A DNA stretch of 64,000 nucleotides, from positions 62,001-126,000 of the forward strand of contig NZ_RWKH01000007.1 of the NCBI RefSeq assembly GCF_003984625.1, read 5' to 3'. The position numbers and the translations under genes were made by a program. Numbering within the stretch: the stretch's first letter is position 1; each line of letters starts with the position of its first letter. Below, piece after piece: positions 1 through 64,000 of the stretch. Origin of the DNA: Variovorax sp. DXTD-1 (GTDB lineage: Bacteria; Pseudomonadota; Gammaproteobacteria; Burkholderiales; Burkholderiaceae_C). The notes under the pieces are model-generated. The model searched no databases and was not told the origin of the DNA. It worked only from the letters and a program-made list of their open reading frames with translations.

Positions 1-594
1 CTTTTCGAGCGCCTGCACGCGGGCGTGCTGTGCCTCGAGTTGCGGGCGCATGTGGTCGTCGGCAATCAGCGCATTGGCGGTCTCGCGGAATGCGACTTGC
101 GCCGCGTACTCGTAAGAGGCCATGGCGGCGGCCAGCCGCTCCTCGTTGCCGGTGATGTTGGCTGAGCGACGGCCCCAATCGAAGATGGGCAGCGACACGC
201 CCAGCACGCCGGCCCAGCTCCTGTTGCCGCTGCTCAGCAGCGTCGACAAGTCTCCGCTGATGCCGCCCGCCAGCGCGGTGAGCGAAATGGTGGGCAACAT
301 GGCTGCCTTGGCCGCACCCACGCCCGCGTTGGCGGCTTCCACCCGCGAATAGGCCGCCAGAAGATCCGGACGCCTTTGAAGCAGGCTCGACGGCAGGCCT
401 GCCGCAACCGTTGCCGTCGAGCTCTGCGGCCAGGGCCGTGCGCTGCCCGTGTCGGGCGGCACCGGCTGGCCGACCAGCACGTTCAACCATTGCAGGTCTT
501 GCGCAACGCGCATGCGGAACTCTTCTTGCCGCACCCTCGCGTTCTGCAGCAGCGACTGCGCGCGGTACACGTCGAGCTGCCGGTACGAGTGCCG
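1..594 (-). pseudogene. C-terminal part of an RND efflux outer-membrane lipoprotein (NodT/OprM family), 5' half missing
   Basis: This frame is open across the left window edge and encodes the second half of a TolC-like outer-membrane channel of an RND multidrug or metal efflux pump. Recognisable family segments are LNVLVGQPVP, then GLPSSLLQRRPDLLAAYSRV (family pattern GLPSxLLxRRPDI), AANAGVGAAKAAMLPTISL and GVLGVSLPIFDWGRR. The N-terminal half, with signal peptide, lipobox and first repeat, is absent. Around 591-605 the frame runs into a phage capsid coding sequence in a different frame. No start codon or promoter belongs to this fragment, so it is probably not expressed unless the junction is an assembly error. 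Family assignment is secure; the cause of the truncation is not. Confidence 0.8.
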
Positions 595-1145
595 CGCAAG
601 TATTCGATCGACGGTGCACTGGTCGGGCGGGTGATCAGAAGGTCACGCACAGAATAGGGACGGCGCAGGGGGCCATAGACCTCGGAGTCGCGCTCTGCGG
701 GGATGTGCAGGTCACCGGACGTAATCGCTGCGGCCTGCGGAAAGAACGACGGCAGCGACATGCGGACGCTCTTGGTGGTGCCGTTGCGCAAGGATTCGAG
801 TGAGCTTTCCGCATCGGCGAGAACTGTGGCGCTCACGCGCTGCGGGGCACCAGAAGCATTGAGCCCGCCACGAAATTCAGCGCCTGCGACGACCTGCTCC
901 ACATTCTGCAGGCGCGCAGAGAAGCCGCTCGTTACTTCCTTCGTATCGTCCGCAATTCGCTTGAGTTCGGCCTTGATGCCATCGGTATCAATCGTGCCGG
1001 CGGCAGCGAGACCGATGAGGGAGGGATCGAACTGCAGGCCAAAGGCCGCGATCTGGTGTCCGTTGGAGAAGTCGACGCCGAGGGCCATAGCTGCGCAGGC
1101 GATGACCCCGAGTGCGATTAGGAGGAAGGAACGAGATTTCGTCAT
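594..1145 (-). pseudogene. HK97-family phage major capsid protein, C-terminally truncated
   Basis: About 184 codons remain. The second half is typical of HK97-fold capsids: an alpha-helical delta-like segment (IKAELKRIADDTKEVTSGFS, residues about 50-80) and then the hallmark RRPYSVRDLLITRPTSAPSI followed by EYLR. This is where the N-arm leads into the E-loop/P-domain, and normally another 200 or so residues follow. Here the frame enters efflux-protein DNA out of register and stops about 36 codons later (near 483). The chosen start is the ATG at 1145; an upstream in-frame start at 1211 is possible. Residues 6-25 (SFLLIALGVIACAAMALGV) form an unusual hydrophobic segment for a capsid. The product cannot be a working capsid. 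It is the best evidence that the element once carried structural genes. Confidence 0.75.
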
Positions 1146-1541
1146 GAACGCTGACCCTTTGGGGCTGAAGTTGAAGCCTTGAGGATGCGCAGCGGCCGGG
1201 CATAACTCCATGCTGCTGGATGCCGTTCAATGACGTTGGGTGATGCTCACCAGGCCGCGCAGCGCTGCGAAAGAGTGGTCGCGTTTGACGCGGGGATGAA
1301 GTTGGACATGGTGTTAAGCCTTAACAAAATCGTTTGAAAAAATCAGGGAATCAAATGAATAAAAACTGCCCGGAAGCCCCGCCAGCACTGGGTTTTCGTC
1401 CGTTAACAGGCCGCCCATTTGTTGATTAACAAAAACATAGGGGGGAATTTTTTCTCTGCGTGAGGTAGTGCCCGGTTTCCGGAAGCAGGGTGTCTTTCAA
1501 CTTTTCCCCCACCCCTCCCCGGCAACGAGAAACGATCTCAT
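1146..1541. other. Intergenic stretch inside the element; AT-rich core with a small palindrome
   Basis: I see no convincing gene in these roughly 400 bases between the replication gene and the capsid fragment. The stretch 1310-1440 is clearly poorer in G+C than its surroundings and rich in A and T runs, as expected of a promoter or regulatory region. It contains GTTAAG-C-CTTAAC (1313-1325), a 6-bp dyad that could be an operator. A promoter for the minus-strand capsid gene would have to lie here, but I cannot fix -35/-10 boxes with confidence. Confidence 0.4.
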
Positions 1542-2393
1542 TCATGATCGGAGGGCTGTGGACTGCGCTGCTCGGACCCGTGCTCGGTAAGCCGCCCACT
1601 GCTCCGTCTGAGTCCAAGCCCCGAGCCCCAGCCTGAGGCCTTCAGCCTCGATCGACGCGCGGGAGTCGGGATCGCCAGCAGCAACGCTGGTAGCCGCTGC
1701 CTGCGGCCTACGCTGCGCGTACCACTCCGCCTCGAAGCCTTGCCAACTGAACTCAACGCACGCGGTGATTGCGTCCGCTATGCCGAGCCCCGCCTTGGCA
1801 GCTTCACGCCTGATGGCATTGAGCACCGTGTCGGTGACTGGGCCCGCTCGCTTGGCCTTGCGCACGGCCAGCCACTCGTCCATGAGGCTTTGGGGGACAT
1901 CCGCCGGGCAAGGTGCTGCAGCGCGCTTGCGCGAGCGCTGGTGTGTCACTGATGGTTCTATGTTGGGTATTGATGGTTTGGGTCCGTTTCCCGGACGGGT
2001 CTGGTCCGTTTCCCGGACGGGTGTAGTCCGTCTCCCGGACGGGTGGGCGTCCGTCTCACGGACTGGTCCGTTTCCCGGACGGGTTCGCCTTGCGGAGTGG
2101 TTCGCTTGTTTCTGGGGATAAGCCTCGACTTTTTCCACAACCTTGTCCACATTGATGCGGCATCGGTTGTTCACGCCGGAGCGCCGGTCGACGGTCACGA
2201 GCCCCGTTCCTTCAAGAGCCTTCAACGCCTCGATGACTGCCGTGCGCTGTAGGCAGGTCCATGCGCCAATCTTGGGCACCGACGGCCATGCGAGCCCCGC
2301 GTCATCGGCATAGTCGGCCAGGCACATCAGCACGGCCTTCTGCGCAGGCGTGAGCCGCATCGGAGTGCAGAGGGTCGTGACGGCGTTGCTCAC
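1542..2393 (-). CDS. Phage/satellite replication protein with N-terminal winged-helix domain and embedded origin iterons
   Basis: 283 residues from a GTG start whose GTGA overlaps the stop of the preceding gene, implying translational coupling. Residues 1-85 form a MarR/DnaT-like winged helix (LTPAQKAVLMCLADYADDAG, then WPSVPKIGAWTCLQRTAVIE), as in the helix-turn-helix N-termini of phage and plasmid replication initiators. Residues about 95-145 are low-complexity and made of PVRETD, PSGRRT and TRPGNGP units, which are the three reading frames of one DNA repeat. This recalls lambda O, whose gene also contains the origin iterons. The C-terminal part (LMDEWLAVRKAKRAGPVTDT, ALEGxG-like helices) resembles the C-terminal region of such proteins. 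Role inferred: binds the iterons and starts element replication. No primase or helicase motif is visible. Confidence 0.7.
   Translation of the reverse strand: MSNAVTTLCTPMRLTPAQKAVLMCLADYADDAGLAWPSVPKIGAWTCLQRTAVIEALKALEGTGLVTVDRRSGVNNRCRINVDKVVEKVEAYPQKQANHSARRTRPGNGPVRETDAHPSGRRTTPVRETDQTRPGNGPKPSIPNIEPSVTHQRSRKRAAAPCPADVPQSLMDEWLAVRKAKRAGPVTDTVLNAIRREAAKAGLGIADAITACVEFSWQGFEAEWYAQRRPQAAATSVAAGDPDSRASIEAEGLRLGLGAWTQTEQWAAYRARVRAAQSTALRS
1981..2084 (+). repeat. Five-copy iteron array inside the replication gene (candidate origin)
   Basis: Five near-identical 20-bp units start at 1981, 2003, 2025, 2048 and 2065. The shared core is GTCCGTTTCCCGGAC, with variants GTCCGTCTCCCGGAC and GTCCGTCTCACGGAC, and it has dyad arms GTCCG/CGGAC. 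The first three spacings are 22, 22 and 23 bp, about two helical turns, so copies face the same side of the DNA; the last is 17 bp. Because 22 is not a multiple of three, the units are translated in different frames. The DNA, not the peptide, is therefore what is conserved. This is the expected design of an initiator-binding origin. Confidence 0.8.
2113..2151. other. Three DnaA-box-like 9-mers flanking the iterons
   Basis: Next to the iteron array lie TGGGGATAA (2113-2121; complement TTATCCCCA), TTTTCCACA (2131-2139) and TTGTCCACA (2143-2151). Each differs by one base from the DnaA box TTATCCACA. Three such near-matches in 39 bases beside an iteron array suggest host DnaA helps open the origin. 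They also lie within the replication gene. One-mismatch boxes occur by chance, so the clustering is the argument rather than any single site. Confidence 0.45.
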
Positions 2394-2584
2394 TCAGCGC
2401 ACTCCTTGGGCACCTCGCCGATGGATAGGCTCAGCCAGTTCCCGGCCTCCGTCAGCGTCCCGAATATCCAAGCCCCACCACGGCGCGACATGACGATGTT
2501 GCCGGCGCGAGTGATGGTGCATTCGAAGCCATGCAGTGCCGCCTTGGCCTGGAGCGTGGCAAAGGCCTTCTCCGGCCCGCTCAC
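2390..2584 (-). CDS. Small conserved-looking protein of unknown function
   Basis: 64 residues, GTG start, overlapping both neighbours by 4 bp (GTGA type), so it is part of the AlpA-replication operon. The sequence (MSGPEKAFATLQAKAALHG start, then a basic GNIVMSRRGGAWIF stretch) shows an N-terminal helix and a likely beta-rich remainder, with no transmembrane segment. It may accompany the regulator or the replication protein. I do not recognise a family. Confidence 0.6.
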   Translation of the reverse strand: MSGPEKAFATLQAKAALHGFECTITRAGNIVMSRRGGAWIFGTLTEAGNWLSLSIGEVPKECAE

Positions 2585-2790
2585 TGCGTCACCCCGGCTT
2601 GCTTCTCGCCTTGCTTGTCGCGCCAGGCAACGAGCTCGTCCAGCTTGAACACCGTGACGCTACGACCGAGCTTGATGGGGCGGGGAAAGTCCGGGCGTTC
2701 CTTCACCCAACGCCAGAATGCGGTCTTTCCGATGCCAAGGAAGTGCTGCGCCTGGGCGGGGCGCACGCTGCGTGATGGTTTGGTTTGCAT
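2581..2790 (-). CDS. AlpA-family transcriptional regulator / excisionase-like HTH protein
   Basis: 69 residues, ATG start with an AGGAAAAGGAC ribosome-binding region. The sequence is a compact MerR-like winged helix: RPAQAQHFLGIGKTAFWRWV, then ERPDFPRPIKLGRSVTVF and KLDELVAWRDK. This is the standard AlpA/phage_AlpA pattern (choose-motif, FPxPIKLG, xxxxDExxWxxxR). AlpA proteins of P4-like and PICI-type elements activate replication and packaging genes or act as excision factors. It heads the overlapping operon AlpA - small protein - replication protein, so it probably controls, and is co-produced with, the replication module. Confidence 0.85.
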   Translation of the reverse strand: MQTKPSRSVRPAQAQHFLGIGKTAFWRWVKERPDFPRPIKLGRSVTVFKLDELVAWRDKQGEKQAGVTQ

Positions 2791-2931
2791 GTCCTTTTCC
2801 TGTGAACTCCCGGGGTGGTTCCCGGTCAGGAAAGGACTCTCAGTTTTCCGCAGCGGAGGCGTTAGCCCCTATCGGAGCCGACATGCCGGTACCTCACGGC
2901 GAGCCCCCGGCCTGTCGTGTCGAGAGGGCAT

Positions 2932-3534
2932 TTACTTTTTCGTCTTTCTGTGCTTCTTGATCCACTTCAGCACAGTGCCGATTTCGTACGGGACGAGCTT
3001 TGTGATCTCCAGCGCCCGATCTTCGTCGTTCTTGAACTCTGCACGGTGCGCGTCGTACCACTCCATTGCCTCCTCCCTGCTAGATCGATCTTCCTTGTGG
3101 ATGATGTCGTTGAGGCGGACGCCGGCTTCGCTCTTTAAGGCCCCCTCCTCCCACAAGCGCCGCATGCGGCCATTGAGAAAGCCCATCCAAGCGGTCCCTG
3201 CTGCAACGCGTTCCCAGGCCCATGTGTACCGGCCGGCCATGGCGAAGTGAATCGACATCATCGAAAGGGCGTAGGCGACCTTCAGCACGGCATGGTAGTA
3301 AGCGTCTCCCATTGCCAGCAAAGCGTCGGGGTCCGGGTCGGTGATGATCTGCTCCAACTCTTCGAACACCGCACTATTCACTCCGAGCGAGTCACCTCTG
3401 ACGGGGCCGACGAACGCTTCGAAGCTGACGCCGTTGGTAGCGAAAAGCCGCTCATAGAGAAACTGCAGCCCCTGCTCAAGCCGCTGCGCAGCTCGGAACA
3501 CTCCGAGCCCCAAGTCTTGTTGTTCTGGTGTCAT
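2932..3534 (-). CDS. Hypothetical protein of the mobile element
   Basis: 200 residues from the ATG at 3534, chosen because GAGGT lies 6-7 bases upstream; an in-frame GTG at 3546 would add four residues. Predominantly helical and soluble, with an acidic centre (DPDPDALLAMGDAYYHAVLK) and a strongly basic tail (KWIKKHRKTKK). A short hydrophobic helix around residues 95-110 (AYALSMMSIHFAMAG) is not long enough to be a clear membrane segment. No motif I recognise. It stands alone between AlpA and the small gene cluster, in the element's orientation. Confidence 0.6.
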   Translation of the reverse strand: MTPEQQDLGLGVFRAAQRLEQGLQFLYERLFATNGVSFEAFVGPVRGDSLGVNSAVFEELEQIITDPDPDALLAMGDAYYHAVLKVAYALSMMSIHFAMAGRYTWAWERVAAGTAWMGFLNGRMRRLWEEGALKSEAGVRLNDIIHKEDRSSREEAMEWYDAHRAEFKNDEDRALEITKLVPYEIGTVLKWIKKHRKTKK

Positions 3535-3622
3535 GGCGTACCTCACGCAACCTGAATAGGAAGCCGCGCCAGCCCGTCAGGTTCACGGGTTTTCGGGGAT
3601 CAGCCTAGGCGCGGCAAATGGG

Positions 3623-3844
3623 TTATAGCGCGACGCCGACCGCGGAAGCTGTCTGAGGCTGACTCGAGCCCCAGCGAGAAAGCCGGCGATAGTGGGCTTC
3701 GGCGGCGGCTTCATCTTCGCCGTAGTCGGCGATCACAACGCCATGGCGAATCACTACGAAGGGCGCCCTGAAGGTCATTCCAAGACCAAGGGGGCGGCCG
3801 TCGCGGTGCGTCACCTTGGACCCGAGGGAGAAGGGCTTAGCCAC
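3623..3844 (-). CDS. Small hypothetical protein
   Basis: About 73 residues. Two GTG starts are possible (3853 and 3844); the second has AGGGTGG at a suitable distance. The beginning overlaps the 3' end of the upstream gene, suggesting coupled translation. It begins MAKPFSLGSKVTHRDGRPLG, with a beta-rich stretch (FRAPFVVIRHGVVIADYG) that resembles small barrel-like accessory proteins. Family unknown. Part of the element's early-region gene set. Confidence 0.5.
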   Translation of the reverse strand: MAKPFSLGSKVTHRDGRPLGLGMTFRAPFVVIRHGVVIADYGEDEAAAEAHYRRLSRWGSSQPQTASAVGVAL

Positions 3845-4193
3845 GGCAGCCACCCTGATAGGCGATGTCGTCGGCGATCTCAGCGACTGCGTCCAAGTTC
3901 ACCCTCTGGCGGATGATCAGGTACTGCATGCCACACGCAGCGTCATCGTCCCATTCCGCCATGCAGACGGGTACACAGTTCTGCTGAAGGCTCTTCTCGA
4001 GGACGGGGTCGATCCGGGAGCAGTCACGCACCGTCTCGATGAGGTGGCGTGCATCGTTGATCCACAAACAGAGGCTAGCGAGCCCCCTTGTCTCAGTGAC
4101 CATCGTACTGATGTCGCGCATCTTCGCCTTGACGGCTTCGCTGTTCAGGGTATGGGCGGTGGGCGCGGTTTGCCCGATAATTTTGGTAGCCAT
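3837..4193 (-). CDS. Hypothetical protein
   Basis: 118 residues from the ATG at 4193, preceded by GGAAAGGAC; an upstream in-frame start at 4250 lacks such a site. Mostly helical with several cysteines (residues about 42, 57, 72, 76, 87 and 116), an acidic segment (AEWDDDAACG) and no membrane helix. Resembles the small helical proteins found beside replication and defence genes in phages, but I cannot assign a family. It overlaps the next gene by a few bases. Confidence 0.55.
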   Translation of the reverse strand: MATKIIGQTAPTAHTLNSEAVKAKMRDISTMVTETRGLASLCLWINDARHLIETVRDCSRIDPVLEKSLQQNCVPVCMAEWDDDAACGMQYLIIRQRVNLDAVAEIADDIAYQGGCRG

Positions 4194-4326
4194 GATGTGC
4201 GGTCCTTTCCGAGGTGTGCACGTTTGGTTAGAACGGCTGCAGGACTCCACTCCTGTGGCCGTTCGCTTTTGTGCCTCAGATGTCCGTTATGGGAATCTCC
4301 ATGTCGGCCGCCCTGAGACGCGGCGG

Positions 4327-4506
4327 TCATTCCTTCGGGATCTTGGCTCTGTCGATCGCCTGAGAGAGCCACGCGGCCCCCAGCAAACGGAGCTTTTCCC
4401 AGCGCGCTGGTGTAAGGCGAACAGTGCCCGGTATCGTGCGCAACTCTTCCGGTAGAGCTGGGCGGCCACGGGCTCTCGCCAGAGCATCCTTTTGTTCTTT
4501 GGTCAT
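4327..4506 (-). CDS. Small ribbon-helix-helix-like DNA-binding protein
   Basis: 59 residues, ATG with a strong GGAGAAAG site. After a basic lead (ARGRPALPEELR) comes a short beta-strand-like segment (GTVRLT), a helix (PARWEKLRLLG) and a second helix (AAWLSQAIDRAK). This is the order and size of a MetJ/Arc ribbon-helix-helix domain. The 5' flank carries repeated TACGTTT motifs and dyads (4533-4596), so it is probably a self-regulating repressor and may control the divergent gene at 4649. Fold assignment is by pattern only; an unrelated short helical protein is possible. Confidence 0.55.
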   Translation of the reverse strand: MTKEQKDALARARGRPALPEELRTIPGTVRLTPARWEKLRLLGAAWLSQAIDRAKIPKE

Positions 4507-4532
4507 CGCTTTCTCCTTCCGAATAAGTGTAA

Positions 4533-4596
4533 TACGTTTATCCGCTGACGCAAGGATTAAACGTAGTCGGTTTATTCGAACAAACCCTAGTACGTT
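4533..4596. promoter_or_regulatory. Divergent control region with repeated TACGTTT sites and an 18-bp dyad
   Basis: Between the small RHH-like gene and the divergent DUF6988-like gene, TACGTTTATCC (4533-4543) faces GGATTAAACGTA (4554-4565) as an imperfect inverted repeat, and a third TACGTTT starts at about 4590. Between them GGTTTATTCGAACAAACC (4569-4586) is a palindrome with a single mismatched pair. Repeated sites of this sort are what a dimeric or oligomeric ribbon-helix-helix repressor binds. The region is also poorer in G+C than its surroundings. Confidence 0.5.
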
Positions 4597-4648
4597 TCGC
4601 GTGGAACGAGCCTCAGAGCAGAATGCGCGGAGCTGAGGAGGCTATCGA

Positions 4649-5245
4649 ATGACTTCGGAGGACATCGTCACGGCGGCGCTTGCGAGATCTCAACGGCTTT
4701 CGGATTGGATCCAGGCACACCACCCCACCACGGTTGACGCGAGCGACGGCAAGAGGTTCGCCGCCGCTTGGTATGCCATTGCTATTGACCATCGAGAGGC
4801 AATCATGTTGCTGGTGCAACGTGGCGCCCGGAGTGCGGCTTTTGCGCTATGCCGCTCGATCTACGAGGCTTGGGTCCGCGCGAGTTGGGCACACATGTGT
4901 GCATCTCCACAAGAAATCGAGCGCTTCGAAGCGCAAGGCATTCTTCCGAAAATAGAAACAATGGTTCGACGCCTCGATCTACGCTTGGGGACGACAAGAA
5001 TTTTTTCGCAGATCAAGCGGTCTGCATGGGAATCCATGTCTGACTACGCACATGGAGAGCAGCGGCAAATCGCTCGTTGGTTCGATGCCGATGGCATCGG
5101 CGCGGCCCACCCAGATGTGGAGGTCGTGGCCCTTCTGCAGGCCCTGGACGTATACGCCACTCTCTGTCTAGCGGGCATCTTTGATCTCGCGGGCCTTCCG
5201 ACCGAGCCGTGCGCCGCCAAGATGGCGGAAGTCGCCTCAGCGTGA
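4649..5245 (+). CDS. DUF6988-like protein; likely cargo gene of the element
   Basis: 198 residues, ATG start, the only plus-strand gene in the element. All-helical and soluble. Landmarks are a central AFALCRSIYEAWVRASWAHM segment (residues about 62-82), an ERFEAQGILPKIETMV stretch and ISDYAHGE-like SDYAHGEQRQIARWF (about 130-146). This matches my recollection of the DUF6988 pattern (RxxYEAWVRxxWL...DYTHG), related to DUF5677-type proteins of unknown function. Its isolation, opposite direction and own terminator resemble accessory or defence cargo in phage satellites. No catalytic residues can be named, though the conserved His in YAHG could matter. Confidence 0.6.
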   Translation: MTSEDIVTAALARSQRLSDWIQAHHPTTVDASDGKRFAAAWYAIAIDHREAIMLLVQRGARSAAFALCRSIYEAWVRASWAHMCASPQEIERFEAQGILPKIETMVRRLDLRLGTTRIFSQIKRSAWESMSDYAHGEQRQIARWFDADGIGAAHPDVEVVALLQALDVYATLCLAGIFDLAGLPTEPCAAKMAEVASA

Positions 5246-5276
5246 GAGGCGACCGCATGGGGCCCACCTCCTGAGA

Positions 5277-5334
5277 GTTTCTCCGTTTCAAATCGGAGAA
5301 ACCCCACCTTGATGGAGGCGTCAGGTGTTTTTTT
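5277..5334 (+). terminator. Hairpin pair with T7 tract between convergent genes
   Basis: GTTTCTCCG (5277-5285) pairs perfectly with CGGAGAAAC (5294-5302). Then CACCTTGA (5305-5312) pairs, with one bulged T, to TCAGGTG (5321-5327), followed directly by seven T (5328-5334). The second hairpin with its T tract fits an intrinsic terminator for the plus-strand gene ending at 5245. The first could serve the integrase transcript coming the other way. Confidence 0.55.
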
Positions 5335-5369
5335 GAGGTTTCTAGACCCGAGGGGTCTCGGATTCTCGC

Positions 5370-6644
5370 TCACACTTGATCGCCTTGACCGGCTACGCAG
5401 GTATTGAGAGACACCACATTTCCAGTCTTCGGAATGGTGTCGCAGTAGTCCGCCCAGGCCTGCATCATCTTGAGCCGCTTGGCGAGCATGTCGCCGCGGC
5501 GGTAGGCGGCCTCTACGGCTGAATCGAGGGTGTGCGCCAGCGCCATCTCGGCCAGGTCGCCCGGGAAGGCGGTTTTCTCCGCTACCCAGTCCCGGAACGT
5601 GCTGCGGCAGCCGTGCGGCACGCATACCCTGCCCTTCGCGTCCTTGTAGTCCATCCGGCGCATGCAAGCGGTCAAGGACATGTCGCTGAGCGGCTGGAGA
5701 GGCTTGCGGCCGGGGAACACCAGTTCTGATCCATCGATGCGCGGCAAGGCTTCGAGGAGCTGCAGCGCCTGCTTCGACAGCGGCACGCGATGCTCCTTCT
5801 TGGCCTTCATGCGGTCGGCCGGCACGATCCACAGCTTGGCATCGAGGTCGATCTCGTCCCACCGAGCCCCGCGCACTTCACCCGATCGCGTCGCAGTCAG
5901 CACCGCCAACTCCAGCGCCCGGGCGCTCATGCCTTCGACCTGGCGCAGATCGCGCATGAAGGCACCGACCTGCTCGACAGGCAGCGCGGGGTGGTGGACG
6001 ACCTTCTTAATCTTCCGCGGGCGGCCTAGGAGTTGGTCGAGGTGGCCCCTCCATCGGGCCGGGTTCTCGCCCTTCCTGTAGCCCCGCACGGTCGCCCAGT
6101 CGAGCACGGTCTCGATCCGGCCGCGCAGGCGCGATGCGGTTTCGGTCTTTGTGGTCCAGATGGGCTCCAGCACCGTCAGCAAATGGGATAGGTCGATGTC
6201 TTGCACGAGCATCTTGCCGATCGTCGGCTTCGCGTAGAGGTCGAGCGTGCTGCTCCACTGGCCGCGGTGCTTGGCGTTCTTCCACTCCCCGGATTTGGCC
6301 TTCAGGTAGGCCTCGACGCACTGCTCGAAGGTCCGAGCCTTGGCGCTGGCCGCTGCAACGGCGCTACGGGCCGCCTGGCGGGCTTGGATGGGGTCTTCCC
6401 CTGCATGGATCTTGTCGCGTGCAGCCCTGGCCCGTTCTCGGGCCTGCGCGAGGGTCACATCGGGAAAGCCACCGAGCCCCATGTCGCGGATCTTGCCCGC
6501 CACCGTGGCACGTAGAACCCACGAGCGAGCCCCGGCCTCGTTGATCTTCAGTTTCAGGCCCGCCACGCCTCCGACCGCATGAGCGCCTGGCTTTGTCAGC
6601 CGGCCGACCTGCAGCGCCCCGAGTTCTGCCGCCTTCTTAGGCAT
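5370..6644 (-). CDS. Tyrosine recombinase (P4-type site-specific integrase)
   Basis: 424 residues from the ATG at 6644 (AAAGGA 6 bases upstream; an in-frame GTG at 6671 is less likely). Domain order is typical: N-terminal DUF4102 arm-binding domain (GVAGLKLKINEAGARSWVLR, GFPDVTLAQARERARAA), a SAM-like core-binding domain (about 100-200), then the catalytic domain. The latter has the first Arg in TATRSGEVRGARWDEI, HGCRSTF (HxxR), the third conserved His in LAHTLDSAVEAAY and Tyr in AAYRRGDML. The family inserts at tRNA 3' ends, consistent with tRNA-Ser only 148 bp upstream. Full length and apparently intact. Confidence 0.95.
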   Translation of the reverse strand: MPKKAAELGALQVGRLTKPGAHAVGGVAGLKLKINEAGARSWVLRATVAGKIRDMGLGGFPDVTLAQARERARAARDKIHAGEDPIQARQAARSAVAAASAKARTFEQCVEAYLKAKSGEWKNAKHRGQWSSTLDLYAKPTIGKMLVQDIDLSHLLTVLEPIWTTKTETASRLRGRIETVLDWATVRGYRKGENPARWRGHLDQLLGRPRKIKKVVHHPALPVEQVGAFMRDLRQVEGMSARALELAVLTATRSGEVRGARWDEIDLDAKLWIVPADRMKAKKEHRVPLSKQALQLLEALPRIDGSELVFPGRKPLQPLSDMSLTACMRRMDYKDAKGRVCVPHGCRSTFRDWVAEKTAFPGDLAEMALAHTLDSAVEAAYRRGDMLAKRLKMMQAWADYCDTIPKTGNVVSLNTCVAGQGDQV

Positions 6645-6791
6645 ATCCGTCCTTTCCACTATCCTTGCCACTAAAAACAGAAGGATTATGACGGACGCCG
6701 AGGAACCTGCCAGAACTTCCGTTCTAGCTTCTCTCCAATGAAAACAGGGGGTTTGGGGGAGTCAGAGGGTCGATGGGGAACCCTCAAATTG

Positions 6792-6876
6792 CGGAGAGTG
6801 TGAGATTCGAACTCACGGACGCTTTCACGTCGGCAGTTTTCAAGACTGCTGGTTTAAACCACTCACCCAACTCTCC
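6792..6876 (-). tRNA. tRNA-Ser(TGA), integration target of the adjacent element
   Basis: 85 nt with acceptor GGAGAGT/ACTCTCC, anticodon loop CTTGAAA (TGA) in stem GCAGT/ACTGC, a long type II variable arm and T loop GTTCGAATC. The 3' CCA is not encoded. The 3' end faces the integrase, so this end of the gene is the likely attachment core. The tRNA lies just downstream of hemW in the same direction. Confidence 0.95.
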
Positions 6877-6908
6877 GGAACCGTCGATTTTATGCTGACG
6901 CTGGCCCT

Positions 6909-8168
6909 TCAATCCTCGGGCAAGAAAAGCGTCTGCAGGTCGCTCAAAAAATCCAGCCCGCGTTCGGTGGGCCACACGCGGTGCAGGTCGCGGGCGATGA
7001 GGCCCTTGCGCTCGGCTTCTTCCAGGCCTTTTTGAATGCTGGTCATGGCTAGGCCGGTGCGCTCGCTGAACTGAGGCAGCGTAAAGCCTTCTTTCAGGCG
7101 CAGCGCGTTGAGCATGAACTCGAACGGCAGGTCGGCCAGCGCAACCTCGTCGCTTTGCGACACGGCCGTGCCGGCGCTGACGTTTTGCATGTACAGGCGC
7201 GGCTCCCGAAAGCGCACCTGGCGCACGATGCGGTGCGCAAAGCTCAGTTTGCTGTGGGCGCCGGCGCCAATGCCAAGGTAGTCGCCAAACTGCCAGTAGT
7301 TGAGGTTGTGCGCGCAGGTGTGGCCGCTGCGCGCATAGGCAGAAACCTCGTAGCGCGCCATGCCGTTGGCGGCGGTTCGCTCGGTGATGCGGTCGAGCAT
7401 GGCGTAGGCCAAATCATCTTCAGGCAAGGCGGGCGGAAACTTGGCGAACCAGGTGTTGGGCTCAATGGTGAGGTGGTACACCGATATGTGCGGCGGCGCG
7501 AGCGCCAGCGCTTGCGACAGGTCGGCGTCCAGGCCCTCGATGGTCTGGCCCGGCAGGGCGTACATCAGGTCGAGGTTGAAGGTGTCGAACGCACTGGCGG
7601 CCTCTTCCACTGCGGCAATGGCCTGGGCGCGGTCGTGCACGCGGCCAAGCGCTTTCAGGTGCTCGTCGTTAAAGCTCTGCACGCCCACCGAAAGGCGGGT
7701 AACGCCCGCACTGCGGTAGGCGCGAAAGCGGTTGCGCTCGAAGGTGCCGGGGTTGGCTTCAAGCGTTATTTCGCACTCGGGCGCGAGCTTGAGGCGGGCG
7801 CGCACGTCGCCCAGCAGGCGGTCTATGGCCTGGGGCGAAAAAAGGCTGGGCGTTCCGCCGCCTAAAAAAATGGTGTGAACGGTGCGGCCCCAGATAAGGG
7901 GCAGCGCGGCGTCCAGGTCGGCAATCAGCGCATCGAGGTACGCCGCCTCTGGAATGCCTTCAGCCTCGGCCTCGCTGGTGGCGCGCCACTCGTGCGAGTT
8001 GAAGTCGCAGTAAGGGCACTTGCGCAGGCACCACGGCAAATGAATGTAGAGCGACAGGGGCGGCAGCGCGGCCAGTTGCAACGGGCCGGGCCGCATCCAG
8101 TGCAGCACGTCGTTGGCCTGCGGAGCGCCCGCGGCCTGCGCCGGCTGAATGGGAAACACGGTGGCCAT
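6909..8168 (-). CDS. hemW: HemW, radical SAM heme chaperone
   Basis: 419 residues. The radical SAM cluster motif CLRKCPYC (CX3CX2C, residues about 47-54) follows LSLYIHLPW. Next come GGGTPSLFS, the SAM-site EANPG segment and GVTRLSVGVQSF, all standard for the HemN/HemW group. The C-terminal HemN_C winged-helix domain (FEFMLNALRL, GL..ERTGL) closes the protein. The CPYCDF form without HemN-specific N-terminal residues favours HemW, which carries heme to respiratory enzymes, over coproporphyrinogen dehydrogenase HemN. It follows rdgB by 14 bases, the last gene of an rph-rdgB-hemW run. Confidence 0.93.
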   Translation of the reverse strand: MATVFPIQPAQAAGAPQANDVLHWMRPGPLQLAALPPLSLYIHLPWCLRKCPYCDFNSHEWRATSEAEAEGIPEAAYLDALIADLDAALPLIWGRTVHTIFLGGGTPSLFSPQAIDRLLGDVRARLKLAPECEITLEANPGTFERNRFRAYRSAGVTRLSVGVQSFNDEHLKALGRVHDRAQAIAAVEEAASAFDTFNLDLMYALPGQTIEGLDADLSQALALAPPHISVYHLTIEPNTWFAKFPPALPEDDLAYAMLDRITERTAANGMARYEVSAYARSGHTCAHNLNYWQFGDYLGIGAGAHSKLSFAHRIVRQVRFREPRLYMQNVSAGTAVSQSDEVALADLPFEFMLNALRLKEGFTLPQFSERTGLAMTSIQKGLEEAERKGLIARDLHRVWPTERGLDFLSDLQTLFLPED

Positions 8169-8182
8169 GGGTCAGTCAGCCA

Positions 8183-8791
8183 TCAGAACCAGCGTTCGCG
8201 CATCAGGGCGAGCATGGCCTTTGCCGCCTGGCCCCGGTGGCTGTTGGCGTTTTTTACCTCGGGCGGCAGTTGGGCAAAGGTTTTGCCAAAGCTGGGCAGG
8301 TACATGACGGGGTCGAACCCGAAGCCGTTGTCGCCAATGGGCGCCTGGGCAATTTCACCGACCACGCGGCCTACGGCAATGAGGGGTTCGGGGTCGTCGT
8401 GGCCGCGCAGCGCAACCAGGGTGCTGACGAGTGCGGCGCGGCGGTTGGCCACGCCGTTCAGTTGCTCGAGCAGAGCCTTCACGTTGTTGGCATCGCCCTT
8501 GGCATAGCCGAACTGGGTGGCGTAAAACGCGGTGTCGACGCCGGGCAGGCCGCCGAAGGCATCAACGCAAAGGCCGGCATCGTCTGCAATGGCGGGCAGG
8601 CCGGTGGCGGCGCTGGCATGGCGCGCCTTGGCGAGGGCGTTTTCTACAAAGGTGCGAAACGGCTCTTCGGCCTCGCCCACGCCCAGTGCCGATTGGGGCA
8701 CGAGCGTGACCGACAGATCCGCAAACAGCTGCTGCAGCTCGGCAAGCTTGCCGGCGTTGTTGGAGGCCAGGACCAGTTGCATTGCCGCCAT
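8183..8791 (-). CDS. rdgB: RdgB/HAM1 non-canonical purine NTP pyrophosphatase
   Basis: 202 residues. It hydrolyses ITP, dITP and XTP to monophosphates, keeping deaminated purines out of nucleic acids. Family signatures are LVLASNNAGKLAEL at the start, TFVENALAKARHA (metal site), ADDAGLCVDAFGGLPGVDTA and FGFDPVMYLP. Start uncertain between ATG 8791 and ATG 8782; the second gives the usual MQLVLASNN N-terminus. Lies 3 bases after rph, a pairing common in proteobacteria. Confidence 0.95.
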   Translation of the reverse strand: MAAMQLVLASNNAGKLAELQQLFADLSVTLVPQSALGVGEAEEPFRTFVENALAKARHASAATGLPAIADDAGLCVDAFGGLPGVDTAFYATQFGYAKGDANNVKALLEQLNGVANRRAALVSTLVALRGHDDPEPLIAVGRVVGEIAQAPIGDNGFGFDPVMYLPSFGKTFAQLPPEVKNANSHRGQAAKAMLALMRERWF

Positions 8792-8794
8792 TGG

Positions 8795-9526
8795 TTATTT
8801 AGAGAGCAAAGCCTGCTGCTGCATGACGATGAGTTCGCCGATGCCTTTTTCGGCCAGGCCGAGCAGGATGTTCATCTCGTCGCGCGAAAAAGCCGCGCCT
8901 TCGGCGGTGCCCTGCACTTCGACGAAATGGCCGGCGCCGGTCATCACCACGTTCATGTCGGTGTCGCAGGCGGAGTCTTCGGTGTATTCCAGGTCGAGCA
9001 GCGGCGTGCCGGCCACGATGCCGACAGAAATGGCGGCCACGTGGCCCCGGATGGGCGACGCGGGAATGGTGCCGGCGGCCAGCAGTTTGTTGACGGCGTC
9101 TTGCGCGGCAACAAAGGCGCCGGTAATGGCCGCGGTGCGGGTGCCACCATCGGCCTGCAGCACGTCGCAGTCGAGGTGAATGGTGCGCTCGCCCAGCGCG
9201 GCCAGGTCGAACACGGCGCGCATCGAGCGGCCGATAAGGCGCTGAATCTCTTGCGTGCGGCCGCTTTGCTTGCCGCGGGCGGCTTCGCGGTCGCTGCGGG
9301 TGTGGGTGGCGCGCGGCAGCATGCCGTATTCGGCCGTCACCCAGCCTTCACCGCTGCCGCGCTTGTGCGGGGGCACGCGCTCTTCGATGGAGGCGGTGCA
9401 CAGCACGCGGGTTTGGCCGAATTCGATGAGCACCGAGCCTTCAGCGTGAATGGTGAAGCCGCGGGTCATGCGAACGGGGCGCAGCTGGTCGGCGGCACGG
9501 CCGCCGCTTCGTGTGAAAGCAGTCAT
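8795..9526 (-). CDS. rph: RNase PH
   Basis: 243 residues, beginning [18 protein letters not shown], the normal N-terminus (a longer in-frame extension to 9715 only overlaps the phosphatase gene). Phosphorolytic 3'-5' exoribonuclease that trims tRNA precursors. Visible: [16 protein letters not shown], the catalytic region [54 protein letters not shown] and [11 protein letters not shown]. Normal length. First gene of rph-rdgB-hemW, about 60 bp after the phosphatase. Confidence 0.96.
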
Positions 9527-9587
9527 TTTTGTAGAGGTATGTGAAACAAGAGCGGAGGCAGCCCCGCAAGCCGAAGCAGCCTTGAAA

Positions 9588-10493
9588 TCAGATTTTCTTG
9601 GCGGCAGAACGGCGAATGGCTTCGTTGATTTCGGCAATGGAGCGCTCGATGGCGTCTTCGTCCATGTCGTCGATCTCGCCGTCGGAGGGCATGCCGGCCT
9701 GGATGGTGGAGGCAAACACGCCGTCGTCGATGGTTTCGGTGGAAACGCCGCGGTCTTCGCCCGTTGAATCGGGCGTTTCCCATTCGAGCGCGATGAGCGT
9801 CACGTTGTCGCTGTGGGCGCCGCCCTTGCGCAGCGCCATTTCAGCCAGGTCTGGCGCGGCGTCGGACACGGGCTTGTCGGAAGACAGAGTGTGCACGATG
9901 ACGGCGTCGTCGAGCACGCCCCACACGCCGTCGGAGCACAGCATGATGCGGTCGCCGCGCTGCAGTTGCAGCGGGGCCGAAATATCGAACAGCGGCGTGG
10001 TCGGCGAACCCAGGCAGGTGAGCAGCAGGTTGCGGTTGACGGGCATGTCCGCCCCTTGGGGGCGCGGGCGCTCGGCATGCGAATGGTCGCGCGTGCGAGT
10101 GAGCAGGCGGCCGTCGCGCACCACGTAAAGGCGCGAGTCGCCGCAGTGCATCCAGGTGGCCGTGGTGCCTTGGAGCAGGGCCGCGACAACGGTGGTGCGC
10201 GGCGTGTCGAGCATGGCCTTGTGGCTTGCGTACCGCATGATCTGCTGGTGCGCCGCCATGGCCGATTCGGCCAGGAAGGCCTTGGCGTCCTTGACCGTCG
10301 GGCGGGCCTCGCGCTGATACAGGGCCGCAATGGTCTGCAAGGCCAGTTGGGCCGCAACCTCGCCTTCGGGGTGGCCGCCCATGCCGTCGGCCAGCACAAA
10401 AAGGCCGGACTCCCGCGTGTAGCAATAGCCCATGCGGTCTTCGTTCTTGAGACGGCCGCCTTTGCGGCTGACCTGGAATACCGAGAATTTCAT
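9588..10493 (-). CDS. PP2C-type serine/threonine protein phosphatase
   Basis: 301 residues from the ATG at 10493, overlapping the kinase stop by 4 bases (ATGA). Motifs of the Mn/Mg-dependent PP2C/Stp1 family are present: [45 protein letters not shown] and [14 protein letters not shown]. All metal-binding aspartates are present. It presumably reverses the action of the kinase just upstream. The C-terminal tail of about 60 residues is acidic and ends in KKI; it is not part of the usual PP2C fold. Confidence 0.93.
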
Positions 10494-11497
10494 GCCGGAC
10501 GGGTGGTAGGTGCCGCCGCCCTGGGCAGGGCCTTCTTGTCGAAGGAGCGGATGTTGTCGAAAGAAAGCCGCACCTTTTCGCCGACGGTGAGCTTGGTGTA
10601 GCGCCGCTCGCCTTCGCGGCTCAGTTCTTTTTGCAGCGCAAAGACCGATTGGGGACGGGAGAGCGGGTCGAGCGACATGCACCACTCGACCACTTCGATC
10701 AGGTTGTCCGAATACACGCCGCGCAGGCGCGACAGCGACAGGCTGAGCCGGTCTTTCTCGATGCGGCGCGGAGCGTCGTTGGGCGGGTAGCCCTGCATGC
10801 AGGCGTAAATGCAGGCGCCAATGGCGTAGATGTCGGTCCAGGGGCCCATCGACGAGTCGCGCCGGTACATCTCGGGGGCGGCAAAGCCGGGGGTGTACAT
10901 AGGGCGGATGAAGATGCCCTCTTTGCTGAGCACTTCGCGTGCGGCACCAAAGTCGATCAGCACGGCGCGGTCTTCGTCGGTGACAAAGATGTTGGCGGGC
11001 TTGATGTCCAGGTGGAGCATCTTGTACTGGTGCACGATGCGAAGGCCGCGCAGAATTTCATCGAAAAGCGAGCGGATGGTCGATTCGCGGAAGACCTTGG
11101 GCCGTTTCAGGTCGCGCGCGGTCACCACAAAGTCCTGCAGGGTCGCGCCCTCCAGGTAGTTCATGACCATGTAGACGGTTTCGTTCTCTCTAAAGAAGTT
11201 GAGAACGCTGACCACCGAGGCATGCGAGATTTGCGCGAGCGAGCGGCCTTCCTCGAAAAAGCTCTTCAGGCCGAGCCGGTAGAGAGACAGCTTTTCGGGC
11301 GCGACCTCGGGCGTGAGCTCGCCGGGCCCGCGGGTTGCAAGGGAGGAAGGCAGGTATTCCTTGATGGCAACCTGCTGTCCGCTGGGGTCGATGGCGAGAT
11401 AGACGACGCCAAACCCGCCTGCTGAAAGCCGGCGAACGATGCGGTAACCGCCAATGACCGTATCAGGCAGCAGGGGCGAAGGCTTGACCTTTGACAT
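10490..11497 (-). CDS. Hanks-type serine/threonine protein kinase
   Basis: 335 residues from ATG 11497. Complete kinase core: glycine loop LSAGGFGVVY (25-34), VAIKE with the ATP-binding Lys (about 46), catalytic loop HLDIKPANI, metal-binding IDFGAAR, TPGFAAPEM activation-segment end and DIYAIGACIY. The catalytic loop is HLD rather than HRD, a variant seen in several bacterial kinases. There is no transmembrane segment or PASTA domain, so the enzyme is cytoplasmic; about 60 C-terminal residues are basic and unassigned. Translationally coupled to the PP2C gene, forming a kinase/phosphatase switch. Substrates cannot be read from the sequence. Confidence 0.92.
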   Translation of the reverse strand: MSKVKPSPLLPDTVIGGYRIVRRLSAGGFGVVYLAIDPSGQQVAIKEYLPSSLATRGPGELTPEVAPEKLSLYRLGLKSFFEEGRSLAQISHASVVSVLNFFRENETVYMVMNYLEGATLQDFVVTARDLKRPKVFRESTIRSLFDEILRGLRIVHQYKMLHLDIKPANIFVTDEDRAVLIDFGAAREVLSKEGIFIRPMYTPGFAAPEMYRRDSSMGPWTDIYAIGACIYACMQGYPPNDAPRRIEKDRLSLSLSRLRGVYSDNLIEVVEWCMSLDPLSRPQSVFALQKELSREGERRYTKLTVGEKVRLSFDNIRSFDKKALPRAAAPTTRPA

Positions 11498-11588
11498 AAT
11501 CCGGGAGTTTCGCCCGAAGGCGATGGTGCGGCAAGCGAACGCCATGCCGACGCCTCGGTGCATACAGCAAAAACCACAGTGAGGCGCA

Positions 11589-12503
11589 ATGCCAGTTTAC
11601 AGCATGACCGGCTATGCCAGTGGCCAGAACGGCCCCGTTGGCAGCCACTCCGAAGCCGAAGCACGGCCTACCGCCGCAGGCCGACTCGGGGTCGAAATAC
11701 GCTCGGTCAACAGCCGCTTTCTCGACCTCACCTTCAAACTGCCGGAAGAACTGCGCCAGCATGAAACCGCGCTGCGCGAGCTGCTCACGGGCAAGCTGAA
11801 GCGCGGCAAGGTCGAAGTGCGGGCCGCCATCGAAAACACCGCGCAGGGCGGCATCGTCGAGCCATCGGTCAAGCTGCTGCAGCGGCTGAACGGCGTGCAG
11901 GACGGCATCAAGGCCTGGCTGCCCGGCGCCCGCGAACTGAGCGTCGCCGACGTATTGCGGCTGGCCGGCGGCGACGGCACCACCCGTGGCGACTGGGGCA
12001 GCGACCTGCTCGACGTGGCCGGCAAAGCGCTGGACGCGCTGATGTCCGCCCGCCAGCGCGAAGGCGCGCGGCTCGCCAAGATGCTCGAAGCCCACCTTGC
12101 CCAGCTGCGTACGCTGGTCGAACAGGCCGGCCCGCTGATTCCGCAACTGGTCGAGCAGCAGCGCGCGCGCTTCCTCGAGCGCTGGCAAGAGGCCATGGGC
12201 CTGACCGGCGGCACCCTGCCCGAGGCCGCGCAAGACCGGGCGCTGAACGAGGCGACGGCTTTTGCGATTCGCATCGACGTGGCGGAAGAGCTCACGCGGC
12301 TGAACTCGCACCTGGACGAGATCGAGCGGCTGCTCAAGAAGGGTGGCGAAATCGGCAAGCGGCTGGACTTTTTGATCCAGGAACTGCACCGCGAGGCCAA
12401 TACACTGGGCTCCAAGTCCGCAGCGCTGGAGCTCACCCGCATTGGCGTGGACATGAAGGTGCTGATCGAGCAGATGCGCGAACAGGTACAAAACATCGAA
12501 TGA
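11589..12503 (+). CDS. yicC: YicC-family endoribonuclease
   Basis: 304 residues. Starts [15 protein letters not shown], the characteristic YicC N-terminus (MTGYAR/S), then [20 protein letters not shown]. The C-terminal DUF1732 part contains EEDR-like [32 protein letters not shown] and the highly conserved [20 protein letters not shown]. YicC proteins act in RNA decay and stress physiology. An insertion (residues about 12-28, [16 protein letters not shown]) is longer than usual. Overlaps gmk by 4 bases, the common bacterial arrangement. Confidence 0.93.
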
Positions 12504-13132
12504 GCGAGCGAATGGACTATCCGGGCAACATTTTTGTGGTGGCGGCACCCAGCGGTGCCGGCAAATCGAGCCTGGTCAAAGCGCTCATGGAACTGGACAC
12601 GGCCGTTCAGCCCTCGGTTTCGCACACCACGCGGCCACCGCGCGGACAAGAAAAGCACGGCCGGGAGTACTTTTTTACCTCGCCGTCGGAGTTCGACGCC
12701 ATGATTGCCGCAGACGGCTTTGTGGAATGGGCCCATGTGCACGGCCACCGGTACGGCACCTCCAAAAAGGCCATTGAGGAGCGGATTGCCCAGGGGGCGG
12801 ACGTCATTCTCGAAATCGACTTTCAGGGTGCCATCCAGATCCGCAAGACTTTTGCGAACGCGGTCATGATTTTCATCCTGCCGCCAAGCTGGGAAGAACT
12901 GCGCTCCCGGCTGGAGCGGCGCGGGGAAGACAGCGCCGCCGTCATCGAGCTGCGGCTCAAGAATGCCGCCGAAGAGATGGCCCGGGCGGGGGAATTCGAC
13001 TTCGTTATAATCAACGAGTTATTTGAGCGCGCGCTTTTCGATCTCAAGGCGATCGTCCACGCTCAGCGGCTTCGGTACTCTGCACAGCGCCGCGCACGTG
13101 CCGACACATTCGCCGCACTGAACATCCCCTGA
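12500..13132 (+). CDS. gmk: Guanylate kinase
   Basis: 210 residues. Converts GMP to GDP with ATP. P-loop APSGAGKSS (16-24), GMP-binding [32 protein letters not shown] and the LID region [23 protein letters not shown] overlaps the yicC stop (ATGA). It is followed 31 bp later by rpoZ; gmk-rpoZ-spoT is a classic neighbourhood linking GTP supply, RNA polymerase and (p)ppGpp. Confidence 0.97.
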
Positions 13133-13163
13133 TTTCCTGCTCACTGACCGAAAGATTCTCATC

Positions 13164-13367
13164 ATGGCCCGCATCACCGTCGAAGATTGTCTGCTTCAGA
13201 TCCCCAACCGCTTCCAGCTGGTTCTGGCCGCCACCTACCGTGCGCGCATGCTGAGCCAGGGCCACGCGCCCAAGATCGAGAGCAAGAACAAGCCCGCCGT
13301 GACCGCCCTGCGCGAGATCGCCGAAGGCAAGATCGGCATTGAAATGCTCAAGAAGGTGCCGGGCTGA
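13164..13367 (+). CDS. rpoZ: RNA polymerase omega subunit
   Basis: 67 residues, the normal size. [20 protein letters not shown], then the [11 protein letters not shown] helix and [18 protein letters not shown] are diagnostic of omega. It binds beta-prime and, in proteobacteria, helps form a (p)ppGpp site. Followed by a strong terminator that separates it from spoT. Confidence 0.97.
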
Positions 13368-13392
13368 TCTGACGCAGCCCTGCAACGAAAAG

Positions 13393-13416
13393 GCACCGCA
13401 AAGCGGTGCTTTTTTT
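13393..13416 (+). terminator. Intrinsic terminator after rpoZ
   Basis: GCACCGC (13393-13399) and GCGGTGC (13403-13409) form a perfect 7-bp stem with an AAA loop, followed by seven T. It ends the yicC-gmk-rpoZ transcript before spoT, at least partly. Confidence 0.9.
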
Positions 13417-13460
13417 ACGTCTGGACGCGTCCATACAGCGGTCACGCTAAAGTGGTAGCC

Positions 13461-15716
13461 ATGAGTGCGGTTGCCAAACATCAGTCCCATGCCCCTTCGG
13501 GCACGCCAAAGCCGAGCCCGGCGGCGCTGAATGCGGCCGCCGCAAGCTTTGCCGCGCTGACGGCCAGGCTCGATTACCTGAGCCCCGAGGACACCGAGCT
13601 GGTCCGCCGCGCCTACCGCTTTGCCGACGAGGCCCATCTGGGCCAGTTGCGCAACAGCGGTGAGCCCTACATTACGCACCCGATTGCCGTGGCTGCGCAA
13701 TGCGCCGAATGGAAGCTCGACGCGCAGGCGCTGATGGCCGCCCTGCTGCACGACGCCATCGAAGATTGCGGCGTTACCAAGCCGGAACTGATCGAGCGCT
13801 TTGGCGCCCCGGTTGCCGAGCTGGTCGACGGGCTCACCAAGCTGGACAAGCTGCAGTTCAACACGCGCGAAGAAAACCAGGCCGAATCGTTCCGCAAGAT
13901 GCTTCTGGCCATGGCGCGCGATGTGCGCGTCATTCTGGTGAAGCTGGCCGACCGCACGCACAACATGCGCACGCTGGACGATGCGCCGCGCGAAAAGTGG
14001 GCCCGCATCTCGCGCGAAACGCTCGAGATCTATGCGCCCATCGCACACCGGCTCGGCCTGAACCAGACTTATCGCGAGCTGCAAGAACTCTCGTTCCGCC
14101 ATCTGAAGCCTTGGCGCTACGCCACGCTGTCCAAGGCCGTTGCCAAGGCGAGAGGCCGTCGGCGCGACCTGATCCAGAAGGTGCAGAAAGAGGTCGAGTC
14201 CGCCTTCTCGGCCGCCGGCATGACGCTGCGGATTGCGGGCCGCGAAAAAACGCTCTATTCGATCTACCGCAAGATGGAAGAAAAGCACCTGAGCTTTGCC
14301 CAGGTGACTGACATCTACGGTTTTCGGCTGATCGTGCCGAACGTGATCGCCTGCTACACGGGCCTTGGCATCCTGCACCAGATGTACAAGCCGCTGCCGG
14401 GCAAGTTCAAGGACCACATCGCCATTGCCAAGCTCAACGGCTACCAGTCGCTGCACACCACGCTGGTGGGCCCGGCGGGTGTGAACGTGGAGTTTCAGCT
14501 GCGCACCGAGGCCATGCACGTGGTGGCCGAATCGGGCGTGGCGGCGCATTGGCTCTACAAGGCCGCGGAGCCGAATGCGGCAAGCAACGACCGGCTCGGC
14601 ACCAAGTGGCTGCAGTCGCTGCTCGACATTCAGGACGAAACCCGCGACGCGGCCGAGTTCTGGGACCACGTCAAGGTCGACCTGTTTCCTGATGCGGTCT
14701 ACGTGTTCACGCCCAAGAGCCAGATCCTGGCGCTGCCGCGCGGCGCCACGGTGGTCGACTTTGCCTACGCCATTCACAGCAACATCGGCGACCACACGTC
14801 TGCTGCGCGTATCAACGGCGACCAGGTGCCGCTGCGCACCGAGCTGAAGAACGGCGACGTGGTCGAGGTGATTACCGCGCCGGTGTCAACGCCCAATCCT
14901 GCCTGGCTCGGCTTTGTTCGAACCGGCCGCGCGCGCTCCAAGATCCGCCACTATCTGAAGACGCTGGCTCACGCTGAATCCGAAGGGCTGGGCGAAAAAC
15001 TGCTCGCGCAGGCGTTGCGCGCCGAAGGCCTGAGCAAGCTGCCGGCCGACGATGCCGAGCATCAGGCGCTGTGGGAAAAGCTGTTGCGCTTCACCGGCAA
15101 CCGCACGCGCGCCGAGCTGCTGACCGACATCGGACTGGGCAAGCGAATTGCCAGCATCGTCGCCAAACGGCTCGTGGCCATGCTCTCCGAACTGGGCGAG
15201 CGGCCGGATGCGCTGCTGCTGAGCCGCGAGCGCTTCATTTCGCACGAAACCATTTCGCAGGGCGCCGTGACGCTGGACGGCAGCGAGAACTCCTCCGTTC
15301 GCTTTGCCCTGTGCTGCCGCCCAATTCCGGGCGATGAGATCGTCGGCTATCTGGGGCATGGCGAAGGCCTGGTGGTGCATACCGAAAGCTGCGGCGTCGG
15401 CCAACGCCTGCGGCACAAGGACAGCGAGCGCTTCTTCGCGGTCGAATGGGCCGACGAGCCCACACGTGCTTTCGAAACCGGCGTGGTGATTACCGTGCGC
15501 AACGACAAGGGCGTGCTGGCCCGCGTGGCCGCGACCCTGGCGGATGCTGAAGCGGACATCACGCACGTCGAAATGGCCGATGAAACGCCGCAGGACTCGA
15601 CCGACCTGCGCTTTGTGATTGCCGTGCGCGACCGGAGCCATCTCGATGCGGTGTTGCGCGCGGCGCGGCGCACTGCGTCGGTGCTGACGGCTGCTCGGAC
15701 GGTTCCCGCGCCCTGA
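13461..15716 (+). CDS. spoT: Bifunctional (p)ppGpp synthetase/hydrolase, SpoT/Rel type
   Basis: 751 residues from ATG 13461 (an in-frame GTG 9 bases earlier is less likely). HD hydrolase: YITHPIAVA and HDAIEDCG (about 97-103) with intact metal ligands, so hydrolysis should work. Synthetase: YRKMEEKHLSFAQVTDIYGF and GYQSLHTTL. TGS: VYVFTPKSQILALPRGATVV. C-terminal zinc-finger/ACT part: RCCRPIPGDEIVGY-like CCRPIPGDEI and the ACT domain from VITVRNDKGVLARV onwards. Controls the stringent response. Separated from rpoZ by a terminator, so it probably also has its own promoter. Confidence 0.96.
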   Translation: MSAVAKHQSHAPSGTPKPSPAALNAAAASFAALTARLDYLSPEDTELVRRAYRFADEAHLGQLRNSGEPYITHPIAVAAQCAEWKLDAQALMAALLHDAIEDCGVTKPELIERFGAPVAELVDGLTKLDKLQFNTREENQAESFRKMLLAMARDVRVILVKLADRTHNMRTLDDAPREKWARISRETLEIYAPIAHRLGLNQTYRELQELSFRHLKPWRYATLSKAVAKARGRRRDLIQKVQKEVESAFSAAGMTLRIAGREKTLYSIYRKMEEKHLSFAQVTDIYGFRLIVPNVIACYTGLGILHQMYKPLPGKFKDHIAIAKLNGYQSLHTTLVGPAGVNVEFQLRTEAMHVVAESGVAAHWLYKAAEPNAASNDRLGTKWLQSLLDIQDETRDAAEFWDHVKVDLFPDAVYVFTPKSQILALPRGATVVDFAYAIHSNIGDHTSAARINGDQVPLRTELKNGDVVEVITAPVSTPNPAWLGFVRTGRARSKIRHYLKTLAHAESEGLGEKLLAQALRAEGLSKLPADDAEHQALWEKLLRFTGNRTRAELLTDIGLGKRIASIVAKRLVAMLSELGERPDALLLSRERFISHETISQGAVTLDGSENSSVRFALCCRPIPGDEIVGYLGHGEGLVVHTESCGVGQRLRHKDSERFFAVEWADEPTRAFETGVVITVRNDKGVLARVAATLADAEADITHVEMADETPQDSTDLRFVIAVRDRSHLDAVLRAARRTASVLTAARTVPAP

Positions 15717-15742
15717 AATTCCGCCTGAAGCCGGAGGCGCGC

Positions 15743-16321
15743 TTACGGCGCAGTGCCTGAACCCGGAGCGGGATAGCTCACAGACAGCAGCTCGACCTCG
15801 TGCGTCCCGCCCGGCGTCACGAGCTTCACCACGTCGCCCTCTCGGGACTTGAGCAAGGCCCGCGCGATGGGCGAGATCCAGCTGACTTGCGACTGGGCGC
15901 TGTCCGCTTCGTCGATGCCCAAGATGGTCACGCTGCGCTCGTCGCCGCTTTCATCGGCATAGCGCACCGTGGCGCCAAAGAAAACCTGGTCGCTGCCATG
16001 GTGCACCGAGGGGTCGGTCACCTCGGCAATCTCGAGCCGCTTGGTCAGAAAGCGGATGCGCCGATCGATTTCTCGCAGTCGCTTTTTGCCGTAGAGGTAA
16101 TCGCCGTTTTCCGAGCGGTCGCCATTCTTGGCCGCCCAATGCACCGCCTCGACGACCTTGGGTCGCTCTTCGTCCATCAATTGCAGCAATTCGTCGCGCA
16201 GCCGGGCATATCCGGCCGGCGTGATGTAGTTCTTGCTGCCGCTGGGCAGCGCCGGACCGGCGCTTTCGCCGCCGTCGTCGTCTTCGTCGGCGTCGGTTTC
16301 CTTGGTGAATGCTTTGCTCAA
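15743..16321 (-). CDS. greB: Transcription elongation factor GreB
   Basis: 192 residues. It rescues backtracked RNA polymerase by stimulating transcript cleavage. Coiled-coil N-domain: NYITPAGYARLRDELLQLMD, ERPKVVEAVHWAAKNGDRSE, GDYLYGKKRLREIDRRIRFL (with the GDRSENGDYLYGKKRLR signature). C-domain: VTILGIDEADSAQSQVSWIS and PIARALLKSREGDVV. The tip acids (D, E in NGDRSENGDY) are present. About 30 acidic residues (TDADEDDDGGE) precede the usual start. Convergent with spoT, 26 bp apart. Confidence 0.93.
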   Translation of the reverse strand: MSKAFTKETDADEDDDGGESAGPALPSGSKNYITPAGYARLRDELLQLMDEERPKVVEAVHWAAKNGDRSENGDYLYGKKRLREIDRRIRFLTKRLEIAEVTDPSVHHGSDQVFFGATVRYADESGDERSVTILGIDEADSAQSQVSWISPIARALLKSREGDVVKLVTPGGTHEVELLSVSYPAPGSGTAP

Positions 16322-16339
16322 GGCAAAACCTCCGAAGTT

Positions 16340-16370
16340 AAAAAGGCCCGCAACTTTCGTTGCAGGCCTT
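16340..16370 (-). terminator. Intrinsic terminator of the small secreted-protein gene
   Basis: Read on the minus strand, AAGGCCTGCAACG pairs with (C/A)GTTGCGGGCCTT around a short AAA-containing loop, with one G-T pair, and ends in five T. It lies downstream of the gene at 16463-16912 and just upstream of greB. Confidence 0.8.
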
Positions 16371-16462
16371 CATGATGAAGTGCGGCGAACTCCTGAGTCG
16401 CCCGTTCAACATATTGTGCCCCGATCCGTGGGGGCGAGGCCTGGCGTGCCGGCCGGCTTGCT

Positions 16463-16912
16463 TCACCCCAGGTCGGAGCGCTTGCAGTCGAAAACCACGC
16501 TTTGTTCGACGGCGCGCAGCGCGGGCACCTTGTTCACGAACGTTACGCCGGCGCTCATCAGGCGCCACTCCGTTGTCTTGAACAGTTTGAAGAGGCTCGT
16601 GGTTTCGACCCCGACCGTCGGAATGGAGTTGAAGACATAGACGGGCTCGCCGGACTGGCCTTCTTCCATGTTCACCAGGTCCGCTCTGAGCTTGCCCATG
16701 GTTTCCGTATCTTTCGTCCTGGAGCGAACGACGTCCATGTTGACGGTGCGCGAGTGCTCGTCGATTGAAATCCTGCGGATCGAACTGAGGGACGAGGTGG
16801 TTCCGCTGTTCGCGCCCGGAATGCAGGTGATCTTTCCTGCCCAGGCCGAGCCCGCGGCCAAGGACAACAAGAAAAGGAGCGGAAATGCGAGTCTTTTTGC
16901 GTGAGTACCCAT
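16463..16912 (-). CDS. Small secreted protein of unknown function
   Basis: 149 residues with a clear Sec signal peptide: MGTHAKRLAFPLLFLLSLAAG then SAWA cleavage before GKITCIPG. The mature part is about 125 residues with two cysteines (one near the new N-terminus, one near the C-terminus, FDCKRSD) that could form a disulfide. Its beta-rich pattern (SIRRISIDEHSRTVNMDVV, VYVFNSIPTV) fits a small periplasmic beta-protein. No family recognised. Own terminator; probably transcribed alone. Confidence 0.7.
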   Translation of the reverse strand: MGTHAKRLAFPLLFLLSLAAGSAWAGKITCIPGANSGTTSSLSSIRRISIDEHSRTVNMDVVRSRTKDTETMGKLRADLVNMEEGQSGEPVYVFNSIPTVGVETTSLFKLFKTTEWRLMSAGVTFVNKVPALRAVEQSVVFDCKRSDLG

Positions 16913-17102
16913 GATTCACTCTAAGCCGTTTCCCCGTCCGGCAGGCTTCGACCCATGTCTTCCAGACTAATTGTTACGGTATCAATAAACGTTAACAATT
17001 TGCCTTCACGTGAAATAAGTCACATTCTTGATTCCCGGGCCTTGCTACTGATGAGTTGAACGGGAGGGAAGCTCTGAGCTCCATGGACTCTGGCGGGAAG
17101 CA
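16913..17102. promoter_or_regulatory. AT-rich intergenic region with an 8-bp inverted repeat
   Basis: AATTGTTA (16968-16975) and TAACAATT (16992-16999) form a perfect inverted repeat with a 16-base centre in an AT-rich stretch (16965-17035), upstream of the minus-strand secreted-protein gene and the small plus-strand reading frame. It could be an operator. Nothing else is visible in this gap. Confidence 0.4.
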
Positions 17103-17366
17103 ATGGTCACTCAGGTCATTCATAACGCGACCATCACGTTGCAGTTGCCCTTCGGCATGAGCGCCAGCGCCGAAGTCGCGGCGCTTCGGGCGGCGGGCAT
17201 TCCGGTCGACGGACTGGGCAATGCGACGTCGGGCTATCTGTTCGTGCGGACCACGGGCCGCGGCGACAACCGGACGAACACCTTTCGGTGGTTTGCCACG
17301 AGCATTGGCAGAGATCCCATCGACGTGACCACCTTGCCTGGAGGCCCCTCTTTGGCATGCCGATAG
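17103..17366 (+). CDS. Possible small hypothetical protein
   Basis: 87 codons, ATG with only a weak GGGA site upstream. The product (MVTQVIHNATITLQLPFGMS start, then SASAEVAALRAAGIPVDGLG and SGYLFVRTTGRGDNRTNTFR) has no signal peptide, membrane helix or known motif. It reads like protein rather than random sequence and fills a gap that would otherwise be 500 bp empty. A terminator-like hairpin that follows is better assigned to the tRNA on the other strand. Low certainty. Confidence 0.4.
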   Translation: MVTQVIHNATITLQLPFGMSASAEVAALRAAGIPVDGLGNATSGYLFVRTTGRGDNRTNTFRWFATSIGRDPIDVTTLPGGPSLACR

Positions 17367-17375
17367 GCAAAAGAA

Positions 17376-17409
17376 AAAGGGTTAGGACACGTTGATGTCC
17401 TAACCCTTT
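17376..17409 (-). terminator. Strong intrinsic terminator of the tRNA transcript
   Basis: AAAGGGTTAGGACA (17376-17389) and TGTCCTAACCCTTT (17396-17409) form a perfect 14-bp stem with a 6-base loop. On the minus strand the stem ends in a T5 tract followed by CTTTT. It sits 7 bp after the tRNA-Arg 3' end. Confidence 0.85.
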
Positions 17410-17416
17410 AAGAGAG

Positions 17417-17493
17417 TGGTGCGGCTGGCAGGAATTGAACCCACGACCCCTTGGTTCGTAGCCAAGTACTCTATCCAACTGAGCTACAGCCGC
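17417..17493 (-). tRNA. tRNA-Arg(ACG)
   Basis: 77 nt with acceptor GCGGCTG/CAGCCGC, discriminator A and encoded CCA. Anticodon loop CTACGAA (ACG, wobble A modified to inosine) in stem CTTGG/CCAAG. T loop GTTCAATTC. Confidence 0.95.
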
Positions 17494-17554
17494 ACAGCTA
17501 TCGATTATAGCATCCATTTTGGCCCAAACCGGACAGCTCAGAAATGCATGCAAG

Positions 17555-17631
<77 letters not shown>

Positions 17632-17663
17632 ACGAGAGACCCCGATTCTATTCGCCGTGCGGC

Positions 17664-18671
17664 TCACTTACGGTGGCTCAGCGCGTTGCTGACCAGGCGC
17701 GAGGTGATGTCGACGATCTGGATCATTCGCTCGTAAGGCATGCGGGTCGGGCCGATGACGCCCAGGGTACCCACGACCTGCCCGTCGACTTCGTAGTTGG
17801 CGCTGACGATGGAAAGCTCTTCGATGGGCACCACCTGGCTCTCGCCGCCGATGAAGATGCGCACGCCTTCCGCCTTGCTCGACACATCGAGCAGCCGCAT
17901 GAGTTGCGCCTTTTGTTCGAACAGTTCAAAGGCGCGGCGCAACTGGCCCATGTCGCTCGAAAAGTCGGTCACGGAGAGCAGGTTGCGCTCGCCGGAGATC
18001 ACAACGTCGTCTTCCTGTGCTTCGGTGAGCACCTCGGAGCTGACCTTGACGGCGGCCTGCATCAAGGCGGCGATCTCGCCGCGCAGCTTTTCCACCTCGG
18101 ACTGGAGGCGGTCGCGCACCTGCTCGATGGTGAGGCCCGCATAGTGGGCGTTGATGTAGTTCGACGCCTCGACCAGTTGCGACTGCGAATAGTCGGCCTC
18201 GGGAAAGATCACGCGGTTTTGCACGTCGCCGTCGGGCGAGACGATGATCACCAGCAGCCGCCGCTCGGAAAGCTTCAGGAACTCGATCTGCTTGAACACT
18301 GACGCCCGCCGAGGCGCCATGACGACGCCGACGAACTGCGACAGGTTGGACAGCAGGCTGGCCGCGTTGGCTATCACCTTCTGCGGCTGGTCGGGTGCCA
18401 GGCTCGGCGCACTCATCTGCTCGCGCTCGGCAGTGAGCATGGTGTCGACGAAAAGCCGGTAGCCACGGGCCGTGGGAATGCGGCCGGCGGAGGTGTGGGG
18501 GCTTGCAATCAGTCCCAGCGCCTCGAGGTCCGACATGACGTTGCGGATGGTCGCGGGCGAAAGGTCCAGCCCCGGCGCGCGCGACAAAGTCCGCGACCCG
18601 ACCGGTTGGCCTTCGGCGATGTAACGCTCCACCAAAGTCTTGAGGAGCAACTTGGCACGGTCGTCCAGCAT
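17664..18671 (-). CDS. hrcA: Heat-inducible transcription repressor HrcA
   Basis: 335 residues, usual size. N-terminal winged helix: [50 protein letters not shown] and [20 protein letters not shown], the family hallmark. Then the GAF-like and dimerisation parts ([27 protein letters not shown]). HrcA binds CIRCE operators and is folded by GroEL, so it is released on heat stress. A perfect CIRCE element lies upstream of rpoH in this window (60404); none is seen before hrcA itself. Divergent from nadK with only 28 bp between starts. Confidence 0.96.
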
Positions 18672-18699
18672 TGCAAGATTTTAGTGTTGTAATTTGTAC

Positions 18700-19611
18700 A
18701 TGACTTCCCGCTTCCGCAACGTCGCCCTGATCGGCAAATACCAGGCTTCAGGCGCCCGGGCGCAAGCGGACGCGCGCGACGGCGTCATGGAAGATATTGG
18801 CGCCTTCCTGGAATCGCAAGGGTGCACTGTTTTTGTCGAAAAATCCGCCGCTGCAGAGGCCGCTGCGGACGCCATCGCAGGCGGCCGCTACGAGGCACTG
18901 AGCGTAGAAGAGATCGGCCAGCGCTGCGACCTGGGCCTGGTGGTCGGGGGCGACGGCACCATGCTGGGCATTGGCCGGCAACTGGCGTGCTACGGCATTC
19001 CGCTGATCGGCATCAACCGCGGTCGGCTCGGCTTCATTACCGACATTCCGCTCGACAATTACCAGGCCACGCTGATTCCCATGCTGGCCGGCGAATACGA
19101 GGAAGACCACCGCAGCCTCATGCATGCGCAGGTCATGCGCGACGGTGTGTCGGTGTTCGATGCACTGGCAATGAACGATGTGGTGGTGAACCGCGACTCC
19201 ACCTCGGGCATGGTCGAGTTGCGGGTTTCGGTGGGCCGGCATTTCGTCGCCAACCAGCGCGCCGACGGCCTGATCATCGCATCGCCGACGGGCTCGACCG
19301 CGTATGCGCTGTCGGCCGGCGGGCCGCTGCTGCACCCGGCGGTGCCAGGGTGGGTTTTGGTACCCATCGCACCGCACACCTTGTCGAACCGCCCGGTGCT
19401 GCTGCCCGACGCGGACGAGATCGTGATCGAGCTGGTGTCGGGGCGCGGCGCCAGCGCCAATTTCGACATGCAGTCCCTGGCCTCGCTCGCCATCGGCGAC
19501 CGGGTGGTGGTGCGGCGCTCCGACTTCCGGGTGCGCTTTCTGCACCCGCGCGGCTGGAGCTATTTCGACACGCTGCGCAAGAAACTTCATTGGAACGAAG
19601 GGGGCTCCTGA
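18700..19611 (+). CDS. nadK: NAD kinase
   Basis: 303 residues from ATG 18700 (a TTG six bases earlier is less likely). It makes NADP from NAD. GGDGT motif in [41 protein letters not shown] (family NE/D motif); [20 protein letters not shown], the conserved NAD site. Start of nadK-recN-rapZ, with recN starting one base after the stop. Confidence 0.96.
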
Positions 19612-19612
19612 G

Positions 19613-21292
19613 ATGGCGCTGCGACGCATCGCACTGCGCGACTTCGTGATCGTGCGATCACTCGAACTCGACCTGTCCACCGGATTTACGGTGCTCACCG
19701 GCGAAACCGGCGCGGGCAAATCCATATTGATCGACGCGCTTCAACTGGCGCTCGGCAACCGCGCCGATGCAGGCGCGGTGCGCGAGGGCGCCGAGCGCCT
19801 CGACGTGAGCGCTGAATTCGATGCCGACCCGGCCTTTGCGGCCTGGCTCGACGAAGGCGGATTCGAATCGGGCGACGCCCTGCTCTTGCGCCGAACGGTG
19901 GACCTGCAAGGCCGCAGCCGCGGCTGGATCAACGGCAGCCCGGCCACGGCCACGCAATTGCGGGAGCTCGGCGACCGACTGCTCGACATTCACGGCCAGC
20001 ATGCATGGCAAAGCCTCACGCGCCCCGAGGCCGTGCGCGGCCTGCTCGACGCGTATGCCGGCGTGCGCACCGATGCGCTGGACTCGGCCTGGCACAGCTG
20101 GCGGCAAGCGATCTCGGCACTCGACAATGCGCGCTCCGCGCAAGATTCGCTGCAGCGCGAGCGCGAACGGCTGCAATGGCAGATTGCCGAAGTGATGAAG
20201 CTGGCCCCCGCCGAAAGCGAGTGGGAAGAGCTCTCGACCAACCACGCACGCATTTCGAATGCGCAGGCGCTCATCGATGCGGCGCAGGGCGCAAGCCAGG
20301 CGCTCGAAGACGACGACAACGGCGCCCTGGCGGCGCTCTCACGCGCGGTGACACTGCTGCAGAACTGCGAGCACATCGAGCCTGAATTCCGCGCGCTCGG
20401 CGAAGTGCTGGCCTCCAGCGTGGCGCAGGCCTCCGACGCCGCGCATTCGCTGCACGGCTACCTGCGCAACGCCGAGGCCGATCCGCAGCGCCTTGCCGAA
20501 CTGGACGAGCGCATGGGCTTGTGGATGTCGCTGGCGCGCCGCTACAAGCGCACGCCCGACGACCTGCCCGCGCTGCTCGCTGGCTGGCAAGCCGAGCTGA
20601 AGGCGTTGGACGCACAAAGCGACCTCGAAAGCCTGGAGCGTGCCGAACAGGCTGCACAACAGACCTACATGAAGGAAGCCAAGGCGCTTGCCAAGTCGCG
20701 CAAGCAGGCCGCGCCGCGCCTCTCCGAAGCGGTCACGCAGGCCATGCAGGGGCTGGGCATGCAGGGTGGCCGGTTCGAAGTCGAACTGCAGCCGCTGGCG
20801 CAGCCGGGCCGCGCGGGGCTCGAAGACGTCGCCTTTCTGGTGAGCGGCCATCCGGGCAGCACCCCCCGCCCCATCGGCAAGGTGGCGTCGGGCGGCGAGC
20901 TCTCCCGCATTGCCTTGGCCATTGCGGTCACCACGAGCCAGCTTGGCGCCGCGCAGACGCTGATCTTCGACGAGGTCGATGCCGGTGTGGGCGGCGCTGT
21001 TGCAGAGACCGTGGGGCGCCTCATGAAGCAGCTCGGGCGCGACCGCCAGGTCCTGGCCGTCACGCACCTGCCGCAAGTGGCTGCCTGCGCCGATCACCAC
21101 CTGGTGGTGGCCAAGCGCCAGACGGCAGCGGCCGGCCAGGACGGCCCGCGCACCGAAAGCGGCGTTTCGCGCCTGGACGACGAGAACCGCGCCCGGGAAA
21201 TCGCCCGCATGCTCGGCGGCGAAAAGGTTTCGCACACCTCGCTGGCGCATGCCCGAGAAATGCTGGGCCACAAGACGTCGGCGACGCTGTGA
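19613..21292 (+). CDS. recN: DNA repair protein RecN
   Basis: 559 residues, normal length. SMC-like ATPase for double-strand break repair. Walker A GETGAGKS (30-37), long coiled coils (about 150-360), ABC signature [16 protein letters not shown], Walker [14 protein letters not shown] and the [15 protein letters not shown] switch. An insertion rich in Ala/Gly with [13 protein letters not shown] lies near the C-terminus. Stop overlaps the start of rapZ by one base (TGATG). Confidence 0.96.
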
Positions 21293-22167
21293 TGAACCTC
21301 GATCTGGTGCTCATCACCGGCATGTCGGGTTCGGGCAAATCCGTGGCGCTGCATGCGCTGGAAGACGCGGGCTACTACTGCGTCGACAACCTGCCGCCCG
21401 AATTGTTGACGCCCTTCATCGCGCTACAACACGAGCAGGAAGCCAAGCGTGTTGCGATTGCGATGGACGTGCGCAGCGGCGTGTCGCTGCCGATCGTTCC
21501 GCAACAGCTAGAGGCGCTGCGGCACGACGGTGTTTCGCTGCGTTCGCTGTTTCTCGACGCCACCACCGACGCCCTGCTGCGGCGCTATTCGGAAACCCGC
21601 CGGCGGCACCCGCTGTCGCGCCAGGAGGGCCGCACCGACGCGCCCGAGCAGGAGCGCGCGCTGATACAAGCCATTGAACTGGAGCGCGAGCTGCTGGCCG
21701 ACCTGCGCGACGGCGCCGACGTGATCGACACGAGCCTGATCAGGCCGGCGCAGCTGCAGAGCTACATCAAGGCGCTGATCTCCGCGCCGCAGAGCGCGCT
21801 GACCTTGGTGTTCGAATCGTTCGCCTTCAAGCGCGGCGTACCGCTGGACGCCGACTACGTATTCGACGTGCGCATGCTCCCCAATCCGCATTACGTGCCG
21901 ACCTTGCGGCCTCTCACCGGCCGCGATGCGCCGGTGGTCGAATGGCTGCGCGAACACGATGACGTGGCGCGCATGTACGACGACATCGAGCAGTTTCTTT
22001 CCCGCTGGCTCGATGCGCTGGCGCGAGACCATCGCAGCTACGTGACGGTGGCCATCGGCTGCACCGGCGGCCAGCATCGCTCGGTGTTCCTGGTTGAACA
22101 GCTGGCACGTGCCTTTGGCGCGCGTTGGGGTGCCCTCAAGCGGCACCGCGAACTCGACGCAATCTGA
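21292..22167 (+). CDS. rapZ: RapZ, RNase adapter / P-loop nucleotide-binding protein
   Basis: 291 residues starting [20 protein letters not shown]. Walker A GMSGSGKS (10-17); [50 protein letters not shown] and [10 protein letters not shown]-terminal [15 protein letters not shown], the conserved RNA- and sugar-sensing domain. In enterobacteria RapZ directs GlmZ sRNA to RNase E. That sRNA is not known here, so the role in this organism is open. Convergent with mutY, four bases apart. Confidence 0.95.
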
Positions 22168-22171
22168 GCAG

Positions 22172-23221
22172 CTAGCCCGCGCTGCTTTCCAGCAGCTTGC
22201 GCATCGGCGCCGGCAACCCGAGCCGCCCCCACTCTTCCGCATCCACCCAGCGCGCGGTCTCGCCTTGCGGCTGGCCGCCGTGGAGCATCACCGGGTGAAG
22301 ATGCAAGTCCTTGTGGGTCAGCACGTGCACGAAGGGCTGCAGGTCTTGCGCCTTGCGCTGCGCGGCCGGCGGCAGTGCGGCGAGCAGGTCTTCGCGGCTC
22401 TCGAACACCGGCAGGCAATAGAGCCCGGCCCAGATCCCCTTGGCCGGACGCTTTTCCAGCCAGACGCGGCCTTGCGCATCGCGCGCCAGCAGCATCCAGA
22501 GCGATTGGGCACTGCGCTTGAGCTTGCGGGTCTTGACGGGATAGCGCTCCGGCTGGCCTTCGCGCAAGCCGGTGCAGATGCTGTTCACCGGGCAGATCAT
22601 GCAGCTCGGCTTGCGCGGCAGGCAAACCGTGGCGCCCAGATCCATCACGCCCTGCGTGTAGCCCGCAATGGCTTCCTTCTGCCCGTCTGGCGGAAGCAGC
22701 TGCGTGGCCCTGTCCCAGAGCGCGCGCTCCTGCGCCGACGAAGACATGTCTCCGCCAAAGCCGAGCACGCGCGTCAGCACGCGCTTCACGTTGCCGTCGA
22801 GAATTGCCACGCGCTCGCCAAAGCAAAAGGCCGCAATTGCCGATGCGGTGGAACGGCCGATGCCCGGCAGGGTGGTGAGCTCGGCGGCCGTGCGCGGAAA
22901 CTCTCCGCCGAAGCGCGCAACCACCTCCTGGGCGCAGCGGTGCATGTTGCGCGCGCGGCTGTAGTAGCCCAGGCCGCTCCAGAGCCCGAACACCTCGTCT
23001 TCGGTACCGTCGGCCAGGGCCCGCACAGTGGGGAAGCGCTCGAGAAAGCGCGCAAAGTAACCGAGCACCGTCGAAACCTGGGTCTGCTGGAGCATGACCT
23101 CCGACAGCCACACGCGGTACGGATCGCGCGTGTTCTGCCATGGCAGCTCGCTGCGCCCGTGGCTGCGCTGCCAGGCCACGACACGCTGCGCAAAATCAGC
23201 CGGCACGTGCAACTCCTGCAT
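22172..23221 (-). CDS. mutY: A/G-specific adenine glycosylase MutY
   Basis: 349 residues from the ATG at 23221, which gives the normal MutY N-terminus; an in-frame GTG at 23254 overlaps the upstream gene. It removes adenine opposite 8-oxoguanine. Catalytic Glu in SEVMLQQTQVSTV, helix-hairpin-helix LPGIGRSTASAIAAF, catalytic Asp in ILDGNVKRVLTR, iron-sulfur ligands CLPRKPSCMICPVNSIC (CX6CX2CX5C) and a C-terminal NUDIX-like 8-oxoG-recognition domain (WLEKRPAKGIWAGLYCLP). Works with MutM, two genes upstream. Confidence 0.96.
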   Translation of the reverse strand: MQELHVPADFAQRVVAWQRSHGRSELPWQNTRDPYRVWLSEVMLQQTQVSTVLGYFARFLERFPTVRALADGTEDEVFGLWSGLGYYSRARNMHRCAQEVVARFGGEFPRTAAELTTLPGIGRSTASAIAAFCFGERVAILDGNVKRVLTRVLGFGGDMSSSAQERALWDRATQLLPPDGQKEAIAGYTQGVMDLGATVCLPRKPSCMICPVNSICTGLREGQPERYPVKTRKLKRSAQSLWMLLARDAQGRVWLEKRPAKGIWAGLYCLPVFESREDLLAALPPAAQRKAQDLQPFVHVLTHKDLHLHPVMLHGGQPQGETARWVDAEEWGRLGLPAPMRKLLESSAG

Positions 23222-23243
23222 TGCGCCGCCGGTCAGCGGGCTA

Positions 23244-25205
23244 TCAGGCCGCACGCAGTTCGCCGATGGCGGCCGCGGCGGCCGGCCTTCCCTGTTGCGC
23301 GATCATCGAAGTGAATTCCTGCAGCCGAAGATGCAGCTCGGCCAGGCTGCTCTCTTGCGCGGCAAGTTCGAGCAGGCGTTCGTCGAGGTTGCCGGCCGCA
23401 TTCTGGATGCGCTCGATCGCCTCGATGCGCTTGCTGAAGGTGCGGCGGCGCTCCTTCAGCTGCGCATCGATCTGTGCGCTGGCACCCTTGCTCCAGCGTT
23501 CGACTTCGGTCATGGCCGCTTCGTTGACCAGCCGCAGCCGGCTGGCGAGTGCGCGCACCAGCTTGTCGCAGAAATCCGCTTGTGCCAGCCTCAGCAGATT
23601 GCCGACGCTCAGGTAATGAATGTGGCTGCGCTCGATCTGGCTCAGCTCCTGCTCGAAGCTCGTCAGGTCGGGCTCGGCGGGCGCCTGCAGGTTGAAGCCC
23701 TGCTCCGCGTTGAGCTGGCGGAAGGTGGCGTGCAGCATCGACTGGATCTCGGCCGTGGTGGCCTGCACTTCGCGCAGGTTGTTGCGCAGCGAATCGAAGG
23801 TCTCGCCGTACACCTTGCGCACGTTGAGCTTGATGCCGGGGCGCTTGAGCGCGGTCGAAAGCCGCACCATGTCCTCCTTGAGCGCGGTGCGGCCGAGCAC
23901 GGCATACACCTCGCGCAGCAACTTGCCCTGCACGGAGCGCAGCGCAAGGATGCGCGTGTTGCTGCCCTCGAACTCGTTCTGCTCCTGATCGATGCGGGCG
24001 CGCATATGGCGGATCACCGAAACATTCTTGCCGCGCAGGCCCTGCAGCTCGAGCGCCTGCTCCGACAGGTCGCGCTGGCGCACCTTCAGGATGCGCTCGG
24101 CTTCGACACGCAGTGCCACCATGCCGGCGTCGACGGCAAGCCGCAGCATGGTTTCGCGCTTGCCGAGCACGCCTTCGGCGAGCAGCGTTTCGAGTGCCGG
24201 CAAACGGCTGGCTTCGAGCAGCCGCCCGTCGCGCTGGATCTTTGCCTGCAGGCCCTTTTGCGCCGACACCGGCAGCACCTGCACGAGCGGAACCTCGAGA
24301 AACTTGGCCGCCACTTCACGCTGGCGCTCGATCTGCATTTCGATCTGCGCGGGCGTGCTCAGCGTGTCCCACATGGTGTCGATCTTGTTGAGCACCACGA
24401 AGCGCGTGTCGCTGCCTTCGTTTTCGGTGACCAGATGCTCGCGCCAAATGGACAGGTCGGAACGCGTCACCCCGGTTTCGGCACCCAGGATGAAGACAAC
24501 CGCATGCGCCTGCGGAATGAGGCTGACCGTGAGTTCGGGCTCGGCGCCAATCGCGTTCAGGCCCGGAGTATCCAGAATGACCAGCCCCTGCTCCAGCAGC
24601 GGGTGCGGCATGTTCAGGATGGCGTGGCGCCAGCGCGGAATTTCCACCCGGCCTTCGGCGTCCTGCACCGGGTTGTCGTCGGGTGTTTCTTCGTTCCAGA
24701 AGCCGAGCGCATGCGCCTCGTCTTTGCTGACCCAGCGCACTTCGGCCACCTTGCCCATGGCCTGGGCCAGCTGCTCGGCGTTCTCTACGTCGATTGCAAT
24801 TTCGGTCCAGCGCGTGGGCTTCTCGCGCCAGTGCGTGAGCGAATGGGGTTCCAGCCGGGTTTCGATCGGCAGCAGCCGCAGCTTGGGCGACACCGCGGCG
24901 TCGTAGCCCAGTTCCGTCGGGCACATCGTGGTGCGCCCCGCGCTGGCCGGCATGATGCGCCGCCCGTAGCCGGCGAAGAAGATCGCGTTGATCAGCTCCG
25001 ACTTGCCGCGCGAGAACTCGGCCACGAACGCGACCATGACTTTGCTGTTGCGAATCTGCAGCTCGAGGCCGCGCAGGCGCTCGGCCACGGCTTGGTCGAG
25101 CAGCTCGTTCTCGGTCAGCCAGCGGGACAGCCACTGGAGGCGGTGAGCAAAATTGCTTCGCCAGGCGCCGTGCTGATCGAGTTGTTGGTTGAAAGAGCGG
25201 CTCAA
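23244..25205 (-). CDS. Dynamin-family GTPase
   Basis: 653 residues, apparent TTG start (no ATG near). GTPase domain: P-loop AEFSRGKSELINAIFF (about 55-70), switch-like TMCPTELGYD, GLVILDTPGLNAIG (DxPG, G3), FVVLNKIDTMWD (G4 NKxD). Long helical stalk and C-terminal coiled coil follow. Bacterial dynamin-like proteins remodel or guard membranes. Similar genes are common between mutM and mutY in betaproteobacteria, but no link to DNA repair is known to me. No transmembrane segment. Confidence 0.9.
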   Translation of the reverse strand: MSRSFNQQLDQHGAWRSNFAHRLQWLSRWLTENELLDQAVAERLRGLELQIRNSKVMVAFVAEFSRGKSELINAIFFAGYGRRIMPASAGRTTMCPTELGYDAAVSPKLRLLPIETRLEPHSLTHWREKPTRWTEIAIDVENAEQLAQAMGKVAEVRWVSKDEAHALGFWNEETPDDNPVQDAEGRVEIPRWRHAILNMPHPLLEQGLVILDTPGLNAIGAEPELTVSLIPQAHAVVFILGAETGVTRSDLSIWREHLVTENEGSDTRFVVLNKIDTMWDTLSTPAQIEMQIERQREVAAKFLEVPLVQVLPVSAQKGLQAKIQRDGRLLEASRLPALETLLAEGVLGKRETMLRLAVDAGMVALRVEAERILKVRQRDLSEQALELQGLRGKNVSVIRHMRARIDQEQNEFEGSNTRILALRSVQGKLLREVYAVLGRTALKEDMVRLSTALKRPGIKLNVRKVYGETFDSLRNNLREVQATTAEIQSMLHATFRQLNAEQGFNLQAPAEPDLTSFEQELSQIERSHIHYLSVGNLLRLAQADFCDKLVRALASRLRLVNEAAMTEVERWSKGASAQIDAQLKERRRTFSKRIEAIERIQNAAGNLDERLLELAAQESSLAELHLRLQEFTSMIAQQGRPAAAAAIGELRAA

Positions 25206-25213
25206 AGGAAATA

Positions 25214-25231
25214 TGTAAGAAACAACTTACA
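25214..25231. promoter_or_regulatory. Inverted repeat upstream of the dynamin gene
   Basis: TGTAAG (25214-25219) and CTTACA (25226-25231) are a perfect 6-bp dyad with a 6-base centre in an AT-rich stretch, just before the TTG start of the dynamin gene. An operator or a small hairpin in the leader is possible. The gap to mutM is only about 90 bp. Confidence 0.35.
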
Positions 25232-25294
25232 AATATAGCATCGCAAGCTGTGGAGCAACCGTTTGCAGGATATTCGAACGTGGGTGCCAGAAAA

Positions 25295-26107
25295 CTATTT
25301 TTGACAATTTGGACAATAGTAAGTGGAACGCTGGCCTTGGCGTAGCTGCCGTATCGGCGTTGCGCAGACCCGACAAGGCTCGCCAGCGCGGCCGTAGACG
25401 GTGGCTTCGAGCTGGAAATAGCCGTTCTGCCCGTCCACGTTGGAGAAATCGCGCAGCGTGCTGCCGCCCTTCTCCACCGCCCTGGCCAGAATTTCGCGTA
25501 CCGCCGCATGAAGCTTGGCGGCGCGCGGCCGGCTGATTCGCGCGGCAGACAGGGTCGGGCGAATGCCCGCCTGAAACAGCGCCTCCGACGCATAGATGTT
25601 GCCGACGCCCACCACCACATCGCCCGCGAGCAGCACCTGCTTCACCGCGGTGCGGCGCTTCCGAAGCCCGGCGTGAAACGCGTCGAGGTCGAATCCGTCG
25701 CCCAGCGGCTCCATGCCCAGTCCGCCTAGCAGCTTGATGGCCCATGGCGCCGCTTCGTCTTCCACGTAGACCACGGCACCGAAGCGGCGCGGATCGTTGA
25801 GCCGCAGGGTACCCCGGTCGGTCACGAGATCGAAGTGATCATGAACGCCGGGCGGCGGCAGCGCTGCATCGAAGCGCAGGCTGCCCGACATGCCCAGGTG
25901 CAGCAGCAGCAGGCCGCGATCCAGGTCGATCAGCAGGTACTTGCCGCGCCGGCGCACCTGCAGCACCTGTCGGCCCACGAGTGCCTCGGGCTCGACCATC
26001 AGCGCCCATCGCAAGGGCTTGCCGATGCGCACCGCATCGATGCGTGCACCGGCAATGCGTTCGGCAAAACCGCGCCGCGTCACTTCGACTTCTGGAAGCT
26101 CTGGCAT
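25295..26107 (-). CDS. mutM: Formamidopyrimidine-DNA glycosylase
   Basis: 270 residues. N-terminal [14 protein letters not shown] provides the catalytic Pro and Glu. [20 protein letters not shown] with the conserved Lys, helix-two-turn-helix [20 protein letters not shown], and the zinc finger CRVCATPI...YYCPNCQ (CX2C pair) at the C-terminus. Removes 8-oxoG and opened purines. Divergent from the TPR gene. With mutY it forms the GO system. Confidence 0.97.
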
Positions 26108-26178
26108 AAGATAAAAACTCCGGGCTGCAATGAAGCCCCACGCGGTGCTCGCTCAAAAGCTTGGATTATTATGGTTCG

Positions 26179-28032
26179 ATGATTCCATCGCCCCGCCGAC
26201 ACCGCCTTGCGGCGGCCGCGTCTCTCGTGCTGCTTGCTTGCGCGGTTCACGCGCAAACCTCCGATCCCGCCGCGCCCAACAGCCCGGCGCCCATCATCGA
26301 GCGGCCGACCCCGTCCCGGCCGGGCGCAAGGCCTCCGGCTGCGGCGCCGGTCGCGGCCAAGCCGGCGAGCGAACCCGTCGCGCAGCCATCGGCGCTCACG
26401 GCCGAGCTGTTCTACGAAATCCTGATGGGCGAAATGACCACGCGCTCCGGCGATCCCGGCGCGGGCTACGCGCTGGTGCTCGACGCGGCGAGGCGCCTGC
26501 GCGACGGCAAGCTGTTTCAGCGCGCGGTCGAAATCGCATTGCAATCGCGCTCGGGCGATGCAGCGCTTGCAGCGGCCCGCGCCTGGCAGGAAACGCTGCC
26601 CAACTCGCGCGATGCACGCCGCATCGAGTTGCAGATCCTCATCGCACTCAATCGCATCGGCGAAACGGCCGAGCTGCTGCGCGCCGAAGTCGCCGCCACC
26701 TCGCAAGTCGAACGCCCCATGCTCATGGCGGTGATCGTGCGCAACTACTCGCGCTCCACCGACAAGAAACTGGCCGCCTCGGTGGTCGAGCGGGCACTGG
26801 CCGATGAACTCAACAAGCCGGCCACCGGCGGGCTGGCCTGGGCAACGGTGGGCCGGATGCGGCTGAATGCGGGCGACACCACTGGTGCGCTCGACGCTGC
26901 GTTCAAGGGCCAGGAAATCGACCCCGCCTCTGACGCGCCGGCCGCGCTGGCGCTCGAAATGATCGACCCCAGCCAACCGCTGGCCGAGCCGATCGTCACA
27001 CGCTACCTTGCCAACAACCCCAAGGCCTCGCCCGACCTGCGCGTTGCCTACGCACGCGTGCTGGTCGAGAACCGCCGCTTCGCCGACTCCAGCGCTCAAC
27101 TGCAGGCGCTGACCTCGGCGCGGCCCGAGCTGGCCGAACCCTGGCTGCTGCTCGGCAGCCTTCAGGCGCAGGCGCGCCAGGACGGGGCCGCCGAAACATC
27201 GCTCAAGCGTTATGTCGAGCTCGCCGCGTCCCAAAAAGACCAGAAGGATGCGGACGATCGCCAGCGCGGCACCACGCAGGCCTACCTGCTTCTATCGCAA
27301 CTCTCGGAGCGCCGCAAGGACTTCACGGGCGCCGAGCGCTGGCTCGCACGTGTCGACAGCACCGACGACCTGGTCGTGGCGCAGACACGCCGCGCCGGCC
27401 TGCTGGCACGCCAAGGCAAGCTGCCGCAGGCGCGCGAAGTGCTGCGTGGCCTGCCCGAGCGCACGCCGGAGGACAAGAAGCAGAAGTTCCTCGCCGAAGT
27501 GCAGTTGCTGCGCGACGCCAAGCAATATCAGGCGGCCTACGACATGCTGGCGCAAGCCTCGGCGGCCGCGCCGAACGACACCGACCTGATCTACGACCAG
27601 GCCATGGTGGCCGAAAAGCTCAACCGACTCGACGAAATGGAGCGGCTCCTGCGCCGACTGATCGAGCTCAAGCCCGAAAACCAGAATGCCTACAACGCGC
27701 TCGGCTACTCGTTCGCCGATCGCAAGATCCGGCTCGACGAGGCACGCACGCTGATCCAGAAAGCGGTGCAGCTGGCGCCGCAAGATCCGTTCATTGCGGA
27801 CAGCCTGGGCTGGGTGGAATTCCGGCTGGGCAACACCACCGAAGCCATTCGCATCCTTGAGGCGGCCTACAAGACGCGGCCCGATCCGGAGATCGGCGCG
27901 CACTTTGGTGAAGTGCTCTGGACGGTCGGCCAGAAAGACCGGGCCGTCACGATCTGGAAAGAGGCTTTGCTGAGCGACGCCGAAAACGAAACCCTGCAGG
28001 AGACGCTCAAGCGCCTGCGGGTCAAGCCGTGA
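26179..28032 (+). CDS. Exported tetratricopeptide-repeat protein
   Basis: 617 residues from ATG 26179. Signal peptide MIPSPRRHRLAAAASLVLLA ending CAVHAQ, then a Pro/Ala-rich linker (residues about 27-70) and TPR helices throughout. C-terminal repeats are clearest: NQNAYNALGYSFADRKIRLD, EARTLIQKAVQLAPQDPFIA, DSLGWVEFRLGNTTEAIRIL. Such proteins upstream of lolB are usual in beta- and gammaproteobacteria and are thought to work in the periplasm or envelope. Its stop overlaps the lolB start region, so TPR-lolB-ispE form one transcript. Confidence 0.85.
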   Translation: MIPSPRRHRLAAAASLVLLACAVHAQTSDPAAPNSPAPIIERPTPSRPGARPPAAAPVAAKPASEPVAQPSALTAELFYEILMGEMTTRSGDPGAGYALVLDAARRLRDGKLFQRAVEIALQSRSGDAALAAARAWQETLPNSRDARRIELQILIALNRIGETAELLRAEVAATSQVERPMLMAVIVRNYSRSTDKKLAASVVERALADELNKPATGGLAWATVGRMRLNAGDTTGALDAAFKGQEIDPASDAPAALALEMIDPSQPLAEPIVTRYLANNPKASPDLRVAYARVLVENRRFADSSAQLQALTSARPELAEPWLLLGSLQAQARQDGAAETSLKRYVELAASQKDQKDADDRQRGTTQAYLLLSQLSERRKDFTGAERWLARVDSTDDLVVAQTRRAGLLARQGKLPQAREVLRGLPERTPEDKKQKFLAEVQLLRDAKQYQAAYDMLAQASAAAPNDTDLIYDQAMVAEKLNRLDEMERLLRRLIELKPENQNAYNALGYSFADRKIRLDEARTLIQKAVQLAPQDPFIADSLGWVEFRLGNTTEAIRILEAAYKTRPDPEIGAHFGEVLWTVGQKDRAVTIWKEALLSDAENETLQETLKRLRVKP

Positions 28033-28547
28033 GGGCAATGCTTGTCCCGGATCTTCACGGCGGCCGCAGGGGCTTCCTGGCGGCGGGCGTTGCGGCGCTC
28101 CTGGTAACGGCCGGCTGTGCGCAGCTCTCCGGCGGCGCGCCCCAGGGCACGGATACATGGAGCGGCCGCATGTCGCTGCGCATCGACAGCCAGCCGGTGC
28201 AAACCTTCTCCGCCCTGTTCGAATTGCGCGGCTCTCCCGAAGCGGGCGAGCTGTCGCTCACGAGCCCCATCGGCAACACGCTGGCCCAGTTGCACTGGTC
28301 GCCCGGCGAGGCCTTGCTCAAGAACGGCAGCGAAGTGCGGCGCTACGAATCGGTCGATACGCTGATCGAAGCCGCCACCGGTGCCGCAATACCCGTCGGC
28401 GCACTCTTCGGCTGGCTCGCGGGCCGCGACGACCGCGTTCCGGGCTGGCGCCCCGACTTGGCGCAGGTGGCGAACGGCCGCCTGCAGGCCACGCGTGAGA
28501 ACCCGGGGCCCACGGCCGACCTGCGCATCGTGTTCGAACGGTCATGA
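28029..28547 (+). CDS. lolB: Outer-membrane lipoprotein insertase LolB
   Basis: 172 residues from the overlapping GTG 28029; ATG 28038 is an alternative. Lipoprotein signal: RRGFLAAGVAALLVTAGC with the lipobox Cys. LolB fold: DTWSGRMSLRID, FSALFELRGSPEAGELSLTS, PIGNTLAQLHWSPGEALL, ALFGWLAGR. It accepts lipoproteins from LolA at the outer membrane. Overlaps ispE by 4 bases. Confidence 0.92.
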   Translation: MRAMLVPDLHGGRRGFLAAGVAALLVTAGCAQLSGGAPQGTDTWSGRMSLRIDSQPVQTFSALFELRGSPEAGELSLTSPIGNTLAQLHWSPGEALLKNGSEVRRYESVDTLIEAATGAAIPVGALFGWLAGRDDRVPGWRPDLAQVANGRLQATRENPGPTADLRIVFERS

Positions 28548-29434
28548 AGGCGATCTACGACCTTCCCGCACCGGCCAAGCTCAACCTCTTCCTGCACATC
28601 ACGGGCCGGCGCGAAGACGGCTACCACCTGCTGCAGTCGGTCTTCATGCTGATCGACTGGTGCGACACGCTGCACGTCGAACTGCGGCGCGACGGGCAAC
28701 TCAGCCGCGAAGACCTGACGACCAAATTGCCGCCCGACGACCTGGTGCTGCGCGCGGCGCGGGCGCTGCAGGTGCATGCCAGCCCCGGCCAGGGGGCCCA
28801 TATCGGCGTTGCCAAGCAGGTTCCGGCGCAAGCCGGCATGGGCGGAGGCTCTTCGGACGCCGCCACCTGTCTGCTGGCGCTCAACCGCCTCTGGAACCTG
28901 AACCTACCGCTGGCGCGCCTGACCGAAATAGGCGTGAAACTGGGTGCCGACGTGCCGTTTTTCCTTGGGGGCCGCAATGCCTGGGTCGAGGGAATCGGCG
29001 AGAAAATCACCCCCGTGAATGTGCCCGCGGCACGTTTCGTTGTGGCCAAGCCACCCGAGGGACTCGACACGCGCTTAATTTTTTCTGCGCCGGACCTTCA
29101 ACGCTCCACTCCTGTTGCTATAATCTCGGGCTTTGCTGCAGATAGCGAACAGCTTGAAGCTCCAAACCCGGAAAGCACCGCTTTCAAGGTTTTCGACTTC
29201 GGCCACAACGACCTGCAGCCGGTTGCAGAGCGGCTTTGCCCCGCGGTCACCGAAGCCATCGAATGGCTCGGCGCCCAAGGATTCAAAGCCCGGATGACCG
29301 GCTCCGGAAGTTCGGTATTCGCGAAATTGCCGCAAGGGCCGCAAGAAGCGAAACTGGCCGAAGCCCCCGCGGGCTGGCAGGTTCGTCAATGCAGCAACCT
29401 GGCCGTTCATCCACTTTGGGGATGGGCGACCTGA
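28544..29434 (+). CDS. ispE: 4-diphosphocytidyl-2-C-methyl-D-erythritol kinase
   Basis: 296 residues. GHMP kinase of the MEP isoprenoid pathway. DLPAPAKLNLFLHITGRRED with the active-site Lys, GYHLLQSVFMLID, ATP loop KQVPAQAGMGGGSSDAA, LGADVPFFLGGRNAWVEGIG with catalytic Asp, and C-terminal FKARMTGSGSSVFAK. A TATAAT hexamer at 29119 inside the gene could drive the downstream tRNA-Gln/prs. Confidence 0.96.
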   Translation: MKAIYDLPAPAKLNLFLHITGRREDGYHLLQSVFMLIDWCDTLHVELRRDGQLSREDLTTKLPPDDLVLRAARALQVHASPGQGAHIGVAKQVPAQAGMGGGSSDAATCLLALNRLWNLNLPLARLTEIGVKLGADVPFFLGGRNAWVEGIGEKITPVNVPAARFVVAKPPEGLDTRLIFSAPDLQRSTPVAIISGFAADSEQLEAPNPESTAFKVFDFGHNDLQPVAERLCPAVTEAIEWLGAQGFKARMTGSGSSVFAKLPQGPQEAKLAEAPAGWQVRQCSNLAVHPLWGWAT

Positions 29435-29502
29435 AGATAATCGGATCGTGATGGGTCCGATGCGACATATATCGGTTTGTGGTGAAAACCATCGACCCGT
29501 GT

Positions 29503-29579
29503 AGGGGAGTCGCCAAGTTGGTTAAGGCACTGGATTTTGATTCCAGCATGCAAAGGTTCGAATCCTTTCTCCCCTGCCA
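29503..29579 (+). tRNA. tRNA-Gln(TTG)
   Basis: 77 nt, acceptor AGGGGAG/CTCCCCT, discriminator G and encoded CCA. Anticodon loop TTTTGAT (TTG) in stem CTGGA/TCCAG; T arm GGTTCGAATCC. Sits between ispE and prs, as in most Burkholderiales. Confidence 0.95.
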
Positions 29580-29590
29580 AATCTCTTCAG

Positions 29591-29692
29591 GCTGCGGTCT
29601 CACCGCCGCAGCGCTTTCAGACTGCGGCCCACGGGCCGCAGTGCTTCTTTTGCAGCCTACCGGCTGCAATAATCGGCGGCCTCCAAGCCGCC
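29591..29692 (+). repeat. Four consecutive stem-loops between tRNA-Gln and prs
   Basis: Stem 1 GCTGCGG/CCGCAGC (29591-29612); stem 2 ACTGCGGCC/GGCCGCAGT (29621-29642, 9 bp, followed by a T-rich stretch); stem 3 TTGCAGCC/GGCTGCAA (29650-29669, 8 bp); stem 4 GGCGGC/GCCGCC (29675-29692). Stems 1 to 3 share the CTGC(G)G/C(C)GCAG theme, as if copied from one another. Stem 2 may end the tRNA transcript; the rest would form the prs leader. No gene fits here. Confidence 0.6.
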
Positions 29693-29751
29693 ACCACGAC
29701 TCAAACTCTTTGGCGGCTTCCTAAAAGCCATTCGACTGCCGGGACGCGCTC

Positions 29752-30723
29752 ATGCAGGCTAATCACCCTGATTTCATGGTTTTCACCGGCAACGCCAATC
29801 CTGGCCTGGCCGCAGAAATCGCGCAAAACCTCGGTACCTCGCTGGGTGCCGCGCGCGTTGGACGTTTCTCCGACGGCGAAGTCACCGTCGAGATCAACCA
29901 GAACGTCCGGGCGCGCGATGTGTTCGTGGTGCAGTCCACTTGCGCACCGACCAACGAAAACCTGATGGAACTGCTCATCATGGTCGACGCGCTGAAGCGC
30001 GCTTCGGCCGAGCGGATCAGCGCCGTGATTCCCTACTACGGCTATGCCCGCCAGGACCGCCGCCCGCGCTCCAGCCGGGTGCCGATCTCGGCCAAGGTGG
30101 TTGCCAACCTGCTTGAAACCGTGGGCGTCGAGCGCGTGCTCACCATGGACCTTCACGCCGACCAGATCCAGGGCTTCTTCGACATTCCGGTCGACAACAT
30201 CTATGCGTCGCCGGTGCTGCTGGGCGATCTTCGCCAGAGGAACTACGAAGACCTGATCGTCGTGTCGCCCGACGTGGGCGGCGTGGTGCGCGCACGCGCG
30301 CTGGCCAAGCAGCTGAACTGCGACCTTGCCATCATCGACAAGCGCCGCCCGAAGGCCAACGTGAGCGAGGTCATGAACGTGATCGGCGAAATCGACGGCC
30401 GCAACTGCGTGATCATGGACGACATGATCGATACAGCCGGCACGCTGGTCAAGGCGGCCGAAGTGCTCAAGGAGCGCGGCGCAAAAAGCGTCTACGCCTA
30501 TTGCACGCACCCGATCTTCTCGGGCCCGGCCATCGAACGCATCACCCACTCCGCACTCGACGAAGTGGTCGTGACCAACACCATTCCTCTTTCCGACGGC
30601 GCTTTGGCCTGCGGAAAGATCCGCCAACTCTCCGTGGCACCGCTGATCGCCGAAACGATCCAGCGCATTGCCAAGGGCGAGTCGGTCATGAGTTTGTTCT
30701 CGGACCAGGACAACCTGTTCTGA
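29752..30723 (+). CDS. prs: Ribose-phosphate pyrophosphokinase
   Basis: 323 residues. Makes PRPP for purine, pyrimidine, NAD, His and Trp synthesis. [60 protein letters not shown]; flexible loop [17 protein letters not shown] loop [19 protein letters not shown]. Normal length. Leader region has four hairpins. Confidence 0.97.
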
Positions 30724-30814
30724 GCAAAAAGCGGGCGCCACTTCCTTTTTCCGGAACGGCGCCCTTGTTGAACCGGAGTCGCACTGGTCGCGGTGGACTC
30801 TCACAGGAGTTGTT

Positions 30815-31480
30815 ATGAAATTCGTCGCTTTTGAGCGCGCCAAGCAGGGCACGGGTGCGAGCCGCCGTCTCCGCATCTCGGGCAAGACGCCCGGTATCGT
30901 CTATGGTGGTGAAGGCAAGCCCCAGCTGATCGAGCTCGATCACAACGCGTTGTGGCACGCCCTCAAGAAGGAAGCCTTCCACGCCTCGATCCTCGAAATG
31001 GAACTCGCCGGCACCACGAGCAAAGTGCTGCTGCGCGACGTGCAGTACCACCCGTTCCGCCAGCTGGTGCAACACATCGACTTCCAGCGCGTCGATGCCA
31101 AGACCCGCCTGCACATGAAGGTGCCGCTTCACTTCAAGGGTGAAGAAGAGTCCGACGCCGTCAAGCTCGACCACAACCTCGTGACGCACGTGATGAACGA
31201 GCTCGAAGTGAGCTGCCTGCCGAGCGACCTGCCCGAGTTCATCGAGGTCGACCTCTCCGGCCTCAAGAAGAACGCCACGCTGCACGTCAGCGACATCAAG
31301 CTGCCCAAGGGCGTGAAGTTCGTGAGCCACGGCAAGCTGAACCCCGTCATCGTGTCGGCCGTGCCTCCACTGGTCGCCGAAGAGCCGGCACCCGCCGCTG
31401 AAGGCGCAGCACCTGCCGAAGGCGCAGCAGCTGCCGGCAAGCCTGCCGCCAAGACGGCAAAGCCCGCTGCGAAGAAGTAA
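30815..31480 (+). CDS. rplY: Ribosomal protein bL25, long (CTC/TL5) form
   Basis: 221 residues. [40 protein letters not shown] and [20 protein letters not shown] are the 5S-rRNA-binding domain. The beta-rich C-terminal domain ([19 protein letters not shown]) follows, then an Ala/Glu/Lys tail (from about residue 188). Standard prs-rplY-pth order. Confidence 0.95.
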
Positions 31481-31497
31481 TTCTTCCCGCACCCTGC

Positions 31498-31524
31498 AAA
31501 AGGCCCGCTTCGTGCGGGCCTTTT
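31498..31524 (+). terminator. Intrinsic terminator after rplY
   Basis: AAAAGGCCCGC (31498-31508) pairs perfectly with GCGGGCCTTTT (31514-31524) around a TTCGT loop, then GCTTTT. It lies only 29 bp before pth, so pth must have its own promoter or rely on read-through. Confidence 0.9.
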
Positions 31525-31552
31525 GCTTTTGGGGCGGCGAGATAATTCCCTC

Positions 31553-32185
31553 ATGATCAAGCTGTTTGTCGGCCTCGGGAATCCCGGGCCTGAATACGAA
31601 GCCACACGGCATAACGCGGGCTTCTGGTGGATCGACGCGCTCGCACGCGACTGGAAGCTCAACCTCGTGCCCGAGCGCAGCTATCACGGCCTTGCGGCGC
31701 GCGCGAACATCGGCGGGCAGAGCGTGTGGCTGCTCGAGCCGCAAACCTTCATGAACCTGTCGGGCAAATCTGTGGGCGCATTGGCCCGCTTCTTCAAGAT
31801 CGCGCCCGAGGAAATCCTCGTGGTGCACGACGAGCTCGACGTGGTGCCCGGCCAGGCCAAGCTCAAGTTCGGCGGCAGCCACGCGGGCCATAACGGCCTG
31901 CGCGACATCCATGCACAGCTGGGCACCGGCGACTACTGGCGCCTGCGCCTGGGCATCGGCCATCCCGGCGTGAAGTCGGAGGTGATCAACTGGGTGCTCA
32001 AGAAGCCGCTGAAGGAACAGCGCGAAGCCATCGAGGACGCCATCGTGCGCACGCTGCATGCGGCCCCTGCCCTGGTGGCGGGCGAGATGGAAAAGGCCAC
32101 CTTGATCATTCACACGAGCAAACCGCCTCGGCCCAAACCGCCGCGGCGAGAGCCCGGCGATGGAGGCACGCCCGCCGCCACCTAG
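31553..32185 (+). CDS. pth: Peptidyl-tRNA hydrolase
   Basis: 210 residues from ATG 31553. [20 protein letters not shown] with catalytic His in [33 protein letters not shown] with the catalytic Asp; [29 protein letters not shown]. It recycles peptidyl-tRNAs. About 15 Pro/Arg-rich residues extend the C-terminus. Confidence 0.96.
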
Positions 32186-32231
32186 TCAGCCGGCAACGAG
32201 AGCGCGGGAGAGAAAAGGGAGAGAAATAAAA

Positions 32232-33038
<807 letters not shown>

Positions 33039-33094
33039 TTATCGCGAACAAGGCACGCTTGTTGCACGAGTCGGGTTATGCTGCGCCCCGCCCC

Positions 33095-34045
33095 ATGAGC
33101 CTGTTTATTCTCAAGCGCCTCGCCACGCTGATCGCCACGCTGATCGGCGCCTCGGTCATAGTGTTTCTTGTCCTGGAGATCCTGCCCGGCAACGCCGCGC
33201 AGTTGCTCATGGGTCCCGACGCCGCGCCGGAAGCAGTGGCCGCGCTGGCCACCAAGCTCGGCCTTGACCAGCCCGCCTGGACGCGTTACTGGCAGTGGAT
33301 TGGGGGCATCCTGACCGGCAACCTGGGCGACAGCTACGCCTACAGCACGCCGGTGCTCGACCTCATCCTGGAACGGCTCGCGCTCACCGTGCCTTTGGCG
33401 CTGCTCGCGATGGCGCTGACGACGGTGCTCGCACTGTTTGTGGGCGTTACCGCCGCCGCGCGCCACAACAAGCTCGGCGATGTGGGCCTGATGGGCCTCA
33501 CGCAGGTGGGCATCGCCATTCCCAATTTCTGGTTCGCGATCCTGCTCATTTTGGTGTTCTCCGTGCAGCTGCAGTGGTTCTCGGCCGGCGGCTTCGAGGG
33601 CTGGGGGGAAGGTGTCTTCGCGGGCATCAAGTCGCTGCTGCTGCCGGCCTTGTCGCTCGCGGTGGTGCAGGCGGCCATCCTTGCGCGCATCACGCGCTCG
33701 GCGGTGCTCGAAGTGATGCGGGAAGACTTCGTGCGCACTGCGCGCGCCAAGGGCGTTTCGCAGCGCGCAGTGCTTTGGACCCATGTGCTGCGCAACGCGA
33801 TGATTCCGGTGGTCACGGTCATGGGCATGCAGTTTTCCGAACTGCTGGCCGGCACCATCGTGATCGAAAAAGTGTTCTACCTTCCCGGCCTGGGCCGGCT
33901 GATCTTCGAGGCCATCGGCAACCGCGACCTGATCGTCGTGCGCAACTGCGTGATGCTGCTCGCCGCCCTGGTGGTCATCGTGAATTTCGTGGTCGACGTG
34001 CTCTACGCCGTGATCGACCCGCGCATCAAAGCGAGCGACATATGA
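33095..34045 (+). CDS. Peptide-type ABC transporter permease (DppB-like)
   Basis: 316 residues from ATG 33095. Six TM helices: LATLIATLIGASVIVFLVLE, then four in the centre and one at the end. BPD_transp_1 EAA loop around SAVLEVMREDFVRTARAKGV, RAVLWTHVLRNAMIPVV. N-terminal DUF-type extension WTRYWQWIGGILTGNLGDSY is typical of DppB/OppB. First gene of the transporter operon; the stop overlaps the next permease start. Confidence 0.93.
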   Translation: MSLFILKRLATLIATLIGASVIVFLVLEILPGNAAQLLMGPDAAPEAVAALATKLGLDQPAWTRYWQWIGGILTGNLGDSYAYSTPVLDLILERLALTVPLALLAMALTTVLALFVGVTAAARHNKLGDVGLMGLTQVGIAIPNFWFAILLILVFSVQLQWFSAGGFEGWGEGVFAGIKSLLLPALSLAVVQAAILARITRSAVLEVMREDFVRTARAKGVSQRAVLWTHVLRNAMIPVVTVMGMQFSELLAGTIVIEKVFYLPGLGRLIFEAIGNRDLIVVRNCVMLLAALVVIVNFVVDVLYAVIDPRIKASDI

Positions 34046-34917
34046 GCGCGACGACTGTTCCGAGCGCGGCGGCGCTCAAGGTTCCCGGTTTCTGGCGCCG
34101 CGCGCTGCGGCACCGCAGCTTCGTGCTCGGCGGCGTGCTCACGCTGCTCCTGCTGCTGGCCGCCTTCGTCTCGCTGGTGTGGACGCCGTGGTCGCCCTAC
34201 GAGATGAACATGCCCAACAAGCTCAAGCCGCCCTCGGGCGCGCACTGGCTGGGCACCGACACCTATGGGCGCGACGTGGCCTCGCTGCTGCTGGTGGGCG
34301 CGCGGGCGTCCATCCTGGTGGGCGTGATTGCCGTGGGCATCGGCCTTGTCGTCGGCACGGCGCTGGGCCTGCTGGCCGCGGCGCGGCGCGGCTGGGTCGA
34401 GGAAGCCATCATGCGGCTCACCGATTTCTCGCTCGCCTTCCCGGCCATTCTGTCGGCCATCATGATGACGGCCGTATTCGGCGCGGGCATCGTCAACGCG
34501 ATCATCGCGATCGGCATCTACAACATCCCGACGTTCGCGCGCATCACGCGCGCATCGGCCAACGCCATCTGGTCGCGCGAATACGTGGCGGCGGCGCGCG
34601 CCTGCGGCAAGGGCTCCTTCGCCATCACCATGCAGCATGTGCTGCCCAACATCTCGGCCGTGCTGATCGTGCAGATCACCATCCGATTCGCGATTGCCAT
34701 CCTCGCCGAGGCCGCCCTCTCGTACCTTGGGCTGGGTACGCAACCGCCGCAGGCCTCCTGGGGCCGCATGCTCAACGAGGCGCAGACCATGATGTTCCAG
34801 TCGCCCCTGCTCGCGGTGTTTCCGGGCATGGCCATTGCGCTTGCGGTGCTGGGGCTCAACCTGCTGGGCGACGGCCTGCGCGATTTGCTCGACCCGCGCC
34901 TGGCGAGGGCGCGTTAA
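34042..34917 (+). CDS. Peptide-type ABC transporter permease (DppC-like)
   Basis: 291 residues. OppC_N region (FWRRALRHRSFVLGGVLTLL), then HWLGTDTYGRDVASLLLVGA, the DppC/OppC hallmark (LGTDxxGRDxxS), six TM helices and the EAA loop SREYVAAARACGKGSFAITM. ALSYLGLGTQPPQASWGRML near the end is also diagnostic. ATGA overlap with the first permease. Confidence 0.94.
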   Translation: MSATTVPSAAALKVPGFWRRALRHRSFVLGGVLTLLLLLAAFVSLVWTPWSPYEMNMPNKLKPPSGAHWLGTDTYGRDVASLLLVGARASILVGVIAVGIGLVVGTALGLLAAARRGWVEEAIMRLTDFSLAFPAILSAIMMTAVFGAGIVNAIIAIGIYNIPTFARITRASANAIWSREYVAAARACGKGSFAITMQHVLPNISAVLIVQITIRFAIAILAEAALSYLGLGTQPPQASWGRMLNEAQTMMFQSPLLAVFPGMAIALAVLGLNLLGDGLRDLLDPRLARAR

Positions 34918-34920
34918 GCC

Positions 34921-35910
34921 ATGCCTCTTCTCGAAGTCAAGGACCTGCACGTCGAGCTGCAAACGCAGCGCGGCCCCGCCGAGGCCGTGCGCGGCATCGG
35001 CTTCACGCTCGAACGCGGCGAAACGCTGGGCATCGTGGGCGAATCGGGCTGCGGCAAATCGATCACGGTGCAGTCGCTCATGGGCCTGCTGCCCGCCACC
35101 GCAAAGGTCAGCGGCAGCATCCGCTTCGACGGCACCGAGCTAGTGGGCCTGGGCGAAAAAGCCATGTGCCGGATTCGCGGCAACCGCATCGGCATGATCT
35201 TCCAGGAGCCGATGACGGCGCTGAACCCGGTGCACACCATTGCCCGCCAGGTCGGCGAGCCGCTGCGCCTGCACCGCGGGCTCACAGGCGCGGATGCACG
35301 CAAGGAGGTGCTCGCATTGCTGGAGCGGGTGGGCATTCCCGATGCGGCTTCGCGGCTCGATGCCTACCCGCACCAGTTTTCGGGCGGGCAACGCCAGCGC
35401 ATCGGCATTGCCATGGCACTGGCCTGCGGCCCCGACCTGCTCATTGCGGACGAGCCCACCACCGCGCTCGACGTCACCATCCAGAAGCAGACCCTCGATC
35501 TCATCCAGGGCCTGGTCGCGGAGCGCGGCATGGCGCTGATCCTGATCTCGCACGACCTTGGCGTGATCGCGCAGAGCGTGTCGAAGATGCTGGTGATGTA
35601 CGGCGGCAGCGTGGTCGAAAGCGGCCCGACCGACACCGTGTTTGCAGAGCGCGCGCATCCGTACACGCAGGGGCTGTTCGCGGCGCGGCCGGCGCTTGGC
35701 GCACCGCGCGGCATCCGCCTGGCGACCATTCGCGGCAGCGTGCCCGAATTGATCGACCTGCCGCAAGGCTGCCCTTTTGCGGGCCGATGCAAGTACACCG
35801 TCGACGCCTGCCATGCGACCCGGCCTCCGCCCACGATGCTGCCGCACGACCATGCCGTGCGGTGCATCCGGCTCGAAGAGATTGCCTCAGAAGGCGCGCT
35901 CGCATCATGA
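34921..35910 (+). CDS. Peptide-type ABC transporter ATPase (DppD-like)
   Basis: 329 residues. Walker A GESGCGKS, signature QFSGGQRQRIGIAMAL, Walker B LLIADEPTTALDVT, H-loop ILISHDLGV. C-terminal oligopeptide (oligo_HPY) domain: HPYTQGLFAARP, then CPFAGRCKYTVDAC, a conserved Cys pattern that in some members binds an iron-sulfur cluster. Follows the permease by 3 bp. Confidence 0.94.
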   Translation: MPLLEVKDLHVELQTQRGPAEAVRGIGFTLERGETLGIVGESGCGKSITVQSLMGLLPATAKVSGSIRFDGTELVGLGEKAMCRIRGNRIGMIFQEPMTALNPVHTIARQVGEPLRLHRGLTGADARKEVLALLERVGIPDAASRLDAYPHQFSGGQRQRIGIAMALACGPDLLIADEPTTALDVTIQKQTLDLIQGLVAERGMALILISHDLGVIAQSVSKMLVMYGGSVVESGPTDTVFAERAHPYTQGLFAARPALGAPRGIRLATIRGSVPELIDLPQGCPFAGRCKYTVDACHATRPPPTMLPHDHAVRCIRLEEIASEGALAS

Positions 35911-36737
35911 GCCAATCCGTCAGCACCCAACCCTTGCTCGAGGTGACCGACCTCGTGCGCCACTACGCCCTGCCGCGCGAAAAACTCTTCGGCCCGCCGC
36001 CGCTCGTCAAGGCGTTGAACGGCGTGAGCTTCAAGGTCGAGGCCGGCCGCAGCCTCGGCATCGTCGGCGAATCGGGCTCGGGCAAGTCGACCATCGCGCG
36101 CCTGGTGATGGCGCTCGACACGCCCACCGCGGGCAGCGTGCGCATGCTGGGCCGCGACCTGCACCAGTTGCCCCGAAGCGAACTGCGCACGGCGCGGCGC
36201 GACTTCCAGATGGTGTTCCAGGACCCCTACGGCTCGCTCGATCCGCGCCAGACGGTGGCGCGCATCGTGGCCGAGCCGCTCGAGGCGCTGGCCGAAACCG
36301 GCCGTGCCGTGCAGCGCGAGCGTGCCTCGGAGGCGCTGGCCGCGGTGGGCCTGCGCACCACCGACATGGACAAGTATCCGCACGAATTTTCGGGCGGGCA
36401 GCGCCAGCGCATCGCGATTGCGCGCGCGCTCATCACGCGCCCCAAGCTCATCGTGGCCGACGAGCCCGTGAGCGCGCTCGACGTGTCCGTGCAGGCCCAG
36501 GTGCTCAACCTCATGCAGGACCTGCAGCAGCAGTTCGGCATCAGCTACCTGCTCATCAGCCATGACCTCGCGGTGGTGAACCACCTGTGCGACGAGGTCT
36601 GCGTGGTGTGGAAGGGCAAGATCGTCGAACAAGGCCCGCCCGGCGAGCTCTTTCGCAATGCGCAGCACCCGTACACGCGCACCCTGCTCGACGCGGTGCC
36701 GCGCACGCCCGCGGGCGGCACGCTGCTGGCCGCCTGA
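35907..36737 (+). CDS. Peptide-type ABC transporter ATPase (DppF-like)
   Basis: 276 residues. Walker A GESGSGKSTIARL, QDPYGSLDPRQTV, signature EFSGGQRQRIAIARAL, Walker B LIVADEPVSALDVS, and HPYTRTLLDAVPR at the end. ATGA overlap with DppD-like gene. Lacks the Cys-rich oligo_HPY tail of its partner, as usual for DppF. Confidence 0.94.
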   Translation: MSQSVSTQPLLEVTDLVRHYALPREKLFGPPPLVKALNGVSFKVEAGRSLGIVGESGSGKSTIARLVMALDTPTAGSVRMLGRDLHQLPRSELRTARRDFQMVFQDPYGSLDPRQTVARIVAEPLEALAETGRAVQRERASEALAAVGLRTTDMDKYPHEFSGGQRQRIAIARALITRPKLIVADEPVSALDVSVQAQVLNLMQDLQQQFGISYLLISHDLAVVNHLCDEVCVVWKGKIVEQGPPGELFRNAQHPYTRTLLDAVPRTPAGGTLLAA

Positions 36738-36955
36738 GTAAACGCCGCGCAAATCCGCATCCGGGTACGTCCCGAGGAAAAAGCGCCGCTGCAGGCAAGC
36801 AGCAACGCGCCCGCTGCGAGAGAATGACTTTGGCTGCGCGCGTGGCATCTTTCGTGCTGCGTGCCCTTGCTCCGCGGCGCGGCGCCTCCATTCGGGGCGC
36901 CGTGCGCGTTGCAGCAGCCAAATCGCACACCCAGTTTTTCCGGAGATCACACCGT

Positions 36956-38443
36956 ATGCTGAATCGTCGCACCCTCCTTGCCACCGCCGGCGCCACCGTT
37001 GCCCTGGCCACTCCTGTCGCCGGCATGGCGCAGGGGCGGAAGGACGCCATCGTGATCGGCATGGCGCTCGAGCCGCCGGGGCTCGACCCCACTGCGGGTG
37101 CCGCCGCCGCGATCGGGGAAGTGGTGCACTACAACATCCTCGAGACGCTCACCAAGATCAACGCCGACGGCAACGTCACGCCTCTCCTGGCCGAGAGCTG
37201 GGAAGTCTCGCCCGACCTGAAGACCTATACCTTCAAGCTCAAGCGCGGCCTTAAGTACCAGAACGGCGAGCCCTTCAACGCCAACACCGTGAAGTTCGCC
37301 TTCGACCGCGCGGGCGGCGAGAAGAGCACCAACAAGGACAAGCGCACCTTCGCGAACCTGAGCACGCAGGTGGTCGACGACTACACCGTGGTCATCATCA
37401 ACAAGGAAATCGACCCCGACCTGCCCTTTGTGCTGGGCCAGGCCACGGCGGTGATCGTCGAGCCCAAGAGCGCCGACACCAACGCCACCAAGCCGGTGGG
37501 CACCGGCCCCTACAAGCTCGACAACTGGGCCAAGGGCTCCTCGATCACGCTGAGCAAGTGGGACGGCTTTCGCAGCCCCGGCACCGCGAAGATCAACAAG
37601 GTCACATTCCGCTTCATTGCCGACGCCGCCGCGCAGGCCGCGTCGCTGCTGGCAGGCGATGTCGATGTGTTCACGCGCATCGGCACGCGCGTGGTGCCGC
37701 AGTTCAAGAACAACCCTCAGTTCCAGACCATCCTGGCCGGCTCGCGCGCCAAGACCATTCTCTCGATCAACAACAAGAAGAAGCCGCTGGACGACGTGCG
37801 CGTGCGCCGTGCGATCCTCTCGGCCATCGACCGCAAGGCCGTGATCGAAGGCGCGGCCGACGGCTTCGGCGTGCCGATCGGCAGCCACTACGTGCCGGGC
37901 GCCGCAGGCTACGTCGACACCACTGCCGTCAATCCATTCGACGTGGAAAAGGCCAAGAAGCTGCTCGCCGAAGCCGGCGTGAAGACGCCGCTCGAACTCA
38001 CCATGACCCTGCCGCCGCCGCCCTATGCGCGCCAGGGCGGCGAGGTGATCGTGGCCCAGTTGGCCAAGATCGGCATCACGGTGAAGGTGCAGAACGTCGA
38101 GTGGGCCCAGTGGCTCAGCGGCACCTATGGCAACAAGGACTACGACCTGTCGATCGTGTCGCACGTGGAGCCCTTCGACCTCGGCAACTACGCCAAGGCC
38201 GACTACTACTGGGGCTACCAGTCGAAGGCCTTCAACACGCTGTTCGACAAGATCAAGTCCACGGGCAATGCGGCCGAACGCGGCAAGCTGCTCGGCGAGG
38301 CGCAGAAGATGCTGGCCGCCGACGCGGCCAACGGCTTCCTGTACCAGCCGCAGTTCCCGACCATCGCGAAGAAGAACGTGAGGGGCCTCTGGAAGGAGAA
38401 CCCGATCTTCGTGAACGACCTGTCGGCGCTGTCATGGGGATGA
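36956..38443 (+). CDS. Periplasmic substrate-binding protein of the ABC transporter (family 5)
   Basis: 495 residues from ATG 36956 with GGAG upstream. Signal peptide MLNRRTLLATAGATVALATP ending AGMAQ. SBP_bac_5 features: ALEPPGLDPTAGAAAA, LLAESWEVSPDLKTYTFKLK, PVGTGPYKLDNW, GDVDVFTRIG, KKPLDDVRVRRAILSAIDRK and DYDLSIVSHVEPFDLG. Lies 218 bp after the ATPases, so a separate promoter is plausible. Stop overlaps the amidase start. Substrate probably a peptide or amide-bearing compound; not identifiable from sequence. Confidence 0.93.
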   Translation: MLNRRTLLATAGATVALATPVAGMAQGRKDAIVIGMALEPPGLDPTAGAAAAIGEVVHYNILETLTKINADGNVTPLLAESWEVSPDLKTYTFKLKRGLKYQNGEPFNANTVKFAFDRAGGEKSTNKDKRTFANLSTQVVDDYTVVIINKEIDPDLPFVLGQATAVIVEPKSADTNATKPVGTGPYKLDNWAKGSSITLSKWDGFRSPGTAKINKVTFRFIADAAAQAASLLAGDVDVFTRIGTRVVPQFKNNPQFQTILAGSRAKTILSINNKKKPLDDVRVRRAILSAIDRKAVIEGAADGFGVPIGSHYVPGAAGYVDTTAVNPFDVEKAKKLLAEAGVKTPLELTMTLPPPPYARQGGEVIVAQLAKIGITVKVQNVEWAQWLSGTYGNKDYDLSIVSHVEPFDLGNYAKADYYWGYQSKAFNTLFDKIKSTGNAAERGKLLGEAQKMLAADAANGFLYQPQFPTIAKKNVRGLWKENPIFVNDLSALSWG

Positions 38444-39861
38444 GCGCGGACGTGTCTTCCCTCTCCTCTGCATTGAACGACCTTTCCGCCCAGGAGCTCT
38501 CCGCCGCCTACCGCACCAAGCGCCTGTCGCCGGTCGAGGTGACGCAGGCCGTCATCGCGCACATCGAGCGCTGGGAACCGAAGCTGCAGGCCACCTGGCT
38601 CTTCAGGCCCGAAGCCGCGCTCGAACAGGCGCGGGCTTCGGAAGCGCGCTGGCAGCGCGGCGAAGCGCTGGGCCCGCTCGACGGCGTGCCCGCCACCATC
38701 AAGGAAAACATCGCCACCCGCGGCGACCCGATGCCGGCTGGCACGGCCGCCGTCGACTTGAAGCCTGCAACCGCCGACGCCCCACCGGCCGCGCGGCTGA
38801 AGGAAGCCGGCGCGGTGATCGTCAGCAAGACCACGATGCCGGACTACGGCATGCTGTCTTCGGGGCTTTCGAGCTTTCACAAGCTGGCGCGCAATCCGTG
38901 GGACCTTAGCAAGACGCCCGGCGGCTCCAGCGCCGGTGCCGGCGCGGCGGCTGCCGCCGGCTACGGCCCGCTGCACATCGGCACCGACATCGGCGGCTCG
39001 CTGCGGCTGCCCGCAAGCTGGTGCGGCATCTTCACGCTGAAGCCGAGCCTGGGCCGCATTCCCATCGATCCACCGTACATGGGGCGCGCCGCGGGCCCCA
39101 TGACCCGCATCGTGGCTGATGCCGCGCTGATGATGCAGGTGCTCTCCAAGCCAGATGCGCGCGACAGCATGAGCCTGCCGCCGCAGGACATCGATTGGGC
39201 AAGCTTCGATGTCACGCCCGACCATTTGCGAGGGCTGCGCATCGGCTTGCTGCTCGACGCGGGCTGCGGCCTGGCGGTAGAGCCCGAGATCGAGGCGGCG
39301 GTCGAGCGTGCGGCCCGCCTGTTCGAGAAGGCCGGAGCCATCGTCGAAACCATGCAGCCTTTCATGTCGCAAGCCATGCTCGACGGCATGGACCATCTGT
39401 GGCGCATGCGCTCGCTGGTGGACATGAAGGCGTTGCGCGCCGACCAGCGCGCCAAGGTGCTGCCCTACATTCGCGAGTGGGCCGAGAGTGCGGCCGAGTT
39501 CAGCGGCGAACATGTGTTCCGCGGCTTCAGCCAGTTCCATGCAACGCGCGTGGCGGCGGTGCAGGCCTGCGCACGGTTCGACTACGTGATTTCGCCGGTG
39601 TCGCCCAACATGCCCGCAGCCGCGGAAGCGCCTTCGCCGACCAACGATCCGCTGCGGCCGCTGGAGCACATCGGGTTCACGGTGCCGTTCAACATGTCGG
39701 AGCAGCCTGCGTCTTCAGTGAACTGCGGGTACTCGGCGAACGGACTGCCCATCGGGCTGCAGATTGCCGGGAAGCGCTTTGACGATCTCGGTGTGCTGCG
39801 CGTGTCTCGTGCGTTCGAGCAGATTCGGGAGCCGCAGTGGGCTTGGCCTGTTCTGCCTTAG
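38440..39861 (+). CDS. Amidase-signature amidohydrolase
   Basis: 473 residues from ATG 38440 (ATGA overlap; a GTG-free alternative ATG is at 38434). Catalytic triad: Lys88 in ATIKEN, cis-Ser163 in GGSSAGAG and nucleophile Ser187 in GTDIGGSLRLPA. All are present, so active. Ends in PASSVNCGYSANGLPIGLQI, a common C-terminal block. Position at the end of a peptide-type ABC operon suggests it hydrolyses the imported compound. No signal peptide: cytoplasmic. Confidence 0.92.
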   Translation: MSADVSSLSSALNDLSAQELSAAYRTKRLSPVEVTQAVIAHIERWEPKLQATWLFRPEAALEQARASEARWQRGEALGPLDGVPATIKENIATRGDPMPAGTAAVDLKPATADAPPAARLKEAGAVIVSKTTMPDYGMLSSGLSSFHKLARNPWDLSKTPGGSSAGAGAAAAAGYGPLHIGTDIGGSLRLPASWCGIFTLKPSLGRIPIDPPYMGRAAGPMTRIVADAALMMQVLSKPDARDSMSLPPQDIDWASFDVTPDHLRGLRIGLLLDAGCGLAVEPEIEAAVERAARLFEKAGAIVETMQPFMSQAMLDGMDHLWRMRSLVDMKALRADQRAKVLPYIREWAESAAEFSGEHVFRGFSQFHATRVAAVQACARFDYVISPVSPNMPAAAEAPSPTNDPLRPLEHIGFTVPFNMSEQPASSVNCGYSANGLPIGLQIAGKRFDDLGVLRVSRAFEQIREPQWAWPVLP

Positions 39862-39888
39862 CGCTTTTACAGCTTCTGTTCAGGGCGG

Positions 39889-40035
39889 CACACCCGCCGA
39901 CGGGTGTGTTGTGCGCAGCGGTCGTTGATCGCAGGATCAATAGCCGCGTGCCCAGGTGCACAGGGCATCGGGTGCTCCCCGCAGCGAAATAAAGGAGGAG
40001 GCGAAGCCGGGGGACATTCGCGGAGGGGAGTACCC
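39889..40035. repeat. Structured intergenic element between convergent genes
   Basis: In the 227-bp gap after the amidase, CACACCCG/CGGGTGTG (39889-39908) is an 8-bp hairpin with loop CCGA. GGGTGCTCCCC (39970-39980) faces GGGGAGTACCC (40025-40035) as a long imperfect inverted repeat. No gene is convincing here. It looks like a dispersed intergenic repeat of the kind scattered through Variovorax genomes, but this is from recollection only. Confidence 0.4.
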
Positions 40036-40088
40036 GGTGGCCTTTGCACAAGCCCTGAATAGCGGCACCCAAAAAAAACGCCGACAAA

Positions 40089-40715
40089 TCAAGTCGCAGC
40101 GTACCGCCCCGGTTTGTGATTGATCCACAAGAAAAGCCCCATCACCACAGCCGCCAGCACCGACCAGCCCACGCGCTGCGGCGGAATCACGAGCAGCGCG
40201 AGCAACACCACCGTGCAATCGATGCCGATCTGCACCTTGCCGGCAGGCCAACCGCGCTTCTCTTGCAGGTACAGCGTCAGCACCGTCGCACCACCCAGGC
40301 TCGCACGGTGTCGGGCGAGAAACAGGCAACCGGTGCCCAGCAGCAATCCGCCGAGCACGGCTGCGAAGGCCGGGTGCAGGGAATCGATCGAGATATAGCG
40401 CGGCGCCCAGTCGGTCATGACCGAAAGCAATGCAATGGCCGAGAACGTCTTGATGGTGAAGGCTCGCCCCATATGGCGCCATGCGAACCAGTAGAACGGC
40501 AAGTTGACCAGGAAGAAGAGTTTGCCGAAGCTCACGCCGGTGGCGTAGTGCAGGAGAAACGCGATGCCGGCCGTGCCGCCCGTGAGCAGGCCCGCCTGGC
40601 CGAACAACATCATGGCAATGGCGACGAACAACGTGCCTGAAAAGATGGCCTGTGCGTCGTCGAAGCGGGAGTGCCGCAAGAAATCCGCCGGGGTTCTGGG
40701 TTGTGGCGCGTTCAT
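40089..40715 (-). CDS. YitT-family multi-pass membrane protein
   Basis: 208 residues. Six hydrophobic segments; family patterns GTLFVAIAMMLFGQAGLLTG, GGTAGIAFLLHYATGVSFGK, LFFLVNLPFYWFAWR, GGLLLGTGCLFLARHRASLG and GATVLTLYLQEKRGWPAGKV. The last matches the YitT/DUF161 GGTDIxAxxL(Y/N) region. Function unknown. A terminal two-helix part ends in HKPGRYAAT. Separated from the LysR gene by 44 bp on the same strand. Confidence 0.8.
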   Translation of the reverse strand: MNAPQPRTPADFLRHSRFDDAQAIFSGTLFVAIAMMLFGQAGLLTGGTAGIAFLLHYATGVSFGKLFFLVNLPFYWFAWRHMGRAFTIKTFSAIALLSVMTDWAPRYISIDSLHPAFAAVLGGLLLGTGCLFLARHRASLGGATVLTLYLQEKRGWPAGKVQIGIDCTVVLLALLVIPPQRVGWSVLAAVVMGLFLWINHKPGRYAAT

Positions 40716-40759
40716 GTGAGGCAGTTTGACGCAAGTCTCGCGCCACCTCATGGATGCTG

Positions 40760-41629
40760 TCACACCAGGTGAGTCACGAGCATTTCCCGGGCCCGGGTCA
40801 CAAACTCCGTCTCTCCCCGCCGGCCAGGTAGAAATTGAAATGCAACCCGGGGCAAAGCCGGCAATCCATGCGGCCCTGCCACCCGCCCCACGCCCTCGCA
40901 CGCAGCAGACTCGTTCAAGCACGCCACGCCGAGCCCCGCGGCCAATGCCGACTGCAACCCCGCCACGCCCGACGCCACATGCGCCAGCACATACGGCACC
41001 TTGCGGCGCCGAAGCAGCGCCACGGTGTACTGGTGCAACGAGCAGGTGTCCGGCAAGGCCAGCAGCCGGAGCGGTTCGCCCTTGGCCAGCCGCATGCCGG
41101 CTGCGCCGAGCCACACGAGCGATTCACGGCGTATCACCGGCGCCTTTGAGCCCTGCTCCGGCGAAGAGGATGCGCCTGCGATGTTCATCGCCAGCCCCAC
41201 GTCGAATTCGCCGTTCGCATGGGCCGCCCGCAGCGCGTCGCTCTTCAGGATGCTCACGTTCAGCCGCACCTGCGGATAGCTCTTGCCGAGCCGTGCCAGC
41301 AGTTGCGTGAGATCGCCGGGCCGAAAGTAGTCGGTCACGGCGAGCCGCAGCTCGCCCTGCAGGGTTTCGCCGTGCAGGTCGCGAAAGGCCTCGTCGCTGA
41401 GCGCGAGGATGCGCCGCGCATAGGCCAGCAGCCGCGTGCCCGCCTCGGTCGGTACTACCCCGCTCTTGCTGCGCGTGAGCAATGACTGCCCTGCCCGCTC
41501 TTCGAGCTTGCGGATCTGCTCGCTCACCGACGACTGCGAAAGAAAAACGCGCGGTGCGGCCGCCGTGAGGCTGCCGGCATCGATCACCACAGCAAGAGTG
41601 CGCAGCTGTTCCAGGTCGAATGTCTGCAT
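40760..41629 (-). CDS. LysR-family transcriptional regulator
   Basis: 289 residues. N-terminal winged helix: FDLEQLRTLAVVIDAGSLTA, AAPRVFLSQSSVSEQIRKLE, ERAGQSLLTRSKSGVVPTEA, GTRLLAYARRILAL. Periplasmic-binding-like effector domain from about residue 90. Diverges from the tautomerase gene, 108 bp apart; LysR proteins usually regulate the divergent gene. The effector is unknown. Confidence 0.93.
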   Translation of the reverse strand: MQTFDLEQLRTLAVVIDAGSLTAAAPRVFLSQSSVSEQIRKLEERAGQSLLTRSKSGVVPTEAGTRLLAYARRILALSDEAFRDLHGETLQGELRLAVTDYFRPGDLTQLLARLGKSYPQVRLNVSILKSDALRAAHANGEFDVGLAMNIAGASSSPEQGSKAPVIRRESLVWLGAAGMRLAKGEPLRLLALPDTCSLHQYTVALLRRRKVPYVLAHVASGVAGLQSALAAGLGVACLNESAACEGVGRVAGPHGLPALPRVAFQFLPGRRGETEFVTRAREMLVTHLV

Positions 41630-41636
41630 GGTTCAT

Positions 41637-41655
41637 CCATTCGTTAATTCGATGG
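41637..41655. promoter_or_regulatory. Partial dyad in the LysR-tautomerase intergenic region
   Basis: CCATTCGTTAATTCGATGG has CCAT/ATGG outer arms and a TTAA centre flanked by repeated TTCG, just upstream of the LysR start. It is a reasonable LysR-type box (dyad of T-N11-A form), but the symmetry is imperfect. Confidence 0.35.
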
Positions 41656-41737
41656 TTGCCATCATATCTTCCCGCTTTTCCGATGACACTGCAGTGCGCA
41701 GAATAGCCCCATCGTTCACTCATTCACGGAGTTCCAA

Positions 41738-42136
41738 ATGCCGCATATCGTTGTTCATCTCTCGGGCGAGCCCGACGCCGATCTCACCCGCAAGACCGTC
41801 GACGCTGTTGTCGAGCTCACCCAGAGCGTGCTCGGCAAGCAGTTGCCGGTGATCGCCATCACGGTGCAGTACATCGCCGCCGAAACGTGGTTCATCGGCG
41901 GGCGGTCGCTGGCCTCCCTTGGCAAGTCGGCGTTTCACCTGGACATCAGCGTCACCGACGAAACCAACACCAAGGCCGAAAAGGCGCGCTACCTGCGCGA
42001 GGTGCATGCCGCCATGGCAAGGCTGCGGCCGAATCTGCACGAGGTGTCGTACATCCACGTGATCGACGCCCGCGGCGCGGCCTACGGCTACGGCGGAAGG
42101 ACGCAGGAGTACCGCCACCAGCAAGCGGGCGTTTGA
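41738..42136 (+). CDS. Tautomerase-superfamily enzyme (4-oxalocrotonate tautomerase-like)
   Basis: 132 residues. MPHIVVHLSGEP: Pro directly after Met becomes the catalytic N-terminal proline. Fold pattern: beta-strand, then ADLTRKTVDAVVELTQSVLG helix, LPVIAITVQYIAAETWFIGG strand-loop, SAFHLDISVTDETN, and a longer C-terminal helix TKAEKARYLREVHAAMARL. Twice the size of the small 4-OT monomer. Controlled presumably by the divergent LysR. Substrate unknown. Confidence 0.85.
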   Translation: MPHIVVHLSGEPDADLTRKTVDAVVELTQSVLGKQLPVIAITVQYIAAETWFIGGRSLASLGKSAFHLDISVTDETNTKAEKARYLREVHAAMARLRPNLHEVSYIHVIDARGAAYGYGGRTQEYRHQQAGV

Positions 42137-42167
42137 AGCCCGCGGCGGGGCATGGCACCATCCCGCC

Positions 42168-43526
42168 ATGCCTTCCGCAACCCTGCATGCCGACAGCTTC
42201 GGCAACCCGCTCACGCTCGACGATGCCGCCAGCCTGCCGCTTCTCGACGACTTCGTCATGGGCTTCGTTTCGACGGAGGCGCGCGCGGTGAATCTTCTCG
42301 CCGCGGCCGACAGCGACGCAAGCCCGCTGGTGCAGGCCTATTGCGCAACGCTGCACCTCTTCGCTGAATCGCGCGATGCCGCTGCCAACGCACGCCCCTT
42401 CCTCGAAAAGGCACGCGCCGCAATCGGGCGAGCCACGCCGCGCGAGCAACGCTACATCGCGGCGATCGAAGCCTGGGCGAACGGCGACATCATCAGGGCC
42501 ATCGCCCTGCACGCGGAGCAGGCGCGCGAGTACCCGCGCGACCTGGTGTCGGTGAAGCTGGGGCAATACCACTGCTTCAATACCGGCGACTGTCCGGGCA
42601 TGCTCCGGCTCGCGCTTGCCGCATTGCCGGCCGCGTCCGACGTGCCTTACGTGCACGGCATGGCCGCCTTCGGCTACGAGCAGTGCCACCTGATGCGCGA
42701 GGCCGAGGCCAGCGCCCGCCACGCCATCGGCATGTGCCGCAAGGAACCATGGGCCCACCACGCGCTGGCGCATGTGATGCTCACCGAAGGCCGGCTTTCC
42801 GAAGGCCTGGCGTTCATGCACAGCGTGAGCGACACCTGGACCGGGCTCAATTCGTTCATGGTGACGCACAACTGGTGGCACGTGGCCCTGTTCCTCATCG
42901 AGCTCGGACGCGATGCCGAAGCGCTCGCGGTGTACGACCGCGAAGTGTGGGGCGTAGCCAAGGACTACTCGCAAGACCAGATCGGCGCGGGCTCGCTGCT
43001 GGCGCGCTTCGAGCTTGCGGGTATCGATGTCGGCACGCGGTGGGGCGACGTGGGCCACTATCTCGTGCAGCGCCAGGCCGACCATGTGCTGCCCTTTCTC
43101 GACCTGCAGTACCTCTATGGCCTGGCCCGAGCGGGTCGGCCCGAAGCAGATGCGCTGCTGCGCAACATCGAGGCCTATGCGCCGCGCGCACCCGTCTCGA
43201 CCCGCCCCGCGTGGCAGCACGTGTGCGTGCCGGCCGCTCGCGGGCTCATTGCCCATGCGCGAGGCGACTTCGCTCGCGCCATTGACGGGCTCGGCAGCGC
43301 CTTGCCTCGCCTTATAGAGATCGGCGGCAGCCATGCGCAGCGTGACCTCTTCGAGCAGGTGTACCTCGATGCCCTCGTGCGTGCTGGCAGCGAAGCCACG
43401 CTCACGGGGGCGCAGGGCATCCTGCAGCAGCAGCTCAACGGCCAACCCGAATCGCTGCGGCTGCGGCGGCAGGCCGGCGATGTGTATGCGCGGCTTGGGC
43501 TCGGAGAACTGGTTTCTCGCCTTTGA
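42168..43526 (+). CDS. Tetratricopeptide-repeat protein (TTC38-like)
   Basis: 452 residues, no signal peptide. Landmarks match the TTC38 group: DEFVMGFVSTEA-like DDFVMGF, EYPRDLVSVKLGQYHCFNTG, DVPYVHGMAAFGYEQCHLMR, AEASARHAIGMCRKEPWAHH, ALAHVMLTEGRLSEGLAFM, NWWHVALFLIELGRDAEAL, and a C-terminal RPAWQHVCVPAARGLIAHAR. Repetitive helix pairs throughout. Function unknown. 31 bp after the tautomerase, likely co-transcribed. Confidence 0.8.
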   Translation: MPSATLHADSFGNPLTLDDAASLPLLDDFVMGFVSTEARAVNLLAAADSDASPLVQAYCATLHLFAESRDAAANARPFLEKARAAIGRATPREQRYIAAIEAWANGDIIRAIALHAEQAREYPRDLVSVKLGQYHCFNTGDCPGMLRLALAALPAASDVPYVHGMAAFGYEQCHLMREAEASARHAIGMCRKEPWAHHALAHVMLTEGRLSEGLAFMHSVSDTWTGLNSFMVTHNWWHVALFLIELGRDAEALAVYDREVWGVAKDYSQDQIGAGSLLARFELAGIDVGTRWGDVGHYLVQRQADHVLPFLDLQYLYGLARAGRPEADALLRNIEAYAPRAPVSTRPAWQHVCVPAARGLIAHARGDFARAIDGLGSALPRLIEIGGSHAQRDLFEQVYLDALVRAGSEATLTGAQGILQQQLNGQPESLRLRRQAGDVYARLGLGELVSRL

Positions 43527-43580
43527 GAAAAGAAAAACCGGCAGCTGCACCTCGCTCGAAGAGGCGCGGCCTTTCGCTGT

Positions 43581-44273
43581 TCAGTTCTTCTCGAGGTGCC
43601 GCCGCTGGTCGTACACCGGCTGCGGCGGCAGGTCGGCAAGGTGCCGCGTATCGGCCCAGTCGACGATCTCGATCGCGTCCGGCATTGCAGGGTCGGCAAT
43701 GCGGATGCGGTTGAAGCCCGCATTGGGAATGTCGCTCTGACGCGGCCCGCTGAGGCTGAGGCCGCGCGCGGTGCGCCACACCATGTCGAGCACGCCGCCG
43801 TGGGTGACGACCACGAGGCGTTGGCCGCGGTAGGTGGCTGCGAGGTTGCCCAGGGCCGCGACGATGCGCGAGTGGAATTCGCGTGCCGACTCGCCCTCGG
43901 GCATGGCGTGGTCCTCGCGGAACTGCAGCCACTCTTCCCATGCCCTGGGGTGCAGGGCTTGTATTTCGTCGGCCCGCATGCCCTCGACCACGCCAAAGTG
44001 CTGCTCGCGCAGCCCCGCCGTCGTGACCACCGGCAGCGACAGCTGCAGCGATGCCGGCGCCGCGGTCTGCTGCGCGCGCATGAGATCGCTGCTGACGATG
44101 TGCTGCGCCGTTTCGCCCGCCATCCGCAAACCCAGTCGTCGCGCCTGCTCGTGCCCCATGTCGTTGAGGGGCACATCGGCATGCCCCTGGAAACGCAGTT
44201 CGCGGTTCCAGGCCGTTTCGCCGTGGCGGATCAGGATGAGTTCGGTCGCGGAGTCGGGTGTGGGCGTTGGCAT
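43581..44273 (-). CDS. Histidine phosphatase (phosphoglycerate-mutase-like)
   Basis: 230 residues from ATG 44273. LILIRHGETAWNRELRFQG (RHG catalytic His), PLNDMGHEQARRLGLRMA, SDLMRAQQTAAP, EQHFGVVEGMRADE with the acid, and VVTHGGVLDMVWRTA (second His). Resembles phosphoglycerate mutase 2 / GpmB-type phosphatases. Substrate undetermined. Confidence 0.9.
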   Translation of the reverse strand: MPTPTPDSATELILIRHGETAWNRELRFQGHADVPLNDMGHEQARRLGLRMAGETAQHIVSSDLMRAQQTAAPASLQLSLPVVTTAGLREQHFGVVEGMRADEIQALHPRAWEEWLQFREDHAMPEGESAREFHSRIVAALGNLAATYRGQRLVVVTHGGVLDMVWRTARGLSLSGPRQSDIPNAGFNRIRIADPAMPDAIEIVDWADTRHLADLPPQPVYDQRRHLEKN

Positions 44274-44305
44274 GGAACGCCCATTCTCCACCGCATGCGC
44301 GGCGC

Positions 44306-44947
44306 TCAGAGCCTCGGCGGCACCATCTGTTGCATGGCCGCCACCTGCACTGCGAACGGTGCCGCGCTCACGCGCGTGGGCGAGGGTGTGAGAAGCGAAA
44401 GCACCCAGGCGATCACGACGCCGCCGATGATGGCGCAAACCACCACCACCGCCGTGTATGCCAGCGCCTTGTCGGGCGGGCACTTCATGAGCACCGGCAA
44501 GCCCACGTAGATCAGGTAGATGCCGTAGAGCGCCGCGAGCGCGCCCAGGATCGACAGCGACGGGATCAGGCTGAACACCCCGCCCAGGAAGCTCGCCGTG
44601 CTGGCATAGGCCGACAGCTTGAGCGCGCCGATCTGGCTCTTCGAGCCCTCGAAAGTCGGTGCCAGCGCATCGATGATCAACGCCAGCACAAACACCATGA
44701 CGAGCGAGAGCACGTAACCGACGACCATGTTCACGAGCCCTGTGACCACGGGCACACGAAAGTTGACGCCGAAGGCGCCGAAGCCGATGACCGACAGGCC
44801 GATGAAGCCCGCCACCGCTGGTATCAGCGCGAGGATCATCACGTAGTTCTTGTAGAGCGACGCGGTGTCGGCGGGCTCTGCGTCGATGGCGGGCCAGGTG
44901 GTCTTGGGTTTGAGCAGGATGTCCTGCACACGTTGAACCAGGTTCAT
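44306..44947 (-). CDS. Yip1-family membrane protein
   Basis: 213 residues with GAGG upstream. Five hydrophobic helices; start MNLVQRVQDILLKPKTTWPA, with YVMILALIPAVAGFIGLSVI, GLVNMVVGYVLSLVMVFVLA, ALIIDALAPTFEGSKSQIGA, YGIYLIYVGLPVLMKCPPDK and VVVCAIIGGVVIAWVLS. Matches the bacterial Yip1/DUF1282 pattern (W P I xxE; GLP lMK). Function unknown. Follows the phosphatase by 32 bp. Confidence 0.85.
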   Translation of the reverse strand: MNLVQRVQDILLKPKTTWPAIDAEPADTASLYKNYVMILALIPAVAGFIGLSVIGFGAFGVNFRVPVVTGLVNMVVGYVLSLVMVFVLALIIDALAPTFEGSKSQIGALKLSAYASTASFLGGVFSLIPSLSILGALAALYGIYLIYVGLPVLMKCPPDKALAYTAVVVVCAIIGGVVIAWVLSLLTPSPTRVSAAPFAVQVAAMQQMVPPRL

Positions 44948-45072
44948 TTTCTTGTCCTCGGTATGAAGCGGAAACGCGCGAACCGCAGATCGCGCAGCAA
45001 TTGAAAGTATGTCGATTCCGCCGCCAAATGGCTTCTGGCCAAGAAGCCTATGCCGTTACGCCGGAGGGCGCG

Positions 45073-45792
45073 ATGACGCAAAATCCGCTCATGCCACACC
45101 TTGTCTTGCTGCCCGGCCTCGCCTGCGACGAGCGCCTCTGGGAAGCCCAGCTTCCCGTTCTTCCGGCCATGTTCGACGCGCGCGTGAGCGATGCCCACAT
45201 GCGGCACGACACCATCGAAGACATGGCCGCGGCCGTGCTGCGCGAGAACCCCGGCCCGCTGGTGCTTTGCGGCGCATCAATGGGCGGCATGGTGGCCATG
45301 GAAGCCGCACGGCAGGCGCCCGGGCGCATTGCGGGGCTTGCGCTGCTAGGCACCAATGCCCGGCCCGAGGCGCCCGACATGTACGAGCTGCGCGAAAGCG
45401 CTATCGAGCTGTTCGAGCGCGGCGAATTGCGCGACGTGATCGAGCCCAACGTCGTGTTCGCGTTTCACCCGGCGCAGGCAGCCGACCAGGCGCTGGTCGA
45501 GCGTTATGTCGAAATCGTGCTGGACGCCGGCACGCAGCAGCTCATCAGCCAGAACCGTGCGGTGATGCGGCGCCCCGATGCGCGCACCCACTTGCCTTCG
45601 CTCCGTGCGCCGGTGCTGCTGGTGTGCGGCGACACGGACCGGCTGACACCGCCCGATTGCACGCGCGAAATTGCGGCGCTGGTGCCGCATGCGGAAGTGG
45701 TGTGGCTGCCGCAGTGCGGCCACATGCTGACCATGGAGAAGCCCGCGCTCGTCAATGCGGCGCTGCTCTCCTGGCTGGCTCAGTGGAGCTGA
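45073..45792 (+). CDS. Alpha/beta-hydrolase
   Basis: 239 residues from ATG 45073, chosen because GGAGGGCG precedes it. Oxyanion region [19 protein letters not shown], nucleophile elbow [19 protein letters not shown] (GxSxG), acid in [15 protein letters not shown], His in [13 protein letters not shown]. All triad residues present. Short-cap, BioH/MenH-like; substrate unknown. Overlaps pcp by 13 bp tail to tail. Confidence 0.88.
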
Positions 45793-46439
45793 CCGCCGGT
45801 TTCGGCAATGTCCTTTTCCACCGCCAGCGCGGTGGCCACCGCAATGCGCAGCGCCTCGACCATGGTGGCCAGCGACATGCTGGGTGAGCCCGGAAAGCGC
45901 GCCGCCTGCTCGGGCAGGTAGGGAATATGAATGAACCCGCCGCGCAGCCCCGGCACCGGGTGCGTGGCCATGCGGTGCATCAGGCCGTAGAAGATGTGGT
46001 TGCAGACGAACGTGCCAGCGGTGTTCGACACCGACGCGGGCACGCCGGCTGCGCGCAGGTCGCGCACGATGGCCTTGATCGGCAGCGTCGAGAAATACGC
46101 CGTGGGCGCGCCGAGCACCACGGGGGTGTCGATCGGCTGCCGGCCTGCGTTGTCGGCAATGCGGCCGTCGTCGATGTTGATGGCCACGCGCTCGGGCGTG
46201 ATCTCCGCGCGTCCACCGGCTTGGCCGATGCACAGCACCAGCTGCGGCTGCAGGTCGTCCATGGCGCCCGCAAGCGCCTCGATGGCATCGCCGAAAACGC
46301 AGGGCATCTGGCGCGCATGCACGGTGGCGCGGCCGCACTTCCAGCCGTCGAGTGCGCGCACAGCCTCCCATGAAGGGTTGAGGGCTTCGCGGTCGAACGG
46401 GTCGAAACCGGTCAGCAGGACGTTGGTTCGCTGCACCAC
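45780..46439 (-). CDS. pcp: Pyroglutamyl-peptidase I
   Basis: 219 residues. It cleaves N-terminal 5-oxoproline from peptides. [20 protein letters not shown] start, active-site Glu in [15 protein letters not shown], catalytic Cys in [20 protein letters not shown] and His in [12 protein letters not shown]. Adjacent, same strand, to pxpA-pxpC-pxpB, which destroy the 5-oxoproline that Pcp releases, so the four genes make one pathway. Confidence 0.95.
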
Positions 46440-46454
46440 GGACTAACAGTGCTC

Positions 46455-47195
46455 TCAGGCCGTCGCGCGAACCGCGATGCCTTCTTGCTGCAGGCGGTCG
46501 CGAATGCGGCGCGCAAACGCCAATGCGTGGGCACCGTCGCCGTGCAGGCACACGGTCTGGGCGTTGACGGGCACGGTGCTGCCGTCGATGGCGGTCACCT
46601 TGCGGTCGCGCACCAGCGAGAGCGTCTGGGCAAGCGACTGTTCTTCGTCTTCGATGAGCGCACCGGGCTGGCTGCGCGGCACAAGGCTGCCGTCGGGCAT
46701 GTAGCCGCGGTCGGCAAATACTTCTTCCACGGGCGTGAGGCCGGCGCGCCGTGCGGCGTCGATCATGCCGCTGCCTGCAAGGCCGAAGAACCTGAGCGAC
46801 GGATCGAAGCGCCGCACCGCCTCGCACAGCGCGTCGGCAAGCTCGGGCTCCTTCACTGCCTGGTTGTAGAGCTGCCCGTGCGGCTTGACGTGCGAGAGCT
46901 TGCCGCCTTCGGCCTTGACGATCGCTGCGAGCGCGCCGACCTGGTAGAGCACATTGGCCACGATCTCGTCAGGCGGCAGGTGCATGGTGCTGCGGCCGAA
47001 GTTCTCGCGGTCCGGAAAGCTGGGGTGCGCGCCAATGGCCACGCCGTGTTCGATGGCCCAGCGCACGCACTGCCGCATGGTCTTGGCATCGCCCGCGTGC
47101 CAGCCGCAGGCGATGTTGGCCGAGCTCACGAGGCCAAGCAGCGCTTCATCGCTGCCGGCGCCTTCGCCGAGGTCGGCATTCAGGTCGATTTGCAT
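46455..47195 (-). CDS. pxpA: 5-oxoprolinase subunit A (LamB/YcsF family)
   Basis: 246 residues from ATG 47195. [66 protein letters not shown] and [15 protein letters not shown] are hallmark LamB/YcsF blocks. With PxpB and PxpC it hydrolyses 5-oxoproline to glutamate with ATP. Here it comes after pxpC and before pcp. Confidence 0.95.
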
Positions 47196-47260
47196 TTGGG
47201 TTGATTCCTTGTTCAGGCGGCCGGCACATCGATGCCGCACGCGCCCACTGCTCGCACAGT

Positions 47261-48259
47261 CTATGCCGGTCTGCTCCAACCCGCAGCCGCCAGCCCTTGC
47301 GCCACTTGCGCGAGGTAGCGCTGCTGCTCGGCCCACGCTTCGAGCGCCGCCGCCATGTCGACCTGCACCAGCCGCAGCCGGCCATCGAGCGGCGCCTGCG
47401 CAAGCTTCCAGAGGTCGGCGCGAATCACCACGCCGATGCGCGGATAGCCGCCTGTGGTCTGCGCGTCGCCCATCAGGATGATCGGCTGGCCCGAGGGCGG
47501 CACCTGGATGGTGCCGGGAATGACGCCCGATGAGAGCATGTCGATGCTGCGCTTGCGCTTGAGTTCAGCGCCCGCGAGCCGGCTTCCCATGCGGTTGCTC
47601 TGCGCGGTGATGCGCCAGCGCTCGCTCCAGAGCTGCGCATGCGAGGCCGCGGTGAACTGGTCGAATTCGGGTCCCGGCAGCACGCGCAACTCGATGGCCG
47701 AATCGCCCTGCTCCGGTCCCCATTCGGGGCCGCGCAGCCCGAAGGGCCGCCGCGCGAGTTGGGCGGCATCGAGCGACGCCGCGCCCAGCGCGAGCCGGTC
47801 GCCCTTGCGCAGTGCCCGCCCCTGGTGGCCGCCAAAGCCGGCCTTCAGATCGGTGCTGCGCGACCCGAGCACCAGCGGCACGTCGATACCGCCTGCCACC
47901 GCGAGCCAGCTGCGCAAGCCGGCCTTCTTCGCGCCGGGCGCATTGGCGCCCGCGAGCTTGAGCGTTTGCCCCGCCGCGACAGGCATGCTCCAGCAAGGCC
48001 AGACGGGTGCGCCGTCGAGGCATGCGGCGAAATCGTCTCCGGCCAACGCGATGCGCGTGTCGGTTTCGAACCGGATCTCGCAGCCGCCCATGGTGATTTC
48101 GAGACCGGCCGCGCCGTCGGCATTGCCGACCAGCCGGTTCGCCAGCGTGAGCGCCAGCACGTCGAGTGCGCCGCCGGGGCAGATGCCGACCTGGCGATGC
48201 CCATGGCGCCCCAGGTCTTGCACCGAGGCCAGCATGCCGGGTTTCTGGACCAGCATCAT
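47261..48259 (-). CDS. pxpC: 5-oxoprolinase subunit C (biotin-dependent-carboxyltransferase-like)
   Basis: 332 residues from ATG 48259, overlapping the pxpB stop (ATGA). [56 protein letters not shown], [40 protein letters not shown] and [20 protein letters not shown] are characteristic. C-terminal about 35 residues are helical. Normal length. Confidence 0.95.
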
Positions 48260-48921
48260 GTCTCGACGCTTTCGACGATGAAGCGCACGCGGTCGCCCGG
48301 ACGCAGCAAGGTCGGCGGTTCGGCCGTCGGGTCGAAAAGCTCCAGCGAAGTGCGGCCGATCAGTTGCCAGCCGCCCGGCGACACCAGCGGATAAATGCCG
48401 GTCTGCTCGCCGCCGATGCCCACCGACCGCGCGGGTACCGCTGTGCGCGGTTCGGCCCTGCGCGGAGTGGCGAGTTCGGGCGGCAGCCCGCCCATGAAGG
48501 CGAAGCCCGGCAAAAAGCCGAGCAGGTAGACCACGTATTCGCCGGCGCTGTGACGCCGCACCACTTCGGCCGGCGTCAGCCCGGTGTGCGCCGCGACATC
48601 GGCAAGGTCTGGCCCGTGCTCGCCACCATACGCCACTGGAATCTCCACCAGCCGGCCTTCGATGGCGGCTGCTGACAGCCGTGGCCAAGCCTCGTTGACC
48701 CGCGCCATCAACGCATCGATATCGATCGCCGTCGGATCGAAAGTCAGCGTGAGATTGTTCATGCCCGGCAGCACCTCGCCCACGCCCGGCCACTGCTGCA
48801 CCTCGGCACCCAGCGCCCAGATCTGCTGCTGCTGCGCCAGCGTGGCGGGCGGCGCCAGTTCGCAAAGCAAAGCAGCGTCGCCCAGCGGATGCAGGCGGGG
48901 GGACGGAAGTTGGCTGCTCAT
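48256..48921 (-). CDS. pxpB: 5-oxoprolinase subunit B (allophanate-hydrolase-1-like)
   Basis: 221 residues. LHPLGDAALLCELAPPATLA, VLPGMNNLTLTFDPTAIDID, PVAYGGEHGPDLADVAAHTG, YVVYLLGFLPGFAFMGGLPP and GIYPLVSPGGWQLIGRTSLE are the KipI/PxpB signature blocks. First gene of pxpB-pxpC-pxpA-pcp. Confidence 0.95.
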   Translation of the reverse strand: MSSQLPSPRLHPLGDAALLCELAPPATLAQQQQIWALGAEVQQWPGVGEVLPGMNNLTLTFDPTAIDIDALMARVNEAWPRLSAAAIEGRLVEIPVAYGGEHGPDLADVAAHTGLTPAEVVRRHSAGEYVVYLLGFLPGFAFMGGLPPELATPRRAEPRTAVPARSVGIGGEQTGIYPLVSPGGWQLIGRTSLELFDPTAEPPTLLRPGDRVRFIVESVET

Positions 48922-48954
48922 CTCAGCCCTTGCCGTCTATGCGGATGACAGTCT

Positions 48955-49055
48955 TGCATCTTCGTGGAACACCGCGGAACCGGCTTTGCCGGGCCGCTGG
49001 TGTTGCCCCCGGCGAGGGGGTTGGCGAAGCGACACGAAGTGCGCGAAGACTGGGG
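48955..49055. repeat. Hairpin-rich intergenic element between pxpB and coaD
   Basis: CCGGC/GCCGG with loop TTT (48980-48992), then CCCCC/GGGGG with loop GGCGA (49006-49020), inside a 140-bp gap with no gene. The remaining stretch has repeated CGAAG and GCGA motifs. It resembles dispersed intergenic repeats of the Comamonadaceae, from recollection only. It may end transcripts from either side. Confidence 0.35.
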
Positions 49056-49061
49056 GAGGAC

Positions 49062-49565
49062 CTATTCACGACCGAGGCTGCGCACCTTGGCGGCCAGATG
49101 CGTCTCCACATCGGGCGAAACGAACTTGTGGACCTCGCCGCCGAGCATCGCAATTTCGCGCACGAAGGTGCTCGAGATGAACTGGTATTTGTCGCTGGGC
49201 GTGAGGAACACGGTTTCCACATCGGGCATCAGCGAGCGGTTCATGCCCGCCAGCTGGAATTCGTAGTCGAAGTCGGTCACGGCGCGCAGGCCGCGCACCA
49301 TGGCCTTGCCGCCGCGCGCCACCACGAAGTCGCGCAGCAAGCCCGAAAAGCTCTCGACCGTGACCTGGTCGCTGTACGGCTTCACGGCCTCGCGCGCCAT
49401 GTTCATGCGTTCCTGCAGGGTGAACAGCGCCTTCTTGTGGTGGCCCGCCGCCACCGCGACGATGACCTTGGGAAAAAGCTGGGTTGCGCGCCGCACCACG
49501 TCCTCGTGGCCGAGGGTGATGGGATCGAAAGTGCCGGGATAAACCGCGATCACGTTGCTGGCCAT
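49062..49565 (-). CDS. coaD: Phosphopantetheine adenylyltransferase
   Basis: 167 residues from ATG 49565 with GAGGAAG upstream. Penultimate CoA step. [20 protein letters not shown] (T/HxGH motif), [40 protein letters not shown], and [20 protein letters not shown]. Normal length. Follows rsmD, 43 bp apart, a frequent pair. Confidence 0.97.
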
Positions 49566-49608
49566 GGTTGCTTCTTCCTCATGCAGCCGGTGCGGCTTGT
49601 CCGGCGGA

Positions 49609-50274
49609 TTATGCAGTCCCGTTTGCAACGTGCCGCAGCAGATGTGCATGCACGGCGCCTGCCTTTAAGTAACGAAAACCAACAAGACCGACGGCGGCAA
49701 GCTCCTCGTCGGTCCAATGTCGCGGCGCTTCCAGGTAGATGGCACCTCCGGCTTTGACGGCGCGTGCCGCGGCGCGCAGCGAAGGTTCATAGAGGGAGGT
49801 GCTGTCGAAAGGCGGGTCGAGAAATACGGCATCCAGGCTGCCCGCAGCGACGCGCTCGAGCGCGGTGAGCCCGTTGCCGCGCTCGATGCGAACGGCCTCG
49901 GCCGAAAGCTTGGTTTTCGCGGCCTGCAACTGCGCCACCAGAGCGGCGTCCTGCTCGCACAGCAGCACGCTCGCGGCGCCGCGCGAAGCGGCCTCCAGGC
50001 CCAGGGCACCGGTGCCCGCGAATGCGTCGACGCAATGCCAGCCCGGCAATTCGCCGCCGCCCGCCCCCGCGATGCTCGCAAGCCAGTTGAACAGCGTCTC
50101 CCGCACGCGGTCGGGCGTGGGACGCAGGCCCGGCTTGTCGGCCACGGAAAGGCGGGTGCGCTTCCACTGGCCTCCGATGATGCGCACCTCGCTCGGCCGC
50201 GATTTCGATCGGGAAGACGACGGCGACGATGGGGAGGCGGGGCGCCTGGCGGCTGCGGCTTTCTTCTGGGGCAT
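49609..50274 (-). CDS. rsmD: 16S rRNA m2G966 methyltransferase RsmD
   Basis: 221 residues. [43 protein letters not shown] motif [20 protein letters not shown], catalytic DPPF in [14 protein letters not shown] Lys/Ser/Pro-rich N-terminal tail of about 28 residues precedes the domain. Methylates G966 of 16S rRNA. Confidence 0.95.
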
Positions 50275-50304
50275 GCGGCAAGCTTAACGCCGCCGCATGC
50301 GGTG

Positions 50305-50940
50305 CTAGATGCCGAGAAAGGCTCGCCGCGCGAGCAGCGCGGCAAGCACGAGCATCGTGCCGCCGATCAGCGCGTCGAGCATCTGCCAGGCACGGGGACG
50401 CGCAAACACCGGCGCCAGCCACCGCGCACCAAAGCCCAGCGCCGAGAACCACAGCGCGCTTGCAAGCGCCGCCCCCGCGACGAACCAGACCTTGAGCACG
50501 CCGCCGTACTGGGCGCCGGTGCTGCCCACGAGCAGCACGGTGTCGAGGTAGACATGAGGGTTCAGCAACGTGAAGCCCGCCGCCTGCGCCAGCACGGCGG
50601 CGCGGGAGAGCGATGCGCCTTGGGCCGCCGCCTGCAGCGCACCCGGCTGACGCGAACGCCACAGCGCGCGCAACCCATAGACACCGAGGAACAGCGCGCC
50701 GAGCCCCGCGAGCGCCGTGGCCACGGCGGGCCGCCCTTGCAGCGCCTGCGCCATGCCGGCCACGCCAGCCGTGATGAGGATCGCGTCGCTCGCTGCGCAG
50801 AACAGCACCACGGCGCTCACATGCTCGCGCCGCAGGCCCTGGCGCAGCACATAAGCGTTCTGCGCGCCGATGGCGACGATGAGCACCAGGCTCATGAAGA
50901 GCCCGTTGGCGAATGCGGTGGTGATTTGTTCGGTGACCAT
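50305..50940 (-). CDS. argO: LysE/ArgO-type amino-acid exporter
   Basis: 211 residues, six TM helices. Start GLFMSLVLIVAIGAQNAYVL, then RQGLRREHVSAVVLFCAASD, FTLLNPHVYLDTVLLVGSTG and a C-terminal helix pair. GAQNAYVLRQGL and LNPHVYLDT are diagnostic of the ArgO branch (arginine/lysine export). Divergent from an ArgP-like gene, 81 bp apart, which in enterobacteria regulates argO. Confidence 0.93.
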   Translation of the reverse strand: MVTEQITTAFANGLFMSLVLIVAIGAQNAYVLRQGLRREHVSAVVLFCAASDAILITAGVAGMAQALQGRPAVATALAGLGALFLGVYGLRALWRSRQPGALQAAAQGASLSRAAVLAQAAGFTLLNPHVYLDTVLLVGSTGAQYGGVLKVWFVAGAALASALWFSALGFGARWLAPVFARPRAWQMLDALIGGTMLVLAALLARRAFLGI

Positions 50941-51021
50941 GGCGCCAGCTTGCCGCCGCCGGCCGATTAATTCAAACTAAACTTCCTAAGCCATATTCAG
51001 TTTTTCTAATTCACACCGACC

Positions 51022-51939
51022 ATGCTCGACTACGCCGCCCTGAATGCCCTGGCCGCCGTGGTACGCGAGGGCAGCTTCGAGCGCGCGGCCCGCGCTCTGA
51101 ACGTCACGCCATCGGCGGTTTCGCAGCGCGTGAAGCTGCTCGAGGAACGCACGGGCGGTGCGCTGCTGGTGCGCGGCCAGCCTTGCGTGGCCACCGAAGC
51201 CGGCCAGCAGCTCTGCCGCCACTTCGAACGCGTGGGCATGCTGGAGCACGAATTGCGCGACGCGATGCCCGCGCTCGGCATGGGCGGCAGGAGCGGCAAC
51301 GAGCGCGAGCGGGTCACGGTGCGCGTGGCGGTGAACGCCGACAGCCTGGCCACCTGGTTCATGGCAGCCGCCGCGGCCTTTGCGAAGCAGGAAGAATCCG
51401 CTTTACTCGACCTGACCGTGGATGACCAGGACCATACCGCCGAGCGCCTGCGAAGCGGCGCCGTGCTCGCCGCCGTCACCGCACTGGCACAGCCGGTGGC
51501 CGGCTGCAACAGCGAGGCGCTGGGCACCATGCACTACGTGGCGGCCGCGAGCCCGGAGTTCGTGCAGCGTTATTTCGCCAAGGGCATGGGCGCGCGAACG
51601 CTCGCAAACGCACCCAGCCTGGTGTTCGACCGCAAGGACCGGCTGCAGGCGCGCTGGGTGCGGCGCATCTGCCATCGCAGCATCGAGACGCCACGCCATT
51701 GGCTGCCCTCGGCACATGGTTTCCTTGAAGCGGCGTGCGCCGGCATGGGCTGGGGCATGCTCCCCGTCAGCATGGCGGCCGATGCGATGCGCGCGGGCGC
51801 GCTGGTGGAGCTGGTGCCCGGCTCGGCGCTTCAGGTGCCGCTCTACTGGCAGCAGGCGCGCGCCGCGCCGCAACTCCTCGAACGCCTCCGGACGACGGTG
51901 CACGCAGCCGCCGGCAGCGGCGCGCACGCCCTGCGCTGA
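51022..51939 (+). CDS. argP: ArgP/IciA-type LysR regulator
   Basis: 305 residues. LDYAALNALAAVVREGSFER, AARALNVTPSAVSQRVKLLE, ERTGGALLVRGQPCVATEAG, QQLCRHFERVGMLEHEL are the ArgP N-terminal pattern. Effector domain follows (VTVRVAVNADSLATWFMAAA; AAASPEFVQRYF; LVFDRKDRLQARW). It should bind arginine or lysine and control the divergent argO. AT-rich 81-bp gap (TTCAAACTAAACTTCCTAAG) is the likely site. Confidence 0.93.
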   Translation: MLDYAALNALAAVVREGSFERAARALNVTPSAVSQRVKLLEERTGGALLVRGQPCVATEAGQQLCRHFERVGMLEHELRDAMPALGMGGRSGNERERVTVRVAVNADSLATWFMAAAAAFAKQEESALLDLTVDDQDHTAERLRSGAVLAAVTALAQPVAGCNSEALGTMHYVAAASPEFVQRYFAKGMGARTLANAPSLVFDRKDRLQARWVRRICHRSIETPRHWLPSAHGFLEAACAGMGWGMLPVSMAADAMRAGALVELVPGSALQVPLYWQQARAAPQLLERLRTTVHAAAGSGAHALR

Positions 51940-51955
51940 AACGCTGTTTGTTTGC

Positions 51956-53296
51956 CTACTTGCCGCCGACCACGACCGTCACCATGCGTTCGGGCTGCAG
52001 CTTGCGCGCAAAGGCGGCGCGCACCTCGGCCGCGGTAACCGCGTTCATGCGCGCGGTCCAGGTGTCGAGGTAGTCGAGCGGCAGGTCGTGCCACGCGATG
52101 TTGGCCACGTTGCCGATGAGCTTGCGGTTGCTATCCATCAGGAGCGGGAAGCCGCCGATCAGGTTGTCCTTGGCGGCCTTGAGCTCGGCGTCGGTCGGGC
52201 CTTCGGCCACGAACTTGGCAAGCACTTCGCGGGATATCTTCACCGCCTCTTCGGCCTGGTCGGGCCGCGTCTGAAAGCCGACGCGGAATGCTCCGGCGTC
52301 CAGCCCCGGCGAAAACCCGCTGTAAACGCTGTAGGCCAGGCCGCGCTTCTCGCGCACTTCGTTGGTGAGCCGCGAGACGAAGCCGCCGCCGCCCAGCACG
52401 TAGTTGCCGAGCGTGAGTGCGAAGTGGTCCGGGTCCTTGCGCGGATAGCCGGGCTGGCCGATGAAGACGTGGGCCTGGGCCGAAGCGAACGGAATGCGCT
52501 CGTCCTTCGGCGCCTGGAGCGCAGCCACCGGTGCGATGGCAGGAAGCGGCGTGCAGGCTTCGGGGCCGGGCAGCCGCGAGAGCAGTGCGGTGGCCATGGC
52601 TTCCGCCTCGGCGCGGGTCACGGCGCCGACGATGCTGAGCTTGGCGCGGCACGGCACGATGAGCTGCTGGTAGCGTTGCCGCATGGCCGCGGTGTCGATC
52701 CGCGCCAGCGTGGCTTCGGTGACTTCCTGCCCGTACGGGTGGCCGCCGTACACGCCCTGCGCAAAGGCACGGCCCGCGATGGTCGCCGGCTTGGTGTTGG
52801 CCTCCTTGAGCGACGCCTTGATGCGTTCGCGTTCGCGCTGCCACACATCGTCGGGAAAGGCCGGCTCGCCGAGCTCGCGTGAAGCGAGCGTGACGACCTT
52901 GGTCAGCAGCGCCGGGTCGGACAAGGTGCGCAGCGAATAGCTGGCGCGATCGGTGCCGGCGCTGGCATTGAACTCGGCGCCCAGGTCGGCCCAGGCTTCG
53001 CCCAGCGCGTTCTCGTCGAGCGCCGGCTCGCCGTTCTTGCCGGCGCGCACGCCCTTCTCGACCATGGTCGCGGTCACGGCGGCCAGGCCGGCCTGCGCCG
53101 CCGGGTCGCGCCGGCTGCCGGCGTCGAAATCGATCTGCACGTCGACGATGGGCAACGCCTGGGTCGACACCAGGTAGATCCTGGCGCCGCTCGCGAGTGT
53201 CCAGTGTTCGATGGGCAGCGCGGCTTGCGCCGCGCCCGCCAAGGCGGCAACGACGGCGAACAGCGCAGGACGGAGAATTTTTTTCATTGTGGTCAT
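51956..53296 (-). CDS. M16-family peptidase-like subunit, zinc motif absent
   Basis: 446 residues; MTTMKKILRPALFAVVAALA signal, cleavage near AGAAQA. Fold blocks of M16 are present (VDVQIDFDAGSRRDPAAQAG, LAAVTATMVEKGVRAG, DLGAEFNASAGTDRASYSLR, GGGGFVSRLTNEVREKRGLA YSVYSG), but where the zinc motif HxxEH should be there is TATMVEK. It is therefore the non-catalytic partner, in the manner of processing-peptidase alpha subunits. The R/Y pair (RxxxGLAYSV) is retained. 15 bp after the active subunit. Confidence 0.9.
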   Translation of the reverse strand: MTTMKKILRPALFAVVAALAGAAQAALPIEHWTLASGARIYLVSTQALPIVDVQIDFDAGSRRDPAAQAGLAAVTATMVEKGVRAGKNGEPALDENALGEAWADLGAEFNASAGTDRASYSLRTLSDPALLTKVVTLASRELGEPAFPDDVWQRERERIKASLKEANTKPATIAGRAFAQGVYGGHPYGQEVTEATLARIDTAAMRQRYQQLIVPCRAKLSIVGAVTRAEAEAMATALLSRLPGPEACTPLPAIAPVAALQAPKDERIPFASAQAHVFIGQPGYPRKDPDHFALTLGNYVLGGGGFVSRLTNEVREKRGLAYSVYSGFSPGLDAGAFRVGFQTRPDQAEEAVKISREVLAKFVAEGPTDAELKAAKDNLIGGFPLLMDSNRKLIGNVANIAWHDLPLDYLDTWTARMNAVTAAEVRAAFARKLQPERMVTVVVGGK

Positions 53297-53311
53297 GGAA
53301 ATCCGGGCCCT

Positions 53312-54778
53312 TCAGCGCAACTCGCCTGCGGGCGCTGCAAAACCGCGGCCGCGGGGCTTGGCTTCCAGCGGCAAGGGGCGCAAGGTGGCCACCGTGAGCT
53401 GGTCGTCTCCAAAATAGTTGGCAGCCACCGCCTGCACCTGGGCCGGTGTCACGGCCTGCAGCTTCGCGATGATGCGGGCGCTGGAGTCGAGCGGAAGCCC
53501 CTGCACCCAGTTGCTCCCGAGTTCGCGGGCTTGCGCCATCACGGAATCGCGCTTGTAGGTTTCGCTGGCCACCCATTGCGTCTTGACGCGCGCGAGTTCG
53601 GCCTCGCCCACGCCTTCCTTCGCGATGCGCGCCACCTGGGCCCGCAGCGCCGCCTCAACCGCTTCGGGGCTTTTGCCGTTCGCGGGCACACCCACGAGTG
53701 TGAACAGCTGCGGTCCCCGGCCGGCCAGGCCCGAGTAGGCGCTGGCGGAATCGGCAACGCGGTCGGGGCCCTGGGTCAGGGCGCGATCGAGCCGCGCGCC
53801 GGTGTAGCCGTCGAGCACGGCCGACAGTACTTCGAGCGCCCACACGTCGGTGGCCGCATCATCGATTTTTTCCAGTTGCGGAATGCGGAATGCGAGCGAC
53901 ACATAGGCCTGCTCGGCCGGCGCCTTGAACTCGATACGGCGGATGCCGCGCTGCGCCGGCTCGATGCGCGGCTTGCGCGGGGGCACGGCGCGCGCGGGAA
54001 TACTGCCGTAATATTTTTCGGCCAGCGCCCGCACCTTGGCCACGTCGACATCGCCGACCACCACCACGGCGGCGTTGGCGGGCACGTACCAGCGCCGGAA
54101 GAACTCGCGTGCGTCGTCGGGCGTCATCGCGTCGAGGTCGCTCATCCAGCCGACCACGGGCCGGTGGTAGGGCGAGGCCGTGAAGATCGCCGCGTTCTGC
54201 TGTTCGCCGAGCAAGGCGCGCGGCTGGTCTTCGGTGCGCATGCGGCGCTCTTCCTTGACCACTTCGATCTCGCGCTTGAACTCGTCGTCGGACCACTGGT
54301 TGTTGGCGAAGCGGTCCGATTCAAGCTTCATGACCTGCTCGAGGCTGGTCACCGGGATCTGCTGGTAGTAGCCGGTGAAGTCGCGCGAGGTGAATGCGTT
54401 TTCCTGGCCGCCCAGGGCCGCCACGCGGCGCGAGAACTCGCCCGGCTTGATGGTCCTGGTGCCCTTGAACATCATGTGCTCGAGCACATGGGCCACGCCC
54501 GAGGTGCCGTCGACCTCGTCGACGGAGCCCACGCGAACCCAGACCATCTGCACCGCGGTGGGGGCGCGCCGGTCGGGCAGCACCAGCAGCGTCATGCCGT
54601 TGGCAAGGGTGAACTGCTGGGGAGCGGGTGCCGCCGCGGCATCGGCGGGCGAAACGGCGGTGGAAGGAGCAGGAGAAGCCGGTGTGGGCTGGGCCTGTGC
54701 AGGCATGGCCCACAGCGCCGAAAGCGCCATTGCCAGCACCGCACCAGACGCAGCACGGCGTGGCGAGGGGTGTTTCAT
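53312..54778 (-). CDS. M16-family zinc peptidase, catalytic subunit
   Basis: 488 residues with signal peptide (SGAVLAMALSALWAMPAQAQ), then a Pro/Ala-rich linker. NGMTLLVLPDRRAPTAVQMV; zinc motif HVLEHMMFKG (HxxEH) with the downstream Glu in LESDRFANNQWSDDEFKREI. Processing-peptidase-like, probably periplasmic. With the next gene it forms an active/inactive pair. Diverges from ftsY, 29 bp apart. Confidence 0.93.
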   Translation of the reverse strand: MKHPSPRRAASGAVLAMALSALWAMPAQAQPTPASPAPSTAVSPADAAAAPAPQQFTLANGMTLLVLPDRRAPTAVQMVWVRVGSVDEVDGTSGVAHVLEHMMFKGTRTIKPGEFSRRVAALGGQENAFTSRDFTGYYQQIPVTSLEQVMKLESDRFANNQWSDDEFKREIEVVKEERRMRTEDQPRALLGEQQNAAIFTASPYHRPVVGWMSDLDAMTPDDAREFFRRWYVPANAAVVVVGDVDVAKVRALAEKYYGSIPARAVPPRKPRIEPAQRGIRRIEFKAPAEQAYVSLAFRIPQLEKIDDAATDVWALEVLSAVLDGYTGARLDRALTQGPDRVADSASAYSGLAGRGPQLFTLVGVPANGKSPEAVEAALRAQVARIAKEGVGEAELARVKTQWVASETYKRDSVMAQARELGSNWVQGLPLDSSARIIAKLQAVTPAQVQAVAANYFGDDQLTVATLRPLPLEAKPRGRGFAAPAGELR

Positions 54779-54807
54779 AGAATGGGTCGGATTGTAAAAA
54801 GCTCCCG

Positions 54808-56055
54808 ATGTTCAGTTTCTTCAAGAAAAAACCACCCGCCGAATCCCCGGCCGCGCCGGCGCCCTCCCCGGCAGCCGAGCCGGTACCGGCACCCGAGCCT
54901 GCCCCCGCGCGCTCGGTGTTCTCGCCGTCCACCTGGTTCGGCTCCAAGCCTGCCGTGGAGGAAACGGCGCCTCCACCGGCCGAGCCTGCAGTGCCGCCCT
55001 CCGCGGCGCCCGCTCCGCCCCCCCCGCCCCCCGTCGTGGCCCCGGCACCCGCTGCGCCCGTCTTCACACCGGTGGCCCCGGCACCTGCCCCCGCAGAGCC
55101 GGCCGTTGCTCCACCCGCCCCACCCGCTCCCGCCCTCATTGCCGATGTGGCGGCCGAACGCAAGGGCTGGCTCAACAAGCTCAAGACCGGCCTGCGCAAG
55201 ACCGGCACCGGCATCCAGGCGGTGTTCGTCAATGCGCAGATCGACGAGGCGCTGTACGAAGAGCTCGAATCGGCGCTGCTGATGGCCGACACCGGCGTGA
55301 AGGCCACCGAATTCCTGCTCGACGACCTGCGCGGCCGCGTCAAGCGCCAGATGGCGACCGACGCCGTGCAGGTGAAGCGGCTGCTGGCCGACGCCATCAC
55401 CGACCTGCTCCGGCCGCTCGAAAAGCCGCTGGTGATCGGCCAGTTCTCGCCGACGGTGATCATGGTGGCCGGCGTCAACGGCGCGGGCAAGACCACATCC
55501 ATCGGCAAGCTCACCAAGCACCTGGCCAACGAGGGCGCCTCGGTGCTGCTCGCGGCGGCCGACACCTTCCGGGCGGCGGCGCGCGAGCAGTTGCTGGTCT
55601 GGGCCGACCGCAACACGGTCGAGATCGTGAGCCAGGAAGGCGGCGACCCCTCGGCCGTGAGCTTCGACGCGGTCACCGCCGGCAAGGCGCGCGGCAAGGA
55701 CGTGGTGCTGGTCGACACCGCGGGCCGATTGCCCACGCAATTGCACCTGATGGACGAGCTGAAGAAGATCAAGCGCGTCGTCACCAAGGCCGACGCCACC
55801 GCGCCGCACGAGGTGCTGCTGGTGATCGACGGCAACACCGGGCAGAACGCCCTGGCGCAGGTCAGGGCTTTCGACGAGACACTGGGCCTCACCGGCCTGG
55901 TGGTGACCAAGCTCGACGGCACGGCCAAGGGCGGCGTGCTCTGCGCCATTGCGCGCGAGCGGCCGATTCCGGTCTACTTCATCGGCGTGGGCGAGAAGCT
56001 GGAAGACCTCGAGACCTTCAACGCGCGCGAGTTCGCGCAGGCGCTGCTGGGCTGA
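54808..56055 (+). CDS. ftsY: Signal recognition particle receptor FtsY
   Basis: 415 residues. About 110 N-terminal residues are Pro/Ala/Glu-rich (A domain), starting MFSFFKKKPPAES, a basic membrane anchor. N domain AERKGWLNKLKTGLRKTGTG. G domain: GVNGAGKTTSIGKL, AADTFRAAAREQL, VVLVDTAGRLPTQLHLM, VTKLDGTAKGG. Docks ribosome-SRP complexes at the membrane. Confidence 0.97.
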   Translation: MFSFFKKKPPAESPAAPAPSPAAEPVPAPEPAPARSVFSPSTWFGSKPAVEETAPPPAEPAVPPSAAPAPPPPPPVVAPAPAAPVFTPVAPAPAPAEPAVAPPAPPAPALIADVAAERKGWLNKLKTGLRKTGTGIQAVFVNAQIDEALYEELESALLMADTGVKATEFLLDDLRGRVKRQMATDAVQVKRLLADAITDLLRPLEKPLVIGQFSPTVIMVAGVNGAGKTTSIGKLTKHLANEGASVLLAAADTFRAAAREQLLVWADRNTVEIVSQEGGDPSAVSFDAVTAGKARGKDVVLVDTAGRLPTQLHLMDELKKIKRVVTKADATAPHEVLLVIDGNTGQNALAQVRAFDETLGLTGLVVTKLDGTAKGGVLCAIARERPIPVYFIGVGEKLEDLETFNAREFAQALLG

Positions 56056-56093
56056 GGTGCCGCCAGCAGCGCCCGCCGCCGCTTAGAAGCTGC

Positions 56094-57113
56094 TTAGAAC
56101 CCGAACAGCGAGCGGGTATCGCAGAGAAAGCCCGTGCAGTTGGTTGGCCGGATGTAGAGCGTTCGGATCTGGCCGCTCGGCAGCGCGTAGTCGCCCACCA
56201 GCGCGTTGCCCTTGGCGCCCTCGGCGTTCGCCTGCACGATGTAGTCCGCGCTGTTGCCCGCGGGCTGCAGGTTCTGGTAGCTGAACGTGGCCGACTGCGT
56301 CAGGTCTTTCTCGTAGAGCAGCCTCATGCCATCCGAGAAGACATAGCCCGTCTTGAACCGGAAGCCCCGGGCGCCCTGAGCCTCGAGCTGCGCGAGGAAA
56401 TCGGCGTCGCTGCCAGGCTGGCCCAGCGCCTCGTAGCCATAGGTTGCACTGCCTTGCGAGTCCTTCTGGTATACCAGCACCGTGGTCCCGCCGACCATGT
56501 AGGCGCCGGCGACACTGAAGTAACCGTTGCCGCCCTGGGCGTTGACCTGTGCCAGATAGCCGGCACTGTCGGTAGGCGCCGTCAGCACGGAATAGGCGTA
56601 GGTCGACGAGGCGCTGTTGTCCTTGCGATAGAGCGCGCGGATCTGGCCACCGACCATGTACGGCCCGCCCCACTTGAAGCCCCTGGCGCCCTGGGCGCTG
56701 AGCTGCGCCTGCAGGTCGCCCACCGAAGCGGTATCGGGCAGCAGTTCGAAGATGTAGGTGGTCTGGGCATCCTTCACGTAAGCCTCGACGACTTCCGTGC
56801 TCGTCGGGCCCGTGGTGAAGGCAAGGCCGCTGAAGAAGCGAAAGGCTCTCGCGCCCTGCGCATTCAACCGGTCGAGAAACGCCGATGCGTCGGCGGAGGG
56901 GGCCAAGGCCTCGTACATGAAAGTGCGCGTGGCGGGAACCGGAGCCGGAGCGGGCGCCGGTGGCGCCGGGGGCGGTGGCGCAGGAGGAGCGGGAGCCGGT
57001 GCGGGCGCCGGTACCACCGGCAGGCCGGCGAAGCCACCGCCGCCGCCATCACCGCCTCCACCGCAGGCCGCCAGAGTCGCGGCGAGTGCCGATATCAATA
57101 GTTTTGCTTGCAT
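56094..57113 (-). CDS. Lipoprotein with five internal repeats of about 50 residues
   Basis: 339 residues from ATG 57113. Lipobox LAATLAAC, then Gly-rich (GGGGDGGGGG) and Pro/Ala-rich linkers (to about residue 60). Five tandem units of about 50 residues follow, each with a Y/F-x-Y start, a helix of the kind FLAQLEAQGARGFRF, and ending GGxxxLYxKD with a small residue run. Units start near YEALAPSADA, FELLPDTASV, YSVLTAPTDS, YEALGQPGSD and YQNLQPAGNS. Each resembles the small DUF4177 pattern (LNxxGAxGW). Two Cys close to the end. Function unknown. Confidence 0.75.
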   Translation of the reverse strand: MQAKLLISALAATLAACGGGGDGGGGGFAGLPVVPAPAPAPAPPAPPPPAPPAPAPAPVPATRTFMYEALAPSADASAFLDRLNAQGARAFRFFSGLAFTTGPTSTEVVEAYVKDAQTTYIFELLPDTASVGDLQAQLSAQGARGFKWGGPYMVGGQIRALYRKDNSASSTYAYSVLTAPTDSAGYLAQVNAQGGNGYFSVAGAYMVGGTTVLVYQKDSQGSATYGYEALGQPGSDADFLAQLEAQGARGFRFKTGYVFSDGMRLLYEKDLTQSATFSYQNLQPAGNSADYIVQANAEGAKGNALVGDYALPSGQIRTLYIRPTNCTGFLCDTRSLFGF

Positions 57114-57192
57114 GAAATCACTCCCTGGGAACATTGATGTGTGAGACCGCGCAAAGGTAAAGCGCGCCCCATCCGCACACCAGTGCCAAAGG

Positions 57193-58971
57193 TCATGTCG
57201 CGCCGGTGGGCGCGAGTTCGCTCAGGGTTCGAATCAGCTTGCCGGCATCGACCGGCTTGAACAGCACCGCCACGCCCGACGCCCGGACGCGCTGCAAGCG
57301 TTCGGGTGCGGTTTCGCCGGTGACCAGCAACAGCGGCATGTCGGTGCCTCGGCGCCGGCGAAGGCGCTGGCCGGCGTCCAGCCCGTCATTGCCCTCGGCC
57401 AGGCGGTAGTCGCACACCAACAGGTCGAAGGGCCGCGCCTGGTCTTCCGCCCGCGCCAAGGCCTTTTCCGCCTGTGCCTCGTCGGCCACGGCCTCCACCT
57501 CAATGGACCAGGAGCGCAGCAGCTCGCCCATGGCCTCCCGGATTTCCGCCTCGTCGTCGACCAGCAGCACGCGTCGGGGCAGCGCCTGCGTTCCTGCGGC
57601 GCGCTGCCGCTGAGCCTCGGCGCCCTGCAGGGTGGAAGCCGCCAGAGGCGCGGCGGCGGGCAACACCACACGGAAGTGGGTGCCCCGCCCCGGGCGCGAA
57701 TGCACCTGCAGCGGATGGTCCAGCAGGCGCGACAGGCGCTGCACGATCGACAGGCCGATACCCAGCCCCTGCGATCGGTCCCGGCCCGGGTTGCCGACCT
57801 GGTAGAACTCTTCGAAGATGCGGCCGATCTGCTCGGGCGCGATGCCGACGCCGGTGTCGCGCACTTCGATCCACACGGCGTCGCCGCGCGCCCGCGCCCT
57901 CACGGTCACGCCGCCGCTCACCGTGTACTTGAGCGCGTTGTCGATCAGGTTGGAGAGCATGCGGTGCAGCAGTTGCGGATCGCTGCGCACCCACAGTCCG
58001 CTTGCCCGCACGCGCAGCTGCAGCTCCTTCTGTTCGGCCTGCGGCGAAAACATGTGGTTGAGCGGCAGGAACAAGGCGTCGAGCTGCACCGCCCGGATCT
58101 CCGGCGTGACCACACCCGCGTCGAGCCGCGACACGTCGAGCATGGTGTCGAGCGAGGTGCCCAGCGCGTTCACCGCGCGCATCAGGCGCTCCGCATGGGC
58201 CCCTTCGGGACGGCCGCGCAATTCGTTTTCGAGCGCGGCGCCGAACAGCGCAATGGCATGCAGCGGCTGCCGCAGGTCATGGCTGGCGCTGGCGAGGAAG
58301 CGGGTCTTTTCTTCGCTGGCGCGCTCGGTGGCGGCGATCTGTTCCTCCAGCCGCACGGCCAGCGCTTCCTTTTCGAAGCGCAGGGCCAGCGAGTCCGCCA
58401 GGAGCTGGTGCTCCTGCACGCCCACGCGCAGCATCAGGACGAGATAGATCGCAGCAAAGGCCGCGAGAAAGAGATGAATCGAATCCCCCTGCCATGCCAG
58501 CGCGACGATCAGCCCGCCCATCATCGGCAGCGTGTGGCCGAACAGCGCCGCCTTTAGCGGCCGCAGTGACTGCACCGCGCGTGCGCAGTTGCCCATCATC
58601 ACCACCATCAGCGCGGCGGTGACGGGCAGATTGCCGGCGGGCACGAAGATCCAGGGTGCGAGCGCATCGGCAAACCCGAGCAGCGTCACGATGCGGGTGA
58701 TCTTGCGGGCCCACCAGGCGCTTTCCGCTGCCGGCACCGACGGGTTCCATCGCGGCGTGAAGTACATGCCCAGGTACAGCGCCAGGTGCAGCACGACGAA
58801 CGGCAGCACCATGGGATCGCCCAGCTGCAGGTACATGAACCCGCCGAGCACCAGAACGAAAACCAGGCGAGCCAGGAACGTCGCCTTGTAGTTGAAATAC
58901 ACCGACGCCACGTGCTCGCGCAGCACCCGCTGGCTCAGCGGCGTGTCGGCGGCCGTGGGCGACGGGCTCAA
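57193..58971 (-). CDS. Hybrid sensor histidine kinase with C-terminal receiver domain
   Basis: 592 residues from TTG 58971, which overlaps the upstream regulator stop (TTGA); no ATG is nearby, so the start is uncertain. N-terminal membrane part with about five or six helices (VFVLVLGGFMYLQLGDPMVL, VTAALMVVMMGNCARAVQSL), a coiled coil, HisKA with ASHDLRQPLHAIALFGAAL, HATPase_c (LIDNALKYT, DTGVGIAP, GLGIGLSIV) and a receiver (VLLVDDEAEI, phospho-Asp in LLVCDYRLAEG, Lys in VLFKPVDAG). No sensor domain other than the membrane part. Stimulus unknown. Works with the regulator at 58968. Confidence 0.88.
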   Translation of the reverse strand: MSPSPTAADTPLSQRVLREHVASVYFNYKATFLARLVFVLVLGGFMYLQLGDPMVLPFVVLHLALYLGMYFTPRWNPSVPAAESAWWARKITRIVTLLGFADALAPWIFVPAGNLPVTAALMVVMMGNCARAVQSLRPLKAALFGHTLPMMGGLIVALAWQGDSIHLFLAAFAAIYLVLMLRVGVQEHQLLADSLALRFEKEALAVRLEEQIAATERASEEKTRFLASASHDLRQPLHAIALFGAALENELRGRPEGAHAERLMRAVNALGTSLDTMLDVSRLDAGVVTPEIRAVQLDALFLPLNHMFSPQAEQKELQLRVRASGLWVRSDPQLLHRMLSNLIDNALKYTVSGGVTVRARARGDAVWIEVRDTGVGIAPEQIGRIFEEFYQVGNPGRDRSQGLGIGLSIVQRLSRLLDHPLQVHSRPGRGTHFRVVLPAAAPLAASTLQGAEAQRQRAAGTQALPRRVLLVDDEAEIREAMGELLRSWSIEVEAVADEAQAEKALARAEDQARPFDLLVCDYRLAEGNDGLDAGQRLRRRRGTDMPLLLVTGETAPERLQRVRASGVAVLFKPVDAGKLIRTLSELAPTGAT

Positions 58972-59711
58972 CGCAGGCTGCTGATCAATTGCGCGCGCGA
59001 ACGCACGCCGAACAGCAGCAGGATGGTCGATACATGGTTCTTCACCGTGCCTTCGCTCAGGTTTGCTATCTGGGCAATTTGCTTGTTCGCCTTGCCTTCG
59101 AGCACCCACTGCAGCACCTGCATCTGGCGCGGGGTGAGTTCCTGCCAGGCGCTGGCGTGGGCCGTTTCGGCGTAGCTGCCGAGCGTCTTCATGACGGGGA
59201 GAGGCGCAGTCTGCGCAACGCCCCCATCGAGCAGGCCGCAGGCACGGATAAAGCCCACCACCTCCTTCAGATCCGCCGACTTGGGGAGGAAGGCGCTCGC
59301 ACCCAGGGCCACCGCGCCTTGGGCCAGGGACGTGTTGCCCGTGCCCGAAAGCACCACGATCCGGGCCGCCGGGTAGCGCAGGCGAAATTCAGCCAAGCCG
59401 CTGAGGCCATGGGTGTCGGGCAGCGCCAGATCCAGCAGCACCAGGCCAATCGAGTCCCGATGCTCTTCATAGAGCGCCAGCGCGCGAGCCACATTGCCGG
59501 CTTCGAATACCTCGATGCTCGCGCCGGAAGAAGCGGCCTGTGCCTGCACCAGCGCCCGCACGCCGAGCCGCAGCAGATCGTGGTCGTCCACCACCAGGAT
59601 GGCGGTGGGCGGGCGGGCGGGGACGGGTTCCGCGATCAAAGGCGACGAAGGGGATGAAGATTCGAGCGGAAGAGCCACGCGGCCGATCTTAGCGACGGCC
59701 CGAACGCGCAA
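58968..59711 (-). CDS. NarL/LuxR-type response regulator
   Basis: 247 residues from TTG 59711 (AGGG upstream); a GTG at 59678 would give 236 residues. Receiver: ILVVDDHDLLRLGVRAL, phospho-Asp in LVLLDLALPDTHGL, VVLSGTG, Lys in FLPKSADLKE. HTH: ELTPRQMQVLQWVLEGKANK, QIAQIANLSEGTVKNHVSTI. Directly precedes and overlaps the sensor kinase. Target genes unknown; no obvious site nearby. Confidence 0.88.
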   Translation of the reverse strand: MRVRAVAKIGRVALPLESSSPSSPLIAEPVPARPPTAILVVDDHDLLRLGVRALVQAQAASSGASIEVFEAGNVARALALYEEHRDSIGLVLLDLALPDTHGLSGLAEFRLRYPAARIVVLSGTGNTSLAQGAVALGASAFLPKSADLKEVVGFIRACGLLDGGVAQTAPLPVMKTLGSYAETAHASAWQELTPRQMQVLQWVLEGKANKQIAQIANLSEGTVKNHVSTILLLFGVRSRAQLISSLR

Positions 59712-59850
59712 CAGTGCCCTAAGTCATGGCCCACGGTTGAGGTCGCGCGAAGGCATCGCTACTTTTTTCATAGCACTTGCCATCGCTTGGCCGCGGAGGC
59801 ACCATGCAGGTACATCGCCGTACCGAGCGACGCTTTGGAGACAGAACATC

Positions 59851-60312
59851 ATGCACACCGCCGATGCCCCCACCGCGGCAGGCGACCGCAAGGTCGACCG
59901 GCTGCTTGCCCACTATGGCGAGAGCCACCGCCACCCAACCAACGAGCTGATTCACTTCGTCGCGATCCCCGCCATCATGCTGAGCATCGTCGGCCTGCTG
60001 TATGCGCTGCATCCCTGGGTGGCGTACGGCTTCGTGGCGGCGAGCCTCGTCTACTACGCCACCCTGCGTTCGCCCACCTTCCTGATCACCATGCTGGCCG
60101 GAACGGCCTTGGTGCTGGCGGCAGTTCAGGCCATGGGCACCCTTGTGCTGCCGATTTCGGCCGCCATCTTTGTAGTGGCATGGATCTTCCAGTTCATCGG
60201 CCACAAGATAGAAGGCAGGAAACCTTCGTTCTTCGAAGACATCCAATACCTCTGGGTGGGGCCGCTGTTCGTACTCTCGAGGCTGTTTTTGCGCCTGGGT
60301 ATCCGCTGGTAA
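59851..60312 (+). CDS. Mpo1-like (DUF962) membrane protein
   Basis: 153 residues from ATG 59851, GGAG upstream. HYGESHRHPTNELIHFVAIP start, three to four TM helices, and a late FIGHKIEGRKPSFFEDIQYL. The His residues (HxxxxxHPxN..H, GHxIEGRKP) match yeast Mpo1, an iron-dependent dioxygenase of 2-hydroxy fatty acids. Bacterial members are of unproven function. Confidence 0.88.
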   Translation: MHTADAPTAAGDRKVDRLLAHYGESHRHPTNELIHFVAIPAIMLSIVGLLYALHPWVAYGFVAASLVYYATLRSPTFLITMLAGTALVLAAVQAMGTLVLPISAAIFVVAWIFQFIGHKIEGRKPSFFEDIQYLWVGPLFVLSRLFLRLGIRW

Positions 60313-60403
60313 GCCCCGAGTCGGACGGCGCCTCGGGCCGCACCGCCCTCGTGCCGACAGCTTTGGCTATCGACCCGATAGAAACTTAGGGGGAACCCTT
60401 GGC

Positions 60404-60430
60404 TTAGCACTCCCTCTAATCGAGTGCTAA
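60404..60430. promoter_or_regulatory. CIRCE operator (HrcA binding site) upstream of rpoH
   Basis: TTAGCACTC (60404-60412), nine bases, GAGTGCTAA (60422-60430): an exact match to the CIRCE consensus. It lies 28 bases before the rpoH ATG and just before its AAAGGAG. HrcA, made from the gene at 17664 in this window, is the known CIRCE repressor. So rpoH is predicted to be derepressed when HrcA is titrated on heat shock. Confidence 0.95.
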
Positions 60431-60458
60431 TATGCCCGATACAAAGGAGTTTCCCCTG

Positions 60459-61400
60459 ATGACCACGCTGTCTGGAGCCTCTGCCAACCAGCTCGCCGTC
60501 GCCAATCCATGGTCGATGGTGCCGCCGCTGGGCAACCTGGACGCTTATATTTCGGCCGCCAACCGCCTGCCTATGCTCACGCTCGAAGAAGAGCAGGGCT
60601 TCGCACGCCGTTTGCGCGACCACAACGACCTCGAAGCGGCCGGTGCGCTGATCCTCTCGCACCTGCGCCTCGTGGTGTCCATTTCGCGCCAATACCTGGG
60701 TTACGGGCTGCCTCACGGCGACCTGATCCAGGAGGGCAACGTCGGCCTCATGAAGGCCGTGAAGCGCTTCGACCCCGACCAGGGCGTGCGGCTGGTGAGC
60801 TACGCCATGCACTGGATCAAGGCCGAGATTCACGAGTACATCCTGAAGAACTGGCGCATGGTCAAGGTCGCGACGACCAAGGCCCAGCGCAAGCTGTTCT
60901 TCAACCTGCGCTCGATGAAACAGGGCTTCAAGGCCGACTCGGCCGCAGCCGACAACGGCACGCACCGCGACACGCTGAGCCCCGACGAGGTGTCGCAAAT
61001 GGCGACCCGGCTCAACGTCAAGCCCGAGGAAGTGCTCGAAATGGAAACCCGCCTGTCGGGCGGCGACGTGCTGCTCGATCCGGGTCCGTCGGACGACGGC
61101 GATGAAGCCTTCGGCCCGATCGCCTACCTGGCCGACGCCACGCAGGAACCGACCGCCCTGCTCGAATCGCAGCAGCGCGACCGGCTCTCGAGCGACGGCA
61201 TCGCCACGGCGCTCGAGGCGCTGGACGAACGCAGCCGCCGCATCGTGGAAGAGCGCTGGCTCAAGGTCAACGACGACGGTTCGGGCGGCATGACGCTGCA
61301 CGACCTGGCGGCGGTGTACGGCGTGAGCGCCGAGCGCATTCGCCAGATCGAAGTCGCGGCGATGAAGAAGATGAAGAAGGCGCTGGCCGACTACGCGTGA
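60459..61400 (+). CDS. rpoH: RNA polymerase heat-shock sigma factor RpoH
   Basis: 313 residues from ATG 60459, with AAAGGAG 9 bases upstream; an ATG at 60432 lies against the CIRCE element. Region 2: LTLEEEQGFARRLRDHNDLE, LILSHLRLVVSISRQYLGYG, DLIQEGNVGLMKAVKRFDPD, VSYAMHWIKAEIHEYILKNW. RpoH box in TKAQRKLFFNLR. Region 4: LDERSRRIVEERWL, LHDLAAVYGVSAERIRQIEV. Controls chaperones and proteases. Terminator follows. Confidence 0.97.
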   Translation: MTTLSGASANQLAVANPWSMVPPLGNLDAYISAANRLPMLTLEEEQGFARRLRDHNDLEAAGALILSHLRLVVSISRQYLGYGLPHGDLIQEGNVGLMKAVKRFDPDQGVRLVSYAMHWIKAEIHEYILKNWRMVKVATTKAQRKLFFNLRSMKQGFKADSAAADNGTHRDTLSPDEVSQMATRLNVKPEEVLEMETRLSGGDVLLDPGPSDDGDEAFGPIAYLADATQEPTALLESQQRDRLSSDGIATALEALDERSRRIVEERWLKVNDDGSGGMTLHDLAAVYGVSAERIRQIEVAAMKKMKKALADYA

Positions 61401-61423
61401 GCCTCGCTGGGCTCTTCGCCCAG

Positions 61424-61452
61424 AAAAAAGCCCGGCGATGCCGGGCTTTTTT
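61424..61452. terminator. Bidirectional terminator between rpoH and the AlkD-like gene
   Basis: AAAAAAGCCCGGC (61424-61436) and GCCGGGCTTTTTT (61440-61452) form a perfect 13-bp stem with loop GAT, with T runs on both strands. It ends rpoH and the convergent gene. Confidence 0.93.
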
Positions 61453-61459
61453 CATTCAG

Positions 61460-62302
61460 TCACGCCTGCTTCGAAAGGGTCCGCAGCGCGCGCTTGGCGA
61501 TGTACCGGGTTGCCGTCGTGTCCGACTCGTCGGTCCAGCGCGTGCAGAGCCGATCGACCCACTCCGGCTGGGTCTTGCTCGCGTCGTTGAGCCAGTTGGC
61601 CACCGAGTTCTGCACATAGCGGCTGGGGTCGGCGCGCAGCGGCTCGATGAGCGGCAGCGCGCGCCAGGGCTCGGCCTTGAGCGCCTCGATCTGCGCGCAC
61701 CACACGCCGCGCGGTCGCGTGAGCTCGCTGGCAAAGCGGCGGATGTTCGGGTCGGCATCGGCTGCCCAGGGCTGCAGCAGCACCAGCGATTCGTCGAGCG
61801 AGCCGATGACGGCTTCGCGCACCGCCATCCAGGCGATTTCGCGCACGCCGAAGTGCGAGTCGGCGGCAAAGCGGCGCACCGCCTGCAGTTGCGCCGCCAG
61901 CGGCAACCCGGAAAGCGCCACCCACTGTGCGGCCCAGCAGCGCGCCACGTCGCTGGCGTGCGTGGCCAGCCGGTGCGCGACGGCATCGCGCTCGGCATGC
62001 AGTGCCGCCAGGTCGTAGAGCGCACGCGCAATGTGGCCGTGGCGCTGCATCGGCTTGAAGGCACCGAGCATCGCGAGCGTGTCGGCCAGCCGCTCGCTCG
62101 CCGGATCCAGGCCGATATGGCCCGCCACGCTGCGCGCCAGCTGCGGCAGCTCCAGCGCCAGAAATTCGTTGAGGTTGACGGTTTCGAGCAACCCGTCGTT
62201 CAGTGCGTGCAGCACTTCGGGCGGAATGAGCGCGATGCGGAACGCGCCCTTGCGCGTCTTCAGGTGATCGACCGGGGCGAAGGCAACGGCAGCAGCGTCC
62301 AT
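61460..62302 (-). CDS. AlkD-like DNA alkylation repair protein (HEAT repeats)
   Basis: 280 residues from ATG 62302 (TTG 62314 is possible). HEAT-like helices; family start KTRKGAFRIALIPPEVLHAL, then NLNEFLALELPQLARSVAGH and C-terminal VQNSVANWLNDASKTQPEWV, DRLCTRWTDESDTTATRYIA, KRALRTL. AlkD-type proteins remove 3-methyladenine and 7-methylguanine. I cannot confirm all DNA-contact residues; scaffold role also possible. Last gene of ctaA-ctaB-SCO-this run. Confidence 0.78.
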   Translation of the reverse strand: MDAAAVAFAPVDHLKTRKGAFRIALIPPEVLHALNDGLLETVNLNEFLALELPQLARSVAGHIGLDPASERLADTLAMLGAFKPMQRHGHIARALYDLAALHAERDAVAHRLATHASDVARCWAAQWVALSGLPLAAQLQAVRRFAADSHFGVREIAWMAVREAVIGSLDESLVLLQPWAADADPNIRRFASELTRPRGVWCAQIEALKAEPWRALPLIEPLRADPSRYVQNSVANWLNDASKTQPEWVDRLCTRWTDESDTTATRYIAKRALRTLSKQA

Positions 62303-62321
62303 CGGCCGATTCAATGCGTGT

Positions 62322-62951
62322 TCAGGCCTTGAGCAGCGCCTTCACGTCGGACACCATGGGCGCCACGCCGGTGCCGTAGCGTGCGTAGAGGCGCACGCGG
62401 CCTTCGGTGTCGTAGACGAAGCTGGCCGCCGAATGGTCCATCGAGTAGCTGGTCGGGGTCTTGCCCTCGACCTTCTTGTAGTAGACCTTGAAGTCCTTGG
62501 CGACCGCGGCGAGCTGCTCGGGCGTGGGAATCAACGCGACGAAGGCCGGGTCGAAGGCGCCCATGTAGGCCTTGAGCACTTCGGGCGTGTCGCGCGCCGG
62601 ATCGACCGTGACAAACACCACCTGCAGCTTGTCGCCGTCGCTGCCGAGCTGCTGCTTGACCTGGGCCATTTCGGTCATGGTGGTCGGGCACACATCGGGG
62701 CACTGCGCGTAGCCGAAGAACAGCACCACCACCTTGCCCTTGAAGTCGGCCATGGTGCGGACCTTGCCGTCGGCGTCTTTCAGCGAGAAGTCCTTGGCGT
62801 AATCAGCGCCGGTGATGTCCACCGCGTTGAAGCTCGGCTTGGGTTCGCTGCAGCCCGAAAGCCCCAGGCCGAGGGTGGCGGCAGCACCCGCCCACCCTGC
62901 ACTGCCGATGATCAACTTGAGAGCATTTCGCTTGTTCATGGATACGGACAT
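62322..62951 (-). CDS. SCO1/SenC-type copper chaperone
   Basis: 209 residues from ATG 62951; ATG 62939 is an alternative. Lipoprotein-like signal IIGSAGWAGAAATLGLGLSG then C. Thioredoxin fold with Cu motif CPDVCPTTM (CXXXC) and His in YSMDHSAASFVYD. VVLFFGYAQCPDV, VFVTVDPARDTPEVLKAYM. Delivers Cu to cytochrome oxidase CuA. Follows ctaB by about 5 bp. Confidence 0.94.
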   Translation of the reverse strand: MSVSMNKRNALKLIIGSAGWAGAAATLGLGLSGCSEPKPSFNAVDITGADYAKDFSLKDADGKVRTMADFKGKVVVLFFGYAQCPDVCPTTMTEMAQVKQQLGSDGDKLQVVFVTVDPARDTPEVLKAYMGAFDPAFVALIPTPEQLAAVAKDFKVYYKKVEGKTPTSYSMDHSAASFVYDTEGRVRLYARYGTGVAPMVSDVKALLKA

Positions 62952-62956
62952 TTCGA

Positions 62957-63862
62957 TCAGCGGAGATAGTGGTCGACGAGCAATGCCGCGAACAGCACGC
63001 TCAGGTGAATGAGCGAAAACCGGAAGGTCTTGCGCGCCAGCGCGTCGGAGTAATTGCGCCAGAGCGCAAAGGCATAGCCCGTGAAGCCGATGCTCACGCC
63101 CACCGCCACGGCCAGGTAGAGCCAGCCGCTCATGCCGTAGATGAAAGGCATGAGGCAGGCCGCGAACAATATGAAGGTATACAGCAGCACCTGCAGCCGC
63201 GTGAACTCGTTGCCGTGCGTCACGGGCAGCATCGGCAAGCCGGCCTTGCGGTAGTCCTCGACACGGTAGAGCGCCAGCGCCCAGAAGTGCGGCGGCGTCC
63301 ACAGGAAGATGATGAGGAACAGGATGAGCGCCTCGGGGCCGACCTCGCCCGTCATGGCGGCCCAGCCCAGCACCGGCGGCATCGCGCCCGAGGCGCCGCC
63401 GATCACGATGTTCTGCGGCGTCAGCGGCTTGAGGATCACGGTGTAGATGACCGCATAGCCGACGAAGGTGGCAAAGGTCAGCCACATGGTGAGCGGGTTG
63501 ACCTTGAACCACAGCAGCGCCGAGCCCGCCACGCACAGCAGCGCGGAGAACACCAGGGCCTGCAGGTCGCTGAGCTGCCCGCGCGCGGTGGGCCGCCACG
63601 CGGTGCGCTTCATCTTGGCGTCGATGCCCTTCTCGACCAGGCAGTTGAACGCCGCCGCAGCACCCGCAACCAGCCAGATGCCGACGCAAGCCAGCAGTGC
63701 GCGCTGCACGTCGGGCCATGTCGGGGCACCGGGTACGGCCAGCACCATGCCGATGAGGGCGCAGAAAACGATCAGCTGCACCACGCGCGGCTTGGTCAGC
63801 GCATAGAACTGGCGCAGCACGTTGGCGGTGCTCGCCTGCTCCACGGAAATCGGCGTACTCAC
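62957..63862 (-). CDS. ctaB: Protoheme IX farnesyltransferase
   Basis: 301 residues; GTG start overlapping the ctaA stop (GTGA). UbiA-type prenyltransferase with about eight TM helices. [40 protein letters not shown] (NxxxD-type Asp motif), [20 protein letters not shown] (second Asp-containing motif). Makes heme O for the terminal oxidase. Confidence 0.95.
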
Positions 63863-64000
63863 GCGGTAGCCCTCCTCTGGTTTTCTTGCAGGGCGCCGGG
63901 CGCCTTGTCTTTGTTGTGTACGGTTGCGGCCGCGGTCCCGCGGCGGCTTTCGCAGATTGCCCAGGTCAGCACGACGGCCAGCGCCGCGGCGCCGCCGGTG
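63859..64000 (-). CDS. ctaA: Heme A synthase, C-terminal end (partial)
   Basis: 46 codons and stop, cut by the right edge of the window. [19 protein letters not shown] is the last TM helix, then a polar tail ending NQRRATA. The assignment rests mainly on its place before ctaB and SCO with GTGA overlap, the normal COX15-ctaB-SCO order. Sequence alone would not settle it. Confidence 0.75.

Follow-up and report, generated by a model that had tools for sequence, protein, structure and literature searches.

According to the published descriptions of bacteriophage lambda, its origin of replication lies inside the O gene (PMC7466680, PMC5043065), with inverted-repeat iterons within the gene and, on their C-terminal side, an AT-rich region (PMC5043065, PMC7466680). 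In the lambda sequence, we measured an AT content of 0.78 over 40 bp for this region, and the four iterons are read in three frames (phases 0, 2, 2, and 1). For Bacillus phage SPP1 (gp38/oriL), published work describes an initiator gene that contains repeats bound by the initiator, together with an AT-rich unwinding element (PMC6316719); in Pseudomonas phage MD8, repeats are reported within the O-like gene (PMC8508860). We analyzed a stretch of 64,000 nucleotides from Variovorax sp. DXTD-1 (contig NZ_RWKH01000007.1, positions 62,001 to 126,000), hereafter called the window, in which an O-like gene shares with lambda the in-gene inverted-repeat iterons, their reading in three frames, and the location of an AT-richer stretch, and resembles SPP1, as published, in its in-gene arrangement. 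Since the iterons of lambda use three frames as well and the in-gene repeats of MD8 are in print, the array belongs to a known kind; as far as the accounts of lambda, SPP1 oriL, and MD8 go, an initiator origin located within a gene is already known in kind, and the window adds a member. Very probably, the array is the part of a lambda-type origin to which the initiator would bind, contained in the gene that encodes this O-like initiator; its binding and origin activities are putative.

The gene (1542–2393, minus strand) encodes a protein of 283 aa that matches Pfam HTH_36 at its N-terminus (E 1.5e-9) and phrog_678, 'replication initiation O-like', in PHROGs (4.7e-24). The O-like assignment relies on PHROGs families bearing this name; phage relatives of the protein include genes annotated as replication initiation O-like. 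Inside the gene, five 19-bp copies of GTCCGTYTCMCGGACNGGT occupy positions 1982–2084 of the minus strand. In gene order, they are located at 2066–2084, closest to the winged helix (read TRPGNGP), 2049–2067 (PVRETD), 2026–2044 (PSGRRT), 2004–2022 (PVRETD), and 1982–2000, adjoining the AT-rich stretch (TRPGNGP), with codon phases 1, 0, 2, 0, and 1 on the gene strand. The sequence-only reading had described iterons translated in three frames inside a replication gene, and both the frames and the peptides PVRETD, PSGRRT, and TRPGNGP were confirmed. As in lambda-type O/ori, several inverted-repeat iterons are thus found mid-gene: each 15-bp core reads as the inverted repeat GTCCG-N5-CGGAC without a mismatch in any of the five copies, and this repeat occurs nowhere else in the window.

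The iteron pattern, allowing up to 3 mismatches, gave 5 matches in the window versus a mean of 0.18 and a maximum of 2 in 100 dinucleotide shuffles. Across the 5.25-Mb genome, GTCCGTYTCMCGGAC had 23 matches with at most 2 mismatches, none of them exact outside the array. The repeat score of the gene was 54, whereas the highest score among 4,000 synonymous-codon shuffles was 40; none reached 54, and the peptide plus codon choice therefore cannot account for the DNA repeat. An exact double iteron was not found in viral contigs, and a search of plasmids matched 12 records, none of which covered 80% of the query. DnaA boxes beside the iterons were also considered: one TTTTCCACA is present at 2131, yet only 3 were found in 108 related ORFs, and the array was not assigned to the type of iteron origin that has DnaA boxes.

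Start-to-start gaps between the iterons are, in gene order, 17, 23, 22, and 22 bp. The earlier description of a 22–23 bp spacing holds for three gaps and overlooked the fourth, of 17 bp. The same applies to the suggestion of cooperative binding on one DNA face: gaps of 22–23 bp come close to two helical turns, whereas the 17-bp gap on the N-terminal side, which is also a family feature, amounts to about 1.6 turns, so that the array would not lie on one face throughout and the statement is valid for part of it.

Homologous proteins and their DNA loci were collected, with a tblastn match in 188 of 192 loci. We kept 146 ORFs, including that of the window, after dropping those shorter than 190 aa (8), those with no HTH-like motif among residues 1–60, and those that duplicated the DNA of another ORF over codons 50–200. 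Five of the 146 were then removed for weak or no repeats and others for similar linkers, leaving 108 non-redundant representatives, the window's again included. The closest relatives (P0003–P0006) were compared as proteins only; their loci did not turn up in genomes of the genus when P0001 (21) or P0004 (101) was the query.

In 135 of the 146 ORFs, the repeats in linker DNA scored above every one of 100 synonymous shuffles. Copies of the best motif occurred in at least two codon phases in 139/146 ORFs and in all three in 81/146 (133 and 80, respectively, among the 135 that beat the shuffles). Eleven ORFs did not beat every shuffle, five of which (L061, L024, L076, L083, and L086) have fewer than three repeat sites. 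Where the window's protein has PSGRRT as its third unit, the aligned proteins P0004, P0012, P0014, and P0018 have a TRPGNG-like unit, and a PVRETD-like unit follows again; the apparent frame of the third unit thus seems to differ between relatives while the repeat series continues. The proposal that conservation acts at the DNA level is borne out by these comparisons, since the repeats of relatives vary in frame and hence in peptide.

Relatives carry different linker palindromes with a similar spacing pattern. Among the 108 representatives, iteron gaps cluster at 16–18 bp on the N-terminal side and at 21–23 bp on the C-terminal side, unlike in lambda, where the gaps are 20, 24, and 23 bp and the iteron sequence is another one. 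Multiples of 3 account for 105 of the 397 gaps of 15–24 bp, showing no preference for preserving the reading frame. No description of this 17/22 spacing pattern was found in a literature search that reached few subscription journals, and it may be in print.

If the iterons are bound by the initiator, their DNA was expected, from the sequence-only reading, to co-vary with the N-terminal winged helix of the protein, and this is what we observed, with relatedness partly controlled. Among the 108 genes, iteron-motif similarity was correlated with N-terminal similarity, taken over the first 75 residues (partial Mantel r 0.49, p 0.001), and hardly with that of the C-terminal part (r 0.06, p 0.006). 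Mean motif similarity was 0.667 for the 2,214 pairs in which only the N-terminal part was similar, 0.524 for the 454 pairs in which neither part was, and 0.776 for the 113 pairs in which both were; no pair combined a similar C-terminal part with a different N-terminal part. The highest value being found when both parts are similar, shared ancestry contributes to the signal.

Structure prediction with AlphaFold2 (24 sequences; mean pLDDT 75.7, pTM 0.37) gave a confident region at residues 1–91, a low-confidence linker at about 91–160, confident helices at 161–230, and a less confident tail. The first region, encoded by 2121–2393 of the minus strand, is a predicted winged-helix domain (pLDDT 83–96 for residues 1–90), and the protein thus has, according to the model, the N-terminal winged-helix DNA-binding domain of a lambda-type O/ori. 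Its Foldseek matches were weak and generic, mostly winged-helix regulators with MarR/CodY-type proteins scoring best (best E 8.6e-3), and a sequence search against solved structures returned one marginal MarR match (E 0.0079). The predicted C-terminal helices (encoded by 1704–1913, minus strand; pLDDT 79–93) belong to a part of the protein that differs among relatives (alignment A1). Between the winged helix and these helices, the model places a flexible linker, and it is this linker that the iterons and the AT-rich stretch encode, which would explain why the protein tolerates the peptide of any frame.

Directly after the last iteron, positions 1937–1981 of the minus strand form an AT-richer stretch that is a candidate DNA unwinding element. 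In the window, its AT content is moderate (0.53), and GC3 drops from 0.71 for the whole gene to 0.36 in the 14 codons that follow the array. Across the 108 genes, the three 15-bp bins next to the last iteron on this side have GC3 values of 0.42, 0.31, and 0.46, compared with 0.55–0.81 in the other bins, and the 45 bp following the array rank among the gene's top 10% of AT-rich windows in 90 of the 108. An AT-rich stretch on the C-terminal flank of the iterons, as in lambda-type origins, is therefore moderate in the window and clear across the family.

A second repeat, AACCRTMA, is located in the same region. The window has two exact copies, and not the three or four found elsewhere, both on the minus strand: AACCATCA at 1971–1978 and again at 1950–1957, 21 bp apart. 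In the interval that runs from 5 bp ahead of the last iteron's end to 75 bp beyond it, the 108 genes contain 265 copies, whereas 28.6 would be expected according to synonymous shuffles (at most 39 in any of 200). The motif itself had been chosen among k-mers enriched in these 108 genes, and the count is not independent of that choice. At least two copies are present in 86 genes, at least three in 65, and fewer than two in 22. Most gaps between copies (143 of 173) are 10–12 bp, copies are about 150 times denser here than in the rest of the genes, and only 3 copies lie on the reverse strand, versus 265. The copies use at least two frames in 79 genes and all three in 29; read as NRK/NRQ, EPS, and RTV, they account by eye for the conserved peptides after the iterons.

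The second repeat is shared by genes with different iterons. At least two copies were found in 21/27, 36/39, 18/25, and 11/17 genes of four crude iteron classes, and also in genes with other N-termini (L022, L027, L047, and L049). Ten homologues that share, by eye, only the C-terminal part were different: eight had no copy, and two (L044 and L045) had one stray copy each. Phages phi2 and MD8, which have the same HTH-type O-like gene as the window, also carry AACCRTMA, in three copies each, and differ from it by a CCGCAG..TGC-type repeat (by eye) and by an adjoining P-like loader gene; the O-like genes of CUB19 and Itty13 have four copies and one, respectively. Lambda O has no such array, and one stray copy is found elsewhere in the gene. 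In five genes without two exact copies (L132, L148, L154, L075, and L206), look-alikes were seen by eye at the same place (ACATCA, AACAACCAAG, and AACCACCAAG).

Scanning viral contigs for three spaced copies of AACCRTMA yielded at least 120 stretches, and 80 loci were examined. Fifty-eight of these matched an HMM of O-like genes built from the 108, some of them on contigs already among the 108, while 14 were six-bp microsatellites and 8 were others, four of which (L285, L290, L304, and L318) were initiator-like by eye and four (L253, L271, L289, and L300) were not. A control scan with rearranged letters gave 81 stretches, and among the 80 loci examined, 1 was in an O-like gene (L376). In L318, which has no match to the O-like HMM, AACCATCAAGC recurs about every 11 bp, and no upstream iteron array was found. 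The second repeat may extend beyond the HTH_36 family. A description of the AACCRTMA array was not found in our literature search, which reached few subscription journals, and may be in print.

Because of its strand bias and near-helical spacing, the AACCRTMA array would best be explained as a strand-specific contact in opened DNA. Published accounts report that RK2 TrfA binds one strand of the opened origin sequence-specifically at 13-mers (PMC4980987), and that the DnaD recognition element of B. subtilis is bound on one strand, also sequence-specifically, by an initiation protein (PMC10201434). Both are possible models for the array, although their sequences differ from it. We propose, with confidence evenly balanced for and against, a three-part DNA grammar on one O-like gene, made of iterons spaced by 16–18 bp, iterons spaced by 21–23 bp, and strand-biased AACCRTMA copies every 10–12 bp. 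The iteron sequence would change with the winged helix while AACCRTMA stays constant across iteron types, and the AACCRTMA array would be a single-strand recognition element that determines which strand the helicase is loaded on. It would then be the phage equivalent of the DnaA-trio, the DnaD recognition element, or the RK2 13-mers.

The frame-varying repeats, the tracking of the N-terminal domain, and the AT-rich stretch lend support, by comparison of sequences, to the initial proposal that the gene contains the origin bound by its own initiator, comparable to lambda O/ori. In such an origin, a protein dimer would bind each inverted-repeat iteron via its N-terminal winged helix, and the bound array, with its 17-bp gap followed by gaps of 22–23 bp, would bend the DNA. 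The resulting strain could open the AT-rich stretch at 1937–1981, on the C-terminal side, and the initiator or a partner would hold one exposed strand, which in most relatives has AACCRTMA every 10–12 bp. The C-terminal region may then recruit the helicase or its loader. Binding, bending, opening, and directed helicase loading would most likely proceed as they do with lambda O. Embedded origins would become recognizable by sequence alone in phages and islands without an annotated origin, and the pairing of each iteron type with its winged helix would allow a comparative study of initiator–site recognition. If AACCRTMA is indeed a strand-recognition element, the strand choice of an origin for helicase loading would become directly testable.

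Alternatively, the palindromes could be operators used by the protein to repress its own transcription or to set its timing, without any role in an origin. Winged-helix proteins are commonly repressors, the best Foldseek matches are MarR/CodY-type regulators, and binding within the gene could block elongation. However, an operator needs neither the O-like annotation nor an adjoining AT-rich stretch with phased repeats, nor does it need the replication genes found next to the O-like gene in 8 of 10 relatives scanned (DnaB in three, an IstB/DnaC-type ATPase in four, and a primase-helicase in one; the ten were hand-picked from sixteen listed loci, and the next gene had no Pfam match in the other two). 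We thus consider a purely regulatory role improbable. It is still harder to accept that the repeats were selected for their peptide, as a repetitive disordered linker whose length and composition may matter, with the DNA repeat as a by-product: copies lie in different frames and encode unrelated peptides in 139 of the 146 ORFs, gaps that are multiples of 3 are not preferred (105/397), and the score of the window's gene was unmatched in 4,000 synonymous shuffles. Spreading selfish palindrome elements, such as those of the REPIN and RPE types, are also inserted in genes, and short palindromes lying in coding sequence in several reading frames could be taken for one of them, but the lack of any other exact copy in the genome and the presence of different linker palindromes at similar spacing in relatives contradict this explanation, to which we give almost no credence.

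A last possibility, compatible with the identification of the array as a lambda-type origin, is that the origin is now a dead remnant under no selection. The element that carries the gene meets an apparently cut efflux gene at about 580 and has no recognized loader gene, whereas no stop interrupts the initiator ORF and each of the five cores retains a perfect GTCCG-N5-CGGAC repeat. We regard the remnant as a serious possibility that falls somewhat short of even. As the window's copy of the lambda-type origin lies in a seemingly decayed element with no recognized loader gene, it may no longer fire alone.

The element extends to a tRNA-Ser gene (6791–6876, minus strand), whose 3' end (6791) is its right end; alignments with genus relatives stop at 6791 in 4 of 4 loci compared. 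The left end is near 580, where homology to six other genomes of the genus ends at 572–580, and it adjoins a match to an outer-membrane efflux protein that resembles a cut efflux gene. Repeats of the tRNA-Ser end were considered as the other attachment site, but in the window and 20 kb leftward the matches were of 11–12 bp, at chance level. The minus strand of the element also carries a tyrosine integrase gene (5370–6671; Pfam Phage_integrase, E 3.6e-18; PHROGs integrase, 2e-52), a gene encoding an AlpA-like regulator or excisionase (2581–2790; Pfam Phage_AlpA, 5.4e-6), and a small ORF of 64 aa that overlaps the start of the O-like gene (2390–2584) and has no Pfam or PHROGs match. Phage-inducible islands and satellites combine an integrase, AlpA, and their own replication gene at a tRNA site, and are mobilized by a helper phage. 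The same combination of integrase, AlpA-like, and replication genes at a tRNA site is present in this element.

In lambda, O is followed by P, whereas no helicase or loader gene, and thus no P-type loader beside the O-like gene, was recognized among the 23 ORFs scanned between 580 and 6790 (14 in the first scans, with those at 3623–3853, 4287–4487, and 988–1230 compared with PHROGs only, and 9 more compared with Pfam). Among four phage regions, a P-like helicase loader gene is next in phi2 and MD8, and hypothetical proteins are found in Itty13 and CUB19. The element looks decayed, and it may need a partner in trans or be in the course of decay.

The distance from tRNA-Ser to the efflux match is about 19, 11, and 60 kb in three other genomes (G402, G409, and G418), compared with about 6 kb here, and this tRNA site may therefore be a hot spot for insertions. 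Next to the left end, a stop-free piece (579–1145) reaches the apparently cut efflux gene at about 580. Its single tblastn match of this kind, a weak one, was to a phage major capsid protein (E 5e-3); it had no Pfam or PHROGs match, and at E 0.001 a search of the protein database retrieved only the piece's own protein. Capsid genes may once have been part of the element. Finally, an ORF on the plus strand (4649–5245), opposite to the integrase, AlpA-like, and O-like genes, matches Pfam DUF6988 (E 2.5e-18) and is a possible accessory gene.
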